NCBI GenBank assembly: GCA_013407085.1
Contig: JACCGJ010016197.1
Span: forward strand, 17,089 to 81,088
Direction of reading: 5' to 3'
From: Atriophallophorus winterbourni
Taxonomy: Eukaryota; Platyhelminthes; Trematoda; Plagiorchiida; Microphallidae
Length of the DNA stretch: 64,000 nt
Below are positions 1 to 64,000 of this stretch, piece by piece. Each line of letters begins with the position of its first letter. Positions within the stretch are counted from its first letter, which is position 1. Made by a program: the position numbers and the translations under genes. The notes under the pieces were generated by a model. The model did no database searches and was not told where the DNA came from. It was given only the letters and a program-made list of their open reading frames with translations.

Positions 1-660
1 CTCGTGTTCTGCTTTGGGACAAGTATATCGCGTGTGACTGCCTGGGATTTGAATGCTGTTATTCGTTGCGAATTGTGTTCCGGTTTATTGCGTTTAATAA
101 CCAGAGACGTACTTTGTTAGTGGTGAAATCTCCGTTGGATCAACCGCTACAAATCCAATCCACTGAAATCGATAAGTTACGCTGACGAAGCTGCTTTCAA
201 TTTGTCCATATTGAACCACGGAGCCAAGAAAGAAGCTATCTGACGTCGAAGAAAATAGCGATTGTAATCAACGCCTGCATGCTCAATGCCTTAGTGTAAA
301 ACAGTGAAATCTAGATCATCTACGTAATACCCAGAGATCCTTCTATTTAAGGAGCTGCGGTCGGAACGCGAATGAATCTTGAATAAACAGAATACCGAAT
401 GTTTAACTATTTTGTAATGTAGGTCACATTACTGCTACAGCGTTTAGTACATCGTTTGTGGAATGAAAAACGGACGTAGTTCAGATGATATTTACTATTT
501 GACGAATTTTATCTGGAAGAACATCATTTATTTTGCAGTAAATACTTTACAAAATTGTTTGTAAAAAACATGATATTTGTCGACATGTATCCCACTAGGA
601 TAAAAGAAGTCGCTATGTACAGCTCACAATTAGAGCATGTCAGTTATCAATATTTATAAG
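1..660 (+). repeat. Partial copy of long dispersed repeat (direct duplicate of 1720-2379)
   Basis: Bases 1-660 match 1720-2379 at a constant offset of 1,719 bp with only scattered substitutions and no indel that I can see, so this is a direct duplication cut by the window edge. A more diverged inverted copy lies at about 51.30-51.74 kb. On the minus strand it holds the relic of a short signal-peptide-like exon (ATG at 280) that is closed by a TAG after 14 codons. Confidence 0.85.
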
Positions 661-1556
661 ATTAATGACTGAAGAATTACTGGTAGACGTTTGTGGTTTT
701 CAGCACCCATAATCAAAGAAAAACATTACTATCCGCTATTTGCTTATTTACACCAAATATAAACTCGGCGAACTGTTTTTTTCAATTGTGTAACAAATAC
801 AGGCTTTCATTTTGTAATGCCATGAGAATAACATGAAGTCCTGGAATATAAAATTAATCCATTGTTTAAATTCATCACGCCGACGTAGAAAAACGATTAT
901 CTTTGGAACGCACTAATGCTTCTCCTCACCTATTGGTGAGGGGAGTTTTTCTGTTGCATTCCAGATTACACTCATACCAGAAGATATTTGTGAAAATATT
1001 GTTTGAAGTGGTGGACGCTCTCCTGTGGCATACCACCGAAATAAATCTGGACGCTCGATTGGCTCGTTAGCCACATACAGTCCTGTGCAAACTGAACTGA
1101 ACTGAACTGAATAAGGGACAATTCCGCACTTTCAAGGTCAACCACACAGAAATTGATAACTATTGCCCTGATTAGAAAGGAGTAACAAGGCGAATGGGGT
1201 TTTCGATGCGACATCAAACTTCGTATATAATTTTTCTAGCATAACAACGAACCAAACGACAATACGATCCATCTGTTTATTTGCAGATATAATCCCAAAA
1301 ACGGAAAAATATGGCTTCGTCCCTCATAGCAATTTTAAGGTGACAAGGCATTTCATTAACTAAAATTATGCACAGAAATAAACGGTTTACTGAAGCGAGA
1401 TGAAGAGAATATTTCAAAGCTTACCGTACAAGTGTGCTGCAACATATTTGAAAGAATATTGTTGGGAATCATTTGAAAATGTTCTTAAAACTGCGAGATT
1501 ATATATCCATATTTTGTTAGTATGCTTGCTAATATGTTAAATCGCCTATAATATAT
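661..1556 (+). repeat. Left part of long repeat, colinear with inverted copy at about 52.0-53.2 kb
   Basis: Segments at about 680-760, 1120-1310 and 1340-1460 match, in order, the reverse complement of about 53.15-53.05, 52.79-52.60 and 52.14-51.92 kb. Inside is a short pentanucleotide run, (aactg)n, near 1088-1111, and a hairpin near 910-945 with a ctcctcacc/ggtgagg stem followed by a T run. No gene is recognised. The site near 1302-1312 is the unoccupied version of a hammerhead-element insertion present in the other copy. Confidence 0.7.
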
Positions 1557-3189
1557 ATGACTAAGCTTTCAGCTAAGCTTTTATACATTTTGCTAATAGC
1601 AATCTATGGTGTTTTCATTATTGTATATTTTATTACAATAACCCTGCATATTTCATTATTGTTTTGTTTCAATGATACATGTAAATATGTACACATTCGA
1701 ATATACGATTCACGCCGCGCTCGTGTTCTGCTTTGGGACAAGTATATCGCGTGTGATTGCCTGGGATTTGTATGCTGTTATTCGTTGCGAATTGTGTTCC
1801 GGTTTATTGCGTTCAATAACCAGAGACGTACTTTGTTAGTGGTGAAATCTCCGTTGGATCAACCGCTACAAATCCAATCCACTGAAATCGATAAGTTACG
1901 CTGACGAAGCTGCTTTCAATTTGTCCATATTGAACCACGGAGTCAAGAAAGGAGCTATCTGACGTCGAAGAAAATAGCGATTGTAATCAGCGCCTGCATG
2001 CTCAATGCCTTAGTGTAAAACAGTGAAATCTAGATCATCTACGTAATACCCAGAGATCCTTCTATTTTAGGAGCTGCGGTCGGAACGCGAATGTATCTTG
2101 AATAAACAGAATACCGAATGTTTAACTATTTTGTAATGTAGGTCACATTACTGCTACAGTGTTTAGTACATCGTTTGTTGAATGAAAAACGGACGTAGTT
2201 CAGATGATATTTACTATTTGACGAATTTTATCTGGAAGAACATCATTTATTTTGCAGTAAATACTTTACAAAATTGTTTGTAAAAAACATGATATTTCTC
2301 GACATGTATCCCACTAGGATAAAAGAAGTCGCTATGTACAGCTCACAATTAGAGCATGTCAGTTATCAATAATTATAGGCTGATGGTGTGTGTATTGCAT
2401 ATTTGCCTGCAAATAAAGAACAATAATAACCGTTTGGGTTCAACAATCAACGATCAAGTAGTGCTTATCGTTGTGAAAATTTTCCGATAGAATATGCTCA
2501 TGTAAAATTTAATGGGTTATGAAATCATCATATACTTATGTGGTACATCCGCTGTCAATGCTTTAACGAAATGAGGTTCACGATAGCTAAATATGTAATC
2601 CAAAAGTCAGTCATTTGAGATTTGGTCGTAGCTTGCTAGCAAAGTGCAAACAGCTGAGTATCGAATGTGTCATCAGTATTCTATTAGAGATTCACTACAG
2701 AGAATGCAAGCAGTTACTTTAAAATGCGTTGCGAGTAAAAGTTAGAATTTGATTTTAATGCATTCTTCATCGATCGTATTCAATCGCAGTTTTTAATTCG
2801 CAATGCACTGTTCCTCCATAAATAGTGACCAAAGTATGTTTGAAAAACCGAATGCCATTTACTTACTTACTAAAAGTTGACATATGAAACAAAAATATAG
2901 TGTATAGAAATATGTTGACGTGTGAGAATTTAAATATAACAAAACAATCTTGCATTTTAATGACAACTGTTGCGAAAGCCATTAATTGATTTAGACAGAT
3001 TCTCTGCGTTCCAAAACGATTATTCAATGATCTTCCATTAACTTGACCAACATCTAAATCGCTAGAACCCATTCATGCAAAATCACGTAAACATGATTTT
3101 GGTCTAATGCATGATATTGTTCATGTTTCATTTTTTTATGCATCGCACGGCCGCAGCTGTTTTGCGGATACGCTCCCAATGCAATATAT
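1557..3189 (+). repeat. Long dispersed repeat, middle part (inverted copy at about 49.2-51.9 kb)
   Basis: This stretch is colinear with the reverse complement of about 51.9-49.2 kb: 1720-2370 with 51.74-51.30, 2373-2860 with 51.28-50.79, 2863-2950 with 50.78-50.69, and 2950-3150 with 49.43-49.21. About 1.26 kb present in the other copy (49.43-50.69 kb) is absent here. An ORF at 1557-1904 begins with a hydrophobic run, but I see no conservation supporting it. I consider it chance. Confidence 0.75.
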
Positions 3190-3835
3190 GCTCTAATGGC
3201 GCACATCTCATATAGCCTCTGACAACAAAGTCAGCTTCTGGGGTCCACGCATGGCATTGTGTGACCCGGCTAAACTGCTTCTAATGACAGGAGAAAGGGT
3301 GGAGGCAACTGAGTGGTGCCTTTAAACTAGCTTGCTCCGGGCAGCTGGAGCTCGTAAGACCATGATATCTGTCCACCTAGTGGAATAAAAACACTTATTT
3401 CAAACCTCCAGAGCCTTGTGGCTAAATCCAAACATGGAAGAGTTTTCAGGAGTCAACCTCAAGAAACAATCCGTTGTCGGAGTACCGTTAGGCAGTCCGA
3501 AGTTGTATACAACTTTGTCATGACAACTCCTGAAACGGCAACGTTTCCCAAACGTATCAGCACAAGTGTTCTTTTGGATCCGTGGGTGCTGTGGCGAGGT
3601 ACCACTTGCTGCATGGGCAACAGCAAGTTATATATAATGAACTGCTCTGTCGTACATCTCAACGTACCATTCCGCTCCTATGAAAGCAGTAGATACCAGT
3701 TAAAAAATGTAGCTCGACTGGCTTACAGGACAGCGCCTGAGGATGCTTTTTACGGCAGGAGAGATTTTCAGGTTTCGTTGGAGACTGCATCATTCCGCAT
3801 CAGCGAAATGAATTACTAAACAATAAAGGTTATTT
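3190..3835 (-). repeat. Repeat family C, inverted copy
   Basis: A repeat of about 650 bp found four times in the window: here on the minus strand, and on the plus strand at 48516-49200, at 24114-24775 (B1) and at 33569-34235 (B2). Shared landmarks are the cagtcgagccatag block, the tacgttyggacaacgatg block and an aggcagtgg block. ORFs overlapping it (3418-3819 and its reverse) are not conserved as protein between copies. It is non-coding as far as I can tell and its element class is unknown. Confidence 0.75.
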
Positions 3836-3837
3836 CT

Positions 3838-5200
3838 GAAACTGGGAACCTAAAACTTCCGTTTCATGCTTCCGTGATTTCACGACGACATCTGGAATCT
3901 CAGAATCGTAAGATTATCAACTGTGATAAACAATGAGCTAAAGAGGCTCAATGTCGACGTGGCTGCACTGCAAGAAACGCGATTACCAGACACTGGTATG
4001 CCAACAGAAAGAGATTACGAACTTTTGGGAAGGAAGGGGTTTTTATCATCCTTGACTGCACCGAGTTGGGTTTGCCGTGAGAAAAAGCCTTATAAGGCAG
4101 CAGAACAGAGCAGCAGCGGGAGCGAGCGGATGTGGACTCAAAATATGATGTGTATTGCTGGTACTATTACATTGGTCAACGTTTATGAACCGATGCTCTC
4201 TGCGACGACTGCTGAAAAAAACGCTTTTTACCATAACCTTACAACAGTCCTCAATATCGTGCTGCAAAAACTGTGTAGTGATATTGGGTGATCACAATAG
4301 CCGAGTTATTGCTGAATATGAGTCAAGGAACAACTGTCTCGAAGATTCGTTGTAGGTAAAACCAATGAAAATAGAGAAAGCCTATTAGAAATATGATGAC
4401 AGTACTAATTTTGTGTCAGTAACACTGACTTTCAAACAAAACCACCGCATAAAATCTCATGGAAACATCATCGCCCTAAGCATCGGGAGTTTTGTTAGGC
4501 GCACTTATATAGGAAGCTTACTCCTCACCAGATCTTATCAAATCGAGGACTGCGACACTGGACATTCGCTGGTTTGTGCAAAACTGAATCTTCCCAGTCG
4601 AGATTTCACCACACAAATTGCCTGCTAAACCAAGAATAAATATCGCTCACATGTGCCAACTTAATTTAGCTGCTTCAGAAAACTAGGGATCGCTGGAAGC
4701 TGCATCTGCCGAGCTGCATCTTCCACTCACGATCAGAAAAAAGCTCGAAATAGCGACTGGTTCAAAGCAAAAGCTTTTGAGATGACTGCTGCGTTAGATG
4801 GAAAACGTTCAGCATTCTTGAGGTTCGGATATACGCCAACAGAAGGGAAGTAACGAGTTCTAAGAGCAGCAAGAATAAAGGTCCAACTGCCTGCAACACG
4901 ATGTGCAATCGACGATCATACTGAAATTATCCCTACGATCTAAAACGTTGATGACACTGGAAACTATCATGGTATGTATGTTTGGATCAAGAAAGCCATT
5001 TGTTCAATCAAACTTAAAAAAAGTTCTTCTTATTTTGTATCTGGTATCCCAATTGTCGTCAGTACTCAGCGGATGGAAATATGTATAGAGCAGGTCTGCT
5101 TTTTGTAATCTGGGGACAGAAAGAGTTTACTGCATGTACCGTTGAGCTGTTGCCAATCATTGAAAACCTAGATACCTTCCCTACGAGCCATGTGAAGCAG
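3838..5200 (+). pseudogene. RTE-like LINE fragment: endonuclease and linker region
   Basis: A decayed non-LTR retrotransposon. The apurinic-like endonuclease start is readable from about 3880, with residues INNELKRLNVDVAALQETRLPDTG at 3923-3996; the catalytic Glu sits in ALQETR. It continues through ILGDHN (about 4279), equivalent to the GDxN motif. The downstream linker (FKAKAFEM..., about 4770-4890) resembles the spacer between endonuclease and reverse transcriptase of RTE elements. The frame breaks repeatedly (frames used at 3923-4291, 4155-4355, 4413-4628 and 4903-5088). No reverse-transcriptase core is present, so the copy is dead and truncated. Confidence 0.75.
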
Positions 5201-6335
5201 GGGCTTCAATTTTAATCGTTGTTCATAAAAATGTGTTGAAAAATGTCAGCCAGGTTTCATAAATAAATTGGGAACTTTCGCTTATGAATACGGAATGATT
5301 GGGTTGCCTATCATTTAACCAGATTGAAAAATCCGTTCTCAAATTCAGATATTAGTTAACTAGATGATGATATATATATAAAGAAATTTATAAATAATAA
5401 TTAGCAGAATCGCGGGAAATTATCAATAAAACAAATGAGGAAAACTTGAATATCAAGAGCTACCTTCTTTCTTTACAAAGTTATCTACAACTGTTAATCG
5501 AACGAGAAACATCTTAAAGAATTATCATATGAATCGAAAATCAATTATCTGTTTGTTTAAAAATGTTATTTGGAGAAATCGGTATTTAGAAAAGCAATCA
5601 ATCTCAGGTATCTAACATAAGTATTACCAGATTAACTAACATAACATGAAACAAAGTTGTTTTCTGGTGACCGCATCAACTGTGTTTTCCATAAGTCGCA
5701 TGCATCGAAATTCACAACTTCATACAAAAGACCGTCAATGTTTCATTACTTTCGGTGAGGCTTGTTAATGAAAAATTTCCAAAAATATTATTATGATTTA
5801 GCAACGGGTATCCTTATGGAAGCTACTTTGAATAAATATTTTACTGGAAAGCAACAAAATGATTCTATCAACTCTTAACTCATTTATTTTGGCTTTTATT
5901 TTGTTTATTTTACATTTGCTACTCAATAGTAGCTCAAACAAAATTTTTTTTGACTTGCTTGATGTTCTCTTCTTTTTCAACTCAACTAATGGGCAGAATG
6001 AAAGCGAAATTATAAATACAATAACAATGAAACCGAAAACCATGTACAAAAGTTTCATCACGAATTTAATTTGCGCAAATACATTCCAATTTTCGGAAAT
6101 CATATTTCCTGAAACGGAAGCAACACCGTAAATCCTCATTGAAATCACTGTCTCAACAAAATGTTTTCAAACCGCAAGATGCTTATCGGAGCGTAGGATG
6201 TAAGCTTCACAAGACCTTCATTATTCATAAGCGTTATGAGTTGCCCGTGAGAAATCACTTTGTGATTATGCATTATAACGCCGTATTAAGTAGCAAGAAA
6301 CCTATTCAACAGTGGATTATTAAGAACTCACAAAC
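5201..6335. other. No recognised gene; one hydrophobic minus-strand ORF
   Basis: AT-rich spacer. A minus-strand reading frame (Met at 6058, stop at 5798, 86 residues) begins MKLLYMVFGFIVIVFIISLSFC, resembling a signal peptide or single membrane segment, followed by a Lys/Ser-rich stretch and low-complexity residues. No splice sites, promoter or family support was found. It may be chance in AT-rich DNA, or a small exon. Confidence 0.3.
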
Positions 6336-6446
6336 TCAAAGCTTACTGAAATATTGTGGTGCTCACATCCCCATCCCTAACACACCACTACCGGTTCCGG
6401 GCTGTTTTCCATCGTCAGGTGGAGACAGTAAGATCAAAGCTTACTG
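6336..6446 (-). mobile_element. Solo hammerhead-ribozyme insertion with 13-bp target duplication
   Basis: An 85-bp insert (6349-6433) is flanked by the perfect direct repeat tcaaagcttactg at 6336-6348 and 6434-6446. Read on the minus strand, the insert is little more than a hammerhead motif plus a tail homologous to the hammerhead units at 52.4 kb (GTCTCCACCTGACGA, ACCGGTAGTG, GGGATGGGGATGTGAGCA). A 13-bp repeat bracketing a repeat-family insert implies a staggered-cut integration. The mechanism is inferred as retrotransposition of a short ribozyme RNA. Confidence 0.75.
6382..6425 (-). ncRNA. Degenerate type I hammerhead ribozyme
   Basis: Minus strand shows CUGACGA (canonical CUGANGA), a UGG/CC-type stem II with an AAAACA loop, then GGAA in place of GAAA, then a CCGG palindromic stem III with essentially no loop. 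Stem I is CCAC/GUGG. The change in the GAAA box probably lowers or abolishes activity. The tiny stem III is typical of animal retrotransposon-associated hammerheads. Confidence 0.6.
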
Positions 6447-8402
6447 CTTCCATTTGCACGCTGAGCAGACATTAGGCTATAGGCCATTAGGTATAGTGTT
6501 GGGAGAGTTTTTATTCGACACATTGCATCATTGTTCATTCAATTTAGATAATGCAAATAGCTTGACTCTAATTTTGTATTAGATCCTTGCATCTAGACAT
6601 AACATTTACTCACTACTTAAGCCGATAAAAACCACCATGATGTAATTACATCTTTTAACAGAAACCATAACATTCAAATTAGGGTCTTTTTACATTTGTA
6701 TCAGTAATTTTATTTACTCTTAGAGTATAATTTGGAAATCGGTCAAGCATTTACTGGGCATAGTTTAATGCCCGATAAATGTTTATGCTGGGATTTCGAG
6801 ACATGTCGTTAGTATAGCACCATCAGCAGTGAAAGAATGTGTTCTGGTTGTATCCTTTCAATGTGCGGTTGCGCAACTATTTATACTTGAATAATGTAGT
6901 CATTTAGATTAGGAACACTTCATTTCAGCTGACAATTTTTCAAATGCTAGGAGCTGTTGGACATACGTCACTGCATGAGAAAGATGATCTCCATTTTAGG
7001 CTGACGATTTAACCTCATTTGCGTCTTCATCCACAAGTTTCGACCTCTGAGATTGTGTAAACTAATCGAGCTAACCGTATCTGATATTGGCTTACAAGTT
7101 CGTACGATTCATGCGAAATAACGTTAAATACCTAGATTCGGATGTGAAGCTCAGGGACACGACAGATAAGATATCCAAGTAACTATTATCTTCACATTAT
7201 TGAGGTGGGAAATAGATTATGCCTGACTTGGTGAAAACTTCTGAGTTTAATAGAGGATTAACACGTTTTATCTTATCGTTTTAGAGCCTACGTCATAATG
7301 AGTATAGAAATCGAAGATCGGATAACATTCACAGTGCTTAGTCTCAATTCAAATAACTTATTACACAAAACAAAACCGAGTGATCGGGTGTCAGCAGACT
7401 GTGACATTTTGTGTTCGATATACGGCTGCATAGATTTACCGTCGCTGTTAATTCTTGTTAAATGATATGAATTAAAATACTTCATTTAATAATCCTAAAA
7501 AGCGATTCTAAAACATACCCAGCTTCTTTTCCAACACTTCTAAATCTGTAGATGAAAAATCGGTTAGTCGTCAGATTTAATTGAAATCATTTTAGACATT
7601 TTCTTTTTCTAACTTCTTTAAATCAAAGCCTTTTTGTTTAAAACTTAAATGAGTTAGCAATCGTTTTGGTATTGTGAAACGTTGTGGATTAACATGTCGT
7701 CGTATGATGTTTATCCTTTGTCTACAAGGGCAACGCGATCTACGCTGGCTGTGTTCTGTTTATTCAAAGTTAGAACGTTTGTATTCCAAACGATCTACTC
7801 CGTAGAGAGTTCAATTTAGTAAGACGAACATTCGTAGTTGCGCTATAAATATGTTTGCAAAGAAAAATGAAAGCACCGAACCATCGACTTGGGAGGAAAT
7901 TGCATTTGATCACTCATATCAGAGGCACAATGTGAATGCTCATGTTCATCCTTGGGAATAGCAGATACGCTTTTTGGCCGATGAGCTTAGAGCATCTAAG
8001 AATACTACTGCCTAACGCTATAATCGTTGTGGGATAGATTGATTCTATCAAATCGAGTTTTCTAGTTATTTAAAACACTTTGATGCATGAGATAATTGCA
8101 TGCCTGTGTTGTACATCCATCGTAGACATCGGTCGAAATAGGTCATGAGCACGGATAATAGGTAGAAGTGAATGAGATGTTCGCCTAAACATTAGGTATA
8201 ACCGGGATATATGAATACAATGTGGTCTTGAGGTAAACGTGACGCTGAGTACACCGTGGTGTAGAAGAGAATCACTGGCAGTCGACATGATGTCTCCACT
8301 TTGGTATAGTTGTTAGTGGTTGCTCTACAATGAAGCAAGTTTTATTTGTTTTTCAACATGCTTCAAAAGACAAAATCAAGATTTTGAATTGTTCACATTT
8401 AC
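6447..8402. other. No recognised gene
   Basis: About 2 kb of AT-rich sequence. The short reading frames here (for example 7288-7485 and 8070-8288, both minus) have no recognisable motif or splice context, and I see no repeat shared with the rest of the window. Confidence 0.5.
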
Positions 8403-8443
8403 ACATTACAACCGGTTTTCGGCTGTATGCTGTCCTCAGGAGC
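8403..8443 (-). ncRNA. Decayed hammerhead motif
   Basis: On the minus strand, CUGAGGA (fits CUGANGA) is followed by an AUACA-like loop, GAAAACCGG and GUUGUAAUGUG. Order and spacing match the other hammerheads in the window, but stem II pairs poorly and stem III carries an extra A. Probably an old family member. It overlaps the plus-strand reading frames 8320-8604 and 8330-8587, which are therefore unlikely to be genes. Confidence 0.4.
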
Positions 8444-8835
8444 CGAAATCAAGTAGCTTCTGGGACTATAAGCAACCCGAAAACTGGTCAGATGAAAGAA
8501 TTGGAAAGTTTTATCTTCCATTTACGCGTTCATCAGAGATTGTATCTTGCTCAAATTTCATTATTCATCGGATGTATAGAGATATAATTTACAGTTCAAA
8601 ATAACTTGCACTCATTTAACATTTTGATAAGCAGCCTAATCCTTCGGAAATATATCACATCCAGAACTTACAAATTTGTCTATAATTTGCGATTGTTACG
8701 CGAAAATTAAAAAAGCTAATACTCGAACAAAGGTGGTATAATAAACATTTTGACAAAAATTATATGTTCAAGTTTTTCTAGTTAATCAAAATAACATTGA
8801 CATGCTATGGGCTTACATATTAAACAGCAACTTAC

Positions 8836-8910
8836 CGGTTGGTAGGTCCCCAAGCTGATCTCCACTATCAAACACATCAACAGAATGCAAGCAAAAACAA
8901 TCTTCATCAT
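8836..8910 (-). CDS. Candidate first coding exon of a secreted protein
   Basis: The minus strand from the ATG at 8910 encodes 25 residues, MMKIVFACILLMCLIVEISL followed by GTYQP: a short n-region with Lys3, a hydrophobic core and a polar end, i.e. a classic signal peptide. Codon 25 is followed immediately by GTAAGT (8835-8830), a consensus splice donor. Upstream, TATTTAAA (8966-8959) lies about 50 bp before the ATG, and two ATTGG (reverse CCAAT) boxes sit further up (about 8986-9035). Promoter, start, leader and donor in the right order make this the best host-gene candidate here. The remaining exons would lie at lower coordinates and I could not identify them. The mature product is unknown; it could be a secreted protease, inhibitor or peptide. 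Confidence 0.55.
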
Positions 8911-8958
8911 TTCCGAAAATTTCTCAAACCGATTACTGTATTGTGAAACTGACCACGG

Positions 8959-8966
8959 TTTAAATA
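8959..8966 (-). promoter_or_regulatory. TATA-like box upstream of signal-peptide exon
   Basis: TATTTAAA on the minus strand, 49 bp upstream of the ATG at 8910. This allows a start site about 30 bp downstream and a 5' UTR of roughly 20-25 nt. Inferred from position only. Confidence 0.4.
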
Positions 8967-9154
8967 GAGTGCTCTCGGCTTAGTGACCAATGGCGTTTTA
9001 CCAGGACTGTCCAATGGTGTGATGATAAATTTCTTTCGTCGTTGAGCGAAAACTACTTTAAGAAGAAGACGTTATAAGGGTAAACAAAGTTAGATTTTGC
9101 AGATTCTGTTTATTAGGGTTTGTACAAGCGGTCAGGCGCTTCAGTCGCTGATTG

Positions 9155-9480
9155 ATGACCAATGTTGTGTTGCTCACATCCTTACACCAGAACCCACAAC
9201 TCTATTTGAGGACGGCAAACAGCCAGGCACTGTTCGTGGTGTGTAAGTGGTCATTCATTAGCACCTCGATCGCTTGACAACAAATAACTGTGATTCTGCA
9301 TTTGAACATCGTTTCCGTTGTATCAACCGGAAGTCTAAATTTACCACTCCTCCACTGCTACGAGTCTCACCGAAGCCTAACTTAATGTCTCCACCTCATG
9401 ACGGCAAACAGCCAGACAACTTAAGTGGTGTGTAAGTGGTATGTGAGCAAAACTTACATAGGTCTGACGCGTAATGTTGA
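9155..9480 (+). mobile_element. Decayed dimeric hammerhead-family element
   Basis: Same architecture as the element at 52.14-52.59 kb. A fold-back start (gaccaatgttgtgttgctcacatcc) is followed by gaggacggcaaacagcc (from 9208). A second unit with ctccacctcatgacggcaaacagcc lies about 189 bp later (9400), and the element ends in a gtatgtgagcaaaac segment. The second core reads CUCAUGA instead of CUGANGA, and GAAA is GACA, so neither ribozyme looks active. No clear target-site duplication was found. Confidence 0.6.
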
Positions 9481-10084
9481 GAACATAAACAACATATAAT
9501 AGCACTACAATCACCACCTTCAGTTGGTTGTCTCAATGAACAGCTGGGATATGGGCTGATTGATCTTGTGTTCATCGGTACGACTTTACACCGTAGGGAT
9601 TCAACAGGCGGTTTAGTGAGAGATTCAATTAAAAGTGGGGGTTAGAATGCTACACAATGGCATTCTCTGTGCTCACTAATACTCTACTGACTTATGATAG
9701 GTGAATCAATAATATGATTACTTGATCAGTTCCAAACATCTTTTACCATATTTACAAGAAATCAGCAGCAGTATTCGAGAATGCTTGAACGTCAATGTTT
9801 ACATTAATGTTTACCATAAAAAACGGTACAAAATATCAACGAGATAAATGCATTCCCAATTTTTCATGACTACATTCTTTTGAACTTTCGCAGTTCGTTT
9901 AACTTGATTGTATTTTCCACGCTCCGATAAATATCATTACGAATTTCTTCTATTCCTTGAATTTCCAGTAAAATAGAATAACTGTTTTACTATATTATTG
10001 ATATTTTTCTGATTAATTCCGCCAGAAATAAAATCAGCTTGTATTTTTCTACTGAACTATCAATACGCACCTTTTACCGATAGA
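9481..10084. other. No recognised gene
   Basis: AT-rich spacer without readable protein motifs or shared repeats. Confidence 0.45.
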
Positions 10085-11240
10085 TATGAGATCAAAAAAT
10101 ACCTGCCTCAACGGAAAATGTGGCAATTTTGGCTAAGGGCATCGAGTGCACAGCTTGCAAGCAGGAGCTTACCCTAGCTGCTCAGGCATACATAACTCTC
10201 ACTACGGGAAATATGCAGAATACCGCTGGTTGCAGTGGTATTGTACAATGTTGAACAATGTTGATTTTCCGGGCGTTTGCTACGTGTGAAATGCATGTAG
10301 AAGTAAACAGCCTATTGATATACCCACAAATCGTCCACATGGGGCAAATCTGGAATCTAGAATAAAGATTTTGGAAAACTGTTATCGAAAACTTGAGGAA
10401 ACAGTTAAACCATTTTTAGTAGATACATTTGCCAACCCGAAATATATGTTTTTCAAGGATGATAAAAATACGCATAAAGGTGCTCCCTTAACTTAGTGTA
10501 GTGAAAGCTAATCCGGGTGTGATAAAAATGGACCTAGTGAATGCTGCTTACCGTGGTCCTCCTTTGATAAATTAGCGAACACTTAAGCCAGAAATCCCAA
10601 CCGTCTGGTTCCAGATCAGATCCAAACAAGAAACGCAACACTACCGCTCTTTCAAAGAGGACAGATAACGCTCTCAGTGTAATCTACACAAATCTACCGT
10701 AGTCTACAGATACACTTTTTAAAGCAAAACAAGCACAAACGTTCAAGGAATGGGCTAAGCTCTGTAAACAAATGTGCTGGATAACAATAGAACTTCTTTC
10801 GTTGACACGCTTAACTAGGTGTGAATGATCCCCACACGTTAACCGGCTGTCCCTATTAAGGGTGACATTACGAACTAAATCTGAGATGGAATAAGTCATA
10901 CTTAATGCATATCTACTCAGATCTTGTCCTGATTTGAATTACCAAGCTGGAAAAGAATACGTCAATTCACTTGTCAAGACAAGTCAACATCATGTACTTT
11001 CATATTACTCGGTGTCCCCGTAAATGTTGACCAAGTATCAACTTCGGAACCAAAGCAACATGATTTAAACAATTTGATCTCGTGATAAAATCGTAGTTGA
11101 GACTTTTAAAATTCTTGAATCATACAACTACAAAGGCAATGTGCCCAGTCCTCTGAATATCAATTTTCTAATGACCGACATGATGACCACTATCAATATC
11201 AACTGGAACTTTTCCCACGCATAGCTTTCACCAGACGTAA
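10085..11240 (+). pseudogene. CR1-like LINE ORF1 fragment
   Basis: Fragmented plus-strand homology to the PHD/ORF1 protein at 44.9-46.2 kb. FPGVCYV (about 10267), a LESRIKILE coiled-coil-like stretch (about 10350), ALSVIYTNL (about 10670), LLSLTRLTR (about 10790), and NYKGNVPSPLNINFL (about 11127) correspond in order to VCYIC, LESSVQRIE, LSVICTN, AVTRLVR and NYKGDGPPPLKLTFL of that protein. Many stops and frameshifts. A dead copy that ends before the endonuclease. Confidence 0.7.
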
Positions 11241-11549
11241 AACTTATCGTAGTCAACCGTGCTCCTGCACTAACACACGGATGCGAATGTACGATAAGCA
11301 TCATTTACCGCACGCCACTATCATAAAAATCTTTTAATCACAAACTAATCTAATCCTTACATTACATCTCAAGCTACTAGAATACTCACATTCTGATGAA
11401 GAAGTAAGCACTCCTTGCATTCAATTAAAAATAAATTTATGGAAGCTATCGAAATTGCTTCATTGTACGACTACGTTGACTAGCCAACTCTTAGATGGGG
11501 TATGGACCAAACTTCAACCATTGAACGTGTCTTAACGAATGAAGCAACC
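11241..11549. other. No recognised feature
   Basis: Short spacer between a plus-strand CR1 scrap and a minus-strand RTE scrap. Confidence 0.4.
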
Positions 11550-13410
11550 ACGGTAGAGCATATTCAATAGCTGGCACCACTGCAAAAGAGTGACCATGCG
11601 GTGCTCTTTTCATTGTGTATCGCAAACAAGCAAACATAATCATTCCTATCAGTCCGTGGCCAATTGATCTTAACACGCGCTTGCAGACATATAGATTTGT
11701 AACGCGATGCTGCCACCGAATGGGAGCCGGTAACGTGTGTCAAAACCGAAAGCCGACGAACATTATCCGCTCCGAAAGACCAGGTTTTGCAGCCATAGGG
11801 TAGTGTAGTACGCACCACTGCGTTGTACATTCGACCTTAAGTATGGCGTGAAACACTGTGTCGACGCCTCATGTGGAGAATGTTAGCAAAGGCTACACCA
11901 GCTTTGCGAACATCTTGAGAGACAAGGTGAGTAAAGCTTTCTACCAATTGAAGATTAACATCGCACACCGTGAAATTCGGAAGAGAGCAGCACCAATCTT
12001 GAGTAAGTGTTTTCACATCGCAATACCTTGGAGCTTCAGGTGCCAGGTGGTCCGGAGCTTGATTTATTATATGAGGGTCATCTCCCAGAAGTGCGATGTC
12101 ATCCACATACTCTAGATTGGGAGATCTCCCCTGGCAGAAATTCAACACTTGCACCCCTAGACCAGCTGAAGCCTTCCTGGGGACAACGTCGATCGCGAAG
12201 TAAATATACGAACGGCGTGATAAGACAGCCCTGATGCACCGCGCTAGATATATTGAACGGGACGACAATTGTCCGTACGCTCGAACCATGCCCGAAGTTC
12301 GCCAATATAATGCTTTAAAGATCAAAACATACTTGTCGGTCATTCCATGTCTCAACAGACATTACCAAACACTTTTGCGATCTATTGAATGGAATGCTGC
12401 TTCCATGTCATGGAATATCATTATAGTTGATCTACGAAATGTGTTTCTTCGCTCTCGTATTTTGGGGAACTGAAAAATGATGCCAACTCTAATTAGCCTG
12501 AATTCCTCGGAGAACCGTGAGAACATTAAGCCTGGCAACATTCCACTGCCTTGCAACGTTTCTAAGTTTCCCGCCAAAGGCAGCGAGAGCTTAGCGCAGA
12601 CTACAGCAGAAAGTGACTCTGGACAGGTGCCCCAGTATGAACGGCAGTCTTGCACACTCCCTCGCTACGAGAAGCTGATAGCAATATGGTCAATTTTTGT
12701 GAACAAGGCCACAAATGGATTCTTTCAGGTGAAGCAGTAACGCTTCGAATGTCGGAATTTAGTGCTGACCACGTAGAGGGTGTACTCTGAGCACAAGCTA
12801 ATCTGTCTTTCACCGTTGTCATTACGATTGCAATCGAGAACACGTGCGTTCATATCTCCAGCTAAGACAACGATGTCACTCTTCGATGCAAGTCTAATGA
12901 GTTCTTGCAATCTTCCGTAACACTCATCCTTGTCAAGTTCAAAGCTACAATTAGTCGGTGCTTAAGCAGCAACCACTAACAGGTGGCGGGATTGGTTGCG
13001 AAATCGAACTTCCTTGCCAGAACCTTATCGCCATAGTGCATAAAGGCGACCGTTGACTGGGATCCAGTCTAACAGTGCGTCCTAAGCTCGATCACTCAAG
13101 ACGATTCCGACACCAGATTGACCAGATACCACGGCATCGTCATCAGTGAACAAACGTAGATAGTTTGACTTGCGTATGTTCGAATAATTAGACAATCGTG
13201 TAACTGAGATAGAGTTATGCATGCGTGTTTCCGACAAACAGCACACATCGACGTCGAGGCTATGAAGCGTGCGAGCCAAGGCTGCCTGCTGTCCGATGCT
13301 AGCTAAAGTGCGTACAATAAAAGCCGCCAATTTGAATGGTACGTGCGGGCGGAAGCAGGCAACATGTTCAAAGTGACTGTATTTGGAAATCTCGATGAAC
13401 AAGCTGCACT
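11550..13410 (-). pseudogene. RTE-like LINE, endonuclease plus reverse transcriptase, decayed
   Basis: The minus strand carries, in order, an endonuclease start (FKLAAFIVRTLASIGQQAALARTLHSLDVDVCCLSETR, 13402 downward, catalytic Glu in SETR), SGQSGVGIVLS, DIVVLAGDMNARV (about 12850, GDMN motif), IDHIAI and SVQDCRSYW (about 12655), a degraded palm motif A (HDMEAAFHSIDR, about 12390), a motif C region LEYVDDIALLGDD (about 12120; YADD changed to YVDD), and the C-terminal PYGCKTWSF (about 11790). The order matches RTE elements well known from trematodes. Multiple frameshifts across 11564-11830, 11837-12355, 12362-12655, 12725-12910 and 13082-13402 make it non-functional. Confidence 0.85.
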
Positions 13411-13622
13411 TATGTCAGGGATAACCGAAGAACCACAAAACGGGAAAAAGTTATTAAAAATATTTGCATGCACTGTGACATCATTGAAAGCATTTGGAGC
13501 ACGGAACACGGGATGACGTATCTGCAATGTTTAACAGTATTTTCATAATTGGCTGTGGGCGTGATACTACCCGTTTGCAACCACAACTAACAGTTGTTAT
13601 CCGGATTAGAACTAAGAAGTGG

Positions 13623-13829
13623 TTAGATACAAAAAAAACGTTTCGCATAACTAAATTTTAATTTTGGTAAGGAGGCAATTCTGTAAGATACAGAATCACG
13701 TTGCGACTTTGGCAAGAGAAAATCGCGTGCAATTCCCATGGAACTAGCTTCTCTACAAAATACTAAATCAGCGATCAAGAATAAAACCAGAAGTATTCTG
13801 TGTACAAACCCGTGACTCACTCCGCTCAA
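13623..13829 (-). CDS. Small ORF with signal-peptide-like N terminus (tentative)
   Basis: 68 residues starting MSGVSHGFVHRILLVLFLIADLVFCREAS: positive n-region, a hydrophobic core of about 13 residues, then a small/polar region that could hold a cleavage site. The remainder is basic and ends ...SYAKRFFCI. No splice donor, TATA box or homologue was recognised. It could be a short secreted peptide, a first exon, or chance. Confidence 0.25.
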   Translation of the reverse strand: MSGVSHGFVHRILLVLFLIADLVFCREASSMGIARDFLLPKSQRDSVSYRIASLPKLKFSYAKRFFCI

Positions 13830-14319
13830 GATACCGCCGATGCCTCAGCAACGTCTTCCTCAATTGTCTTCAATGTTAAGAGTTGTATCTCATATCAAAT
13901 TTTACCAAGTTTAACAAGTTTGGAATTATTAAGTGAAATGACTGTTAATGGTTGGCTGGATGGGATCTTGGTCAACTAAACTGAAAGAATTCCCTTGGCG
14001 AAGACAAAATTACACACGTACTTCACAGGTTTCGCGTTGGAAAAGAAGCATGTCTGTTAATTAATGTATGGCATAACAACGGGATATGTTCACCTTATTT
14101 TGTTGGTCACATATAAGTGTGTTACCATTTAACCCTGCGATATGTAAACTGTTCCGGCTTGAAAATCTCTGCATCAAACGTATCATCTTGGCACGCAAGT
14201 TCTACTATGGGTATCCTCCAACCTAATCTTGAATATCATTGCCGGAATGTGGGGAATAATGCCTCTTCTAACATGTGACCTGTAAAATGGATTTTCAGGA
14301 TTTTCACCCCGAAACCTTA
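13830..14319. other. No recognised gene
   Basis: Spacer; possibly older LINE sequence leading into the CR1 fragment downstream, but nothing readable. Confidence 0.35.
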
Positions 14320-14590
14320 CCCTGGTTAATTATTACGTGTTTACTTCCTGTTATGGAATATGCCACTCAAACCAGGGCATCATGTCTGTGAAAGTATATC
14401 GAACTTCTTGACAGAATTTATCATTGTGAGACAAAGTTGGTCCACCGTTACAGAAAATTCCGTATCAAACATCGAATGTTAACCTGAATCTACACGATAT
14501 TTTCAACGACCTATGCGGAGTGACCTCCTGTTGGTATTCAAAATCTTGCATAATGAAAACCCTCCCCTTTAACACTTGCTAAAGCCTGAT
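14320..14590 (+). pseudogene. CR1-like reverse transcriptase C-terminal scrap
   Basis: Plus-strand reading gives VMEYATQTRAS, then YIELLDRIYHCETKLVHRYRKF, then HDIFNDLCG with frameshifts. It aligns with VVDYAVQAWTPWMEKNISLLERIYHKATKMVTGLNNL of the RT at 42.2-43.6 kb. Only the thumb/connection region remains. Confidence 0.65.
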
Positions 14591-15129
14591 AGCCTCACTC
14601 GAAAGCAAAAACACTCAAATTTTTAAGGATTCCGCATTCGTGGTTGAATATTCGTCGTAATAGTTTCTCGAGAGAGTTTGTTTTACTTTAAACATTTTGC
14701 TTTTAGAAAAAACACGTTTCAAATCTGTCGAGGTTTTCCCATCTAAACGTGATAAACATATGAAGAACCATGCGGTATGTGATTGTCCCATTTGATTTTG
14801 GGATGATTTTCTATGATCACTCAAAGTATATCGTTATCCTATGGTTAATGTTGAGCTTCTTGTTATTGTTAACCTCCTTTGGTTGATGTCTACCGTGGAT
14901 GTACATTACAAACGCATGAATTTCATGTTCTACTGCTTTTGGAATGACTAAACTGTGAAGTCTCAGAACCGATGGAGGTACACAGTTTTCGTCAGCAGTT
15001 TGCTGATTTCGCAGAAAATGGCGTTTTGAACATAAAATGTCCAGCCATTACCATTGCCAATCTAATGATAAAGCAGAAACGCCAGTAAAAGAACCGAATT
15101 AAATAATGAAACAAAGCCAGGATGCTAAA
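14591..15129. other. No recognised gene
   Basis: Spacer between LINE scraps; nothing identified. Confidence 0.4.
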
Positions 15130-15845
15130 TTTGATCCGTATTAAGCGCTCCTGTAACAGAGTAGTACGCCATCCACCGGTATAGAATCAAGCCCAGCACA
15201 AATACTCACGGGTTGACGCAGAAGGACGAGGATATCATTTGGAGGATCTGGAATACGCTGATCATGTCTGCTTGATATCACCTGACCCACAACGTTTTCA
15301 GAGAAAGGCCGATAGACTAGCACACTTTGCTTCATATGCAGGACTACGCGTGAATACCGAAAAAACAGAAGTCCTCCGTGTGCTAACTGATAAGCACCCA
15401 TCAATCACCATCAATGTTAAAGCAGTCAAAGACATCACGCAGCATTGTTTCAATAAGTGGTGGCACGGACGAAGACATAGTCGCTAAGATCGACAAAGCA
15501 AGATACGCATTCATAGCTTTGAAACCCATTTGGGGCTCGAAGGTTCTATAAAAACGCACGAAACTACATATATTCAGAAGAAACGTCAAATCCGTGCTAC
15601 TCTATGGATGACAAACATGGCGAGTGAGAGCAAATTCTTCTGGCCGCTTACAATCATTCCACAATAATTGCCTTCGTCGAATTATTGGGGTGAAATGGCC
15701 AGAAAAGATATAGAATCAAGATCTGTGGCAGATTCCTGTTGAGAAGCCGGTCGCCCAGTAGATCAGTAAAAGAAAGTGGAGATGGGTTAGGCACACATTG
15801 CGGAAACCTTATGATGACATCTTCTCAATCGGAAAGAGACCGTAT
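15130..15845 (+). pseudogene. RTE-like LINE reverse transcriptase 3' fragment
   Basis: The plus strand at 15239-15487 encodes MEDLEYADHVCLISPDPQRF...ADRLAHFASYAGLRVNTEKTEVL...ITINVKAVKDI, the motif C to thumb region of RTE-type RT. The catalytic YADD is YADH here. After a frameshift, AKIDKARYAFIALKPIW, KSVLLYGW (about 15590) and NCLRRIIGVKWPEKI follow to about 15700, then RKWRWVGHTLRKP (about 15770), the typical C terminus. It stops abruptly where the CR1 array begins. Confidence 0.8.
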
Positions 15846-16483
15846 TATATTACGGTCAGAAACTGCTGATATAGAACGCCACACCGGATGAAATAATGCG
15901 CTTAGAATGTGTTATAATTTTCATTTTGACGATCAATCTCAAGGCGTACGTTATGCGACTGTCCGTATTAACTCGCTAAATTCAAAAAACTTTTACTCCA
16001 TATACCGCGTTGCACTGTGATTTTTGTTTGGCTACAATGATGTTTTTGAGATATGATTTTAAACATAATCTTTACGGATGAGTAATCACTTCTTCGACGG
16101 CCTCACAAGTGCAGAACATCGGTCACCAAAACAACACGTTCTCTGCACATGTGGCCGGATAAGCACTGTGTGTTGCAAGATCGTACGCGCTGGTGCACCC
16201 TCTGATCTATCGATCCATGAAACTCAAGTTTCTGAATTAGCGTAGCTCATTTCTCAAATCGATTAAATCAAAATATGACTTGATATGAGCGTTTTGCTCA
16301 TATTGAGTTTTGTCAATTTCGCACAATACAGTCATATGAGTGGTTAGTTCTGATTGTATGCTACGAGTTCGATTTATTCTGATGGAAATGCTCCATTCAC
16401 CGACAAACTTAGATCCCTTTAGTTAGCTTCGCGAATGGAGAATTCTGTGATAAAGAACATATTTTAAAAAAAAACAATTACAA

Positions 16484-17017
16484 TACAGATAAAACGACAG
16501 GAGTATGCTACATCTGTCATGTATGCAGAATTGAAACCAAAAACTGTACCAAGACGACTGCGAGCTCACAGAATGAAACTAATATGGGGATTTTGAATTT
16601 AGAGGAGCGCATACAGAGAATTAAAGGTTTGTTGAATGATTTATTATTAAGCAAACTGAAGCCTAAACTTCAATGTGGAGATCGTGTTTTATCTCCGTTT
16701 CTATGGAGGCAAGTAGGCGATAAACGCGATGATTAACATACAGACATTCAACCTAGCACAGCTGAGCCGCTCCCATGATCCGCGTGCCTTGGGAAGGTCT
16801 GAAACACATTCAACACAATCCGATACTAAAAAGCGCGCCGTTAAACAACACTAATCGCAAAACAGATAAGGCTTCGAAGAAACGAAATAACATATCCATT
16901 AATCGTGATGCACATTCATTGAGTGTCATTTGTACTGACGTTCCGGAGCCAGAATGCACTCTTTTCAAAGGCCGTCAAAGGCATGAAGAAGAAAATGGAA
17001 GGAACTGTGTGAACTAA
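16484..17017 (+). pseudogene. CR1 ORF1 remnant in unit 1
   Basis: KTTGVCYICHVCRIETKNCTKTT from about 16496 matches the second half of the PHD-type finger in the ORF1 at 46.0 kb, followed by a coiled-coil-like stretch (ILNLEERIQRIKGLLNDLLL). After stops, an 80-residue frame at 16775-17017 contains SLSVICTDVPEPECTLFKGRQRHEEE, equivalent to LSVICTNIQESSETLLVNRQRYDLEQ. Further RRM-like ORF1 homology continues in broken frames to about 17520. Confidence 0.75.
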
Positions 17018-17870
17018 TGAAACTTGGAACTGTAGTGCCGTTAGCATTGACTCGTTTAACTAGACGGCGTGATTCACCTCATCAGGATAAACCCAGACTG
17101 TTGAGAGTTAACTTAAAAAATGAGCATCGCCTCGAAGACGCTAAACACTAATTTCTTACCTACTTGGATCTAACAATTCACTGAATATTCGTATTCATGC
17201 TGATATTCCATGGTACGAAAAGAGGAACAATACATACGACAATAGAAAGATATCTAGTCGCAATCTCATCATCCTCGGTGTTCCAGGAATGGCAGGTAAT
17301 CCTCAAGATTACGAGTGAGCTGAGGATGACTACAGACAATCGAGTTTTCTGGCTGATAACATTTTAGTCGAAATGGCCGTTTCCGTGAATACTTTCAGAC
17401 TGCCTTTCTTAGCAAACTACGAAGGTAATGTGCCACGTCCACTAAAAATAAACATCACAATGAGCACCATGTTTGATACTGTACGTTCCAACTGGAAGTG
17501 ATGGAACACAAAATCCCACAAAATGTAATCCTTAGCGATCACATAAACACTCATATAAATGCAGACAAACTCTGCACTAAATACTCTCTGGATTGATGGA
17601 GCCCTATGAACTGAACCAAGAAATGGATTTTTACCTGAGACACACAATGAGCAATCGAACGCAATGCCACCCCAAACTACTCCCTAGTGTAGACTGGAGC
17701 TAGATAAAGAAATCGTTTTTGGTTAACTAGAGGATTCGAGTTGCACCACTCAACTTAAAACGACCGATATGCTACTTAACTTGTCCAAAAACAGAAAAGT
17801 GCCGACTCTTCCGGAGTCGGCGTGACAATGACGGTTCTCAGATTATGTCATCACATGACACCATCCATCT

Positions 17871-18651
17871 TTGCTTACCAAAACTGTTCTTGGATACCTC
17901 TTTACCAAAGCCTATTGCTTGATTAACATATTTGCCGAACTTGTCCCTCGGTTTGAAACTGAACGACCTCAGCTGATTACCATTACCGAAACTTGGCTGA
18001 ACCAAGAAATCCGCGATTGTGAGTTAAAGAATGCTGGCATGTCACTGCTCCGCCGAAACCGTGCGTCACGTGGAGGAGGTGTGGCACTCTATTATGATCA
18101 TAGACTACGGTGTGAAGAAATGAAAGATTCCGACTTGGTGCTTCAGGACACGCTATGGTGTTTGTTCACAACCGCTACAGGCGAAGATTGCACAATCGGT
18201 GTAATTAATCGTCCACCAGCAGCCCCGAAATTGTGTAATACGGTTCTACTCGACAAGCTACGCTTGATTTCCCTCAAGATATCATACGAGAATCTTGATC
18301 ATGGAAGGCTTTAATCTGCCGAACTTGCAGAAGACTAACATAATTTCTCAGATCTCCACTGCTGCCATCTTCCAGCAGCTATTTGACTGAATTGCTTTGA
18401 ACGTGATTATAGTTCAAAGCAATACACGATACAGGTGAAGATATATGCCTTCAATGCTCAATCTGTTCTCGACAACTGAAGAAGACTATGCCGAAAACAT
18501 TACAGACGATTGTCCGCTAGGTTCTAAGAAACAAATATGGTTTTCGGCTTTTGATCATGGATCACACCATCAACGTGCACTTGAGTTTGATCGAGCGAGT
18601 ATTGCGTATCGCTTTCAGCGCAGCATGATGCATTGTTTATCCGGAATCTGA
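17871..18651 (+). pseudogene. CR1 endonuclease remnant in unit 1
   Basis: The 147-residue frame 17871-18314 covers the N-terminal half of an AP-like endonuclease: ITITETW (catalytic Glu), GGGVALYYD and GVINRPP. It then breaks at the position where GDFN should occur. A second frame, 18445-18651, holds the C-terminal part, ending in LGSKKQIWFSAFDHGSHHQRALEF in place of the SDH region. Two stops separate it from an intact ORF2. Functional activity is very unlikely. Confidence 0.8.
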
Positions 18652-19937
18652 CTGTTTATCTATCCGAAACATTATAAATTATGAAACTCTCGTGCGAACG
18701 TGATGTAGATCTATTTTCAATATCGCTTGAAGGAGGTGAACAGCAGTACTCTAATTCTATTGGGTGTAATATGATGTCATATGCAAATGATATCGAAATA
18801 TGGAAATGTGTTTGATCATATAACGGCGTGCCACATGTAACATGCTGCGCCTTGGATTATGCCTGCATCCCACTAGTCAGTCTGTCATTGAAGTTCTCCT
18901 CTAAACTACAACGAGTGAACCTCAAATCGAGTCACCATTGTAACACTTTCGTAAATTGTGACTTATCCAGTTAGTGCTGAAGAAGATTCTCGGAGATTTA
19001 TTGCAGAAACCTTATTCTGATACTTTGTTCAAATACGCGTCCTGTCATGGTACATTCTATCAAACAGGATCTAGGATCGTGCAAACTATATGGTTGCTTG
19101 TTAAAAACGTTTCTATTTCACGATCTGATATAAAAACTCACAGAACGAGTGCGTAGCACTACGTAGAGAATGATAATTAAAATTGGTTTAAGTGAATATC
19201 ACCGTCTTAATTATTTACTGAAGGCATATTATGGCATCCGAACACGCCAACCTCCTATGCTTTGCCTAACCTAACTTCTTGATTTCATAGCTACAGTAAT
19301 ATATTGCGGTCGAAAACTGCTTGATATAGAACGCATTACCGGATGAAATAATGCGCTTAGAATGTGTTATAATTTTCACTTTGATGATCAATCTCAAGGC
19401 GTACGTTATGCGACTGCCCGTATTAACTCGCTAAATTCAAAAAACTTTTACTCCATATACCGCGTTGCACTGTGATTTTTGTTTAGCTACAATGATGTTT
19501 TTGAGATATGATTTTAAACATAATCTTTACGGATGAGTAATCACTTCTTCGACGGCCTCACAAGTGCAGAACATCGGTCACCAAAACAACACGTTCTCTG
19601 CACATGTGGCCGGATAAGCACTGTGTGTTGCAAGATCGTACGCGTGGTGCACCCTCTGATCTATCGATTCATGAAACTCAAGTTTCTGAATTAGCGTAGC
19701 TCATTTCTCAAATCGATTAAATCAAAATATGACTTGATATGAGCGTTTTGCTCATATTGAGTTTTGTCAATTTCGCACAATACAGTCATATGAGTGGTTA
19801 GTTCTGATTGTATGCTACGAGGTCGATTTATTCTGATGGAAATGCTCCATTCATCGACAAACTTAGATCCCTTTAGTTAGCTTCGCAAATGGAGAATTCT
19901 GTGATAAAGAACATATTTTAATAAAGACAATTGACAA

Positions 19938-20471
19938 TAAAGATAAAACGACAGGAGTATGCTACGTCTTTCATGTATGCAGAATTGCAACCAAAAACTG
20001 TACCAAGACGACTGCGAGCTCACAGAATGAAACTAATATGGGGATTTTGAATTTAGAGGAGCGCATACAGAGAATTAAAGGTTTGTTGAATGATTTATTA
20101 TTAAGCAAACTGAAGCCTAAACTTCAATGTGGAGATCGTGTTTTATCTCCGTTTCTATGGAGGCAAGTAGGCGATAAACGCGATGATTAACATACAGACA
20201 TTCAACCTAGCACAGCTGAGCCGCTCCCATGATCCGCGTGCCTTGGGAAGGTCTGAAACACATTCAACACAATCCGATACTAAAAAGCGCGCCGTTAAAC
20301 AACACTAATCGCAAAACAGATAAGGCTTCGAAGAAACGAAATAACATATCCATTAATCGTGATGCACATTCATTGAGTGTCATTTGTACTGACGTTCCGG
20401 AGCCAGAATGCACTCTTTTCAAAGGCCGTCAAAGGCATGAAGAAGAAAATGGAAGGAACTGTGTGAACTAA
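19938..20471 (+). pseudogene. CR1 ORF1 remnant in unit 2
   Basis: Same content as the unit 1 remnant; the 80-residue frame 20229-20471 is identical in protein sequence. Upstream of it the finger segment has a few substitutions relative to unit 1 (VCYVFHVCRIATKN). Confidence 0.75.
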
Positions 20472-21324
20472 TGAAACTTGGAACTGTAGTGCCGTTAGCA
20501 TTGACTCGTTTAACTAGACGGCGTGATTCACCTCATCAGGATAAACCCAGACTGTTGAGAGTTAACTTAAAAAATGAGCATCGCCTCGAAGACGCTAAAC
20601 ACTAATTTCTTACCTACTTGGATCTAACAATTCACTGAATATTCGTATTCATGCTGATATTCCATGGTACGAAAAGAGGAACAATACATACGACAATAGA
20701 AAGATATCTAGTCGCAATCTCATCATCCTCGGTGTTCCAGGAATGGCAGGTAATCCTCAAGATTACGAGTGAGCTGAGGATGACTACAGACAATCGAGTT
20801 TTCTGGCTGATAACATTTTAGTCGAAATGGCCGTTTCCGTGAATACTTTCAGACTGCCTTTCTTAGCAAACTACGAAGGTAATGTGCCACGTCCACTAAA
20901 AATAAACATCACAATGAGCACCATGTTTGATACTGTACGTTCCAACTGGAAGTGATGGAACACAAAATCCCACAAAATGTAATCCTTAGCGATCACATAA
21001 ACACTCATATAAATGCAGACAAACTCTGCACTAAATACTCTCTGGATTGATGGAGCCCTATGAACTGAACCAAGAAATGGATTTTTACCTGAGACACACA
21101 ATGAGCAATCGAACGCAATGCCACCCCAAACTACTCCCTAGTGTAGACTGGAGCTAGATAAAGAAATCGTTTTTGGTTAACTAGAGGATTCGAGTTGCAC
21201 CACTCAACTTAAAACGACCGATATGCTACTTAACTTGTCCAAAAACAGAAAAGTGCCGACTCTTCCGGAGTCGGCGTGACAATGACGGTTCTCAGATTAT
21301 GTCATCACATGACACCATCCATCT

Positions 21325-22105
21325 TTGCTTACCAAAACTGTTCTTGGATACCTCTTTACCAAAGCCTATTGCTTGATTAACATATTTGCCGAACTTGTCC
21401 CTCGGTTTGAAACTGAACGACCTCAGCTGATTACCATTACCGAAACTTGGCTGAACCAAGAAATCCGCGATTGTGAGTTAAAGAATGCTGGCATGTCACT
21501 GCTCCGCCGAAACCGTGCGTCACGTGGAGGAGGTGTGGCACTCTATTATGATCATAGACTACGGTGTGAAGAAATGAAAGATTCCGACTTGGTGCTTCAG
21601 GACACGCTATGGTGTTTGTTCACAACCGCTACAGGCGAAGATTGCACAATCGGTGTAATTAATCGTCCACCAGCAGCCCCGAAATTGTGTAATACGGTTC
21701 TACTCGACAAGCTACGCTTGATTTCCCTCAAGATATCATACGAGAATCTTGATCATGGAAGGCTTTAATCTGCCGAACTTGCAGAAGACTAACATAATTT
21801 CTCAGATCTCCACTGCTGCCATCTTCCAGCAGCTATTTGACTGAATTGCTTTGAACGTGATTATAGTTCAAAGCAATACACGATACAGGTGAAGATATAT
21901 GCCTTCAATGCTCAATCTGTTCTCGACAACTGAAGAAGACTATGCCGAAAACATTACAGACGATTGTCCGCTAGGTTCTAAGAAACAAATATGGTTTTCG
22001 GCTTTTGATCATGGATCACACCATCAACGTGCACTTGAGTTTGATCGAGCGAGTATTGCGTATCGCTTTCAGCGCAGCATGATGCATTGTTTATCCGGAA
22101 TCTGA
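21325..22105 (+). pseudogene. CR1 endonuclease remnant in unit 2
   Basis: Frames 21325-21768 and 21899-22105 are identical in protein sequence to those of unit 1, with the same interrupting stops. Confidence 0.8.
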
Positions 22106-22753
22106 CTGTTTATCTATCCGAAACATTATAAATTATGAAACTCTCGTGCGAACGTGATGTAGATCTATTTTCAATATCGCTTGAAGGAGGTGAACAGCAG
22201 TACTCTAATTCTATTGGGTGTAATATGATGTCATATGCAAATGATATCGAAATATGGAAATGTGTTTGATCATATAACGGCGTGCCACATGTAACATGCT
22301 GCGCCTTGGATTATGCCTGCATCCCACTAGTCAGTCTGTCATTGAAGTTCTCCTCTAAACTACAACGAGTGAACCTCAAATCGAGTCACCATTGTAACAC
22401 TTTCGTAAATTGTGACTTATCCAGTTAGTGCTGAAGAAGATTCTCGGAGATTTATTGCAGAAACCTTATTCTGATACTTTGTTCAAATACGCGTCCTGTC
22501 ATGGTACATTCTATCAAACAGGATCTAGGATCGTGCAAACTATATGGTTGCTTGTTAAAAACGTTTCTATTTCACGATCTGATATAAAAACTCACAGAAC
22601 GAGTGCGTAGCACTACGTAGAGAATGATAATTAAAATTGGTTTAAGTGAATATCACCGTCTTAATTATTTACTGAAGGCATATTATGGCATTCGAACACG
22701 CCAACCTCCTATGCTTTGCCTAACCTAACTTCTTGATTTCATAGCTACAGTAA

Positions 22754-24113
22754 TATATTGCGGTCGAAAACTGCTTGATATAGAACGCATTACCGGATGA
22801 AATAATGCGCTTAGAATGTGTTATAATTTTCACTTTGATGATCAATCTCAAGGCGTACGTTATGCGACTGCCCGTATTAACTCGCTAAATTCAAAAAACT
22901 TTTACTCCATATACCGCGTTGCACTGTGATTTTTGTTTAGCTACAATGATGTTTTTGAGATATGATTTTAAACATAATCTTTACGGATGAGTAATCACTT
23001 CTTCGACGGCCTCACAAGTGCAGAACATCGGTCACCAAAACAACACGTTCTCTGCACATGTGGCCGGATAAGCACTGTGTGTTGCAAGATCGTACGCGTG
23101 GTGCACCCTCTGATCTATCGATCCATGAAACTCAAGTTTCTGAATTAGCGTAGCTCATTTCTCAAATCGATTAAATCAAAATATGACTTGATATGAGCGT
23201 TTTGCTCATATTGAGTTTTGTCAATTTCGCACAATACAGTCATATGAGTGGTTAGTTCTGATTGTATGCTACGAGGTCGATTTATTCTGATGGAAATGCT
23301 CCATTCATCGACAAACTTAGATCCCTTTAGTTAGCTTCGCAAATGGAGAATTCTGTGATAAAGAACATATTTTAATAAAGACAATTGACAATAAAGATAA
23401 AACGACAGGAGTATGCTACGTCTTTCATGTATGCAGAATTGCAACCAAAAACTGTACCAAGACGACTGCGAGCTCACAGAATGAAACTAATATGGGGATT
23501 TTGAATTTAGAGGAGCGCATACAGAGAATTAAAGGTTTGTTGAATGATTTATTATTAAGCAAACTGAAGCCTAAACTTCAATGTGGAGATCGTGTTTTAT
23601 CTCCGTTTCTATGGAGGCAAGTAGGCGATAAACGCGATGATTAACATACAGACATTCAACCTAGCACAGCTGAGCCGCTCCCATGATCCGCGTGCCTTGG
23701 GAAGGTCTGAAACACATTCAACACAATCCGATACTAAAAAGCGCGCCGTTAAACAACACTAATCGCAAAACAGATAAGGCTTCGAAGAAACGAAATAACA
23801 TATCCATTAATCGTGATGCACATTCATTGAGTGTCATTTGTACTGACGTTCCGGAGCCAGAATGCACTCTTTTCAAAGGCCGTCAAAGGCATGAAGAAGA
23901 AAATGGAAGGAACTGTGTGAACTAATGAAACTTGGAACTGTAGTGCCGTTAGCATTGACTCGTTTAACTAGACGGCGTGATTCACCTCATCAGGATAAAC
24001 CCAGAATGTTGAGAGTTAACTTAAAAAATGAGCGTCGCCTGGAAGACGCTAAACACTAATTTCTTACCTACTTGGATCTAACAATTCACTGACACGCTAT
24101 GGTGTTTGTTCAC
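22754..24113 (+). repeat. CR1-derived tandem array, unit 3 (5' part, internally deleted)
   Basis: Matches units 1-2 up to caattcactga (about 24092), then jumps about 0.96 kb within the unit to cacgctatggtgtttgttcacaa (endonuclease region), and then into block B1. The ORF1 remnant frame 23683-23925 is identical in protein to units 1-2. The jump lacks obvious junction homology beyond a few bases. Confidence 0.85.
23392..23925 (+). pseudogene. CR1 ORF1 remnant in unit 3
   Basis: Copy of the unit 2 ORF1 remnant (the same VCYVFHVCRIATKN variant), followed by the identical 80-residue frame 23683-23925. Confidence 0.75.
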
Positions 24114-24784
24114 AAACATACAGTGTGCTTGTTGGTTGATTCCTAATCCCCATACACCTAATGAGGATAGCAATCCATGGAAAGACTTCACATTTCTGAC
24201 TGGGGTTGTTCAGCTTGAGGCTCGCTGAAGCCTTTTAATGAGACCTAACATTCTCTTCCTCCTTCGGAAGCGCCCTAGGATCTGAGATCTACGCCAGTCG
24301 AGCCATAGCTTTCAACCGTTTTTGATGGATCCCGTGTTATTATCCTGAGAACCGGAATTTCGTCTCCTCTCGATTGGTGCGTTTATATGTAGGACAGTGT
24401 AGTTCAATATGGAGAACCTCTTATGCCCAGGCAACAAGTTCTTCATCTCCACCGCACCACCGGATCCAAAGGAACAGTTAGGCTGATACGTTCGGACAAA
24501 GATGCTGTCGTATAAGTTGTAACGGAAGAAGTTGATTACAAATTCGGTCTGCCTAGCGGGACTTGGGCTTCAACGTTCTCTTAGAGCTTGAGTACTAAAA
24601 TATTTCCATGATCGGATGTATTCCCAAGGCAGTGGAAGTTTGATGTGAGGGTTTTCATTCCCTGGGTGGGCCGCCTTCATGGAATTGCGAACTCAACCTG
24701 CCCGAAGCATGCTGAATTTGAGACGTCAGTGAGCCGCTATTTCACTTACTCTTGTCAATAGAAGCAGGTGGACAAAAACGAATT

Positions 24785-24965
24785 AAGTGCTTTACCTACA
24801 ATCATTTTGTGATTAAGTGTGTAAACATGGTGGTTCGTTGTACGGACCCTATTTAACAGTGACATTCAACTACAACTTTGTTAACTTTTTATTTTCTGTT
24901 ACAAGGCTCATTAAACGCAATCTCACTGCCTCCATCTGATGACGACAACAAAATCGTAAGTTCGT
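24785..24965 (+). repeat. Partial hammerhead-family unit in B1
   Basis: Homologous to 52265-52450: a gtgattaagtgtg block, the hairpin-forming ggttcgttgtacg block, aggctcattaaacgcaatc and ctccatctgatgacgac. The CUGAUGA box is intact, but the downstream GAAA box and the ACCGGU stem III are lost (cgtaag instead), so the ribozyme is incomplete. Confidence 0.6.
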
Positions 24966-26078
24966 CAAACTATAATTTTTTTGATTCAATCGAATGGCAC
25001 TAAAGATGTTCAAGGTAGCCATCTTTTTCAATTTTAATTTTGTGATCCAATTTATCGCATTCGGAGCTACGCCCTTTGAGAGGGATCAACATTTTAAAAT
25101 AACTAAAATCTACTTTAAGTCAATCGAACTAAAATCCTGCATTCATGCGTGCTTGATCCAGATTTCAAGTCATGAATCAGATGCATTATGAAGCTTCATA
25201 GTTGATTTTATCATAAGTCAGGAAGTAGGTAAACCCAATGTTGAGTTACATTAGTAAAAAATGCAATTTTAAATCTGTGAAAGAACTAGGATTTACCTTC
25301 TAGCAAAACTGTTAAAGAACATAGCATGGTGATTTCTAATTAAGATTATTAATGAGCGAGGATGCTGGTACATAGAAATTAACGTTGTTAGATAAGTGTA
25401 AAAAGCGAATAATCATTGTTAAAACAATGATATTTGCATCTAGGTACTAATTGGTGTCACCGCGAGTCATGGCAGCATTTGTGCTATAAATTATATCGAA
25501 ATGTAATACACAGGGTAAATAATTTATGACCAATAGGATGGCACCGGTTCCAGCATCACCAGTTAGTTGAAATCTCCGCCGGTTATTAAAAACGTTAGTC
25601 AGTCATACCGACTCATTTATTAAAATGTGTATGGCATCGCAGGATGCATATCCTTGGCATTGATATGTGATAACGGAGGTGCATTTAATTCGGATTCGAG
25701 CGTATTACTTACGTATATTGCATTACAAATCTCTAGAAGCTCACTGGATGCAAACGCTAGTTTGACAGATCTGACAATTTTGATCGTTCAGCATGTTATT
25801 TGCGGTGACAATTTGTTTGAAAATGAACTACTTTGTAGTAATCGGAAAATTATATAAATATAAATATGGATTGGCAATAATTCTGATTATATCTCAAATA
25901 TGCAGTATACAGAGTACTTTTGAACTAAAGCATTTAGAATGAAATATATTATGCCAAATTGTGATGCGTCGTTTTGATAATGCACATTTGTAGTCATCTA
26001 AAATGGCAGGTTCGATATGGCACAGAATAATGAATTTGATCCAAAAAATGAAGTCAAGTAATAAAGTAAACCCTATCA

Positions 26079-26082
<4 letters not shown>

Positions 26083-26117
<35 letters not shown>
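26083..26117. repeat. (AT)n microsatellite at B1/unit 3 junction
   Basis: Uninterrupted AT dinucleotides at the right edge of B1, directly followed by resumed CR1 unit sequence. Confidence 0.9.
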
Positions 26118-26120
<3 letters not shown>

Positions 26121-27849
26121 CAGACAAACTCCGCACTAAATACTGTCCGGATTAATGCAGCCCTATAAACTGAACCACGAAATGTATCTTTACCTGGGAC
26201 ACACAATGAGTAATCGAACGCAATGCCACCCCAAACTACTCCCTTGTCTGGACTGGAGCCAGATAAATGAATCGTTTTTGGTTAACAAGAGGATTCGAGT
26301 TGCGCCACTCAATTCAAAACGACCGATATGTTGTTTAACTTGTCAAAAAACAGAAAAGTGCCGACTCTTCCGGAGTCGGCGTGACAATGACGGTTGTCTC
26401 AGATTATGTCATCACATGACACCATCCATCTTTGCCTACCAAAACTGTTCTTGGATGCCTCTTCACCAAAGCCTATTGCTCGATTAACATATTTGCCGAA
26501 CTTTCTTCTCGGTTTGAAACTAAACGACCTCAGCTGATTACCCTTACCGAAACTTGGCTGAACCCAGAAATCCACGATTGTGAGTTAAAGAATGCTGGCA
26601 TGTCACTGCTCTGCCGAGACCATGCGTCACGTGGAGGAGGTGTGGCACTCTTTTATGATCATAGACTACAGTGCAAAGAAGTGAAAGATTCTGACTTGGT
26701 GCTTCAGAACACGCTATGGTGTTTGTTCACAACCGCTACAGGCGAAGATTGCACAATCGGTGTAATTAATCGTCCACCAGCAGCCCCGAAATTGTGTAAT
26801 ACGGTTCTACTCGGCAAGCTACGCTTGATAGCCTCGAAATATCATACTAGAATCTTGAACATGGAAGGCTCTAATCTGCCGATTTTGCAGAAGACTAACA
26901 AAATTTCTCAGATCTCCACTGCTGCCATCTTCCAGCAGCTGTTTGACGAAATTGCTTTGAACGTGATTATAGTTCAAAGCAATACACGATACAGGTGAAG
27001 AGATATGCCTTCAATGCTCGATCTGCTCTCGACAACTGAAAAAGGCTATTTCGAAAACAATACAGACGATTGTCCGCTAGGTTCTAAGAAACAAATATGG
27101 TTTTCGCCTTGTGATCATGGATCACACCATCAGCGTGCACTTGAGTTTGATCGAGCGAGTATTGCGTATCGCTTTCAGCGCAGCATGAGATATTGTTCAT
27201 TCGGAATCTGACTGTTTATTTATCCGAAACATTTTAAATTATGAAACTCTCGTGCGTACGTAATGTAGATCTATTTTCAATATCGCTTGAAGGAGGTTAA
27301 CAGCAGTGCTCTAATTCTATTGGGTGTAATATGATGTCATACGCAAATGATATTGAAATATGAAATGTGTTTGATCATTTAACGGCGTGTCACATGTAAC
27401 ATGCTGCGCCTTGGATTATGCCTGCATCCCACTAGTCAGTCTGTCATTGAAGCTCTCCTCTGAACTACAACCAGTGAACCTCAGTCACCATTGTAAAACT
27501 TTCGTAAATTGTGACTTATCCAGTCTCTGCTGAAGAAGATTCTCGGAGATTTATTGCAGAAACCTTATTCTGATACTTTGTTCAAATACGCGCCCTGTCA
27601 TGGTAAATTCTATCAAACAGGATTTAGGATCGTGCAAACTATATGGTTGCTCGTTAAAAACGTTTCTATTTCACGATCTGATGTAAAAACTCAAAGAACG
27701 AGTGCGTAGCACTACGTAGGGAATGATAATTAAAATTCGTTTAAGTGAATATCACCGTCTTAATTATTTACTGAAGGCATATTATGGCATTCGAACACGC
27801 CAACCTCCAATGCAATGCCTAACCTAACTTCTTGATTTTATAGCTACAG
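26118..27849 (+). repeat. CR1-derived tandem array, unit 3 (3' part)
   Basis: Resumes at the position equivalent to 17565 of unit 1 (gcagacaaactc) and runs to the unit end. Diverged from units 1-2 by scattered substitutions. Confidence 0.85.
26432..27211 (+). pseudogene. CR1 endonuclease remnant in unit 3
   Basis: The frame 26432-26998 is longer (188 residues) than in units 1-2 because two stops are absent. It has LITLTETWLNPEIHDCELKNAG, GGGVALFYD, then NMEGSNLP where GDFNLP would be expected; the catalytic Asp is replaced. A TGA at 26996-26998 separates it from the C-terminal frame 27005-27211. Confidence 0.75.
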
Positions 27850-28347
27850 TAATATATTGCGGTCGAAAACTGCTCGATATAGAACGCATTACCGGATGAA
27901 ATAATGCGCTTAGAATGTGTTATAATTTTCACTTTGATGATCAATCTCAAGGCGTACGTTATGCGACTGTCCGTATTAACTCGCTAAATTCAAAAAACTT
28001 TTACTCCATATACCGCGTTGCACTGTGATTTTCTGTTTGGCTACAATGATGTTTTTGAGATATGATTTTAAACATAATCTTTACGGATGAGTAATCACTT
28101 CTTCGACGGCCTCACAAGTGCAGAACATCGGTCATCAAAACAACACGTTCTCTGCACATGTGGCCGGATAAGCACTGTGTGTTGCAAGATCGTACGCGTG
28201 GTGCACCCTCTGATCTATCGATTCATGAAACTCAAGTTTCTGAATTAGCGTAGCTCATTTCTCAAATCGATTAAATCAAAATATGACTTGATATGAGCGT
28301 TTTGCTCATATTGAGTTTTGTCAATTTCGCACAATACAGTCATATGA

Positions 28348-29534
28348 GTGGTTAGTTCTGATTGTATGCTACGAGGTCGATTTATTCTGATGGAAATGTT
28401 CCATTCACTGACAAACAAGATCCCTTTAATTAGCTTCGCAAATGGAGAATTCTGTGATAAAGAACATATTTCAATAAAGGCAATTAACAATAAAGATAAA
28501 ACGACAGGAGTATGCTATATCTGTCATGTATGCAGAATTGAAACCAAAAACTGTACCAAGACGACTGCGAGCTCACAGAATGAAACTAATATGGGGATTT
28601 TGAATTTAGAGGAGCGCATACAGAGAATTAAAGCTTTGTTAAATGATTTATTATTAGCAAACTGAAGCCTGAACTTGAATGTGGAGATCGTGTTTCATCT
28701 CCGTTTCTATGGAGGCAAGAAGGCGAAAAACGCGATGATTAACATACAGACATTCAACCTAGCACAGCTGAGCCGCTCCCATGATCCGCGTGCCATGGGA
28801 AGGTCTGAAACACATTCAACACAATCCGATACTAAAAAGCGCGCCGTTAAACAACACTGATCGCAAAACAGATAAGGCTTCGAAGAAACGAAATAACATA
28901 TCCATTAATCGTGATGCACATTCATTGAGTGTCATTTGTACTGACGTTCCGGAGCCAGAATGCACTCTTTTCAAAGGCCGTCAAAGGCATGAAGAAGAAA
29001 ATGGAAGGAACTGTGTGAACTAATGAAACTTGGAACTGTAGTGCCGTTAGCATTGACTCGTTTAACTAGACGGCGTGATTCACCTCATCAGGATAAACCC
29101 AGACTGTTGAGAGTTAACTTAAAAAATGAGCGTCGCCTGGAAGACGCTAAACACTAATTTCTTACCTACTTGGATCTAACAATTCACTGAATATTCGTAT
29201 TCATGCTGATATTCCATGGTACGAAAAGAGGAACAATACATACGACAATAGAAAGATATCTAATCGCAATCTCATCATCCTCGGTGTTCTAGGAATGGCA
29301 GGTAATCCTCAGGATTACGAGCGAGCTGAGGATGACTACAGACAATTGAGTTTTCTGGCTGATAACATTTTCGTCGAAAAGGCCCTTGCCGTGAATACTT
29401 CTATACTGCCTTTCTCAGCTAACTACGAAGGTAATGTGCCACGTCCACTAAAAATAAACATCCTAATGAGCACCCTGTTTGATACTGTACGTTCCAACTG
29501 GAAGTGCTGGAACACAAAATCCCACAAAATGTAA
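28348..29534 (+). pseudogene. CR1 ORF1 remnant in unit 4
   Basis: Frame 28348-28665 carries GVCYICHVCRIETKNCTKTTASSQNETNMGILNLEERIQRIKALLNDLLL, the longest finger/coiled-coil stretch in the array. Frames 28781-29023 and 29295-29534 hold the middle and C-terminal ORF1 segments (the latter with NYEGNVPRPLKINILMSTLFDTVRSNWK, matching NYKGDGPPPLKLTFLTSAMTAFVRQNWK). Confidence 0.75.
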
Positions 29535-30046
29535 TCCTTAGCGATCACATAAACACTTATATAAATGCAGACAAACTCTGCACGAAATACTTTCCGGATT
29601 GATGAAGCACTATAAACTGAACCAAGAAATGAATCTTTACCTGGGACACATAATGAGCAATCGAACGCAATGCCACCCCAAACTACTCCCTAGTGTTGAC
29701 TGGAGTCAGATAAAGAAATCGTTTTTGGTTAACAAGAGGATTCGAGTTGCGCCACTCAACTTCAAACGACCGATATGCTACTTAACTTGTCAAAAAACAG
29801 AAAAGTGCCAACTCTTCTGGAGTCGGCGTGACAATGACGGTTGTCTCAGATTATGTCATCACACGACACCATCCATCTTTGCTTACCAAAACTGTTCTAG
29901 GATGCCTCTATACCAAAGCCTATTGCTTGATTAAAATATTTGCCGAACTTTCCCCTCGGTTTGAAACTAAACGACCTCAGCTGATTACCATTACCGAAAC
30001 TTAGCTGAACCCAGAAATCCACGATTGTGAGTTAAATAATGCTGGC

Positions 30047-30655
30047 ATGTCACGGCTCCACCGAGACCGTGCGTCACATGGAGGTGTGGCACTCTATTAT
30101 GATCATAGACTACAGTGCAAAGAAGTGAAAGATTCCGACTTGGTGCTTCAGGACACGTTATGGTGTTTGTTCACAACCGCTACAGGCGAAGATAGCACAA
30201 TCGGTGTAATTAATCGTCCACCAGCAGCCCCGAAATTGTGGAATACGGTTCTAATCGACAAGCTACGCTTGATTGCCTCGAGATATCATACGAGAATCTT
30301 GATCATGGAAGGCTTTAATCTGCCGAACTCGCAGAAGACTAACATAATTTCTCAGATCTCCACTGCTACCATCTTCCAGCAGCTGTTTGACGAAATTGCT
30401 TTGAACGTGATTATAGTTCAAAGCAATACACGATACAGGTGGAGAGATATGCCTTCAATGCTCGATCTGTTCTCGACAACTGAAGAAGACTATGTCGAAA
30501 ACATTACAGACGATTGTCCGCTAGGTTCTAAGAAACAAATATGGTTTTCGGCTTTCGATCATGGATCACACCATCAAAGTGCACTTGAGTTTGTTCGAGC
30601 GAGTATTGCGTATCGCTTTCAGCGCAGCATGAGATATTGTTCATCCGGAATCTGA
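30047..30655 (+). pseudogene. CR1 endonuclease remnant in unit 4 (longest open frame)
   Basis: 202 residues spanning GGVALYYD, GVINRPP, MEGFNLP, and on through the site that is TGA in the other units but TGG (Trp) here (TRYRWRDMPSMLDLFSTTE). The N-terminal ITITET is present upstream (about 29985) but followed by TAG in place of the Trp codon. The GDFN Asp is Gly-shifted (EGFN) and the SDH triad is DHGSHH, so catalysis is unlikely. Confidence 0.75.
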
Positions 30656-31939
30656 CAGTTTATCTATCCGAAACATATAAAATTATGAAACTCTCGTGCG
30701 ACGGGATGTAGATCCATTTTCAATATCGCTTGAAGGAGGTTAACAACAGTGCTCTAATTCTATTGGATGTAATATGATGTCATATGCAAATGATATTGAA
30801 ATATGGAAATGTGTTCGATCATTTAACGGCGTGCCACATGTAACATGCTGAGCTTGGATTATGCCTGCATCCCACTAGTCAGTCTGTCATTGAAGCTCTC
30901 CTCTGAACTACAACGAGTGAACCTCAAATCGAGTCACCATTGTAAAACTTTCGTAAATTGTGACTTATCCAGTCTCTGCTGAAGAAGATTCTCGGAGATT
31001 TATTGCAGAAACCTTATTCTGATACTTTGTTCAAATACGCGCCCTGTCATGGTAAATTCTATCAAACAGGATTTAGGATCGTGCAAACTATATGGTTGCT
31101 CGTTAAAAACGTTTCTATTTCACGATCTGATGTAAAAACTCAAAGAACGAGTGCGTAGCACTACGTAGGGAATGATAATTAAAATTCGTTTAAGTGAATA
31201 TCACCGTCTTAATTATTTACTGAAGGCATATTATGGCATTCGAACACGCCAACCTCCTATGCTTTGCCTAACCTAACTTCTTGATTTCATAGCTACAGTA
31301 ATATATTGCGGTCGAAAACTGCTTGATATAGAACGCATTACCGGATGAAATAATGCGCTTAGAATGTGTTATAATTTTCACTTTGATGATCAATCTCAAG
31401 GCGTACGTTATGCGACTGTCCGTATTAACTCGCTAAATTTAAAAAACTTTTACTCCATATACCGCGTTGCACTGTGATTTTTGTTTAGCTACAATGATGT
31501 TTTTGAGATATGATTTTAAACATAATCTTTACGGATGAGTAATCACTTCTTCGACGGCCTCACAAGTGCAGAACATCGGTCACCAAAACAACACGTTCTC
31601 TGCACATGTGGCCGAATAAGCACTGTGTGTTGCAAGATCGTACGCGCTGGTGCACCCTCTGATCTATCGATTCATGAAACTCAAGTTTCTGAATTAGCGT
31701 AGCTCATTTCTCAAATCGATTAAATCAAAATATGACTTGATATGAGCGTTTTGCTCATATTGAGTTTTGTCAATTCCGTACAATACGACTGTATTGTATG
31801 AGTGGTTAGATCTGATTGTTTTGATACGAGGTGGATTTATTCTGATGGAAATGTTCCATTCACTGACAAACAAGATCCCTTTAATTAGCTTCGCAAATGG
31901 AGAATTCTGTGATAAATAACATATTTCAATAAAGGCAAT

Positions 31940-32479
31940 TAACAATAAAGATAAAACGAGAGGATTTTGCTATATCTGTCATGTATGCAGAATTGAAACC
32001 AAAAACTGTACCAAGACGACTGCGAGCTCACAGAATGAAACTAATATGAGGATTTTGAATTTAGAGGAGCGCATACAGAGAATTAAATTTTTGTTAAATG
32101 ATTTATTAAATAGCAAACTGAAGCCTAAACTTCAATGTGGAGATCGTGTTTCAGCTCCGTTTCTATGGAGGCAAGAAGGCAAAAAATGCGATGATTAACA
32201 TATAGACATTCAACCTAGCACAGCTGAGCCACTCCCATGATCCGCGTGCCATGGGAAGGTCTGCAATACATTCAACACAATCCGATACTAAAAAGCGCGC
32301 CGTTAAACAACACTGATCGCAAAACAGATAAGGCTTCGAAGAAACGAAATAACATCTCCATTAATCGTGATGCACATTCATTGAGTGTCATTTGTACTGA
32401 CGTTCCGGAGCCAGAATGCACTCTTTTCAAAGGCCGTCAAAGGCATGAAGAAGAAAATGGAAGGAACTGTGTGAACTAA
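31940..32479 (+). pseudogene. CR1 ORF1 remnant in unit 5
   Basis: Same finger/coiled-coil remnant, more decayed, followed by an 80-residue frame at 32237-32479 differing from the other units by a few residues (GLQYIQ). Confidence 0.7.
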
Positions 32480-33222
32480 TGAAACTTGGAACTGTAGTGC
32501 CGTTAGCATTGACTTGTTTAACTAGACGGCGTGATTCACCTCATCAGGATAAACCCAGACTGTTGAGAGTTAACTTAAAAAATGAGCATCGCCTCGAAGA
32601 CGCTAAACACTAATTTCTTACCTACTTGGATCTAACAATTCACTGAATATTCGTATTCATGCTGATATTCCATGGTACGAAAAGAGGAACAATACATACA
32701 ACAATAGAATGATATCTAATCGCAATCTCATCATCCTCGGGGTTCTAGGAATGCAGGTAATCCTCAGAATTACGAGCGAGCTGAGGATGACTACAGACAA
32801 TTGAGTTTTCTGGCTGATAACATTTTCGTCGAAAAGGCCGTTGCCGTGAATACTTCTAGATAGCCTTTCTTAGCAAACTACGAATGTAATGTGCCACGTC
32901 CACTAAAAATAAACATCCTAATGAGTATCATGTTTGATACTGTACATTCAAACTGGAAGTACTGGAACACAAAATCCCACAAAATGTAATCCTTAGCGAT
33001 CACATAAACACTCATATAAATGCAGACAAACTCTGAACTAAATACTGTCCGGATTGATGAAGCCCTATAAACTGAACCAAGAAATGAATCTTTACCTGGG
33101 ACACACAATGAGCAATCGAACGCAATGCCACCCCAAACTACTCTTAGTGTTGACTGGAGCCAGATAAAGAAATCGTTTTTGGTTAACAAGAGGATTCGAG
33201 TTGCGACTCTTCCGTAGTCGGT

Positions 33223-33522
33223 GTGACAATGACGGTTGTCTCAGATTATGTCATCACACGACACGATCCATTTTTGCTCACCAAAAATGTACTTGGATGC
33301 CTTTATACCAACACCCATTGCTTGATTAACATATTTGCCGAACTTTCCCTTAGGTTTGAAACTAAACGACCTCAGCTGATTACCATTACCGAAACTTGGC
33401 TGAACCGAGAAATCCACGATTGTGAGTTAAAGAATGATGGCATGTCACTGCTCCGCCGAGACCGTGCGCCAAGTGGAGGAGGTGTAGCACTCTATTATGA
33501 TCATAGACTACAGTGCAAATAA
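33223..33522 (+). pseudogene. CR1 endonuclease N-terminal remnant in unit 5
   Basis: 99 residues containing PQLITITETWLNREIHDCELKNDGMSLLRRDRA and GGGVALYYDHRLQCK. Ends at a TAA shortly before the breakpoint with B2. Confidence 0.7.
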
Positions 33523-33568
33523 CTGAAAGATTCCGACATGGTGCCTCAGGACACGCTATGGTGTTTGT

Positions 33569-35595
33569 TCACAAACATACAGTGTGCTTGTTGGTTGATT
33601 CCTAATCCCCATGCACTCAAAGAGGATAGCAATCCATGGAGGGACTTCACATTTTTGACTGGGGGTTGTTCAGCTTGATGCTCGCTGTATCCTTTTAATG
33701 AGACCTAACATTCTCTCCCACCTTCGGAAGCAGCCCTAGGATATGAGATCTACGCCAGTCGAGCCATAGCTTTCAACCGTATCTGATGGATCCCCTGTTA
33801 TTATCCTGAGAACCGGAACTGCGTGTCCTCTCCATTGGTGCGTTTATATGTAGGACAGTGTTTTATTCAATATGGAGAACCTCTTATGCCCAGGCAGCAA
33901 GTTCTTCATCTCCACCGCACCACCGGATCCAAAGGAACAGTTAGGCTGATACGTTCGGACAACGATGCTGTCGTATTATTTGTCAGGAAGAAGTTGATTA
34001 CAAATTCGGTCTGCCTAGCGGGACTTGGCCTTCAACGTTTTCTTCGAGCTTGAGTGCAGAAATATTTCCATGATCGTATGTATTCCTAAGGCAGTGGAAG
34101 TTTGATGTGAGGGTTTTCATTCCCTGGGTGGGCCGCCTTCATGGAATTGCAAACTCAACCTGCCCGAAGCATGCTGAATTTGAGACGTCAGTGAGCCGCT
34201 ATTTCACTTTCTCTTGTCAGTAGAAGCAGGTGGACAAAAACGAATTAAGTGCTTTACCTACAATCATTTTGTGATTAAGTGTGTAAACATGGTGGTTCGT
34301 TGAACGGACCCTATTCAAAAGTGACATTCAACTACAACTTTGTTAACTTTTCATTTTCTGTTACAAGGCTCATTGAACGCAATCTCACTGCCTCCATCTG
34401 ATGACGCCAACAAAATCGTAAGTTCGTCAAACTATAATTTTTTGATTCAATCGAATGGCACTAAATATGTTTAAGGTAGCCATCTTTTTCAATTTTAATT
34501 TTGTGATCCAATTTATCGCATTCGGAGCTACGCCCTTTGAGAGGAATCAACATTTTAAAATAACTAAAATCTACTTTAAGTCAATCGAACTAAAATCCTG
34601 CATTCATGCGTGCTTGATCCAGATTTCAAGTCATGAATCAGATGCATTATGAAGCTTCATAGTTGATTTTATCATAAGTCAGGAAGTAGGTAAACCCAAT
34701 GTTGAGTTACATTAGTAAAAAATGCAATTTTAAATCTGTGAAAGAACTAGGATTTACCTTTTAGCAAAACTGTCAAAGAACATAGCATGGTGATTTCTAA
34801 TTAAGATTATTAATGAGCGAGGATGCTGGTACATAGAAATTAACGTTGTTAGATAAGTGTAAAAAGCGAATAATCATTGTTAAAACAATGATATTTGCAT
34901 CTAGGTACTAATTGGTGTCACCGCGAGTCATGGCAGCATTTGTGCTATAAATTATATCGAAATGTAATACACAGGGTAAATAATTTATGACCAATAGGAT
35001 GGCACCGGTTCCAGCATCACCAGTTAGTTGAAATCTCCGCCGGTTATTAAAAACGTTAGTCAGTCATACCGACTCATCTATTAAAATGTGTATGGCATCG
35101 CAGGATGCATATCCTTGGCATTGATATGTGATAACGGAGGTGCATTTAATTCGGATTCGAGCGCATTACTTACGTACATTGCATTACAAATCTCTAGAAG
35201 CTCACTGGATGCAAACGCTAGTTTGACAGATCTGACAATTTTGATCGTTCAGCATGTTATTTGCGGTGACAATTTGTTTGAAAATGAACTACTTTGTAGT
35301 AATCGGAAAATTATATAAATATAAATATGGATTGGCAATAATTCTGATTATATCTCAAATATGCAGTAAACAGAGTACTTTTAAACTAAAGCTTTTAGAA
35401 TGAAATATATTAGGCCAAATTGTGATGCGTCGTTGTGATAATGACACATTTGTAGTCATTTAAAATGGCAGATTCGGTATGGCACAGAATAATGAATTTG
35501 ATCCCAAAAATAAAGTCAAGTAATAAAGTAAACCATATCAATATATACATATATACATATATATATTGATAGGGTTTACTTTATTACTTGACTAT
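33569..35595 (+). repeat. Block B2: second copy of B1
   Basis: Same order and same left breakpoint as B1, with a constant 9,461-bp offset (for example frames 24994 and 34455, 25627 and 35088). A partial hammerhead-family unit lies at about 34245-34425. The right end differs: an inverted repeat replaces the simple (AT)n run. Confidence 0.85.
35514..35593. repeat. Near-perfect 80-bp palindrome at B2 right edge
   Basis: The left arm 35514-35547 (starting agtcaagtaataaagtaaac) and right arm 35562-35593 (ending tttactttattacttgact) are reverse complements apart from about one mismatch, around an AT-rich loop. The right arm matches the B1 version (ccctatcaat) rather than B2's own left arm (ccatatcaat). 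Confidence 0.85.
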
Positions 35596-36779
35596 ATATA
35601 TATATATATATTTTCAAATTACTTAGCAAGAAAATATGCTATCATACACGATATGCCAGCTCGTTCTTAACAATTGGTTATTTCAAAAGGCCAACTGCAA
35701 AAAATTTCGCATATGATGCTCAACGGCCAAGAAAGTGAACGTGTTTGTCAATAAGCAATTTTAGCAAATTTTATATCATGTATATTCTGAAACTTCCATT
35801 TGAACCGGGTTAAGTAGGTTACATCGAAATAATGGAAAACTGTAGATACATATAGCGAACCGCATATCGAAGAGGGTACTGAGGAGATAAGTATAATTCT
35901 TAACGATTTCTAGATAGGGTTTCATACAAAAATTAGAACTTCCTGGTTTGTCTTGCTACAGCTAGAAGATGAAATTCCTTTAGATATCACTGTAGATGCG
36001 TTTATGCTGTACTGGTTAAATAAAACAATTGTCTAATCTTGATTAACGTGACTTGACATCCGTGAGACATTGTTTGGATTTTTTGTGTTAAAACAAAAAA
36101 AATGGTGGATGGTTTGCTATTAAATTACGTTTCATGTTCTGACTATTACACTTACTCTATAGAAGCGTGTGTGTCAGACGCCATATATTACGCACTTAAT
36201 CCTTTAGAATTCCCTTTTTATGGCGATGATTATTTCTTCAGTCCAAGCATTTGCTTAAATCGTATAAATTTGTTACTATTTCGTTATGCATGATACAACT
36301 TAGAATTGTTTAAAAAAGGAAATAGAACATCGGCTACATAACTCCAGTAATTCAATAAGTAACATAATCCATCCCCAACATTTTTGGCTTTTTAGCGAAA
36401 TAATCGCTTTTCTCTATTCGTTGGTTTCTTTAACCGTCGTCGTGATAAGCTGTCGCGATTACGAAATTAAAATCTTTGATTCCAAAACATCAGACAAGTG
36501 TTTCGTAGTGCCCAGCTGGTTAGCAGATTGATGATCAACGTTTGAATCAGGTTCAACTCACGAATTCAAGTTCTCGAGTATTCACATCAGAAAGTGCAAA
36601 ATGTTGCAAAAAGGTAAAAAATATCATTGTCCGATAACCTCGAATCGCAACAATGGGAATGGGCAACAAAAAAGAGCTTGTTGTGTAGATTAGTAGACGT
36701 CTTCAGTATAGCATGCAAGCGAAGCAGTGTACAACTGAGCTAGCCACCTCCTAGTTAAGCTTCAGCGTATTTTCTGGCG
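35596..36779. other. No recognised gene
   Basis: AT-rich spacer beginning with a short (AT)n run. The frame 36102-36293 shows no motif. Confidence 0.45.
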
Positions 36780-37210
36780 TTTTTTAGTGAAACGTTCCGC
36801 ATTCTCGTAAATGCGTATGTTATCCCAGTGATGGATTATTCAGTGTAAGCTGGTGCATCATGGGTTTTAAAGGATATCGAGCTGCTCAAGGGGATTTATC
36901 ACACAGCAACTAAAATAGGTGGCTGTCCCACAACTATGGGTGCGCGTTTGTTTCATATGGAACTCCCTATCGTTAGATGTTGTACAATCATCTAGTAAAA
37001 TAATTCTCACGAACAAACTGGATATATTCATGCGTAGTAACTCCACCCGACATCTCGTTTATATAACACAATGTTTATGCTAACGAAAATTCTTCTATCA
37101 TACCGCAACAATACGTGACATTTGTTTAACTACTAGAAGTGTCGATCTTCCCAACGTCTCAACTTTTCATAAATATGTTGTTCTCATACGAATATCCGAT
37201 GGTGTTGTAC
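36780..37210 (+). pseudogene. CR1-like reverse transcriptase C-terminal scrap
   Basis: The plus strand reads VMDYSV, then ASWVLKDIELLKGIYHTATKIGGCPTTMGARLFHMELPIVRCCTIIL, then LPNVSTFHKYV near 37150. It aligns with VVDYAVQAW...EKNISLLERIYHKATKMV and with the terminal domain of CR1 RTs. Frames are broken. Confidence 0.7.
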
Positions 37211-39123
37211 AGCCACAAGCGCGTACTAAATTTCAATCTAATGAGAAGCCATCAATGTAACAGATAGCAGCTTTCAAATCGTGCAAAGGGTACCTGTTAT
37301 TTATATTGAACAGTATAACATTTTGAATGACGAGTCTCTCTGACAAATTTATGTGCAAATTGATTCAACGAACTTGGCAGTTGATTGAAGTATATCCTTG
37401 TCGAGTTGTGAATTATCATCCAAAAGGACAGTCGATGGTTGCAAGGTATTGCAAACCTGAGTAACAAATTAGTTATTCTTCCGAATTTCGTTGAATTCGT
37501 ATTCCAACTTCCGTAGATTATTTAGAATAACGGAAGTGATTTGAACTCAATTAACGGAACAGTACTTAATTTTAAAAATTTCTAGCAGATTAAATAGCTT
37601 CAAAATCGTTGTTTTTATTGGGCATGATTAAAATAGTATAACATGGAATATTACCAGAGATTGTGAGATATAATATAAACATTTTTGGTGAGTATGACAT
37701 ATTTAGGTATCACATAGCGTTTTCAAACACTAAAGATTATTATAATTATTAATATATTCTGTGTTTATATGTAAAGCTGTATGCTTTGCTGTCCATCAAA
37801 GTTGTACTAAATCGAACATGTGGATGGGATGTTAAAGCAGTTTTATAGTAAAAACGCCGTCAAATTCACAATTTGATTGCTTTGTTCCGAGCTATCCGTA
37901 AAAGTATTTAACCGCAATGATGGGTTGCTTGAAGGCACTCGTAGTTGACGTCAACAAGACACAAGGTGAAGTCTGCACAAGTTTGCTACCTCGCGTAGGG
38001 CTGAAATTCGTTGCAATTCATCGAGAAATACCTTGGTATCCAGTATGTGACACGCGAAATTTTGTTTCCTAACAAGACAAGCTCATCACGCTGATACTCA
38101 TCCAAAGCGATAAGAGAATCTGATAATTCAAAATGCTTTACATGGGGTTGATATTCAGGATAGACTCATTTATTTTGAACAAAACAAAACAAAACGAAAA
38201 TAATAGAAAAATCCACAACGCAGAACATCACGCATTTTCGATAAACATTTGCCTTTTAGCTTCAGTGCTTTACGTCACATTCATTGATTTTTCTTTTTCG
38301 AAATTACAGTATTTTATTGTATAATGACATATCGCGTAGTGATTCTCTCGAAGGAAGTTGTAAATACTGTTTATCTTTATTTTTATTGAACGTAAACTTC
38401 CGCCGCGGAAGTGACCTTGAATATGTATTCGTGTTTGTACATACTTCAATTTTATTGTACAAACATGTCACAATGATTTATCATGATTAGCATGCATTGG
38501 ATAACCAAGAATAAAATTATTTGCTATTTATGTACTTATTGAGAGTTGGCCCATTAGGAATTATGCTTTCTCTACTTTCCCTTGAGTCTCACGAAATAAC
38601 TGACCGGTTTTCCGTGAACTTTCAGCGTGCGCAAAGGCAATATGTTATTTCAAATAGCTGTGTACCCGCACTCTAAAGCGAGTTTGTCTGTATGCAATGC
38701 TTAGCACATTGCTGAGCACTTTGTAAGAAACAATTCAGCAGTGCTGATACCTTCTCTCCACGAATGATCCTGTCGTTAGACACCTGAATATATGCAATGA
38801 TCACGGACATTTTCAGAGCACAAAGTAGATATTACTCCATTTAAGTACACTGGAAAACAGTCGTTGTAGTGAAAATTCATAATAAAAAGGAACTTATTGC
38901 ACGGAAATATTGAACGAAACACATTCAGGTTAGAAAGCGCTTTTCACCCAAAGAAAGTTCGAGATCACATTTTCGGGTAAGAGCACGATAAACCCTACAT
39001 CGAAGGCAAGCGTCAGACTTATACAATCTCATCAAGAGAATGGGGCACGTTCAGCACTATTCCGTCGGTAGTATATCTCGATTTTTGAGCATGTGCTCAG
39101 ACATACGCTAAAACAAATAAATC
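37211..39123. other. No recognised gene
   Basis: About 1.9 kb of AT-rich sequence; short frames such as 38133-38324 have no recognisable motif. Confidence 0.45.
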
Positions 39124-39144
39124 TGCATGCTGTTCTATCACGCA

Positions 39145-39190
39145 CATCCCACGACCGGTTTCGTGCTGTTTTCACTCATCAGGTAGGGAC
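39145..39190 (-). ncRNA. Hammerhead ribozyme, monomer 1 (conserved core)
   Basis: The minus strand contains CUGAUGA, a GUG/CAC stem II with loop, GAAA, a minimal palindromic stem III ACC/GGU without a loop, and the cleavage triplet GUC followed by GUGG (cut predicted between 39153 and 39152). Stem I pairs CCUAC with GUGGG (one wobble). All invariant core residues are present. With such a small stem III, cleavage probably works best as a tandem or dimeric RNA. Confidence 0.75.
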
Positions 39191-39370
39191 AGCAAGATCA
39201 AGAACCGCATGCGCTTGAAGCAGTGGGTGATCAAGGAGCGCCTGTATGTTACGGTTACATAAGACTGGTACGAACAACCTGTTCAATCACATGTGTCCAA
39301 ACATGTTTAAAGGGGTTAAACCGATAAACATGAACCAAAATATTCATTTGCATGTCTATCCGTCACACCC

Positions 39371-39414
39371 ACCCCACGAATGGTTTCGTGCTGTTTGCAC
39401 TCATCAGGTAGGGA
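39371..39414 (-). ncRNA. Hammerhead ribozyme, monomer 2
   Basis: CUGAUGA, a perfect 4-bp stem II GUGC/GCAC with AAACA loop, and GAAA are intact, but stem III reads ACCAUU instead of ACCGGU. The cleavage triplet is therefore UUC and stem III is weakened. Confidence 0.65.
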
Positions 39415-39564
39415 CAGTAAGATCAGGATACGCATGCGCTTGTATGTCAATGTTGGATAAGTATGGTACGACCAACCTTTTCAATCACATGTGTCGAAAC
39501 ACGTGTTTAATTGGGTTAAACACGTAACAATGAAAAAAATTCATTTGCATGATTTTCGTCACAT

Positions 39565-39611
39565 TCGCCCCACGAACAGTTTCGTGCTTTTTGCAATCAT
39601 CAGGTAGGGAC
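39565..39611 (-). ncRNA. Hammerhead ribozyme, monomer 3
   Basis: CUGAUGA and GAAA intact. The first stem II pair is lost (U opposite C), and stem III reads ACUGUU. Likely weak. Confidence 0.6.
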
Positions 39612-39796
39612 AGTAAGATCAGGAACCGCATGCGCTTGAAGCAGTGGGGGAATGGTAATCAAGGAGCGTTTGTATGCCACTGTTGGATGAGGCTGGTACC
39701 ACCATCCTGTTCAATCACATGTTTCCAAACTCGTTTAATGGGGTTAAACCGATAAACATGAACCAAAATATTCATTAGCAAGTCTATCCGTCACAC

Positions 39797-39841
39797 CCAC
39801 TCCACGAATGGTTTCCTGCTGTTTGCACTCATCAGGTAGGG
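39797..39841 (-). ncRNA. Hammerhead ribozyme, monomer 4
   Basis: CUGAUGA intact, GAAA intact. The stem II outer pair is broken (GUGC/GCAG) and stem III is ACCAUU, as in monomer 2. Confidence 0.6.
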
Positions 39842-39978
39842 ACAGTAAGATCAGGATATGCATGCGCTTGTATGTCACTGTTGGATAAGTATGGCACGAC
39901 CAAACGTTTCAATCACATGTGTCGAAACACATGTTTAATGGGGTTAAACACGTAACTATGAAAAAATATCCATTTGCA

Positions 39979-39979
<1 letters not shown>

Positions 39980-40017
<38 letters not shown>
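39980..40017. repeat. (AT)n microsatellite abutting retrozyme array
   Basis: Uninterrupted AT dinucleotides immediately after the last monomer. Confidence 0.9.
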
Positions 40018-40020
<3 letters not shown>

Positions 40021-40883
40021 CAATCAATTCTGTGCATCAGATGACATTCGCGATGAAAAGTGAAAGCATTGAATAAACGCAATAACCCAGGAAGTCATAG
40101 ATGTGAATCTTGTTTCGAACAAAGCCGGAAATTCGACTTAAAATGCAGATAGCCAATGATTCACAAACCTGTGTTTTATTAAATCATGACTACATATTTT
40201 GCACGATATGCGTGCCTCAGTGTTGAATGATAGGCGACGTAATACTGTTGAACAACCACCTTGCGTAATTAGTAACAGAACTGCGTGTAGACACAACTGT
40301 TTTGTATGCAACATCGATCAATCACCACTCAGTATCAATCGCGGACTGATTACATGAGTTTCGTATACTACACAGAGTTTGTGATATTAATTCACTCAAT
40401 AAACTGGTTGTGAATGTTGTTTTATCTCTTACACACGGTTGGGACTGCATTTGTAATTTTTATAAGTCGTGACGACCGAGAAGGCAGCTTGTACTCAATT
40501 AACTTCCCGTAACCGGAGTGCCTATATATAACAATGGGTGGAGTACGTAACTTATTTCATTCTGAACACAATGATAATCTCCTGAAAAATTGAAAATTAT
40601 TCGGAATTTGTGACCACTTGAGGAGTCAATGTTGAACGAGTGATTTGCTTGTGGCCACGAATGATATAACGAACTTGTAGCATACCCGTGTCTGATAATC
40701 ACGTCTCTTTTCAACTCTCAAGAATTGAAGGTTACAAAATTCACATAGCTTCACAATTACCATATCATAGTAAATGTTTGTTCAGGAAAAAGGTATAAAA
40801 TAATCATGTAATGTCAAGTATAGTCCAGTTGGATATTTACAAAGAGTTAATACGCTGGTGTCGTTAAATCGTTATGCAACAAA
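40018..40883. other. No recognised gene
   Basis: Spacer; the lower-coordinate part may include the 3' UTR of the CR1 copy that follows on the minus strand. Confidence 0.4.
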
Positions 40884-41865
40884 TTAGTATCCAAATTTCA
40901 AATGAGCGTTTCGAGGCTGGGAGAGATAACAATACTTTCGGGGCGGAAATTCCAAAAAAGGGACACGTACACAATAAAAATATCGGCGACAGCTGATACC
41001 GGAGTGGGGAACTTGCTGCGTCGCTGAGTGGCTGCGTGTATGTCGTGACTCACAGTATTCGAATAAATGTTTTAAAGAATGATGTGGGGTATTTAATATT
41101 TTGTATGCTAGTATCACGTCGCTTCGAAGGCTTCTTGGATGAGTAGTAGGGAGCCTCAGTTTTTGCAATCGTTCCTCGTACGTTAGTTTCCGGCAACCTC
41201 TTAAGAGTTTAGTTGCACGATGGTATATTTTAAGAAGCGATAGTATATCCTTTTTTAACCACAGATACCAAGCTTTTGATGCATGTTCCATGATTGCAAT
41301 TAAGTAGGCTTTTATGATGGGGGGAAACGTTCCAGGCGAGAAGGTTCTGAAAATCCGTCGCTCCATACCTAGAAGCTTGGAAGCACGCTTGTAGATGACC
41401 TCACAATGCAGGCTGTTCTTCAGTCTACCACATACCCAGACTCTAAGATGCCTTTCCAAATCGGTCAAGCTCAAACTCGTCTGCCCCAAGTGATATTGGT
41501 ACTAAAATGGCTTTGCAATTTGAAACACTTCGCATTTTGTAATTTAAATGGCAATTTATTTCGCACCGATCATTCATGGAGAGGATCTAGATCAGCTATA
41601 CACAGTCCTCATTTGATTTTATCCGCGTCCAAATTTTAATATCATCTACAAAGAGAATCACCTTGCTTGCGAGCGACTCTGGTAGGTCGATGATGGAAAC
41701 CAAGAAAAGTACTGGCCCGAGGACTGAACCTTGCGGTACGCCACTAGAGCAACAATATCCTCTGATTGTATCCCGTTGATTCGAACGATCGCCTTGCGGC
41801 CACTGAGTTAACTTTCAAGCCATATGAGTATCTGTCCGCTGAGACCCATCTGCTTCAGCTTTTGT
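40884..41865 (-). pseudogene. Older CR1 copy, 3' half (interrupted by the nested CR1)
   Basis: The minus strand encodes the rear of a reverse transcriptase: QKLKQMGLSGQ at the junction, SSGVPQGSVLGPV (about 41740), then in frame 41489-40884 the thumb and C-terminal domain (GRLKNSLHCEVIYKRASKLLGMERRIFRTF, AIMEHASKAWYLW, LLKIYHRATKLL, ...YFYCVRVPFLEFPPRKYC). Its upstream half lies at 46695-47335, beyond the inserted element. Confidence 0.85.
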
Positions 41866-41890
41866 ATTCAAGATTCAAGATTCAAGATTT
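41866..41890 (-). repeat. 3' terminal short tandem repeats of the nested CR1
   Basis: Three copies of attcaag (plus strand) at the 3' end of the element, the kind of terminus used by CR1 for priming instead of poly(A). Confidence 0.8.
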
Positions 41891-42086
41891 ATGGTTAAAA
41901 AAGCAAATTGCTGTACAATACCATAGGATATACGTATAAAAAATTATATTAAAAAAAATCGTTACTTGTATGATCATGTCCATGTTCTTCATAGGTGGAG
42001 CAAAAATAATCCTCAATGGCAACACAGACTGAGGGAAAAGAATCTTTGGATGGACGGTAGTTCCGTGCGTTAAAATTTTATAGACA

Positions 42087-43587
42087 TCAATAGGTAGGGG
42101 CCAACGCAGTAGTTCTCAACATAAGGTTTCGTAACCTTTGTTTAAAGATGTGCTCGTTCGATGAGGTAACAATATCTATCGGCAAGCTATTCCACAAGGA
42201 AGCATACACGAACAGCGAAGAAGTGACGACGACAATTCAATCGTGAGTGTGGGATTTGAAGGGTCAAAGGGTGGCTGCGTGTGGGGACAACGGAACGAAA
42301 CTTGAAGAGGTGTTTGAGAGGGTGGGATTTCGCGTAGATGATTCGATATGTCAGAGTGAGGTCGTGTAGGATACGTCTGCGCTCGAGGGTGCACAGTCCA
42401 AGTCTGGTCAGTCGCTGCTCAAAGGGTAAATTATTCAATCCGGTAACCATTTTGGTTGCCTTGTGATAAATTCGTTCGAGGAGCGAGATGTTTTTTTCCA
42501 TCCATGGCGTCCAAGCTTGTACAGCGTAGTCAACGACAGGATGTATGTAAGTGTTTAGTAATTTCGCGAGTGAGTGTGGTGGGAAACGTCCGAAAATGCG
42601 TTTCAGTAAACCTAGCAAGCTGCACGCACGCTTGTAGACGGCTTCGCACTGTAGGCTGTTCTTCAAAGTGCCAGACACCAAGATTCCGAGATCTTTTTGT
42701 GATGTACTCCATTCAAGCGGGTGGCTGCCAAGTGTATAGGGAAAGGGAAAGGGTTTTCCGACTTGCAACATTTTGCACTTGCGGAAATTAAATGGCAGTT
42801 TGTTTTGGATTGACCACTGGTGCAGTTTATTCAAATCTCCTTGCAGAACTTGACAGTCCTCGATAGAGTTGACCTTCGTCCAGATTTTTACGTCGTCTGC
42901 GAATAAAACAAGCTTACATGCTAGTAAGTTTGGTAGATCGTTTATAAATAAGAGAAACAGTATCGGACCGAGAACCGAACCCTGAGGGACTCCGCTCGTG
43001 GCTTCAATTGTTCGAGAAGTTTCACCATCTATTCTGACTTTTACTTTGCGTCCAGACAGGTAACTTGTGAACCATGTTAGTAGGTTTCCGATGACGCCAA
43101 CATTCTGCAGCTTCTGAAGCAGTAAGGAGTGATTCACTCTGTCGAATGCTTTAGATATATCTAAGTAACCGGCATGAACGGAACCCCCTTGGTCTAGTGC
43201 TTGCGTCCAGTCATTTAGAGTCGTGAGTAAGTTAGACAGGCATGAATATGTTTTCCTAAATCCGTGTTGTGTGAAAGTTATTAGCTGATGGTTCTCGAGA
43301 TGTTCAACAAGTCGTTCACACACCAGGCGTTCCAAAATTTTAGAAACCGCTGAAAGAAGCGTCACGGGGCGGTAATTCGCCGGATCAGAACGACTGCCCC
43401 CTTTGTAGATTGGTGTGATAACACCGGTTTTCCATTGAGTTGGTACGGTTCCCGTATTCAATGAGTGCCTGAATAGATCACTTAGTGGCCACAAAGCTCC
43501 AGCTCGCATGACTTCAGAACAGCGGGTGTTATTCCATCCTCTCCTGGTGATTTGCGAACGTTCAGCCGCGTAAATGCTTTCGCACAA
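42087..43587 (-). CDS. CR1 ORF2, reverse transcriptase part
   Basis: The long frame 43587-42187 holds the RT: QWKTGVITPIYKGG, NYRPVTLLS, TQHGFRK, motif A YLDISKAFD (residues 141-149), GVPQGSVLGPILF (motif B), motif C FADD (229-232), then KLPFNFRKCK and the C-terminal domain ending ...RRHFFAVRVCFLVE. All palm catalytic Asp residues are present. A third frameshift near 42195 separates the final residues, readable in another frame as NSLPIDIVTSSNEHIFKQRL and ending at TGA 42089-42087. Its role would be cDNA synthesis on the nicked target. The three frameshifts make this copy non-autonomous. Confidence 0.85.
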
Positions 43588-44989
43588 CCGTAGGATTTAC
43601 CTCGATGTTGCTAAGGCATTCGACTTGTAGTGGGTGCGGCAAAGACGTCAGCGTTGACACGTTCTTTGGACAAAATACTTGCGCATAAAATGATATTAGG
43701 GCATCAGCTGTATCCTTGACATTATCAGTCAGTCCGTTCTCTGTCTGGATAGGAAATACACCTGGTTTAACCCTGGTCGCGGTGTTTACGATGGTGTACA
43801 GCAACTTAGGATGTCGTTCCATCTGGTCGATCAGCTTAAAATGGTGATATTGCTTGTCTTCTCGAATTAAGGACGTCACCTTGTTACGAAAACTACGAAA
43901 GTGTTCCCAAGATGCGTCTGTTCGTGTTATTTTATGTGCAGCCCATGCGGAATTTCGCATGGCTATCCACTTCCGAGTGCGGCTTCGGAGTTTGAAGCAA
44001 AATGTTCTTGATTTCCTTTTGGGAACACAGGTAGAATTTTCGTCTAGTTTTGTACCGATATAACTTAACAGACTAGAACAATGAGTATCTGCATTCGTAA
44101 GATCGAGATGTTTTTCCTCCATAATCGTAATGGCACCGCGAAGGCCGAAGTAATCGACTCTCCTGATGAACTTAACGTCGCCCGACGCCCTTCGGGCGTT
44201 GCACACGAATTCGAAGGACAACACAAGATGGTCACTTAGCCCCAAAGGAATATGATACTGCACTGACTCCACTGCTGTTGCTTCGGAGGTTAAAACCAGA
44301 TCTAGAATTGATGGTTCATTGAGTCCCCTTTGTCGAGTGAATGAACGGACATGGTTGTATAGGGGAGTGAAAGTGATAATCTCACGGAATTTGTACTCAA
44401 GGGATTGCTGAGTATGCACACTTTTGGAGTAGAGATGTGGGAGGTTAAAATCACCCATTATTAACAATTGGCATCCTCTAAGGTTTCCAGCGTTGCGCAT
44501 CATTTGTAACAACGTTTCATTGTGGGCATCGGAAGAGTTGGGCGAGCGGTAGATCACACCAAGTATACAGTTCTCTCCAGTTTCCAAGCGAAGGCTACAC
44601 CACATGGTGTCCTCTAGCTCAAACCTTGTGTCAGGTACAGCTGTGCATTGAAGACGCTCGTTATAATACAAAGCAACTCCACCACCTGATCTTGAACGGT
44701 CTCGTCGAAGTAGGATCATGTTGGGAAGTGCCAGCTCGCAATCATTCACCTGATCGTAGAACCATGTTTCGGTAATAGCAATGATGTCAGCAGAAAACTG
44801 AGCGTTAAAATGGGATAATTCAGCGATTTTGTTCCGCAAGCACTGTGCATTTGTGTATAGGCATTTAACAGTGGTTTTCGTGTGTAGCGAGCCTACGCGG
44901 ATGATGTTTGTATGTCCGACCCCCTGAGAGCCGGACCATTGCAGTTTTTTGAAACAAATTCCGAGTTCAGTCTGTCCGTGTCTTCGCAC
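43562..44989 (-). CDS. CR1 ORF2, endonuclease part
   Basis: 475 residues of an AP-like endonuclease with linker. Visible catalytic residues: Asn47 (TNAQ), Glu74 (ITETW), Tyr147-Arg148, Asp180 and Asn182 (GDFN), Ser252-Asp253-His254 (SDH). It would nick target DNA to prime reverse transcription. The frame ends at the linker (VVRKHLRG); the next residues of the family (LNVRKSPGEDGITPAVLKS) are readable in a second frame, and the reverse transcriptase continues in a third. Two single-base indels therefore lie within about 80 bp (near 43572 and 43500). The start overlaps ORF1 by 97 bp, so initiation could involve reinitiation or readthrough. Confidence 0.85.
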   Translation of the reverse strand: MRRHGQTELGICFKKLQWSGSQGVGHTNIIRVGSLHTKTTVKCLYTNAQCLRNKIAELSHFNAQFSADIIAITETWFYDQVNDCELALPNMILLRRDRSRSGGGVALYYNERLQCTAVPDTRFELEDTMWCSLRLETGENCILGVIYRSPNSSDAHNETLLQMMRNAGNLRGCQLLIMGDFNLPHLYSKSVHTQQSLEYKFREIITFTPLYNHVRSFTRQRGLNEPSILDLVLTSEATAVESVQYHIPLGLSDHLVLSFEFVCNARRASGDVKFIRRVDYFGLRGAITIMEEKHLDLTNADTHCSSLLSYIGTKLDENSTCVPKRKSRTFCFKLRSRTRKWIAMRNSAWAAHKITRTDASWEHFRSFRNKVTSLIREDKQYHHFKLIDQMERHPKLLYTIVNTATRVKPGVFPIQTENGLTDNVKDTADALISFYAQVFCPKNVSTLTSLPHPLQVECLSNIEVNPTVVRKHLRG

Positions 44990-46221
44990 GGCGTCGCTGC
45001 AGCTTGTGTTTCGGAGGCAACCTTCGGTATGCTGAGTCTGAGCTCATTTGGTATATTTTTTCTGTGTATTTTCCAATTTTGTCTGACAAAGGCTGTCATA
45101 GCAGAAGTTAGGAAAGTGAGTTTTAAAGGGGGTGGTCCATCGCCTTTGTAGTTTGATGACCTCGGTATCCTGAAGGTATTTGCGACAACACTTTCGCGTG
45201 CTCCAATCGCTTCTGCAACGTATAACCACTGTTTATAGTCGTGTTGTTGTTGTTTCGCGGCCTCTGTTGTACTGGTAGCCTCTGGAACGCCTAGAAGGAT
45301 CAGACTGCGCTCATTGATTTTCTTACGAACGTCTCCGCCTCCTTTTCTTTCCCACCAGGGTATATCGGCGTAGATTCGAGTATTGCACGTAGGTATGTCA
45401 CGTAACAAGTAAGAATTCAAAAGAATAATCTCCATATCCCTCTCACTGTTTAGTGTTACTTTTAGTAGCCGCGCTTCGCCGGAGTGTGGGGAGCTTTGGT
45501 GGCGAACCAAACGTGTAACAGCTGAAGGTTTTATCGTTTCCAACCCCATCAACGTAAAAAGTTTGGACCATTGTTCTAGGTCGTATCGTTGTCTATTCAC
45601 CAGAAGTGTCTCGCTGGACTCCTGTATGTTGGTACAGATTACAGAGAGATTTTTTGCGATCTTTGGGGCGGCAACATTAGGTGTTAAAACCGATTGTTTG
45701 AGCGGGACCACCCGATGAGCAAGCATCTTGGTCTTCGTAACCGATTTAGTTACAGAGGAGTTCGCGTCAGAAAAGTGTTTCGAATTATGTGGGCGCTTGT
45801 GTACAGGTTGGTCATCATCTTTTTCGGTTTGCTGCCTTTCTATAACCGCGGAAGAGACATGATGTTCACAATCTGCTCTAGATCCGAGTTTACCAATCAG
45901 TAGCTCGTTTAGCAGACCTTCGATTCTTTGTACACTACTCTCTAAACATAAAATTTTCGTATCCGCGTCGGTCTGTGTGCTCACAGTTGTCTTCGTAAAA
46001 TTTCTCGATTGAGATCTGCATGTCTGACAGATGTAGCAAACTCCTGGAATTTCGTCTGCATTGATAACAGTAAGGGCATCGACGGTCAAAGTAGCATCGC
46101 ACTTCATATGAACATTCTCACGACAAACAAAACAATTAGCCTGTCGGGCTTTGCGGCTTACGGCCTTTCGACAAAGTTTGCACACGTGACCGCTGTCAAT
46201 GGGCTTCGTTTTTGAGGTCAT
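44893..46221 (-). CDS. CR1 ORF1 protein: PHD-type zinc finger plus RRM-like region
   Basis: 442 residues, intact. An N-terminal C4HC3-type (PHD-like) finger uses Cys14, Cys17, Cys30, Cys33, His38, Cys41, Cys62 and Cys65. A short coiled-coil-like segment (ILCLESSVQRIEGLLNELL, about 90-108) follows, then a Lys/Ser-rich linker, then an RNA-binding-like domain (LSVICTN... VTRLVR... LLKVTLNSERDMEIILLNSYLL... RIYADIPWWERK). ORF1 proteins of CR1 elements bind element RNA and assist target-primed reverse transcription. The last 97 bp overlap the start of ORF2 in another frame. Decayed relatives occur at 10.1-11.2 kb and in each unit of the 15.8-33.6 kb array. Confidence 0.85.
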   Translation of the reverse strand: MTSKTKPIDSGHVCKLCRKAVSRKARQANCFVCRENVHMKCDATLTVDALTVINADEIPGVCYICQTCRSQSRNFTKTTVSTQTDADTKILCLESSVQRIEGLLNELLIGKLGSRADCEHHVSSAVIERQQTEKDDDQPVHKRPHNSKHFSDANSSVTKSVTKTKMLAHRVVPLKQSVLTPNVAAPKIAKNLSVICTNIQESSETLLVNRQRYDLEQWSKLFTLMGLETIKPSAVTRLVRHQSSPHSGEARLLKVTLNSERDMEIILLNSYLLRDIPTCNTRIYADIPWWERKGGGDVRKKINERSLILLGVPEATSTTEAAKQQQHDYKQWLYVAEAIGARESVVANTFRIPRSSNYKGDGPPPLKLTFLTSAMTAFVRQNWKIHRKNIPNELRLSIPKVASETQAAATPCEDTDRLNSEFVSKNCNGPALRGSDIQTSSA

Positions 46222-46694
46222 GGCACCGGAGCGAAAAATTATCGATCGATGGTTCGGGTAAGTGGGTGTGTTCGTGTAGGTCCGTATGATGTGTAGACGG
46301 GTTTCGTAGCGGATGAAACGAACTAGGTGAGTGAAAAATCGCGCCTAGTGTAGTATGGGTAAAAAGCCGCGTAGCTCCTCAAAATTGGATCCGATTTTGT
46401 GGTCCAAGGTGACAAGCGAAGTAGAAGTTCGAGCTCTTTCGAACAGTCGTAAAATCAGTCGAATATTCCGTAGTTTACTCAAACTTGCACGCGTGCGTTC
46501 AGTTTGGTTCAGAAGGTAAAGGATGAATTTCTTTAGAAATTGCGTGTTTCTCTCCAAGAATATTGTGTTCACAATGCTTGTTATGAGAGGAATCCGAAAA
46601 GGTATAAAATATCCAGATACGACAAACCGGGAGTGAAGTAGATTCAAAATCGTAGGAGCGCCGAAATATACGTTCGTTCAATACATACAATACA

Positions 46695-47335
46695 AGTTAT
46701 TAGTCGAAAGTGATCAACTCGGTCAACAGCTTTAGACATATCCAGATAACAAGCGTGGATGCTAGCTCCTTCGTCAACCGCTTGGGTCCAGTCAATTAAA
46801 ACCGTCAACAGGTTTGTCCCGCTTGAGCGAGATTTACGAAAACCATGCTGCGCTACAGATAGCATATTTCGTGATTCCACGTGAGGAACAATATTTTCTG
46901 ACACTATACGCTCTGAAACTTTGGGTATCACAGGACGTAGGGTGACATGAATCAGTTGGCAGGATCTGAACGTCTACCGCCTTTGTAGAGAGGTGAAATT
47001 ACCCCTGTCTTCCATTCTGTTGGCGCCACTCCTTCAGTTGGATAATGTTCAAACAATTCACACAACGGTTCACACAGCTGTTAATCACAGGATTTCAGTA
47101 TAATCGGAGTGATTTCATCCGCTCCAGGGGATTTTCTAGGGTGTATGTCGTTGTATAATCGCTGAATTTATCACTTTCTCAGTCAGCTGTTGCGTCAGTG
47201 TTGTTGGCGTTAATTCTTCGCTAAACTGACTGAATACTTTAGCATAGAATTGAGCGAGAGCATCAGCTGTTCTCTTCGCTGAGACTGCTAATCCATCGCC
47301 AGTAAGAACAGGAAAACCCCTGATTTCACGCTCGA
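46695..47335 (-). pseudogene. Older CR1 copy, 5' half of interrupted RT
   Basis: The minus strand reads FPVLTGDGLAVSAKRTADALAQFYAKVFSQFSEEL (47330 downward), then the linker, WKTGVISPLYKGGRRS (about 47000), and in frame 46931-46644 IPKVSERIVSENIV, SVAQHGFRKSRSSGTNLL, DWTQAVDEGASIHACYLDMSKAVDRVDHFRL. Motif A reads DMSKAVD. It stops exactly at the edge of the nested CR1 and resumes at 41865 with QKLKQMG. 5'-truncated at 47335 against an RTE scrap. Confidence 0.85.
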
Positions 47336-47545
47336 TTGAGCATTGACAATCCGACATTGTAATTTCTTGCAAGGCAGCCACGTCGACCTTCAGTCTTTTT
47401 AGTTCATTGTCAATCACAGCTGATTTTCTCACGCCTTTGATATTCATGCGGTCGTCATGAAATCCTGGGCGCATGGACCCGAATTTGCAGGTTTCCACGT
47501 TCAGTGCTGAGATTTGTTGTTTAGTAATTTTTCCCTTTGTTACGA
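47336..47545 (-). pseudogene. RTE-like endonuclease scrap
   Basis: The minus strand encodes ISALNVETCKFGSMRPGFHDDRMNIKGVRKSAVIDNELKRLKVDVAALQEI, the endonuclease start of the same RTE family as the plus-strand fragment at 3.84 kb (VINNELKRLNVDVAALQETR). It fuses directly into the older CR1. Confidence 0.75.
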
Positions 47546-47549
47546 AAAA

Positions 47550-48515
47550 ATACAGTGTTAAATGCAAGATAATGTTATTTGCAGACGATATAAAGCTTTG
47601 GAGAAGCATACGTACAAATGATGACTGTGAAACTTTGCAGAAGGATCTAAACACATTGCACGATTGGTCTTTGAGAAACAAACTACCATTCAACTTCCAA
47701 AAGTGCAAGGCGTTAAACATTGGAAAGACTGTTAATTACAACTACACTCTTGGGTCCCACCAACTCGTCTGGACAACTGAAGAGAAGGATTTGGGTGTTT
47801 GGACCAGTTCAAGTCTGAAGACTTCACTGCAGTGCAAAGCGGCTTACAAAAAGGCGTCACAAGTATTGGCGTTATTGAGACGAATTTTCGGCAGATTCTC
47901 CAATCAGTCGGTGCCCCGTATCATGAACACCTACCTGAGACCAGCGATGGAGTACGCTGTTCAGGCTTGGTCACCCTGGATTCAGAAAGACATCAATCTT
48001 CTGCAGCGTATTTACCACCGAACCACAAAGCTTGTACCCGGACTAGCTGCTAAACCATATGAAGAACGTTTGAGGAGTCTCAATCTTTTCGACTTTCGCT
48101 GTCGTCGACTAAGAGGTGACCTCATACTGATGTACAATATTATGCACGTCCCTAACCATCCCTTGTCCAAACTTTTCACACGCTCGCCACCCCGTGCCAG
48201 TCGGAAACATGAACTTTCAGTGCTTATTCCCACTTCAAGACTGAACTGTCGAAGATATTCGTATGCTGTACGTGTAAGTTTCACATGGAACACCCTCCCC
48301 TCCACTGTTACACACTCAGCCAACCTGGATATTTTTAAAGCTAATTTGGACAAACACTTGAGAGACAACCCAAACTTTGATATGATTTACACTACATGAG
48401 TTTCCTGTTCTTCTTTTTTATTGTATATACCTCATAACTCCATCCTATGGTTATTGTTAAGCTAAATGCTTTTTAGACCATTACAACTTTGAATCACTTT
48501 GAATCACTTTGAACC
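47550..48515 (+). pseudogene. 5'-truncated CR1 copy (RT motif C to 3' end)
   Basis: The open frame from MLFADDIKLW (about 47569) to the stop at 48399 is intact: FADD catalytic box, LPFNFQKCKALNIGK, HQLVWTTEEKDLGVWTSSSLKTSLQCKAAYKKASQVLALLRRIFGRF, the thumb, and a complete C terminus (FTWNTLPSTVTHSANLDIFKANLDKHLRDNPNF). It lacks everything 5' of motif C. The 3' UTR ends in about 2.5 copies of gaatcacttt (48488-48513). 5' truncation is the usual result of incomplete reverse transcription. Because its frame is intact it is younger than the neighbouring scraps. Confidence 0.85.
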
Positions 48516-49200
48516 TTTCAGTTGATTTCTAATCTCCTAGCACCCAATAAGGCTGACGTCCGTCCAACTTGAATGGGCGGTAGCCCTCCGTTGCAACCTC
48601 AAAATCAATCCCACCGGCGAAAGCAGCCTCAGGCGTTAAGCTCTGCGCCAGTCGAGCCATAGGATTTATCCGGTAATTGCTGCTTCCATGGAAGGAAAAT
48701 AGAGTGTTGTCTTCATTGTGGTGTTGAGATGTATGCCAGGGCACTTCAATATGGAGAAATATCTGATGCTTGTGCGGCAAGTGTTATCTCTCATCGGCAC
48801 CACTGTAACCTAAGGAACATCTAAGTTGATACGTTTGGACAACGATGACGTCGCAGGAGTTAACTGGACGAAGTTAAATACAAATTCGGACTGCATAACG
48901 GGACTCCGTCTACGGATTTTTTTTGAGTTTGACTCCTGAAGCATTTTCCATGTTTGGATGCAGCCACAAGGCAGTGGGGATTTAGATAAGGGTTTATCTT
49001 CTCCTAGGTGAACCGCATCATAAACTTACGAGGTACACCTGCCAGAAGCAAGCTACTTTTGAGGCACCACGGAGCAGCCTTCGCCCTTTCTCCTGTCAGT
49101 AGAAGCAGATTTGCCCGGTCACACAGGATCACGCGTGCAGCCCAGAAGCTGGACTTGGTTGTCAGAAGCTATATGAGGCGCAAGCCATTAGAGTATTTTT
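48516..49200 (+). repeat. Repeat family C, direct copy after CR1 3' end
   Basis: Same family as 3190-3835 (inverted) and as the left parts of B1/B2; begins right after the CR1 tail (cagttgatttctaatctcctag). Unknown class. Confidence 0.75.
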
Positions 49201-51629
49201 GAGATTGGGAGCTTACCCCAAAAACCGCTTCGGTCGTGACATGCATGAAAAAATGAAACATGAACATCATAATGCATTATACTAAAACTAATTTAACTTG
49301 TTATTGCTTGAATTGGTTTTAGATATTGGCTATGTTATTGAAAGATAACGAAATAATCGCTTCTGTATGCAAAGGATCAGTCTAAATCAATTGATGGCTC
49401 TCGCCTCTGCCGTCATTAAAATACCGCACCTAAGTTCTCATGAAACGTTGTCACGAATCGTAAGCTGCGCAAATAACGCGTCTTCAGGTTCAACTCTGTG
49501 GCCCATGTTGACTAGCTGGGACAATTTTTGTGCAACAATTTTGGGTGATTTCCGTTTTGCGTCCCATGGTCAACCTACCGCGCACCATCGAATCAGATCA
49601 ACTGTTAACCAATCTTCAAATGGTTGTCTAATCTTCGAAAACGGTCCAGTTCTAAATTAGATATTTACTAGGGGCGTCGTCGTTTATACAAACAAGATTG
49701 GTCATGTCATATATTTTAGTTAAATTAAAAGGAACAGTCATAGTATGTCTGAATTGAAACTAAACAGGATATTGTTTTAAATTTAATGAACAGAATAAGA
49801 GGGAAATGTGAGGGCAATAAAGTTTTTCGATTACAAAAATCGTTGGATGCATTTTGATTTCTGTGAATAAAATGGAATAATGGTTTGTAATTTCTGGGAG
49901 GTGAGCATCATGAAAAATGACTTTGATAAGCGTCTTGAAAGCTTAGCCGGAAATCTGTTTGCGATTTTGTCATTTCTTAATCATCTAACTTTTAACAGAA
50001 CTAGTATTGGTGTCAAATTCAAAATCTATGTTACGGAATAATTTGAGAATTCTGTTCTTTCGATCCCCCTACTCTAAAGTCCATCAAATGTAATTTAACA
50101 TAGCAAGTAGCAGATTAATCGACCAATGGTCTACTTATAAATAACATCCCAGAATTTATCCAATGAAAAGTATGGATGTTGCTGCAATTCATTTTATATG
50201 ATTTTGCGCGAAAGAAAATATGCAACTGTGGCTTTCTTCAGGCGCAAAGGAAAAACACAAAAACTAAATTGAACAGGACTACTTCGCGGTTCGGTTTTAG
50301 GGTAGAATGCTGTTTGGGGGTTGGAATGGGATAATGATGTTTTGGCCTTCTTGGGTCGATGTCAACTATGTCGACCATCACAAGCACATTGTGGTTTCAT
50401 GCTCCACGACGGTTTGAATGATTCGGAGGAACGTTATCTCCGTCAGGGCTCACCGCCATAGGCAATACTCGGTCGTACGTACCAATTGCACTTTTCGTTC
50501 ACCATTTTGATAGCAGAATGAAAGAGGTAATGCAAAGCATAAAATTTATGCAAAATAGTAACACTTAGTGGTTTATAGATCACTCATTAATTGGTTCACG
50601 TTGTATAAAAATTCACGAGAGAAACAGCGCTCGTTTAAAAAAAATCGTTTCAAAATTCCTAATATATTCCCAAAAACTAATTTAGGTAATATTTTATTGT
50701 TTTGTTATTCATAAATTCTCACGCGTCATCATTTTATATACATTACACTTGTGTTTCATATGTTAACTTTTAGTAAGTAAATTGCAATCGGTTTTTTTCA
50801 ACATACTTCGGTCACGATTCACGAAAAAAAGCGCGTTCTGAATTGAAAACTACGATTTAATGCGATCGAGGAAGACGCAAACGCAAATTGTTACTTTTAC
50901 TCGCAACGCATTTTCATGTAACTGTACTCGCATTCTCTGTAGTGAATGTCCAATAGAATACTGATGACACATTTGATGCTTAGCTGCATGCATTTTGCCA
51001 AGATAAAGATGTAGACCAAAACTCACATAACTGGTATTTGGATTACAAATTTAGCCAACGAGAACCTCATTACGGTTAGCACTGACAGCGGGTGCATCAC
51101 ATAAGAATATGATGATTTAATAACCCATCAAATTTTACATGATAATACATGACATATTCTATCGGAAAATTTTGCACAGCTATACGCACCACTCGATCGT
51201 TTATTGAACCTCCCAAATGGTTTGATTGGTCTTTGTTTAGGAGATAAATGTATAATCCACACATCCTTAGCTTACAATTGATGGTTAACGCTATGTTCTC
51301 ATTGTGAGTTCTACAGAGCGACTCCTGTTTTCCTAGTGGGATCCATATCGAGAAATATCATGTATCGCCACCGCCGTTAAAACAAATGATGTCCTTTCAG
51401 TTAAAAGTCGTCATATTAAATATCATCTTAACTACGACCGCTTTTCCTTCTACGGACTTGTTGTAGTAAACTCTGAAGCGGTAATATGACCTACATTACA
51501 GAACACGTCTACATTCATTATTCTGTTTATTCAGGATACATTCAATTTCCAATCGTAGCTACTAAAATGGAAGGATCTTCGCATAGTACGTAGCTGATCA
51601 AGATTTCACAGTTGTATACTAAGGCATTG
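49201..51629 (-). repeat. Long dispersed repeat, inverted copy (with 1.26-kb extra segment)
   Basis: Colinear reverse complement of about 3150-1720. The segment 49430-50690 has no counterpart there and is either an insertion here or a deletion in the other copy; I recognise no protein or terminal repeats in it. Sequence identity is moderate, so the duplication is old. Confidence 0.7.
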
Positions 51630-51632
51630 AAC

Positions 51633-51692
51633 ATGCAGGCGGTGATCAGAATCGCAATTTTCTTCGCTGTCGGATTGCTCCTTTCTTGGCAG
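51633..51692 (+). CDS. Candidate signal-peptide exon in the long repeat (20 codons)
   Basis: The plus strand reads MQAVIRIAIFFAVGLLLSWQ and is followed immediately by GTAGTT, a possible splice donor. The two homologous copies (minus strand from ATG at 280 and at about 1999) read MQALITIAIFFDVR and then TAG, so only this copy is open. Either this is a live first exon in a segment whose duplicates are pseudogenised, or the leader-like peptide is chance in a repeat. No other exons identified. Confidence 0.35.
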
Positions 51693-52125
51693 GTAGTTCA
51701 ATGGGGACAAATTGAGAGCACCTTCGTCCTCGTAAACTATTGATTTCAGTATCCCGCTGAGAATATGGATTGCTTATAGCAAAATTTATAAAATTTTAGC
51801 TGAAATCTCAAACATATATCATATAGGTTTGTTAACATATTATCAAGAATTTTAACAAAATATAAATATATAATCTCGCGTTTTTACACATTTTTTATAC
51901 GTGTTTACAAAAAAATTCTTTCAAATATGTTGCAGGAATCGCGAAGTGTAAGTTATGAAATATTCTGTCTATCTAGCTACAGTTCCACTGCACAATTTAT
52001 CTATATTTTTACAGTTTTCATTTATTACCTGACAATAATCGGGCAAAAGTAAACCGTTTATTTCGAGCCATATTTTTAGTTAATGAGATTCCCGGTCAAG
52101 TTTGTATTGCCTCGCGGGACAGAGC
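51693..52125 (-). repeat. Long dispersed repeat, inverted copy, continuing
   Basis: Matches the reverse complement of about 1720-1310 (for example cctgcaacatatttgaaag and the cattaactaaaa/aaataaacggttt blocks). Confidence 0.65.
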
Positions 52126-52171
52126 AAGATTATTTTTCAAAGTAATGTGTTGCTCACATCCCCATCCCTTG

Positions 52172-52216
52172 CACACCACTACCGGAGGACGGCAAACAGC
52201 CAAAAACCGGTAGTGG
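52172..52216 (+). ncRNA. Decayed hammerhead, first unit
   Basis: AGGACGA replaces CUGANGA and AAAAA replaces GAAA. The ACCGGUAGUGG segment is intact and pairs with the upstream CCACUACCGG, so it folds as a long hairpin rather than a hammerhead. Confidence 0.5.
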
Positions 52217-52417
52217 AGTGTAAGATATGGGGATGTGAGCAACACATTACTTTGGTCATCCATAAGCGCCATGAGTGTTTTGACCAATAATCACTTTGTG
52301 ATTCTGTGTCTGAAAATCGTGGTTCGTTGTACGAACCCTATATAACAGTGGCATACAAGCATAACTTTGTATACCACTTTATCACTGTTTCAAGGCTCAC
52401 TGAACCTGATCTAACTG

Positions 52418-52461
52418 TCTCCACCTGACGACGGCAAACAGCCAGAAACCGGTAGTGTTGT
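52418..52461 (+). ncRNA. Hammerhead ribozyme, second unit
   Basis: CUGACGA, stem II GGC/GCC with AAACA loop (outer pair C-A mismatched), GAAA, loop-less stem III ACC/GGU, then triplet GUA followed by GUG pairing with CAC of stem I. Core boxes are intact; GUA is an allowed cleavage triplet. The weak stem II closing pair may reduce activity. Confidence 0.65.
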
Positions 52462-52599
52462 GTAAGGGATGGGGATGTGAGCAACACATTACTTTGGTCA
52501 TCCATAAGCGTCTTGAGTGCTTTGACCAAGAATCACTTTGTGATTCTGTGTCTGAAAATCGTGGTTCGTTGAACGAACCCTATATAAAGATTATTTTTC

Positions 52600-53170
52600 G
52601 TTTGTAAGGTTATATCGGCAAAAAACGGATTAGTCCTATTGTCGTACAGTTGTCCGCTATGCTCGAAAAATTGTAGACGAAATTTGATTATGCATCGAAA
52701 ATCCCGTTCGCATTGTTACTCCCTTCAATCCGACCAATAGATATTACTCTCTGTCTGGTCGACCTTGAAAGTGCGAAATTGGCCCTTATGATAATCGTGT
52801 TTCTACGTTTGCGGGATAAAGCCAAACGACGGTTAGATTGTATATTCCAGGACGTCATATCGATCCCATGGCATTCCAAAATAAAAGCATGCATTTGTTA
52901 CGCGATTGAAAAGACAGTTCGCCAAGTTTATATGAATCGAAATCAAAACCGTAAGTTAATACCCGTGAAGATGAAAAAGAAACGTTTCTATCAACTTGAC
53001 CTCTGATTGGGTTAATTGCGTTGTTATTTAAGGTAATTGAGTCCATCATAGCTGACAATTTGCAACACCAATTTGATAGAAATAAACAAATAGCGGAAGG
53101 GAATGGTTTTCTTTGAATGTGGAGGCTGAGGAATACAAGCGTATACCAGTAATTATTTATTATTGAAACA
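52600..53170 (-). repeat. Long dispersed repeat, inverted copy, distal end
   Basis: Reverse complement of about 1300-660: cgatgcataatcaaatttcg with 1207-1225, accttgaaagtgcgaaattg with about 1120-1145, and cagtaattatttattattg with about 670-690. Confidence 0.7.
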
Positions 53171-54979
53171 CGAACAACTCATTGCTTCGAAATTGATAAG
53201 TGACATGACCCTAATATACAAATGATACTCAAAAGATATGATTTTTTTGCCACGCATTACATGGGCTTCGCGTGTTTCAGCTAATCCAGCAAGCCGAAAA
53301 GGTATTTGCTATTTTTATTATTTTGTATGGGATCTTCAAATTAAACTATGAATGAGTGATAAACAGCTTCATACGTGTTTGCAAATTTTCAGCGAATAGA
53401 AACGAATTTGTTACGGGTTTGCACGCATTTCCGTCACAGACCCCACAATCGGTGTCGTAATATTCGCAAACATCACGTCGCGCCGGTACCCTAGGGATCA
53501 ACATGCTTTAAATACATCTCATTTATTAGTCCTGATTTATAGCAAATTGCTTTCTTTGTCAATAAATTTTCATTAATTATCATTAATAGGAACACGCGTT
53601 TCAATGTCTGAAAGCTCATATACTACTCATTATTAAAATCTGACTTCAAAACAAAATCGCGAGAGAGTTCGCAAAATTCATTGGCTAGTATATACACTCA
53701 AACTGAAATAGACTGAACAGCGATACAATCAGAGTAACCTAACATTGTCTTTTATTATTAGTTTCACTACAAACTATTGTGTTAAAATAATTCTATAGCC
53801 TGCGTGATAAAATTGAACACATAAGAATACATACCATAATTTGACGCGAAAACGCTTTTTCTGATGGAAATCGTATAATTCAGTATCTTCTTCTGTAGAA
53901 ACGTCATTCAATTGGATCCCATTTTAAAAATTCGGTTGAAGCTTGATTTACAACCAAACATTTCAAGCATATCTCGTATGTATCCCCAGAAAACTAAGAA
54001 TGCTTCATCGAGTATAAACGTTTGTTCGTTATTATTCGTTGATGATTGCTTACCATCAATTTATTATACCTTTTATCTCAAAGCGATATATTTGAACAAT
54101 CACTACCAGTTCATTTTGTCGATTACATTGCGAGAACCTAAGGTTAAGTTTGAGCTACGCAACCCGTGTTTGGTAGGGTAATATGATATTTACTTACTAG
54201 TTACGACGCATATCAAACCACTAGCTTAAGTATTTACTCCAGTATATAACTTTGATAAACACTTGGCCACTTATCTACATCACAACTTTCCATTCTGTGC
54301 CTCGGTATGTGTTTTACTATGCAATTATCAAAATGTGCCAACCGGCACTGTTGTTGCCGCTATCAGGGTCAAGCCAATTACCCGAGATTGCTTTCAATGG
54401 CAATTGTGGCATGAAAATCGTCCGTCATCATACATTAGCAACAATCATTTTTTTATTTTAAACGTGTAATTTTTATTCAAATTGAGAAGCTAGATAATGC
54501 ATACTTTAATGTTGGGCGGCCGACGAGTAAAAGAGGTTTATATTACTTATCAGGCCATCAATCACGCCTATGGCAGTTGTTTTTCGACGACCATATGTAT
54601 TGGCGATTAGATTTTGTCACACATGTCATGGTTTGCGAAAGAGATATGATAGCACTTGTAATTGACCCGATGAGTTGGGAAGAGCATGCACTTGACCGCT
54701 CACTTTAGAGTCAGTGTTTCATGGGTCACCTTCAAATAAGGAGCACAGCTAATCGACAGTCACGCATTCAGCTTGCAATTGACATCGTTTAATAGAGTAC
54801 CACCAATCGCCTTGAGCGCTGGTTTAGAGAGTGATCATCGTGAAATGAACAACTTAGACATTTTAGGCACTGTGGAGCATGAACTGATCATGCGACAGAA
54901 ACGTACTTCAATGGTTCACATTGACAGGCAGAGGCAAACAACGGCAAGATGTAAGAGAAATGCAATTATTCTCTAAAAC
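53171..54979. other. No recognised gene; possible very old hammerhead-family scrap near 53.42 kb
   Basis: About 1.8 kb AT-rich. The block gtttgcacgcatttccgtcacagacccc at about 53415-53442 resembles the monomer boundary of the retrozyme family, without a recognisable core. Frames 53912-54181 and 54263-54469 show no motif. Confidence 0.35.
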
Positions 54980-55171
54980 ATTGTTTGCATCCAAAATGCA
55001 CATTTGCATGCATTTCCATCAGACACCCCCCCACGACACGTTACGTGCTGTTTGCACTCATCTGGTTGGAATTGTAAATGCATGCAAATGAGCATTTTAC
55101 AGGTGATTGAAAAGGTTGTTCTTAATACCCTTATCCAACAGAGGCATACAAGCACTAATTGTTTGCATCCA
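54980..55171 (-). mobile_element. Hammerhead-family insertion with 14-bp target duplication
   Basis: The insert 54994-55157 (164 bp) is flanked by perfect direct repeats attgtttgcatcca (54980-54993 and 55158-55171). It contains a retrozyme-family hammerhead on the minus strand bracketed by a 15-bp inverted repeat (catttgcatgcattt at 55001-55015 and its complement at 55076-55090). It continues with the monomer body (gattgaaaaggttgttc ... tatccaacagaggcataca) in the opposite orientation to the ribozyme. The same fold-back logic is seen at 52.1 kb. Confidence 0.75.
55027..55069 (-). ncRNA. Degenerate hammerhead ribozyme
   Basis: CAGAUGA replaces CUGAUGA and GUAA replaces GAAA. Stem II GUGC/GCAC with AAACA loop is perfect; the GUC triplet followed by GUGGGG is retained. 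Two core substitutions predict inactivity. Confidence 0.6.
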
Positions 55172-56179
55172 TTTCGTACCTTAGAATATTGTGGATATGC
55201 CTTAAGCATATTTTTAAAGTTGTGTAAAATGGCGGGACCCAAAAAGTCACATTCTGATTCATATCCACTGTGCAACCGATCCCACGATTATCAAGAATAA
55301 AATCTGAATGATGGAAATAAATTAAATGCAATATACTAATGCAGTATTTTGGTAACGTTCCTTTTCTGACACAGAAGATTCGTCAGACCATGGATGATAC
55401 TCAAGACAAAGGAGCATTACAAACACGGCCTCTATCGTTACCTTGCCGCTGTGCTGCTCAAGTAATTCAGGATGGGGCAGAGATCGCCACAATCTTGCAT
55501 TTAGCATTTATGCGAATGTATGTTGCTAATATTCAACTTATGCTCAATATTTAATTAGATTTCTCTATTTATTTCAAAAATATTGTTTTTTGGTAACTCA
55601 ATTGGTCATGCACTTTCATGGATGTGAGCCACACTGTCAACAGAACTTGACCGTCTACCCTTGTACCAGATTTATATGAATAAGCACACACTGGTCATGC
55701 ATATCTAGCTTGACGCCCCACAGTTTAACCTTAGGCTGCTATATGGTACGTTCAAATGCTGAAATGGACATGTACACTGTCCTGACAATCACACTTGACA
55801 TGACGAGGATTCTGTGACTGAAGTGAAATGTTACCCAAACCTCTTTAACCGATTGCATACGAATCTCTTTGCTACATAAGTACACGATCGGTTCCAAACA
55901 TTTTATTATCAAGAATGACTGATCATATTTAATCTCTACTTCAGCGTTAGAACAACTACAAACAGGTTAGTAAATGTGTTTTATACTTTCATCTATATGG
56001 CTGAGCGTGTTCATATTATAAGCTTGAAACTATGAATCAGCAGAAATCTCCAGGCTCGGTGTTTGTGGTTGAACTCCATTTAAAACGTTGAAGCCATCTG
56101 CGAAATAGTAGATATTTATTGCCCCGCTAAACATCTCGAAGCTCGATAATCTGTATTAACTTCTGGGACTAATGAAAAC
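55172..56179. other. No recognised gene
   Basis: Spacer; frames of about 60-70 codons on both strands at 55322-55554 overlap each other and show no family. Confidence 0.45.
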
Positions 56180-56910
56180 TCACTGAGAAAACATTAATGA
56201 TAGTTTACAGTCATTTCGCGCCGAATTACTCACTATTTCATTGATTAAATACTGTTTTGCTTGTTTGCGGCTGGCCTCATTAATGTCTGGAATCACGCTA
56301 GCCCAAGCTCGTTCATTGTAGGCGAGATCGTTGTATCTCTTAAACCAGTCTCGTTTACACCTGCGAACACTGGAGACGGTGCCCATTCCTAGGGCGTCTA
56401 CATTCCGATTCACAGTCGACAGCCAGGTCTTCATTTGACCAACTTCTCGCCGACGCCAGGTACGAACGGGTTTGGGATCGAGGACGAGTTTCGTGAGCTC
56501 AGAGTCTGTCTTTAGAGGATGTGGCCAAAGCAGCTCATTCTTCGCCGTTGAATGTGGCGCAAAGTGGGGGTAATCCGCTGCATCGTGCTGGAACGGCAGC
56601 GTTAGATACTAGGTTAGTTAATCGGATGCCCAAGATTACCTAGGGAACCGATGGTCGAACACTTCTGAAAATCTACATCCTGTGACCTCAGTGGCCATGT
56701 CTCGCATCAATAAAGCAGTACATGGCGGATCGCTGCTTGATAACCACGTATTTGCGTTTCCAGACTGATCGCAGGCTCTCGCTAAAGGATGCCTTTTAAC
56801 TGCAAAAACGCATTGTGCGCACGATCAACCCTCAACTTGACTTTTACCTGACCATTGCGCAAAATACATGAACCGAGGTATTTGAAGACCGGATCATACT
56901 TGATCGAGTA
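56180..56910 (-). pseudogene. RTE-like LINE, reverse transcriptase C-terminal fragment
   Basis: The minus strand from about 56905 reads FKYLGSCILRNGQVKVKLRVDRAHNAFLQLKGIL, then RGYQAAIRHVLLY and CETWPLRSQDVDFQ (about 56680), MSCFGHIL (about 56540), and in frame 56434-56180 MKTWLSTVNRNVDALGMGTVSSVRRCKRDWFKRYNDLAYNERAWASVIPDINEAS, the extreme C terminus. Stops and frameshifts in between. A different subfamily from the fragments at 3.8 and 15.2 kb. Confidence 0.8.
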
Positions 56911-57344
56911 TGTCCAACATTTTATTGAAAAGCATAAACGAATTGCCAAATACATTAGTGAAATTATCGTCGAAAACGAAAAGTTTTAACACGAGCCTAA
57001 CTTGAATGGGCTCTTAAAAAGCAAATTACAAGCAATCGAACTACCACGACCCATCACTCAAACTGGATTAGCGAATCGATCTGAAGATTGTGGAAAAGTT
57101 ATTCGACAGTAATCTGATACAGTTTCGGCAAGTGTCATACAAGCGCAACTGGTTTATTATTCTTCCACTGTTTCAAGCGCATTTTCATTATTCACGAGGT
57201 GAAATAAACCCCAAAGTTTAGAAAACAAAATTAGAAAAACAATAGAGAAATGCGGTTCACACGGAATAGATAAAATATACATCAAACTTCTTGCCCTGCT
57301 GTCCTTCAAATTAGCAATCCCGATGTCTTGTTCAATATATTGTG
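56911..57344. other. No recognised gene
   Basis: AT-rich spacer. Confidence 0.4.
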
Positions 57345-57950
57345 TCAAGCAAAAAAACCTGCAAACCTGCCCCGATTAATCCCATTTTCATACGTAGCGA
57401 GAAGAAAAATAAATTAGGTTATTCTCCGAGAGCTTTAAAACCAGTGTTATGTAAAGAAAAGGAGACAATCATAGCTGATGCGTTGCTAACTCAATTCGAG
57501 ACCAATAGAATAATAGCTAAAGCACAACATGGATTCTGCAAATAAACGATTTAGTGCGACTAATGAGTCTGGCATAAGCTCTTTTCGATTCTCTTCGCCC
57601 ACGGAGTAGACGGTAAACTTCATGAATTGATGTAAGATTGGTTAATATCTCATCATTCTATGTTGAGATACTCAGACGCTAAACGAATCCACGGTGCATT
57701 GAATCTACAGATTTGACGGCATTTAATGGTAGATTACTTACAAGGTTGCAAGATAAAGTCGTTCAAAACAGGCTACAGCGACCCACTAGACAACAGTTTG
57801 GGAAACCACTGCATGGAATGTCTGTCATTTCGCAGTCTTATCGACCTATTAACCTACTGCATGAAATAGATCTTATGGCCAGATTGGTATTTGTGGTTTA
57901 TTTATTAAAACTATATTTTGATCAAAATTTCCGTGCAGTGTAATCTCTTT
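57345..57950 (+). pseudogene. LINE reverse transcriptase scrap (weak)
   Basis: The frame 57342-57545 contains YSPRALKPVLCKEKETIIADALLTQFETNRIIAKAQHGFCK, resembling the finger region NYRPVSL...VxKxMExIIxxxLxxxLExNxLIxxxQHGF of CR1-type RTs. Downstream sequence is too decayed to read. Confidence 0.5.
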
Positions 57951-58046
57951 ATCAATTGTAAGAGGCTTTCTTTCAATAAATTACAGTTTATATGAATGCG
58001 AAAGCAAGTAAGTTTACCTCTTTTTTATATAACCCTTTCAGGACGG

Positions 58047-58066
58047 ATGTAACCTTTTGGTTACAT
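58047..58066. repeat. 20-bp subterminal palindrome, left
   Basis: ATGTAACC and GGTTACAT around TTTT, 14 bp inside the left end. Likely a transposase or host-factor binding site, by analogy with internal repeats of piggyBac ends. Confidence 0.6.
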
Positions 58067-58386
58067 GAACTTCGCAAGTCATTTTAAGCTAATTCTAACT
58101 AAATTTTCCGAATTTTTTTGCACGGCGGCATACAGAATTTGGTCAACTGCAGGGTGGTTTTCTTCTTTGTTCGCAATAATCATTGACTTGTCCACAGTGA
58201 ACGAGAAAGTATATGCTGGTACGGGTTTCGAACGTATCCTCACAATTCGCAGTTTTGTGAGCCGTGTGAAAGTCTCAGTTATTATAAATTTTGTTCCAAT
58301 ATAAACTTAGTCATGCCTACAAAGACACTATGTAAAAAAAATTGGAATAAATCAGAAAATCTTCGAAATGCGTTGCGTTTAAATAG

Positions 58387-58406
58387 ATGTAACCTTTATG
58401 TTACAT
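58387..58406. repeat. 20-bp palindrome, internal copy
   Basis: ATGTAACC ... ATGTTACAT, imperfect. Together with the adjacent ccggcagaagtca it forms an inverted match of about 20 bp to the right-hand copy and its flank (59599-59618), framing the transposase-coding region. Confidence 0.6.
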
Positions 58407-58507
58407 CCGGCAGAAGTCACCAAAATCGTACAGGCCTGTTGGAAGTGTCTCACGACCGTGTAGCGCTCATTGTTTCCATGGCAGATCGCACGATCGATAA
58501 CTGCTGA

Positions 58508-59584
58508 CACTTACTCATACGCCCACGACCCAGATTTCCTCTGATAGGCATCCATGGTGACCTAACTGGTATAATCAAAGTTCCTAGTTATCGAACTTAC
58601 TCGAAAAAAGGCTTAAGCCTTAAAGCAGTTTCGAGTAATATGAGTCGAGACAGATATGAGGAGATAAAGCGCTATCTTCACTTTAATGATAACATTTTGC
58701 AGAAGGAAGATGGCAACAAAGATGACAAACTATTCAAAATTCGATCAATTATGGATTCCATCAAATCGAACTGTCAGAAACTTCCACAAGAAGAACATCA
58801 AGCCGTGGATGAACAAATCATTCCTACCAAAGCGCATATCTCCTTAAAACAATACAATCCAAGAAAGTCACATAAATGGGGGTATAAAGTCATATCTAGA
58901 GCAGGATCGAGTGGCCTTATTTGTGACTTCGAGATTTATACGGGGAAGGATCGGAAGAAGAAAGATGTCGAAGTTGGAATGTCATCAACCTACGCACTTC
59001 GGCTTGCTGAAGGTATACCCAAGCACAAGAACTACAAGTTATTTTATGATAACTGGTTCTTTTCATTGGGCTTATCAAGGAAGCTACAGGAATCTGGTAT
59101 TCTCAATGTGTCTACCGTCAGTGTGAACAGGCTGAAAAGATGTATACTGGAGAATGATAAACTGCTACAAAAAGATGGGAGAGGAAGTTACGACTTCAGA
59201 GTTGAAATCAATAGTAATATAATAGCTGTGAAGTGGTTTGACAACAAACCAATTCACCTACTTTTTTTCATATGCGGGAATAGAACCGGCTGATACAGTG
59301 ATGAGATGGGATCGAAAACAGAACTCATATGTAGAAGTTGGTAGACCTTTCGTTGTAAAAGAATATAGCAAATTCATGGGGGGAGTCGATTTGTGCAATA
59401 TGTTGATCGAACATTATCGTCCCGATTTCAAGTCGAAGAAATGGTACATGAGGATTTTTTCTGTGTAAAAGGATTGACTAAAGTGAGGTGTCAAAAATGC
59501 GATGTAGCTCTGTGTCTGACCTGCGACAAAACATGTCATAGAGGCTATCACACAAAAGTACATTGCAGTGCCATAAGGAAATGA
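58508..59584 (+). pseudogene. piggyBac-type transposase, frameshifted and internally deleted
   Basis: Readable from about 58547 (GDLTGIIKVPSYRTYSKKG, then Met at 58640, MSRDRYEEIKRYLHFND), the N-terminal part of the catalytic region; the usual acidic N terminus is missing or disrupted by a TGA at 58505. The first catalytic Asp lies in AVDEQ (residue 57 from Met 58640) and the second in FYDNWF (residue 137). A frameshift falls in the T run near 59263, after WFDNKPIHLL. The next frame carries EYSKFMGGVDLCN with the third Asp at 59388-59390, while the Asp expected three residues later is Asn. After KWYMRIF about 100 residues normally present are absent, and a Cys-rich tail follows in the first frame (VRCQKCDVALCLTCDKTCHRGYH). 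Not functional. Confidence 0.85.
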
Positions 59585-59611
59585 CGCCTGAAAACTGATG
59601 ACTTCTGCCGG

Positions 59612-59631
59612 ATGTAACCAATTGGTTACAT
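59612..59631. repeat. 20-bp subterminal palindrome, right
   Basis: Perfect palindrome ATGTAACCAATTGGTTACAT, 131 bp inside the right end. Confidence 0.65.
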
Positions 59632-59766
59632 TTTGTTATTTTCTCAATTATGTGAATATCACAAACTTTTTATATTATTTGTGTTATTTCACCCCTGGGC
59701 AACTCGTTTCCAAAGAAAAAAAATTTTATTTCGGGTTAGAAAATAATTCAGGCATGAAAGGGATAA

Positions 59767-61589
59767 AATGTGATTTAGGTTTGAAATAACATATGTGTGA
59801 TTTGTACTGATGGTTTGCGTTTATTTATGAACCTCTTCTTGTCCCAATTACATTTCCAAGTTTGTAATAGACTGACTACTACAATAGCGTCCCACGAATT
59901 TGCGAGAAAAGTCAAAATTGTATCGCAATAGCCAAAACTTACAGGAAGGTGCATAAGAGCAGTCACGTAGCACGCGTGAACGGGAGATAATGTAAAGGTG
60001 CATAGATCGTGGATCATGCAAAGCACGATTGCTACACAGCCTCATCTCCAATAATTCTTGTCAGAGGAGACTTTTGATTAAGAATTGAGAGTCGTAGGTT
60101 TGACAAGGTTCAATGTCATTCATAAATGGTACATAGTATCCCAGCGACGAGTCAATCCGAGGTCATTGGAGCACTAGATCTGCATGATTGATTTTACTGG
60201 TGACCAGAGTACGATATACAAAGTACTGACCAAGACTAAGCCGAGTCACGTCTCACATGGGGTGAACGTCCTTGCTGAGGTTCTTCACATGGAGTGAACG
60301 CGCGGCTTGTAGTAATCGCACATCTGGCATGGGCTTAGTACGGACACAGTGGAATAAAATGTATTCGCATCCGTATGATTGAAAATGAAGAAACATATGC
60401 CCCGGAAACACAGTTCCTGCTGCATATTTCGAGCATCCGCATGATTGAAAGCAAACGGCCTCGCTTCGAGAGAAACCGATTGGCGTGATGGAACGAGCTG
60501 GTAAGGACCTTGTCTGCTTTGTTTCAAGTAGGACGGTGAGTGCTCATGGTTGATGGCTAGAAATATACCAGTTCGGTAGGCGACAAGCGTCGGTGTGCTC
60601 CGAAGATGTCATGTTCCACCATTATATCAGTAGAAAGGGTTCAAATGTACCTGAGGATGGGAGAAATAAAACTCTCTGTTACATGGGTTTATAACCATGA
60701 CCGAGTTATAAGGACGAGGTACTAAAAGATACATGGGAACGCACCGTGCAATATTAACGTGCCAAATATACAATACATAATCGGCGATATTTATCGAGTG
60801 TCGTTCCGAGCGCTAGCTCGCTGTGCATATGACGGATTCCGGGTTAACATGTGATGTGCGAGGGATTATTTCCGAAAATGTTGGGGCTGAAATGACAGTG
60901 TAATGCCAAAGGTACTCACTGGCTTTCGGTCGGATAAATCCACACCTAAAGAGATCAATGCTAGCGCGATGGGATGGGAAATATTGAGCAGGGTAGGAAA
61001 TTTGAGATGATAAACGGAGACAAGCTGCGTTTTCGAAGAGCGGTTTGCTAAACATCGAAAACGATATCTCCCAAGCTATCAGGAAGAAGCAGAAGTCTAA
61101 TCTCGAGATACGATTCCCTCTGCTGTGCGATTTCGACATCCTCAGCATGTGCTGCATCGATGTTGCTGAGTTCAAGAGAGGATAGTAAATGTATCACATT
61201 TATTCTATTGAGCACATCAGCGAAGGGCTATGACAACCTTTGGAACCAAGGCTGGCTATTGTTCGGATTCGGGCTTGTTACGTCACAGATGCATACAGAA
61301 ACATGCAATCACAGTGATTTTTGAAACACCAACGATATATAACAGAGAATGATTATAAAAAAATAAACTATAACAAGACCGCATGAAACTCACTTTTATC
61401 CCAATACGAAGATGTATTTCAAAAAATTGGAACGCCGGTCCTTGACGGTTTTGCATAACGCTAAAAGGTTTGAAGGCGGTGTTACTACTTTCAAAACACC
61501 AGTAGGCAGAATAGAAAAATGTATGTGTGCATTAATGGAGGAGGAAGTGGAATAACATAACCGAAGTACTGTGTTATTCACATTCCCCG
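59767..61589. other. No recognised gene
   Basis: About 1.8 kb, less AT-rich than the rest. The minus-strand frame 60813-61175 (120 residues) has no recognisable motif. The catccgnatgattgaaa block occurs twice near 60370-60450, a minor local repeat. Confidence 0.4.
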
Positions 61590-61790
61590 CACGTGGGCTG
61601 AGATACTGTCAGGTTGCCCAGGCCGAGACAGATATGAGGAAGAAAGAAGAACAGGAAATGGTAGTGAGACTCCAGTCTGTTTCAGCATGCATCTTACTAC
61701 CTCTGGCCAATCAATTTAGCATGGTGTTAACCGCGCAGCACAAAGTACTGCACGACTGCACATCCGCGCTACTAGTATGGAAGTAGTACA
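61590..61790 (+). repeat. MITE-like palindromic family, partial copy
   Basis: Carries cacgtgggctgagatactgtcaggttgcccaggc and the agcatgca and caatttagcatggtgtta blocks shared with the inverted repeat at 62642-63004. Single arm only. Overlapping frames (61571-61786) are therefore repeat-derived. Confidence 0.65.
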
Positions 61791-62641
61791 CAGTTGCTTT
61801 TTTGTGCGAAATACATATGGATACGAGAGATTAGCTAAAAAGGCAGTGAGGTTACAGCGGATGACAGTCAATTTGGCACAGGGTTAACTGCTCATGAGAT
61901 GAGATGATATCGAGTAGCAACACACGCCATGGAACTTACTGTTTTGAATACAACGGGATGAATATGTCTTCTTGAACAGTGACCTCCAGACGCTTGACGA
62001 TCGCAGCGAACAGGGCTTCCGTGTGCTTGCTTCCCACACGGAATGTCGGGTAGACGGCAGATAAGTCTTGCACGATGTTTAAGAGTCGGTGAGATTCCTT
62101 GCTGGATAACGGATCCCAACAAGCTGAGACGATTTCTGAGGTAAACGATCATTGAACACATCGTGAATACCAAATGCAAAAATTAAAATGTGTTAATTCA
62201 TCTACAGCAACGCCCGGGAATCCTGGTTGTGTTAGGTAAACTTTACGGTGTGTGAACGTGGGATAGAGTAGGTGGTGCGAACGGAGAACGTTAGCAGTTT
62301 TCGCGCATGGGTTCGTTGGTACATGCGCAGTTAGAAAATAATCTCAATTGCAATTGTTCGATATACACAGCCGTAAAAATCGGCAGTGAGAGTTAACGCA
62401 ACACAAGTACGGTATTCAATGGGTGAATTCACATCACCTGTAACGATTCAGAAAGCGAATGGCTCGAGATGAGAGTGCCATGCCAATACATGACGTGGAT
62501 GACAAGGCAGTGCAAACCAGCCTTGGAATTCGACACAGGCTTGGATGTGTGAACGAGGTTGGGAGATATGCTCCCGTGATTCTGCTAAGAAGGCTTTTCC
62601 GTGACATACGAGGGTGCTGACAATGTATGTATGAAATCGCC
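61791..62641. other. No recognised gene
   Basis: Overlapping minus-strand frames 61892-62179, 62434-62682 and 62448-62657 show no motif, and the last two overlap the palindromic repeat. Confidence 0.4.
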
Positions 62642-63004
62642 AGCCTGATCCAGGCAAAGTACCGCAAAGTCAGAGACTGCACGTGGGCTAAGATACTGTC
62701 AGGTTGCCCAGGCCTAGACAGTTAAGGGGAAGGAAAATAGCAATGACAGTGAGACTCCAGCGTGTACTGGCATGCAGCTCACTACCGGTGGCACGGATGT
62801 GCAATCGTACAGTACTTATGTGCCGTGCAGCTAACACCGTGCTAAATTGATTGACCACGGGTAGTGAGCTGCATGCTGAAACGCGCTGGATCTCACTACC
62901 ATTGTTATTCTCTATTTCTCATATCTGTCTAGTCCTGGGCAACGTGACAGTATCTTAGCCCACGTGCAGTCTCTGACTGTGAGGCACTTTGCCTGGATCA
63001 GGCT
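62642..63004. repeat. Large inverted repeat, 150-bp arms (MITE-like)
   Basis: Arms 62642-62791 and 62855-63004 are of equal length and highly complementary (agcctgatccaggc at the ends; actgcacgtgggctaagatactgtca and catgcagctcactacc inside), separated by a 63-bp spacer. A transcript would fold into a long hairpin. Related arms occur singly at 61590-61790 and 63320-63450, suggesting a family of fold-back elements. No transposase is associated. Confidence 0.8.
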
Positions 63005-63319
63005 TGTGCTTTCATACCATACCATACCGGTGGCAACTCAATTTATCACGGCGTTAGCTGCACGATTGCACACCCGTGCTGACAAGCGTCGAATCGAATG
63101 TATCGATCCATTTTCAGTAGACACGAATCCGCTGAATGCGAAGATTCCATCGCATCCGGTGGTAGCGTTGTAGTAGTACAAATGTCTATCCGTGAAGCTT
63201 AGTAGCAAACGGGCTCAGACTGGGAGAAATTCAGGTGCATGCCCTGTCGTCGCTACCCATATGGTGCATTAAACACGAAGTCAGATCGTAGCGGCTAGAG
63301 AATAACGTGGCGCATCGAG

Positions 63320-63450
63320 CCTGGATCCAGGCAAAGCGCCGCATAGTCAGAGACTACACATGGACTAATATACCGCCAGGTTGACCAGGCCTAGACAGAT
63401 ATGATGAACGAAAATAGAAAAGAGACTACAGCGTGTTTCCACACGAAGCT
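63320..63450 (+). repeat. MITE-like palindromic family, diverged single arm
   Basis: gatccaggcaaagcgccgcatagtcagagac, then a diverged copy of the actaatataccgccaggttgaccaggcctagacagatatga segment. Confidence 0.6.
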
Positions 63451-63496
63451 TAACATCGGTGGTGAATAATTTTAACAGGCAGTTGACTGGATGGCC

Positions 63497-64000
63497 GGTC
63501 ACTTAATCGTCGACACTTAATCCCCAGACATTTAATCTCCAAATCACTTCATCCCCAGTCAATTAATTTTCAGTCTTCAGAATAATGCTGTAGAAGGCTG
63601 GCATCATGCATTACACTCACTCTTTTCTTGCCAACATCCCACCATGTGGACATTTCTTAACGGTTTGCGAAAGGATTGCCGACAGCATACGGCCTCTGTT
63701 CTTCAAGCAAGTGCTGGGGTTCATATCAAACAGAAGAAGAAGTATGCTGAGATATGCACCAGGACATCTCGAGCAATTCAGCAATACTCAAAAACGGAAA
63801 GATTGACGTTTTTAAATCAATTGCATATCTCTTCTGCTAAATAAATTCATTTGAACGTATTCTGCATTCTTCAGAGGTCATCAAACCGAGGATTAAGTGA
63901 CCGAAGATTAATTGAATGGGGATGAAGTGACTTGGTGATTAAATGTCTGGGGATGAAATGTCCTAGGGTTAAATGCCTGGGGATTAAGAATTAGGGATCA
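63497..64000. mobile_element. Short Mutator-like element with long inverted repeats
   Basis: The left repeat (about 63497-63575) and right repeat (about 63886 to the window end) are inverted copies with roughly 90% agreement over at least 58 bp, built from repeated (a)cttaatccccag / catttaatctcc-type motifs. Between them only the C-terminal end of a transposase is left. The right terminus may lie beyond the window, so target duplication cannot be checked. Confidence 0.65.
63617..63844 (+). pseudogene. C-terminal remnant of a MULE-type transposase
   Basis: Reading from about 63617: LFSCQHPTMWTFLNGLRKDCRQHTASVLQASAG, then KQKKKYAEICTRTSRAIQQYSKTERLTFLNQLHISSA, ending TAA at 63842-63844. The HPTMWTFL / LRKD / KKKYAEICTR / FLNQL pattern resembles the C-terminal end of animal MULE transposases (HPxxWxFxxxLRKE...YxxxxxR...YLxxI). 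No DDE domain remains. The overlapping frame 63606-63806 is out of phase and not coding. Confidence 0.55.

Follow-up and report, generated by a model that had tools for sequence, protein, structure and literature searches.

The 52-kb insert and its empty site

The window, that is, the whole stretch of 64,000 nucleotides of Atriophallophorus winterbourni DNA that was analysed, was found to contain a 448-bp insert at 52139-52586, bounded on both sides by perfect 13-bp direct repeats of AAGATTATTTTTC on the + strand, as had been claimed in an earlier sequence-only reading of this DNA. The 13-mer was present at two places on the + strand of the window, 52126-52138 and 52587-52599. The insert was built from a 242-bp unit and contained a 47-bp inverted arm followed by a 5′-truncated unit and one complete unit. 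The features of the locus were as follows.

52126-52138, + strand: 13-bp target duplication (TSD), left copy, AAGATTATTTTTC
52139-52185, - strand: inverted arm, 47 bp, with its outer end corresponding to 52495, 41 nt past the putative hammerhead cleavage site (putative reverse transcriptase (RT) start site A)
52184-52422, + strand: first direct unit, in which the arm junction cuts off the hammerhead at about core position 5/6; it would be cleaved after 52212
52411-52474, + strand: complete type I hammerhead whose minimal stem III (ACC/GGU) has no loop; it would be cleaved after 52454
52423-52586, + strand: second direct unit, ending 132 nt past the cleavage site (site B)
52587-52599, + strand: right copy of the 13-bp target duplication; GTTTGT comes next
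1303-1314, - strand: paralogous empty site with a single target copy, from the alignment of the joined flanks

The arm was 95.7% identical to the reverse complement of 52449-52495, the two unit copies differed at 12 of 165 positions, and a CCGG/ACCGGT palindrome was found at the arm junction. The description of the hammerhead element as dimeric was retained for the two direct units and was amended for the rest, one hammerhead being complete and the other truncated, in addition to the 47-bp inverted arm. The first core bases of the upstream hammerhead probably derive from the arm, and the CUGA-to-CGGA change in that hammerhead would be only apparent, because the arm junction falls at about core position 5/6. 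The fold of the whole 448-bp insert gave z = -11.4, with a long hairpin at the left side. A microRNA was considered for this hairpin and was rejected, as the microRNA families remained below their gathering scores and the hairpin was the inverted arm itself. No polymerase III A or B box was found in the insert by a simple pattern.

Joined with one target copy, the flanks of the insert were found to match the reverse complement of 1480-1100, the insert itself being missing there. The single target in that stretch is at about 1303-1314 and shows an internal gap of 2 bp. The paralogue of the flanks, near 1.1-1.6 kb, was present in the opposite orientation and contained one target copy, in agreement with the inverted, single-target paralogue that had been placed near 1302-1312. 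With three stretches left out of the count (39.0-40.1 kb, 52.0-52.65 kb and 6.3-6.5 kb), 13-mers were found to recur in the window in 0 of 677,303 position pairs at a spacing of 461±5 and in 0 of 681,296 at a spacing of 98±5.

A large element was found twice in the window in opposite orientation, at 162-3774 and 48595-52789, with 72-80% identity. The pair contained no GIY-YIG or Penelope RT match, and one of the two copies hosts the 52-kb insertion.

Other copies in the window

Further copies of the family were found in the window.

6336-6446, - strand: B6, the second insert with a TSD (13/13): 85 bp at 6349-6433, with a single hammerhead; end 40 nt past the cleavage site
8368-8453, - strand: C8, the third insert with a TSD (11/13): 60 bp at 8381-8440, with a single hammerhead; end 29 nt past the cleavage site
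9195-9464, + strand: older dimeric copy (C9) with an inverted left arm and degenerate cores
24786-24948, + strand: partial unit (D24) in a duplicated segment, with a paralogue at 34248-34410 (D34)
39111-39981, - strand: tandem array of four hammerheads of a second subfamily (E39)
54980-55171, - strand: F55, the fourth insert with a TSD: 164 bp at 54994-55157, with an inverted arm and a single hammerhead; end 41 nt past the cleavage site

The TSD of F55 was 14/14, consisting of 13 nucleotides and 1 ambiguous nucleotide. A TSD was looked for at C9, D24/D34 and E39, and none was found. The unit homology of array E39 stopped about 42 nt past the last cleavage site, and the inverted arm of C9 extended to lower coordinates. 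The GC content was 0.43 for the 242-bp unit and 0.506 for the short B6 insert. The pattern search with at most 3 mismatches detected 11 hammerheads in the window versus 0 in 100 shuffles, and a covariance model from 8 window hammerheads also detected the copy at 55014-55078, outside its training set (E 2.3e-6). All four TSD-bounded inserts of the window were found to read through the cleavage site, so the copied RNA would have been uncleaved at that site, circular or religated.

Genome-wide copies and target duplications

The 537,331,230-base assembly of the host was searched. The 449-bp query gave at least 249 genome matches, many of them in tandem arrays, from 4973 first-look candidates, and the 85-bp copy gave 1015 first-look candidates, of which 40 were scored and all 40 matched. 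A third search yielded 890 first-look candidates, again with 40 of them scored, as for the 449-bp query. The copies ranged in size from 60 bp up to long arrays of the 242-bp unit. Seventy loci (L003-L032 and L045-L084) yielded 53 complete element segments, which were collapsed by shared flanks into 42 groups; L005 was grouped with L060, as each lies next to GIY-YIG sequence of one kind.

Thirteen of these 42 independent copies were found to contain 13-bp end repeats with at least 11 matches (six with 13/13, four with 12/13 and three with 11/13). In the mispaired control, in which left ends were combined with right ends of other groups, 8 of 1722 combinations reached 11/13, one of them 13/13. 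Copies without a TSD at 11/13 or better do exist, 29 of 42, yet duplicated targets in 13/42 stand against 8/1722 mispaired, and together with the empty site they bear out the proposal that the insert had moved as a discrete element. Sixteen TSD-bounded inserts were listed, namely the 13 groups, L005 and the window copies C8 and F55. Their duplicated target sequences were all different, so the flanking repeats are not a part of the element.

The exact repeat runs were 13 nt in the 52-kb insert (A52), B6, L060 and L048, 14 nt in F55, and 15 nt in L066 and L063. The extra 1-2 nt of the longer runs were common to the upstream flank and the 3′ end of the element, as microhomology would give. An inverted partial copy together with a TSD was present in A52, F55, L048, L063 and L066. 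A replicate with the second subfamily contained 14 loci, of which 4 reached 12/13 versus 6 of 182 mispaired; L089/L090 were the F55 locus again and the repeat of L093 was unit sequence (both judged by eye), and without these, 1 of 11 reached 12/13 and three more reached 11/13. This replicate is weak on its own.

Satellite arrays spread by recombination or array breakage, with TSD-like repeats arising by coincidence, would account for the long tandem arrays and for the 29 copies without a TSD. The empty site, the TSD count against its control and the empty relatives of the GIY-YIG loci described below contradict this for the TSD-bounded copies, and as a general account it is very improbable; it may hold for the expansion of arrays.

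Putative hammerhead ribozyme

In the hammerhead fold, which was assigned by hand, an internal loop interrupts stem I, stem II bears an AAACA loop, and stem III, ACC/GGU, is loopless. A pattern allowing 6 mismatches collected 235 distinct hammerheads from the 70 loci. The catalytic core was intact in 183 of the 235, and the stem III of ACC/GGU without loop was present in 201. The closing pair 10.1/11.1 of stem II, which is C.A in the hammerhead at 52411-52474, was C.A in 131/235 and U.U in 80/235 (211/235 together), the core being mostly kept. The core, the 10.1/11.1 pair, ACC/GGU and H17 were found all together in 9 of the 235 putative hammerheads.

An alignment of 8 hammerheads contained 76.9% paired cells versus 24-51% for slid versions. 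The covariation score of these 8 was matched by 126 of 500 shuffles, that is, no covariation above shuffles was found. Rfam gave no match of any kind over the window at the gathering score, and no hammerhead over 51900-52800 at E up to 10. The hammerhead pattern had 0 matches in viral contigs. Two matches in genome contigs, both bacterial, were rejected; they contained the core only (23.5 and 19.2 bits), about 0.5 were expected by estimate with 20 fixed bases, and they are likely due to chance.

Ends, arms and target of the insertions

Unit positions were counted from the first base past the hammerhead cleavage site. The right (3′) ends, read from the edges of BLAST matches and accurate to within a few bases, were found at unit position 37-45 in 18 of 42 groups, with the main cluster at about 41, followed by a broader second group at positions 130-178 in 14 of 42. 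The outer ends of the inverted left arms were found at position 37-45 in 7 of 11 and elsewhere in 4, and the direct left (5′) ends were scattered over the unit, with 0 of 31 at position 37-45. Forty of the 70 loci behind these counts were retrieved with a query that stops at position 40, by which copies with earlier ends were excluded; in the other 30 loci, right ends fell at 37-45 in 4 of 11 and arm ends in 2 of 5. Both outer ends were at 41-42 in L063 (TSD 13/13; position 42) and in L046 (no TSD found).

Clustered 3′ ends together with free 5′ ends are the pattern left by target-primed reverse transcription. The same ends contradict a DNA transposon or MITE with terminal inverted repeats. 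That reading would draw on the TSDs and on the long left-hand hairpin of the 52-kb insert. The two ends of this insert are not the hairpin arms, B6 and C8 are without an inverted repeat, and hardly any credence is given to a DNA transposon.

The inverted arms, too, were probably primed from DNA, because their outer ends obey the rule of the 3′ ends and not that of the 5′ ends. Fold-back self-priming or template switching on antisense RNA, as proposed for the Penelope elements of rotifers, was weighed as another origin of the arms. It is in keeping with the palindrome at the arm junction of 52139-52185, with the argument for self-priming from such palindromes in the part of PMC3846280 consulted, and with the 4 of 11 arm ends away from the start site. 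Arbitrary outer ends would be expected from it, against the 7 of 11 found at position 37-45 like the direct 3′ ends, and self-priming of the arms is considered rather doubtful.

The nucleotides just outside the TSDs of the 16 inserts were rich in T, with T at 42 of 64 positions downstream (p 2e-9) and at 39 of 64 in the upstream complement (p 1.6e-7), against a background of 0.294. The sequence GTTTGT was found directly past the TSD in A52, B6 and L060. Because this T-richness is mirrored on both strands, it suggests a dimeric, symmetric nuclease with cuts 13 nt apart on the two strands.

SINEs are mobilised by LINEs through TPRT. The same retroelement might have been moved by a CR1-like LINE instead of a Penelope-like element. 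LINEs of this kind ('CR1-like' being a label by eye) were abundant in the window, where RVT_1 matched 5 and Exo_endo_phos_2 matched 2 of 131 ORFs; the best named relative of one RT frame was from Paragonimus westermani, with 58% identity, and metagenomic proteins scored higher. The matches of the element in the window at E≤1e-3 were confined to the hammerhead copies listed above, so no 3′ end common to it and a LINE copy was seen in the window. No A-tail was found in the 12-nt 3′ ends of the 16 TSD-bounded inserts, and a constant, symmetric 13-bp cut and arms primed from one start on either strand are reminiscent of the Penelope enzyme as described in the available part of PMC11167929. Movement by a LINE is therefore regarded as unlikely.

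Proposed link to Penelope-like elements in the genome

The GIY-YIG domain (PF01541) was found in at least 17 genome matches among the best candidates, all above the cut-off. In one locus, L043, a GIY-YIG frame comes after a reverse transcriptase frame, with RVT_1 below the Pfam cut-off; from the order of the domains and a motif we take it to be Penelope-like.

Among the 70 hammerhead loci, GIY-YIG sequence was found to adjoin two independent ones, L005 and L060; L024 was the same locus as L005, and L007 was a paralogue of L005 with flanks 97.8% identical. The insertions in L005 and L060 were at most 4 nt from the same point 3′ of the GIY-YIG sequence, in opposite orientations and with different TSDs. 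The relatives L044 and L033, which are 99.5% identical to each other and perhaps one locus, were empty at this point. The GIY-YIG frame was open to the stop in L005 and broken in L060 and in L044/L033. The suggested lead to retrozymes and Penelope-like elements holds up with the GIY-YIG matches in the genome and with these two insertions at one site 3′ of GIY-YIG sequence.

A search for relatives bearing a reverse transcriptase had been proposed in the sequence-only reading. Of the GIY-YIG sequences found, one had an RT frame, and no intact Penelope-like element was seen to carry this hammerhead. In 12 GIY-YIG loci nothing matched the hammerhead model (R1) at E≤1, in L085, L086, L043 and L037 the matches were weak (best 9.7 bits, E 0.99), and no Penelope-like copy with its own hammerhead of this family was identified in the loci looked at. 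In the window, no Penelope frame or GIY-YIG was found in the 131/149 ORFs scanned, and tblastn with four GIY-YIG/RT queries gave nothing. A hammerhead copy at L087:1233-1337 lay some 2 kb to the 5′ side of the L060 GIY-YIG sequence, in the inverse orientation, with no duplication by eye; it may be either an inverted pseudo-LTR of that GIY-YIG element or another insertion.

The arrays of L005 and L007 were arranged differently, mostly direct in the former and with a long inverted part in the latter, despite the nearly identical flanks. Array rearrangement, haplotypes or an assembly error may each account for the difference. Head-to-head GIY-YIG frames were found at L085:927-2676 and L086:484-2957, with inverted repeats of 200-570 nt at 98-99%, and the frames beside them resembled a Gypsy-type RT by eye.

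Comparison with known systems

Known systems were compared on the basis of the available portions of the cited papers. Platyhelminths are named in PMC7229834 among the metazoan hosts of retrozymes, with Penelope-like elements as no more than 'a strong candidate' for their mover. The metazoan non-LTR retrozymes described there and in PMC7761336 are alike in their non-coding tandem units of 150-450 bp (242 bp here) with a type I hammerhead, in their range from dimers to arrays (short single copies to arrays here), in a GC content below 50% (0.43 here), in a TSD of more than 4 bp (13 bp in 13/42 here) and in the lack of an LTR. A stable helix III is possible in most invertebrate hammerheads of the retrozyme kind and weak in many cases according to the text seen of PMC7761336; unlike most of these, the present stem III was ACC/GGU without loop. 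A further mark of metazoan retrozymes is their expression as circular RNA.

The Penelope-like elements, as far as covered by PMC3846280, PMC11167929 and PMC7761336 in part, share a minimal hammerhead lacking helix III nucleotides, a TSD, partial tandems, a partial copy inverted head to head on the 5′ flank, an internal RT start downstream of the hammerhead, an AT-rich target and the use of both strands. In the passages seen of PMC11167929, the anole Penelope protein acts on both DNA strands, cutting and extending each, with a preference for AT-rich DNA; it initiates at two internal positions of the RNA, alike on the two strands, and hammerhead mutants leave insertion by this protein unaffected. 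Penelope elements of the rotifer Adineta vaga are described, in the part of PMC3846280 consulted, with inverted pseudo-LTRs, palindromes at the inverted junction, an empty site and TSDs of 8-10 bp, some copies being without any; the TSD here, unlike theirs, was 13 bp. Unlike Penelope-like elements, the 448-bp insert contained no RT/GIY-YIG ORF.

The Sm-alpha and W elements of Schistosoma (PMC8490949, in part) are alike by description, being flatworm satellite-like repeats with type I hammerheads, and one W element has a possible TSD. Plant LTR retrozymes, as given in excerpts of PMC7761336 and PMC7229834, are alike as hammerhead-bearing non-autonomous retroelements; they contain type III hammerheads, LTRs, PBS/PPT and a 4-bp TSD, compared with type I hammerheads, a 13-bp TSD and no LTR seen here.

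The anatomy is that of a metazoan retrozyme with the minimal hammerhead of Penelope-like elements, a kind already known. Membership among Penelope elements fails on the missing gene, and from the typical invertebrate retrozymes the element differs in helix III, agreeing with them in the other tested features. For hammerhead elements, neither a 13-bp stagger nor a symmetric target nor arms ending where RT starts were found in the portions seen of PMC7229834, PMC11167929, PMC8490949, PMC3846280, PMC7761336, PMC6155905 and PMC12910113.

Proposed mechanism

The family is probably a non-autonomous, non-coding hammerhead retroelement of the retrozyme kind, inserted in trans by a Penelope-like reverse transcriptase/GIY-YIG endonuclease. 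A symmetric endonuclease would cut T-rich DNA on both strands, 13 nt apart, and the DNA 3′ ends would prime the copying of hammerhead RNA, mostly from an internal position about 41 nt past the cleavage site. Priming by one 3′ end would give a direct 5′-truncated copy; priming by both would give two cDNAs that meet, leaving a head-to-head inverted arm as at 52139-52185, followed by gap filling that would produce the 13-bp duplication. Insertion, TSD, clustered 3′ ends, variable 5′ ends and a symmetric target are seen in the DNA itself, and we infer the acting enzyme and the priming from both strands. Against the Penelope reading count the 29/42 copies without a TSD, the 14/42 right ends at 130-178, the 4/11 arm ends elsewhere, the C8 end at 29 nt, the 1 of 11 second-subfamily loci at 12/13, the shorter TSDs of the rotifer elements, and the failure to find a Penelope frame in the window or an intact Penelope-like element with this hammerhead in the loci looked at.

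It is about an even chance that the retrozymes here parasitise Penelope-like elements and that their scars record Penelope insertion in vivo, with a symmetric dimeric endonuclease, a constant 13-nt stagger, both 3′ ends priming at the same internal RNA start, and Penelope 3′ junctions as a preferred landing site. If true, the priming on both strands would account for the inverted pseudo-LTRs by which Penelope elements have been puzzling. The copies would then provide in vivo footprints for the internal start and the use of both strands, which are known in vitro from one anole protein. The mover of animal retrozymes becomes directly testable in this family, which has at least 249 genome matches, a 13-bp stagger, a symmetric target and an RT start that is preferred over others. 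Dispersed 'solo' minimal hammerheads may likewise have arisen as short insertions with a TSD, of which the 85-bp insert B6 (6349-6433) is an example.

Other mobile DNA in the window

The segment 15839-24092 was found to contain LINE-like DNA in tandem duplication with a period of 3454 bp and 98-99% identity, followed by more copies at about 94-95% to 33.2 kb. An open frame at 58508-59293 resembled by eye a piggyBac-type transposase, and DDE_Tnp_1_7 was found to match 2 of the 131 window ORFs.
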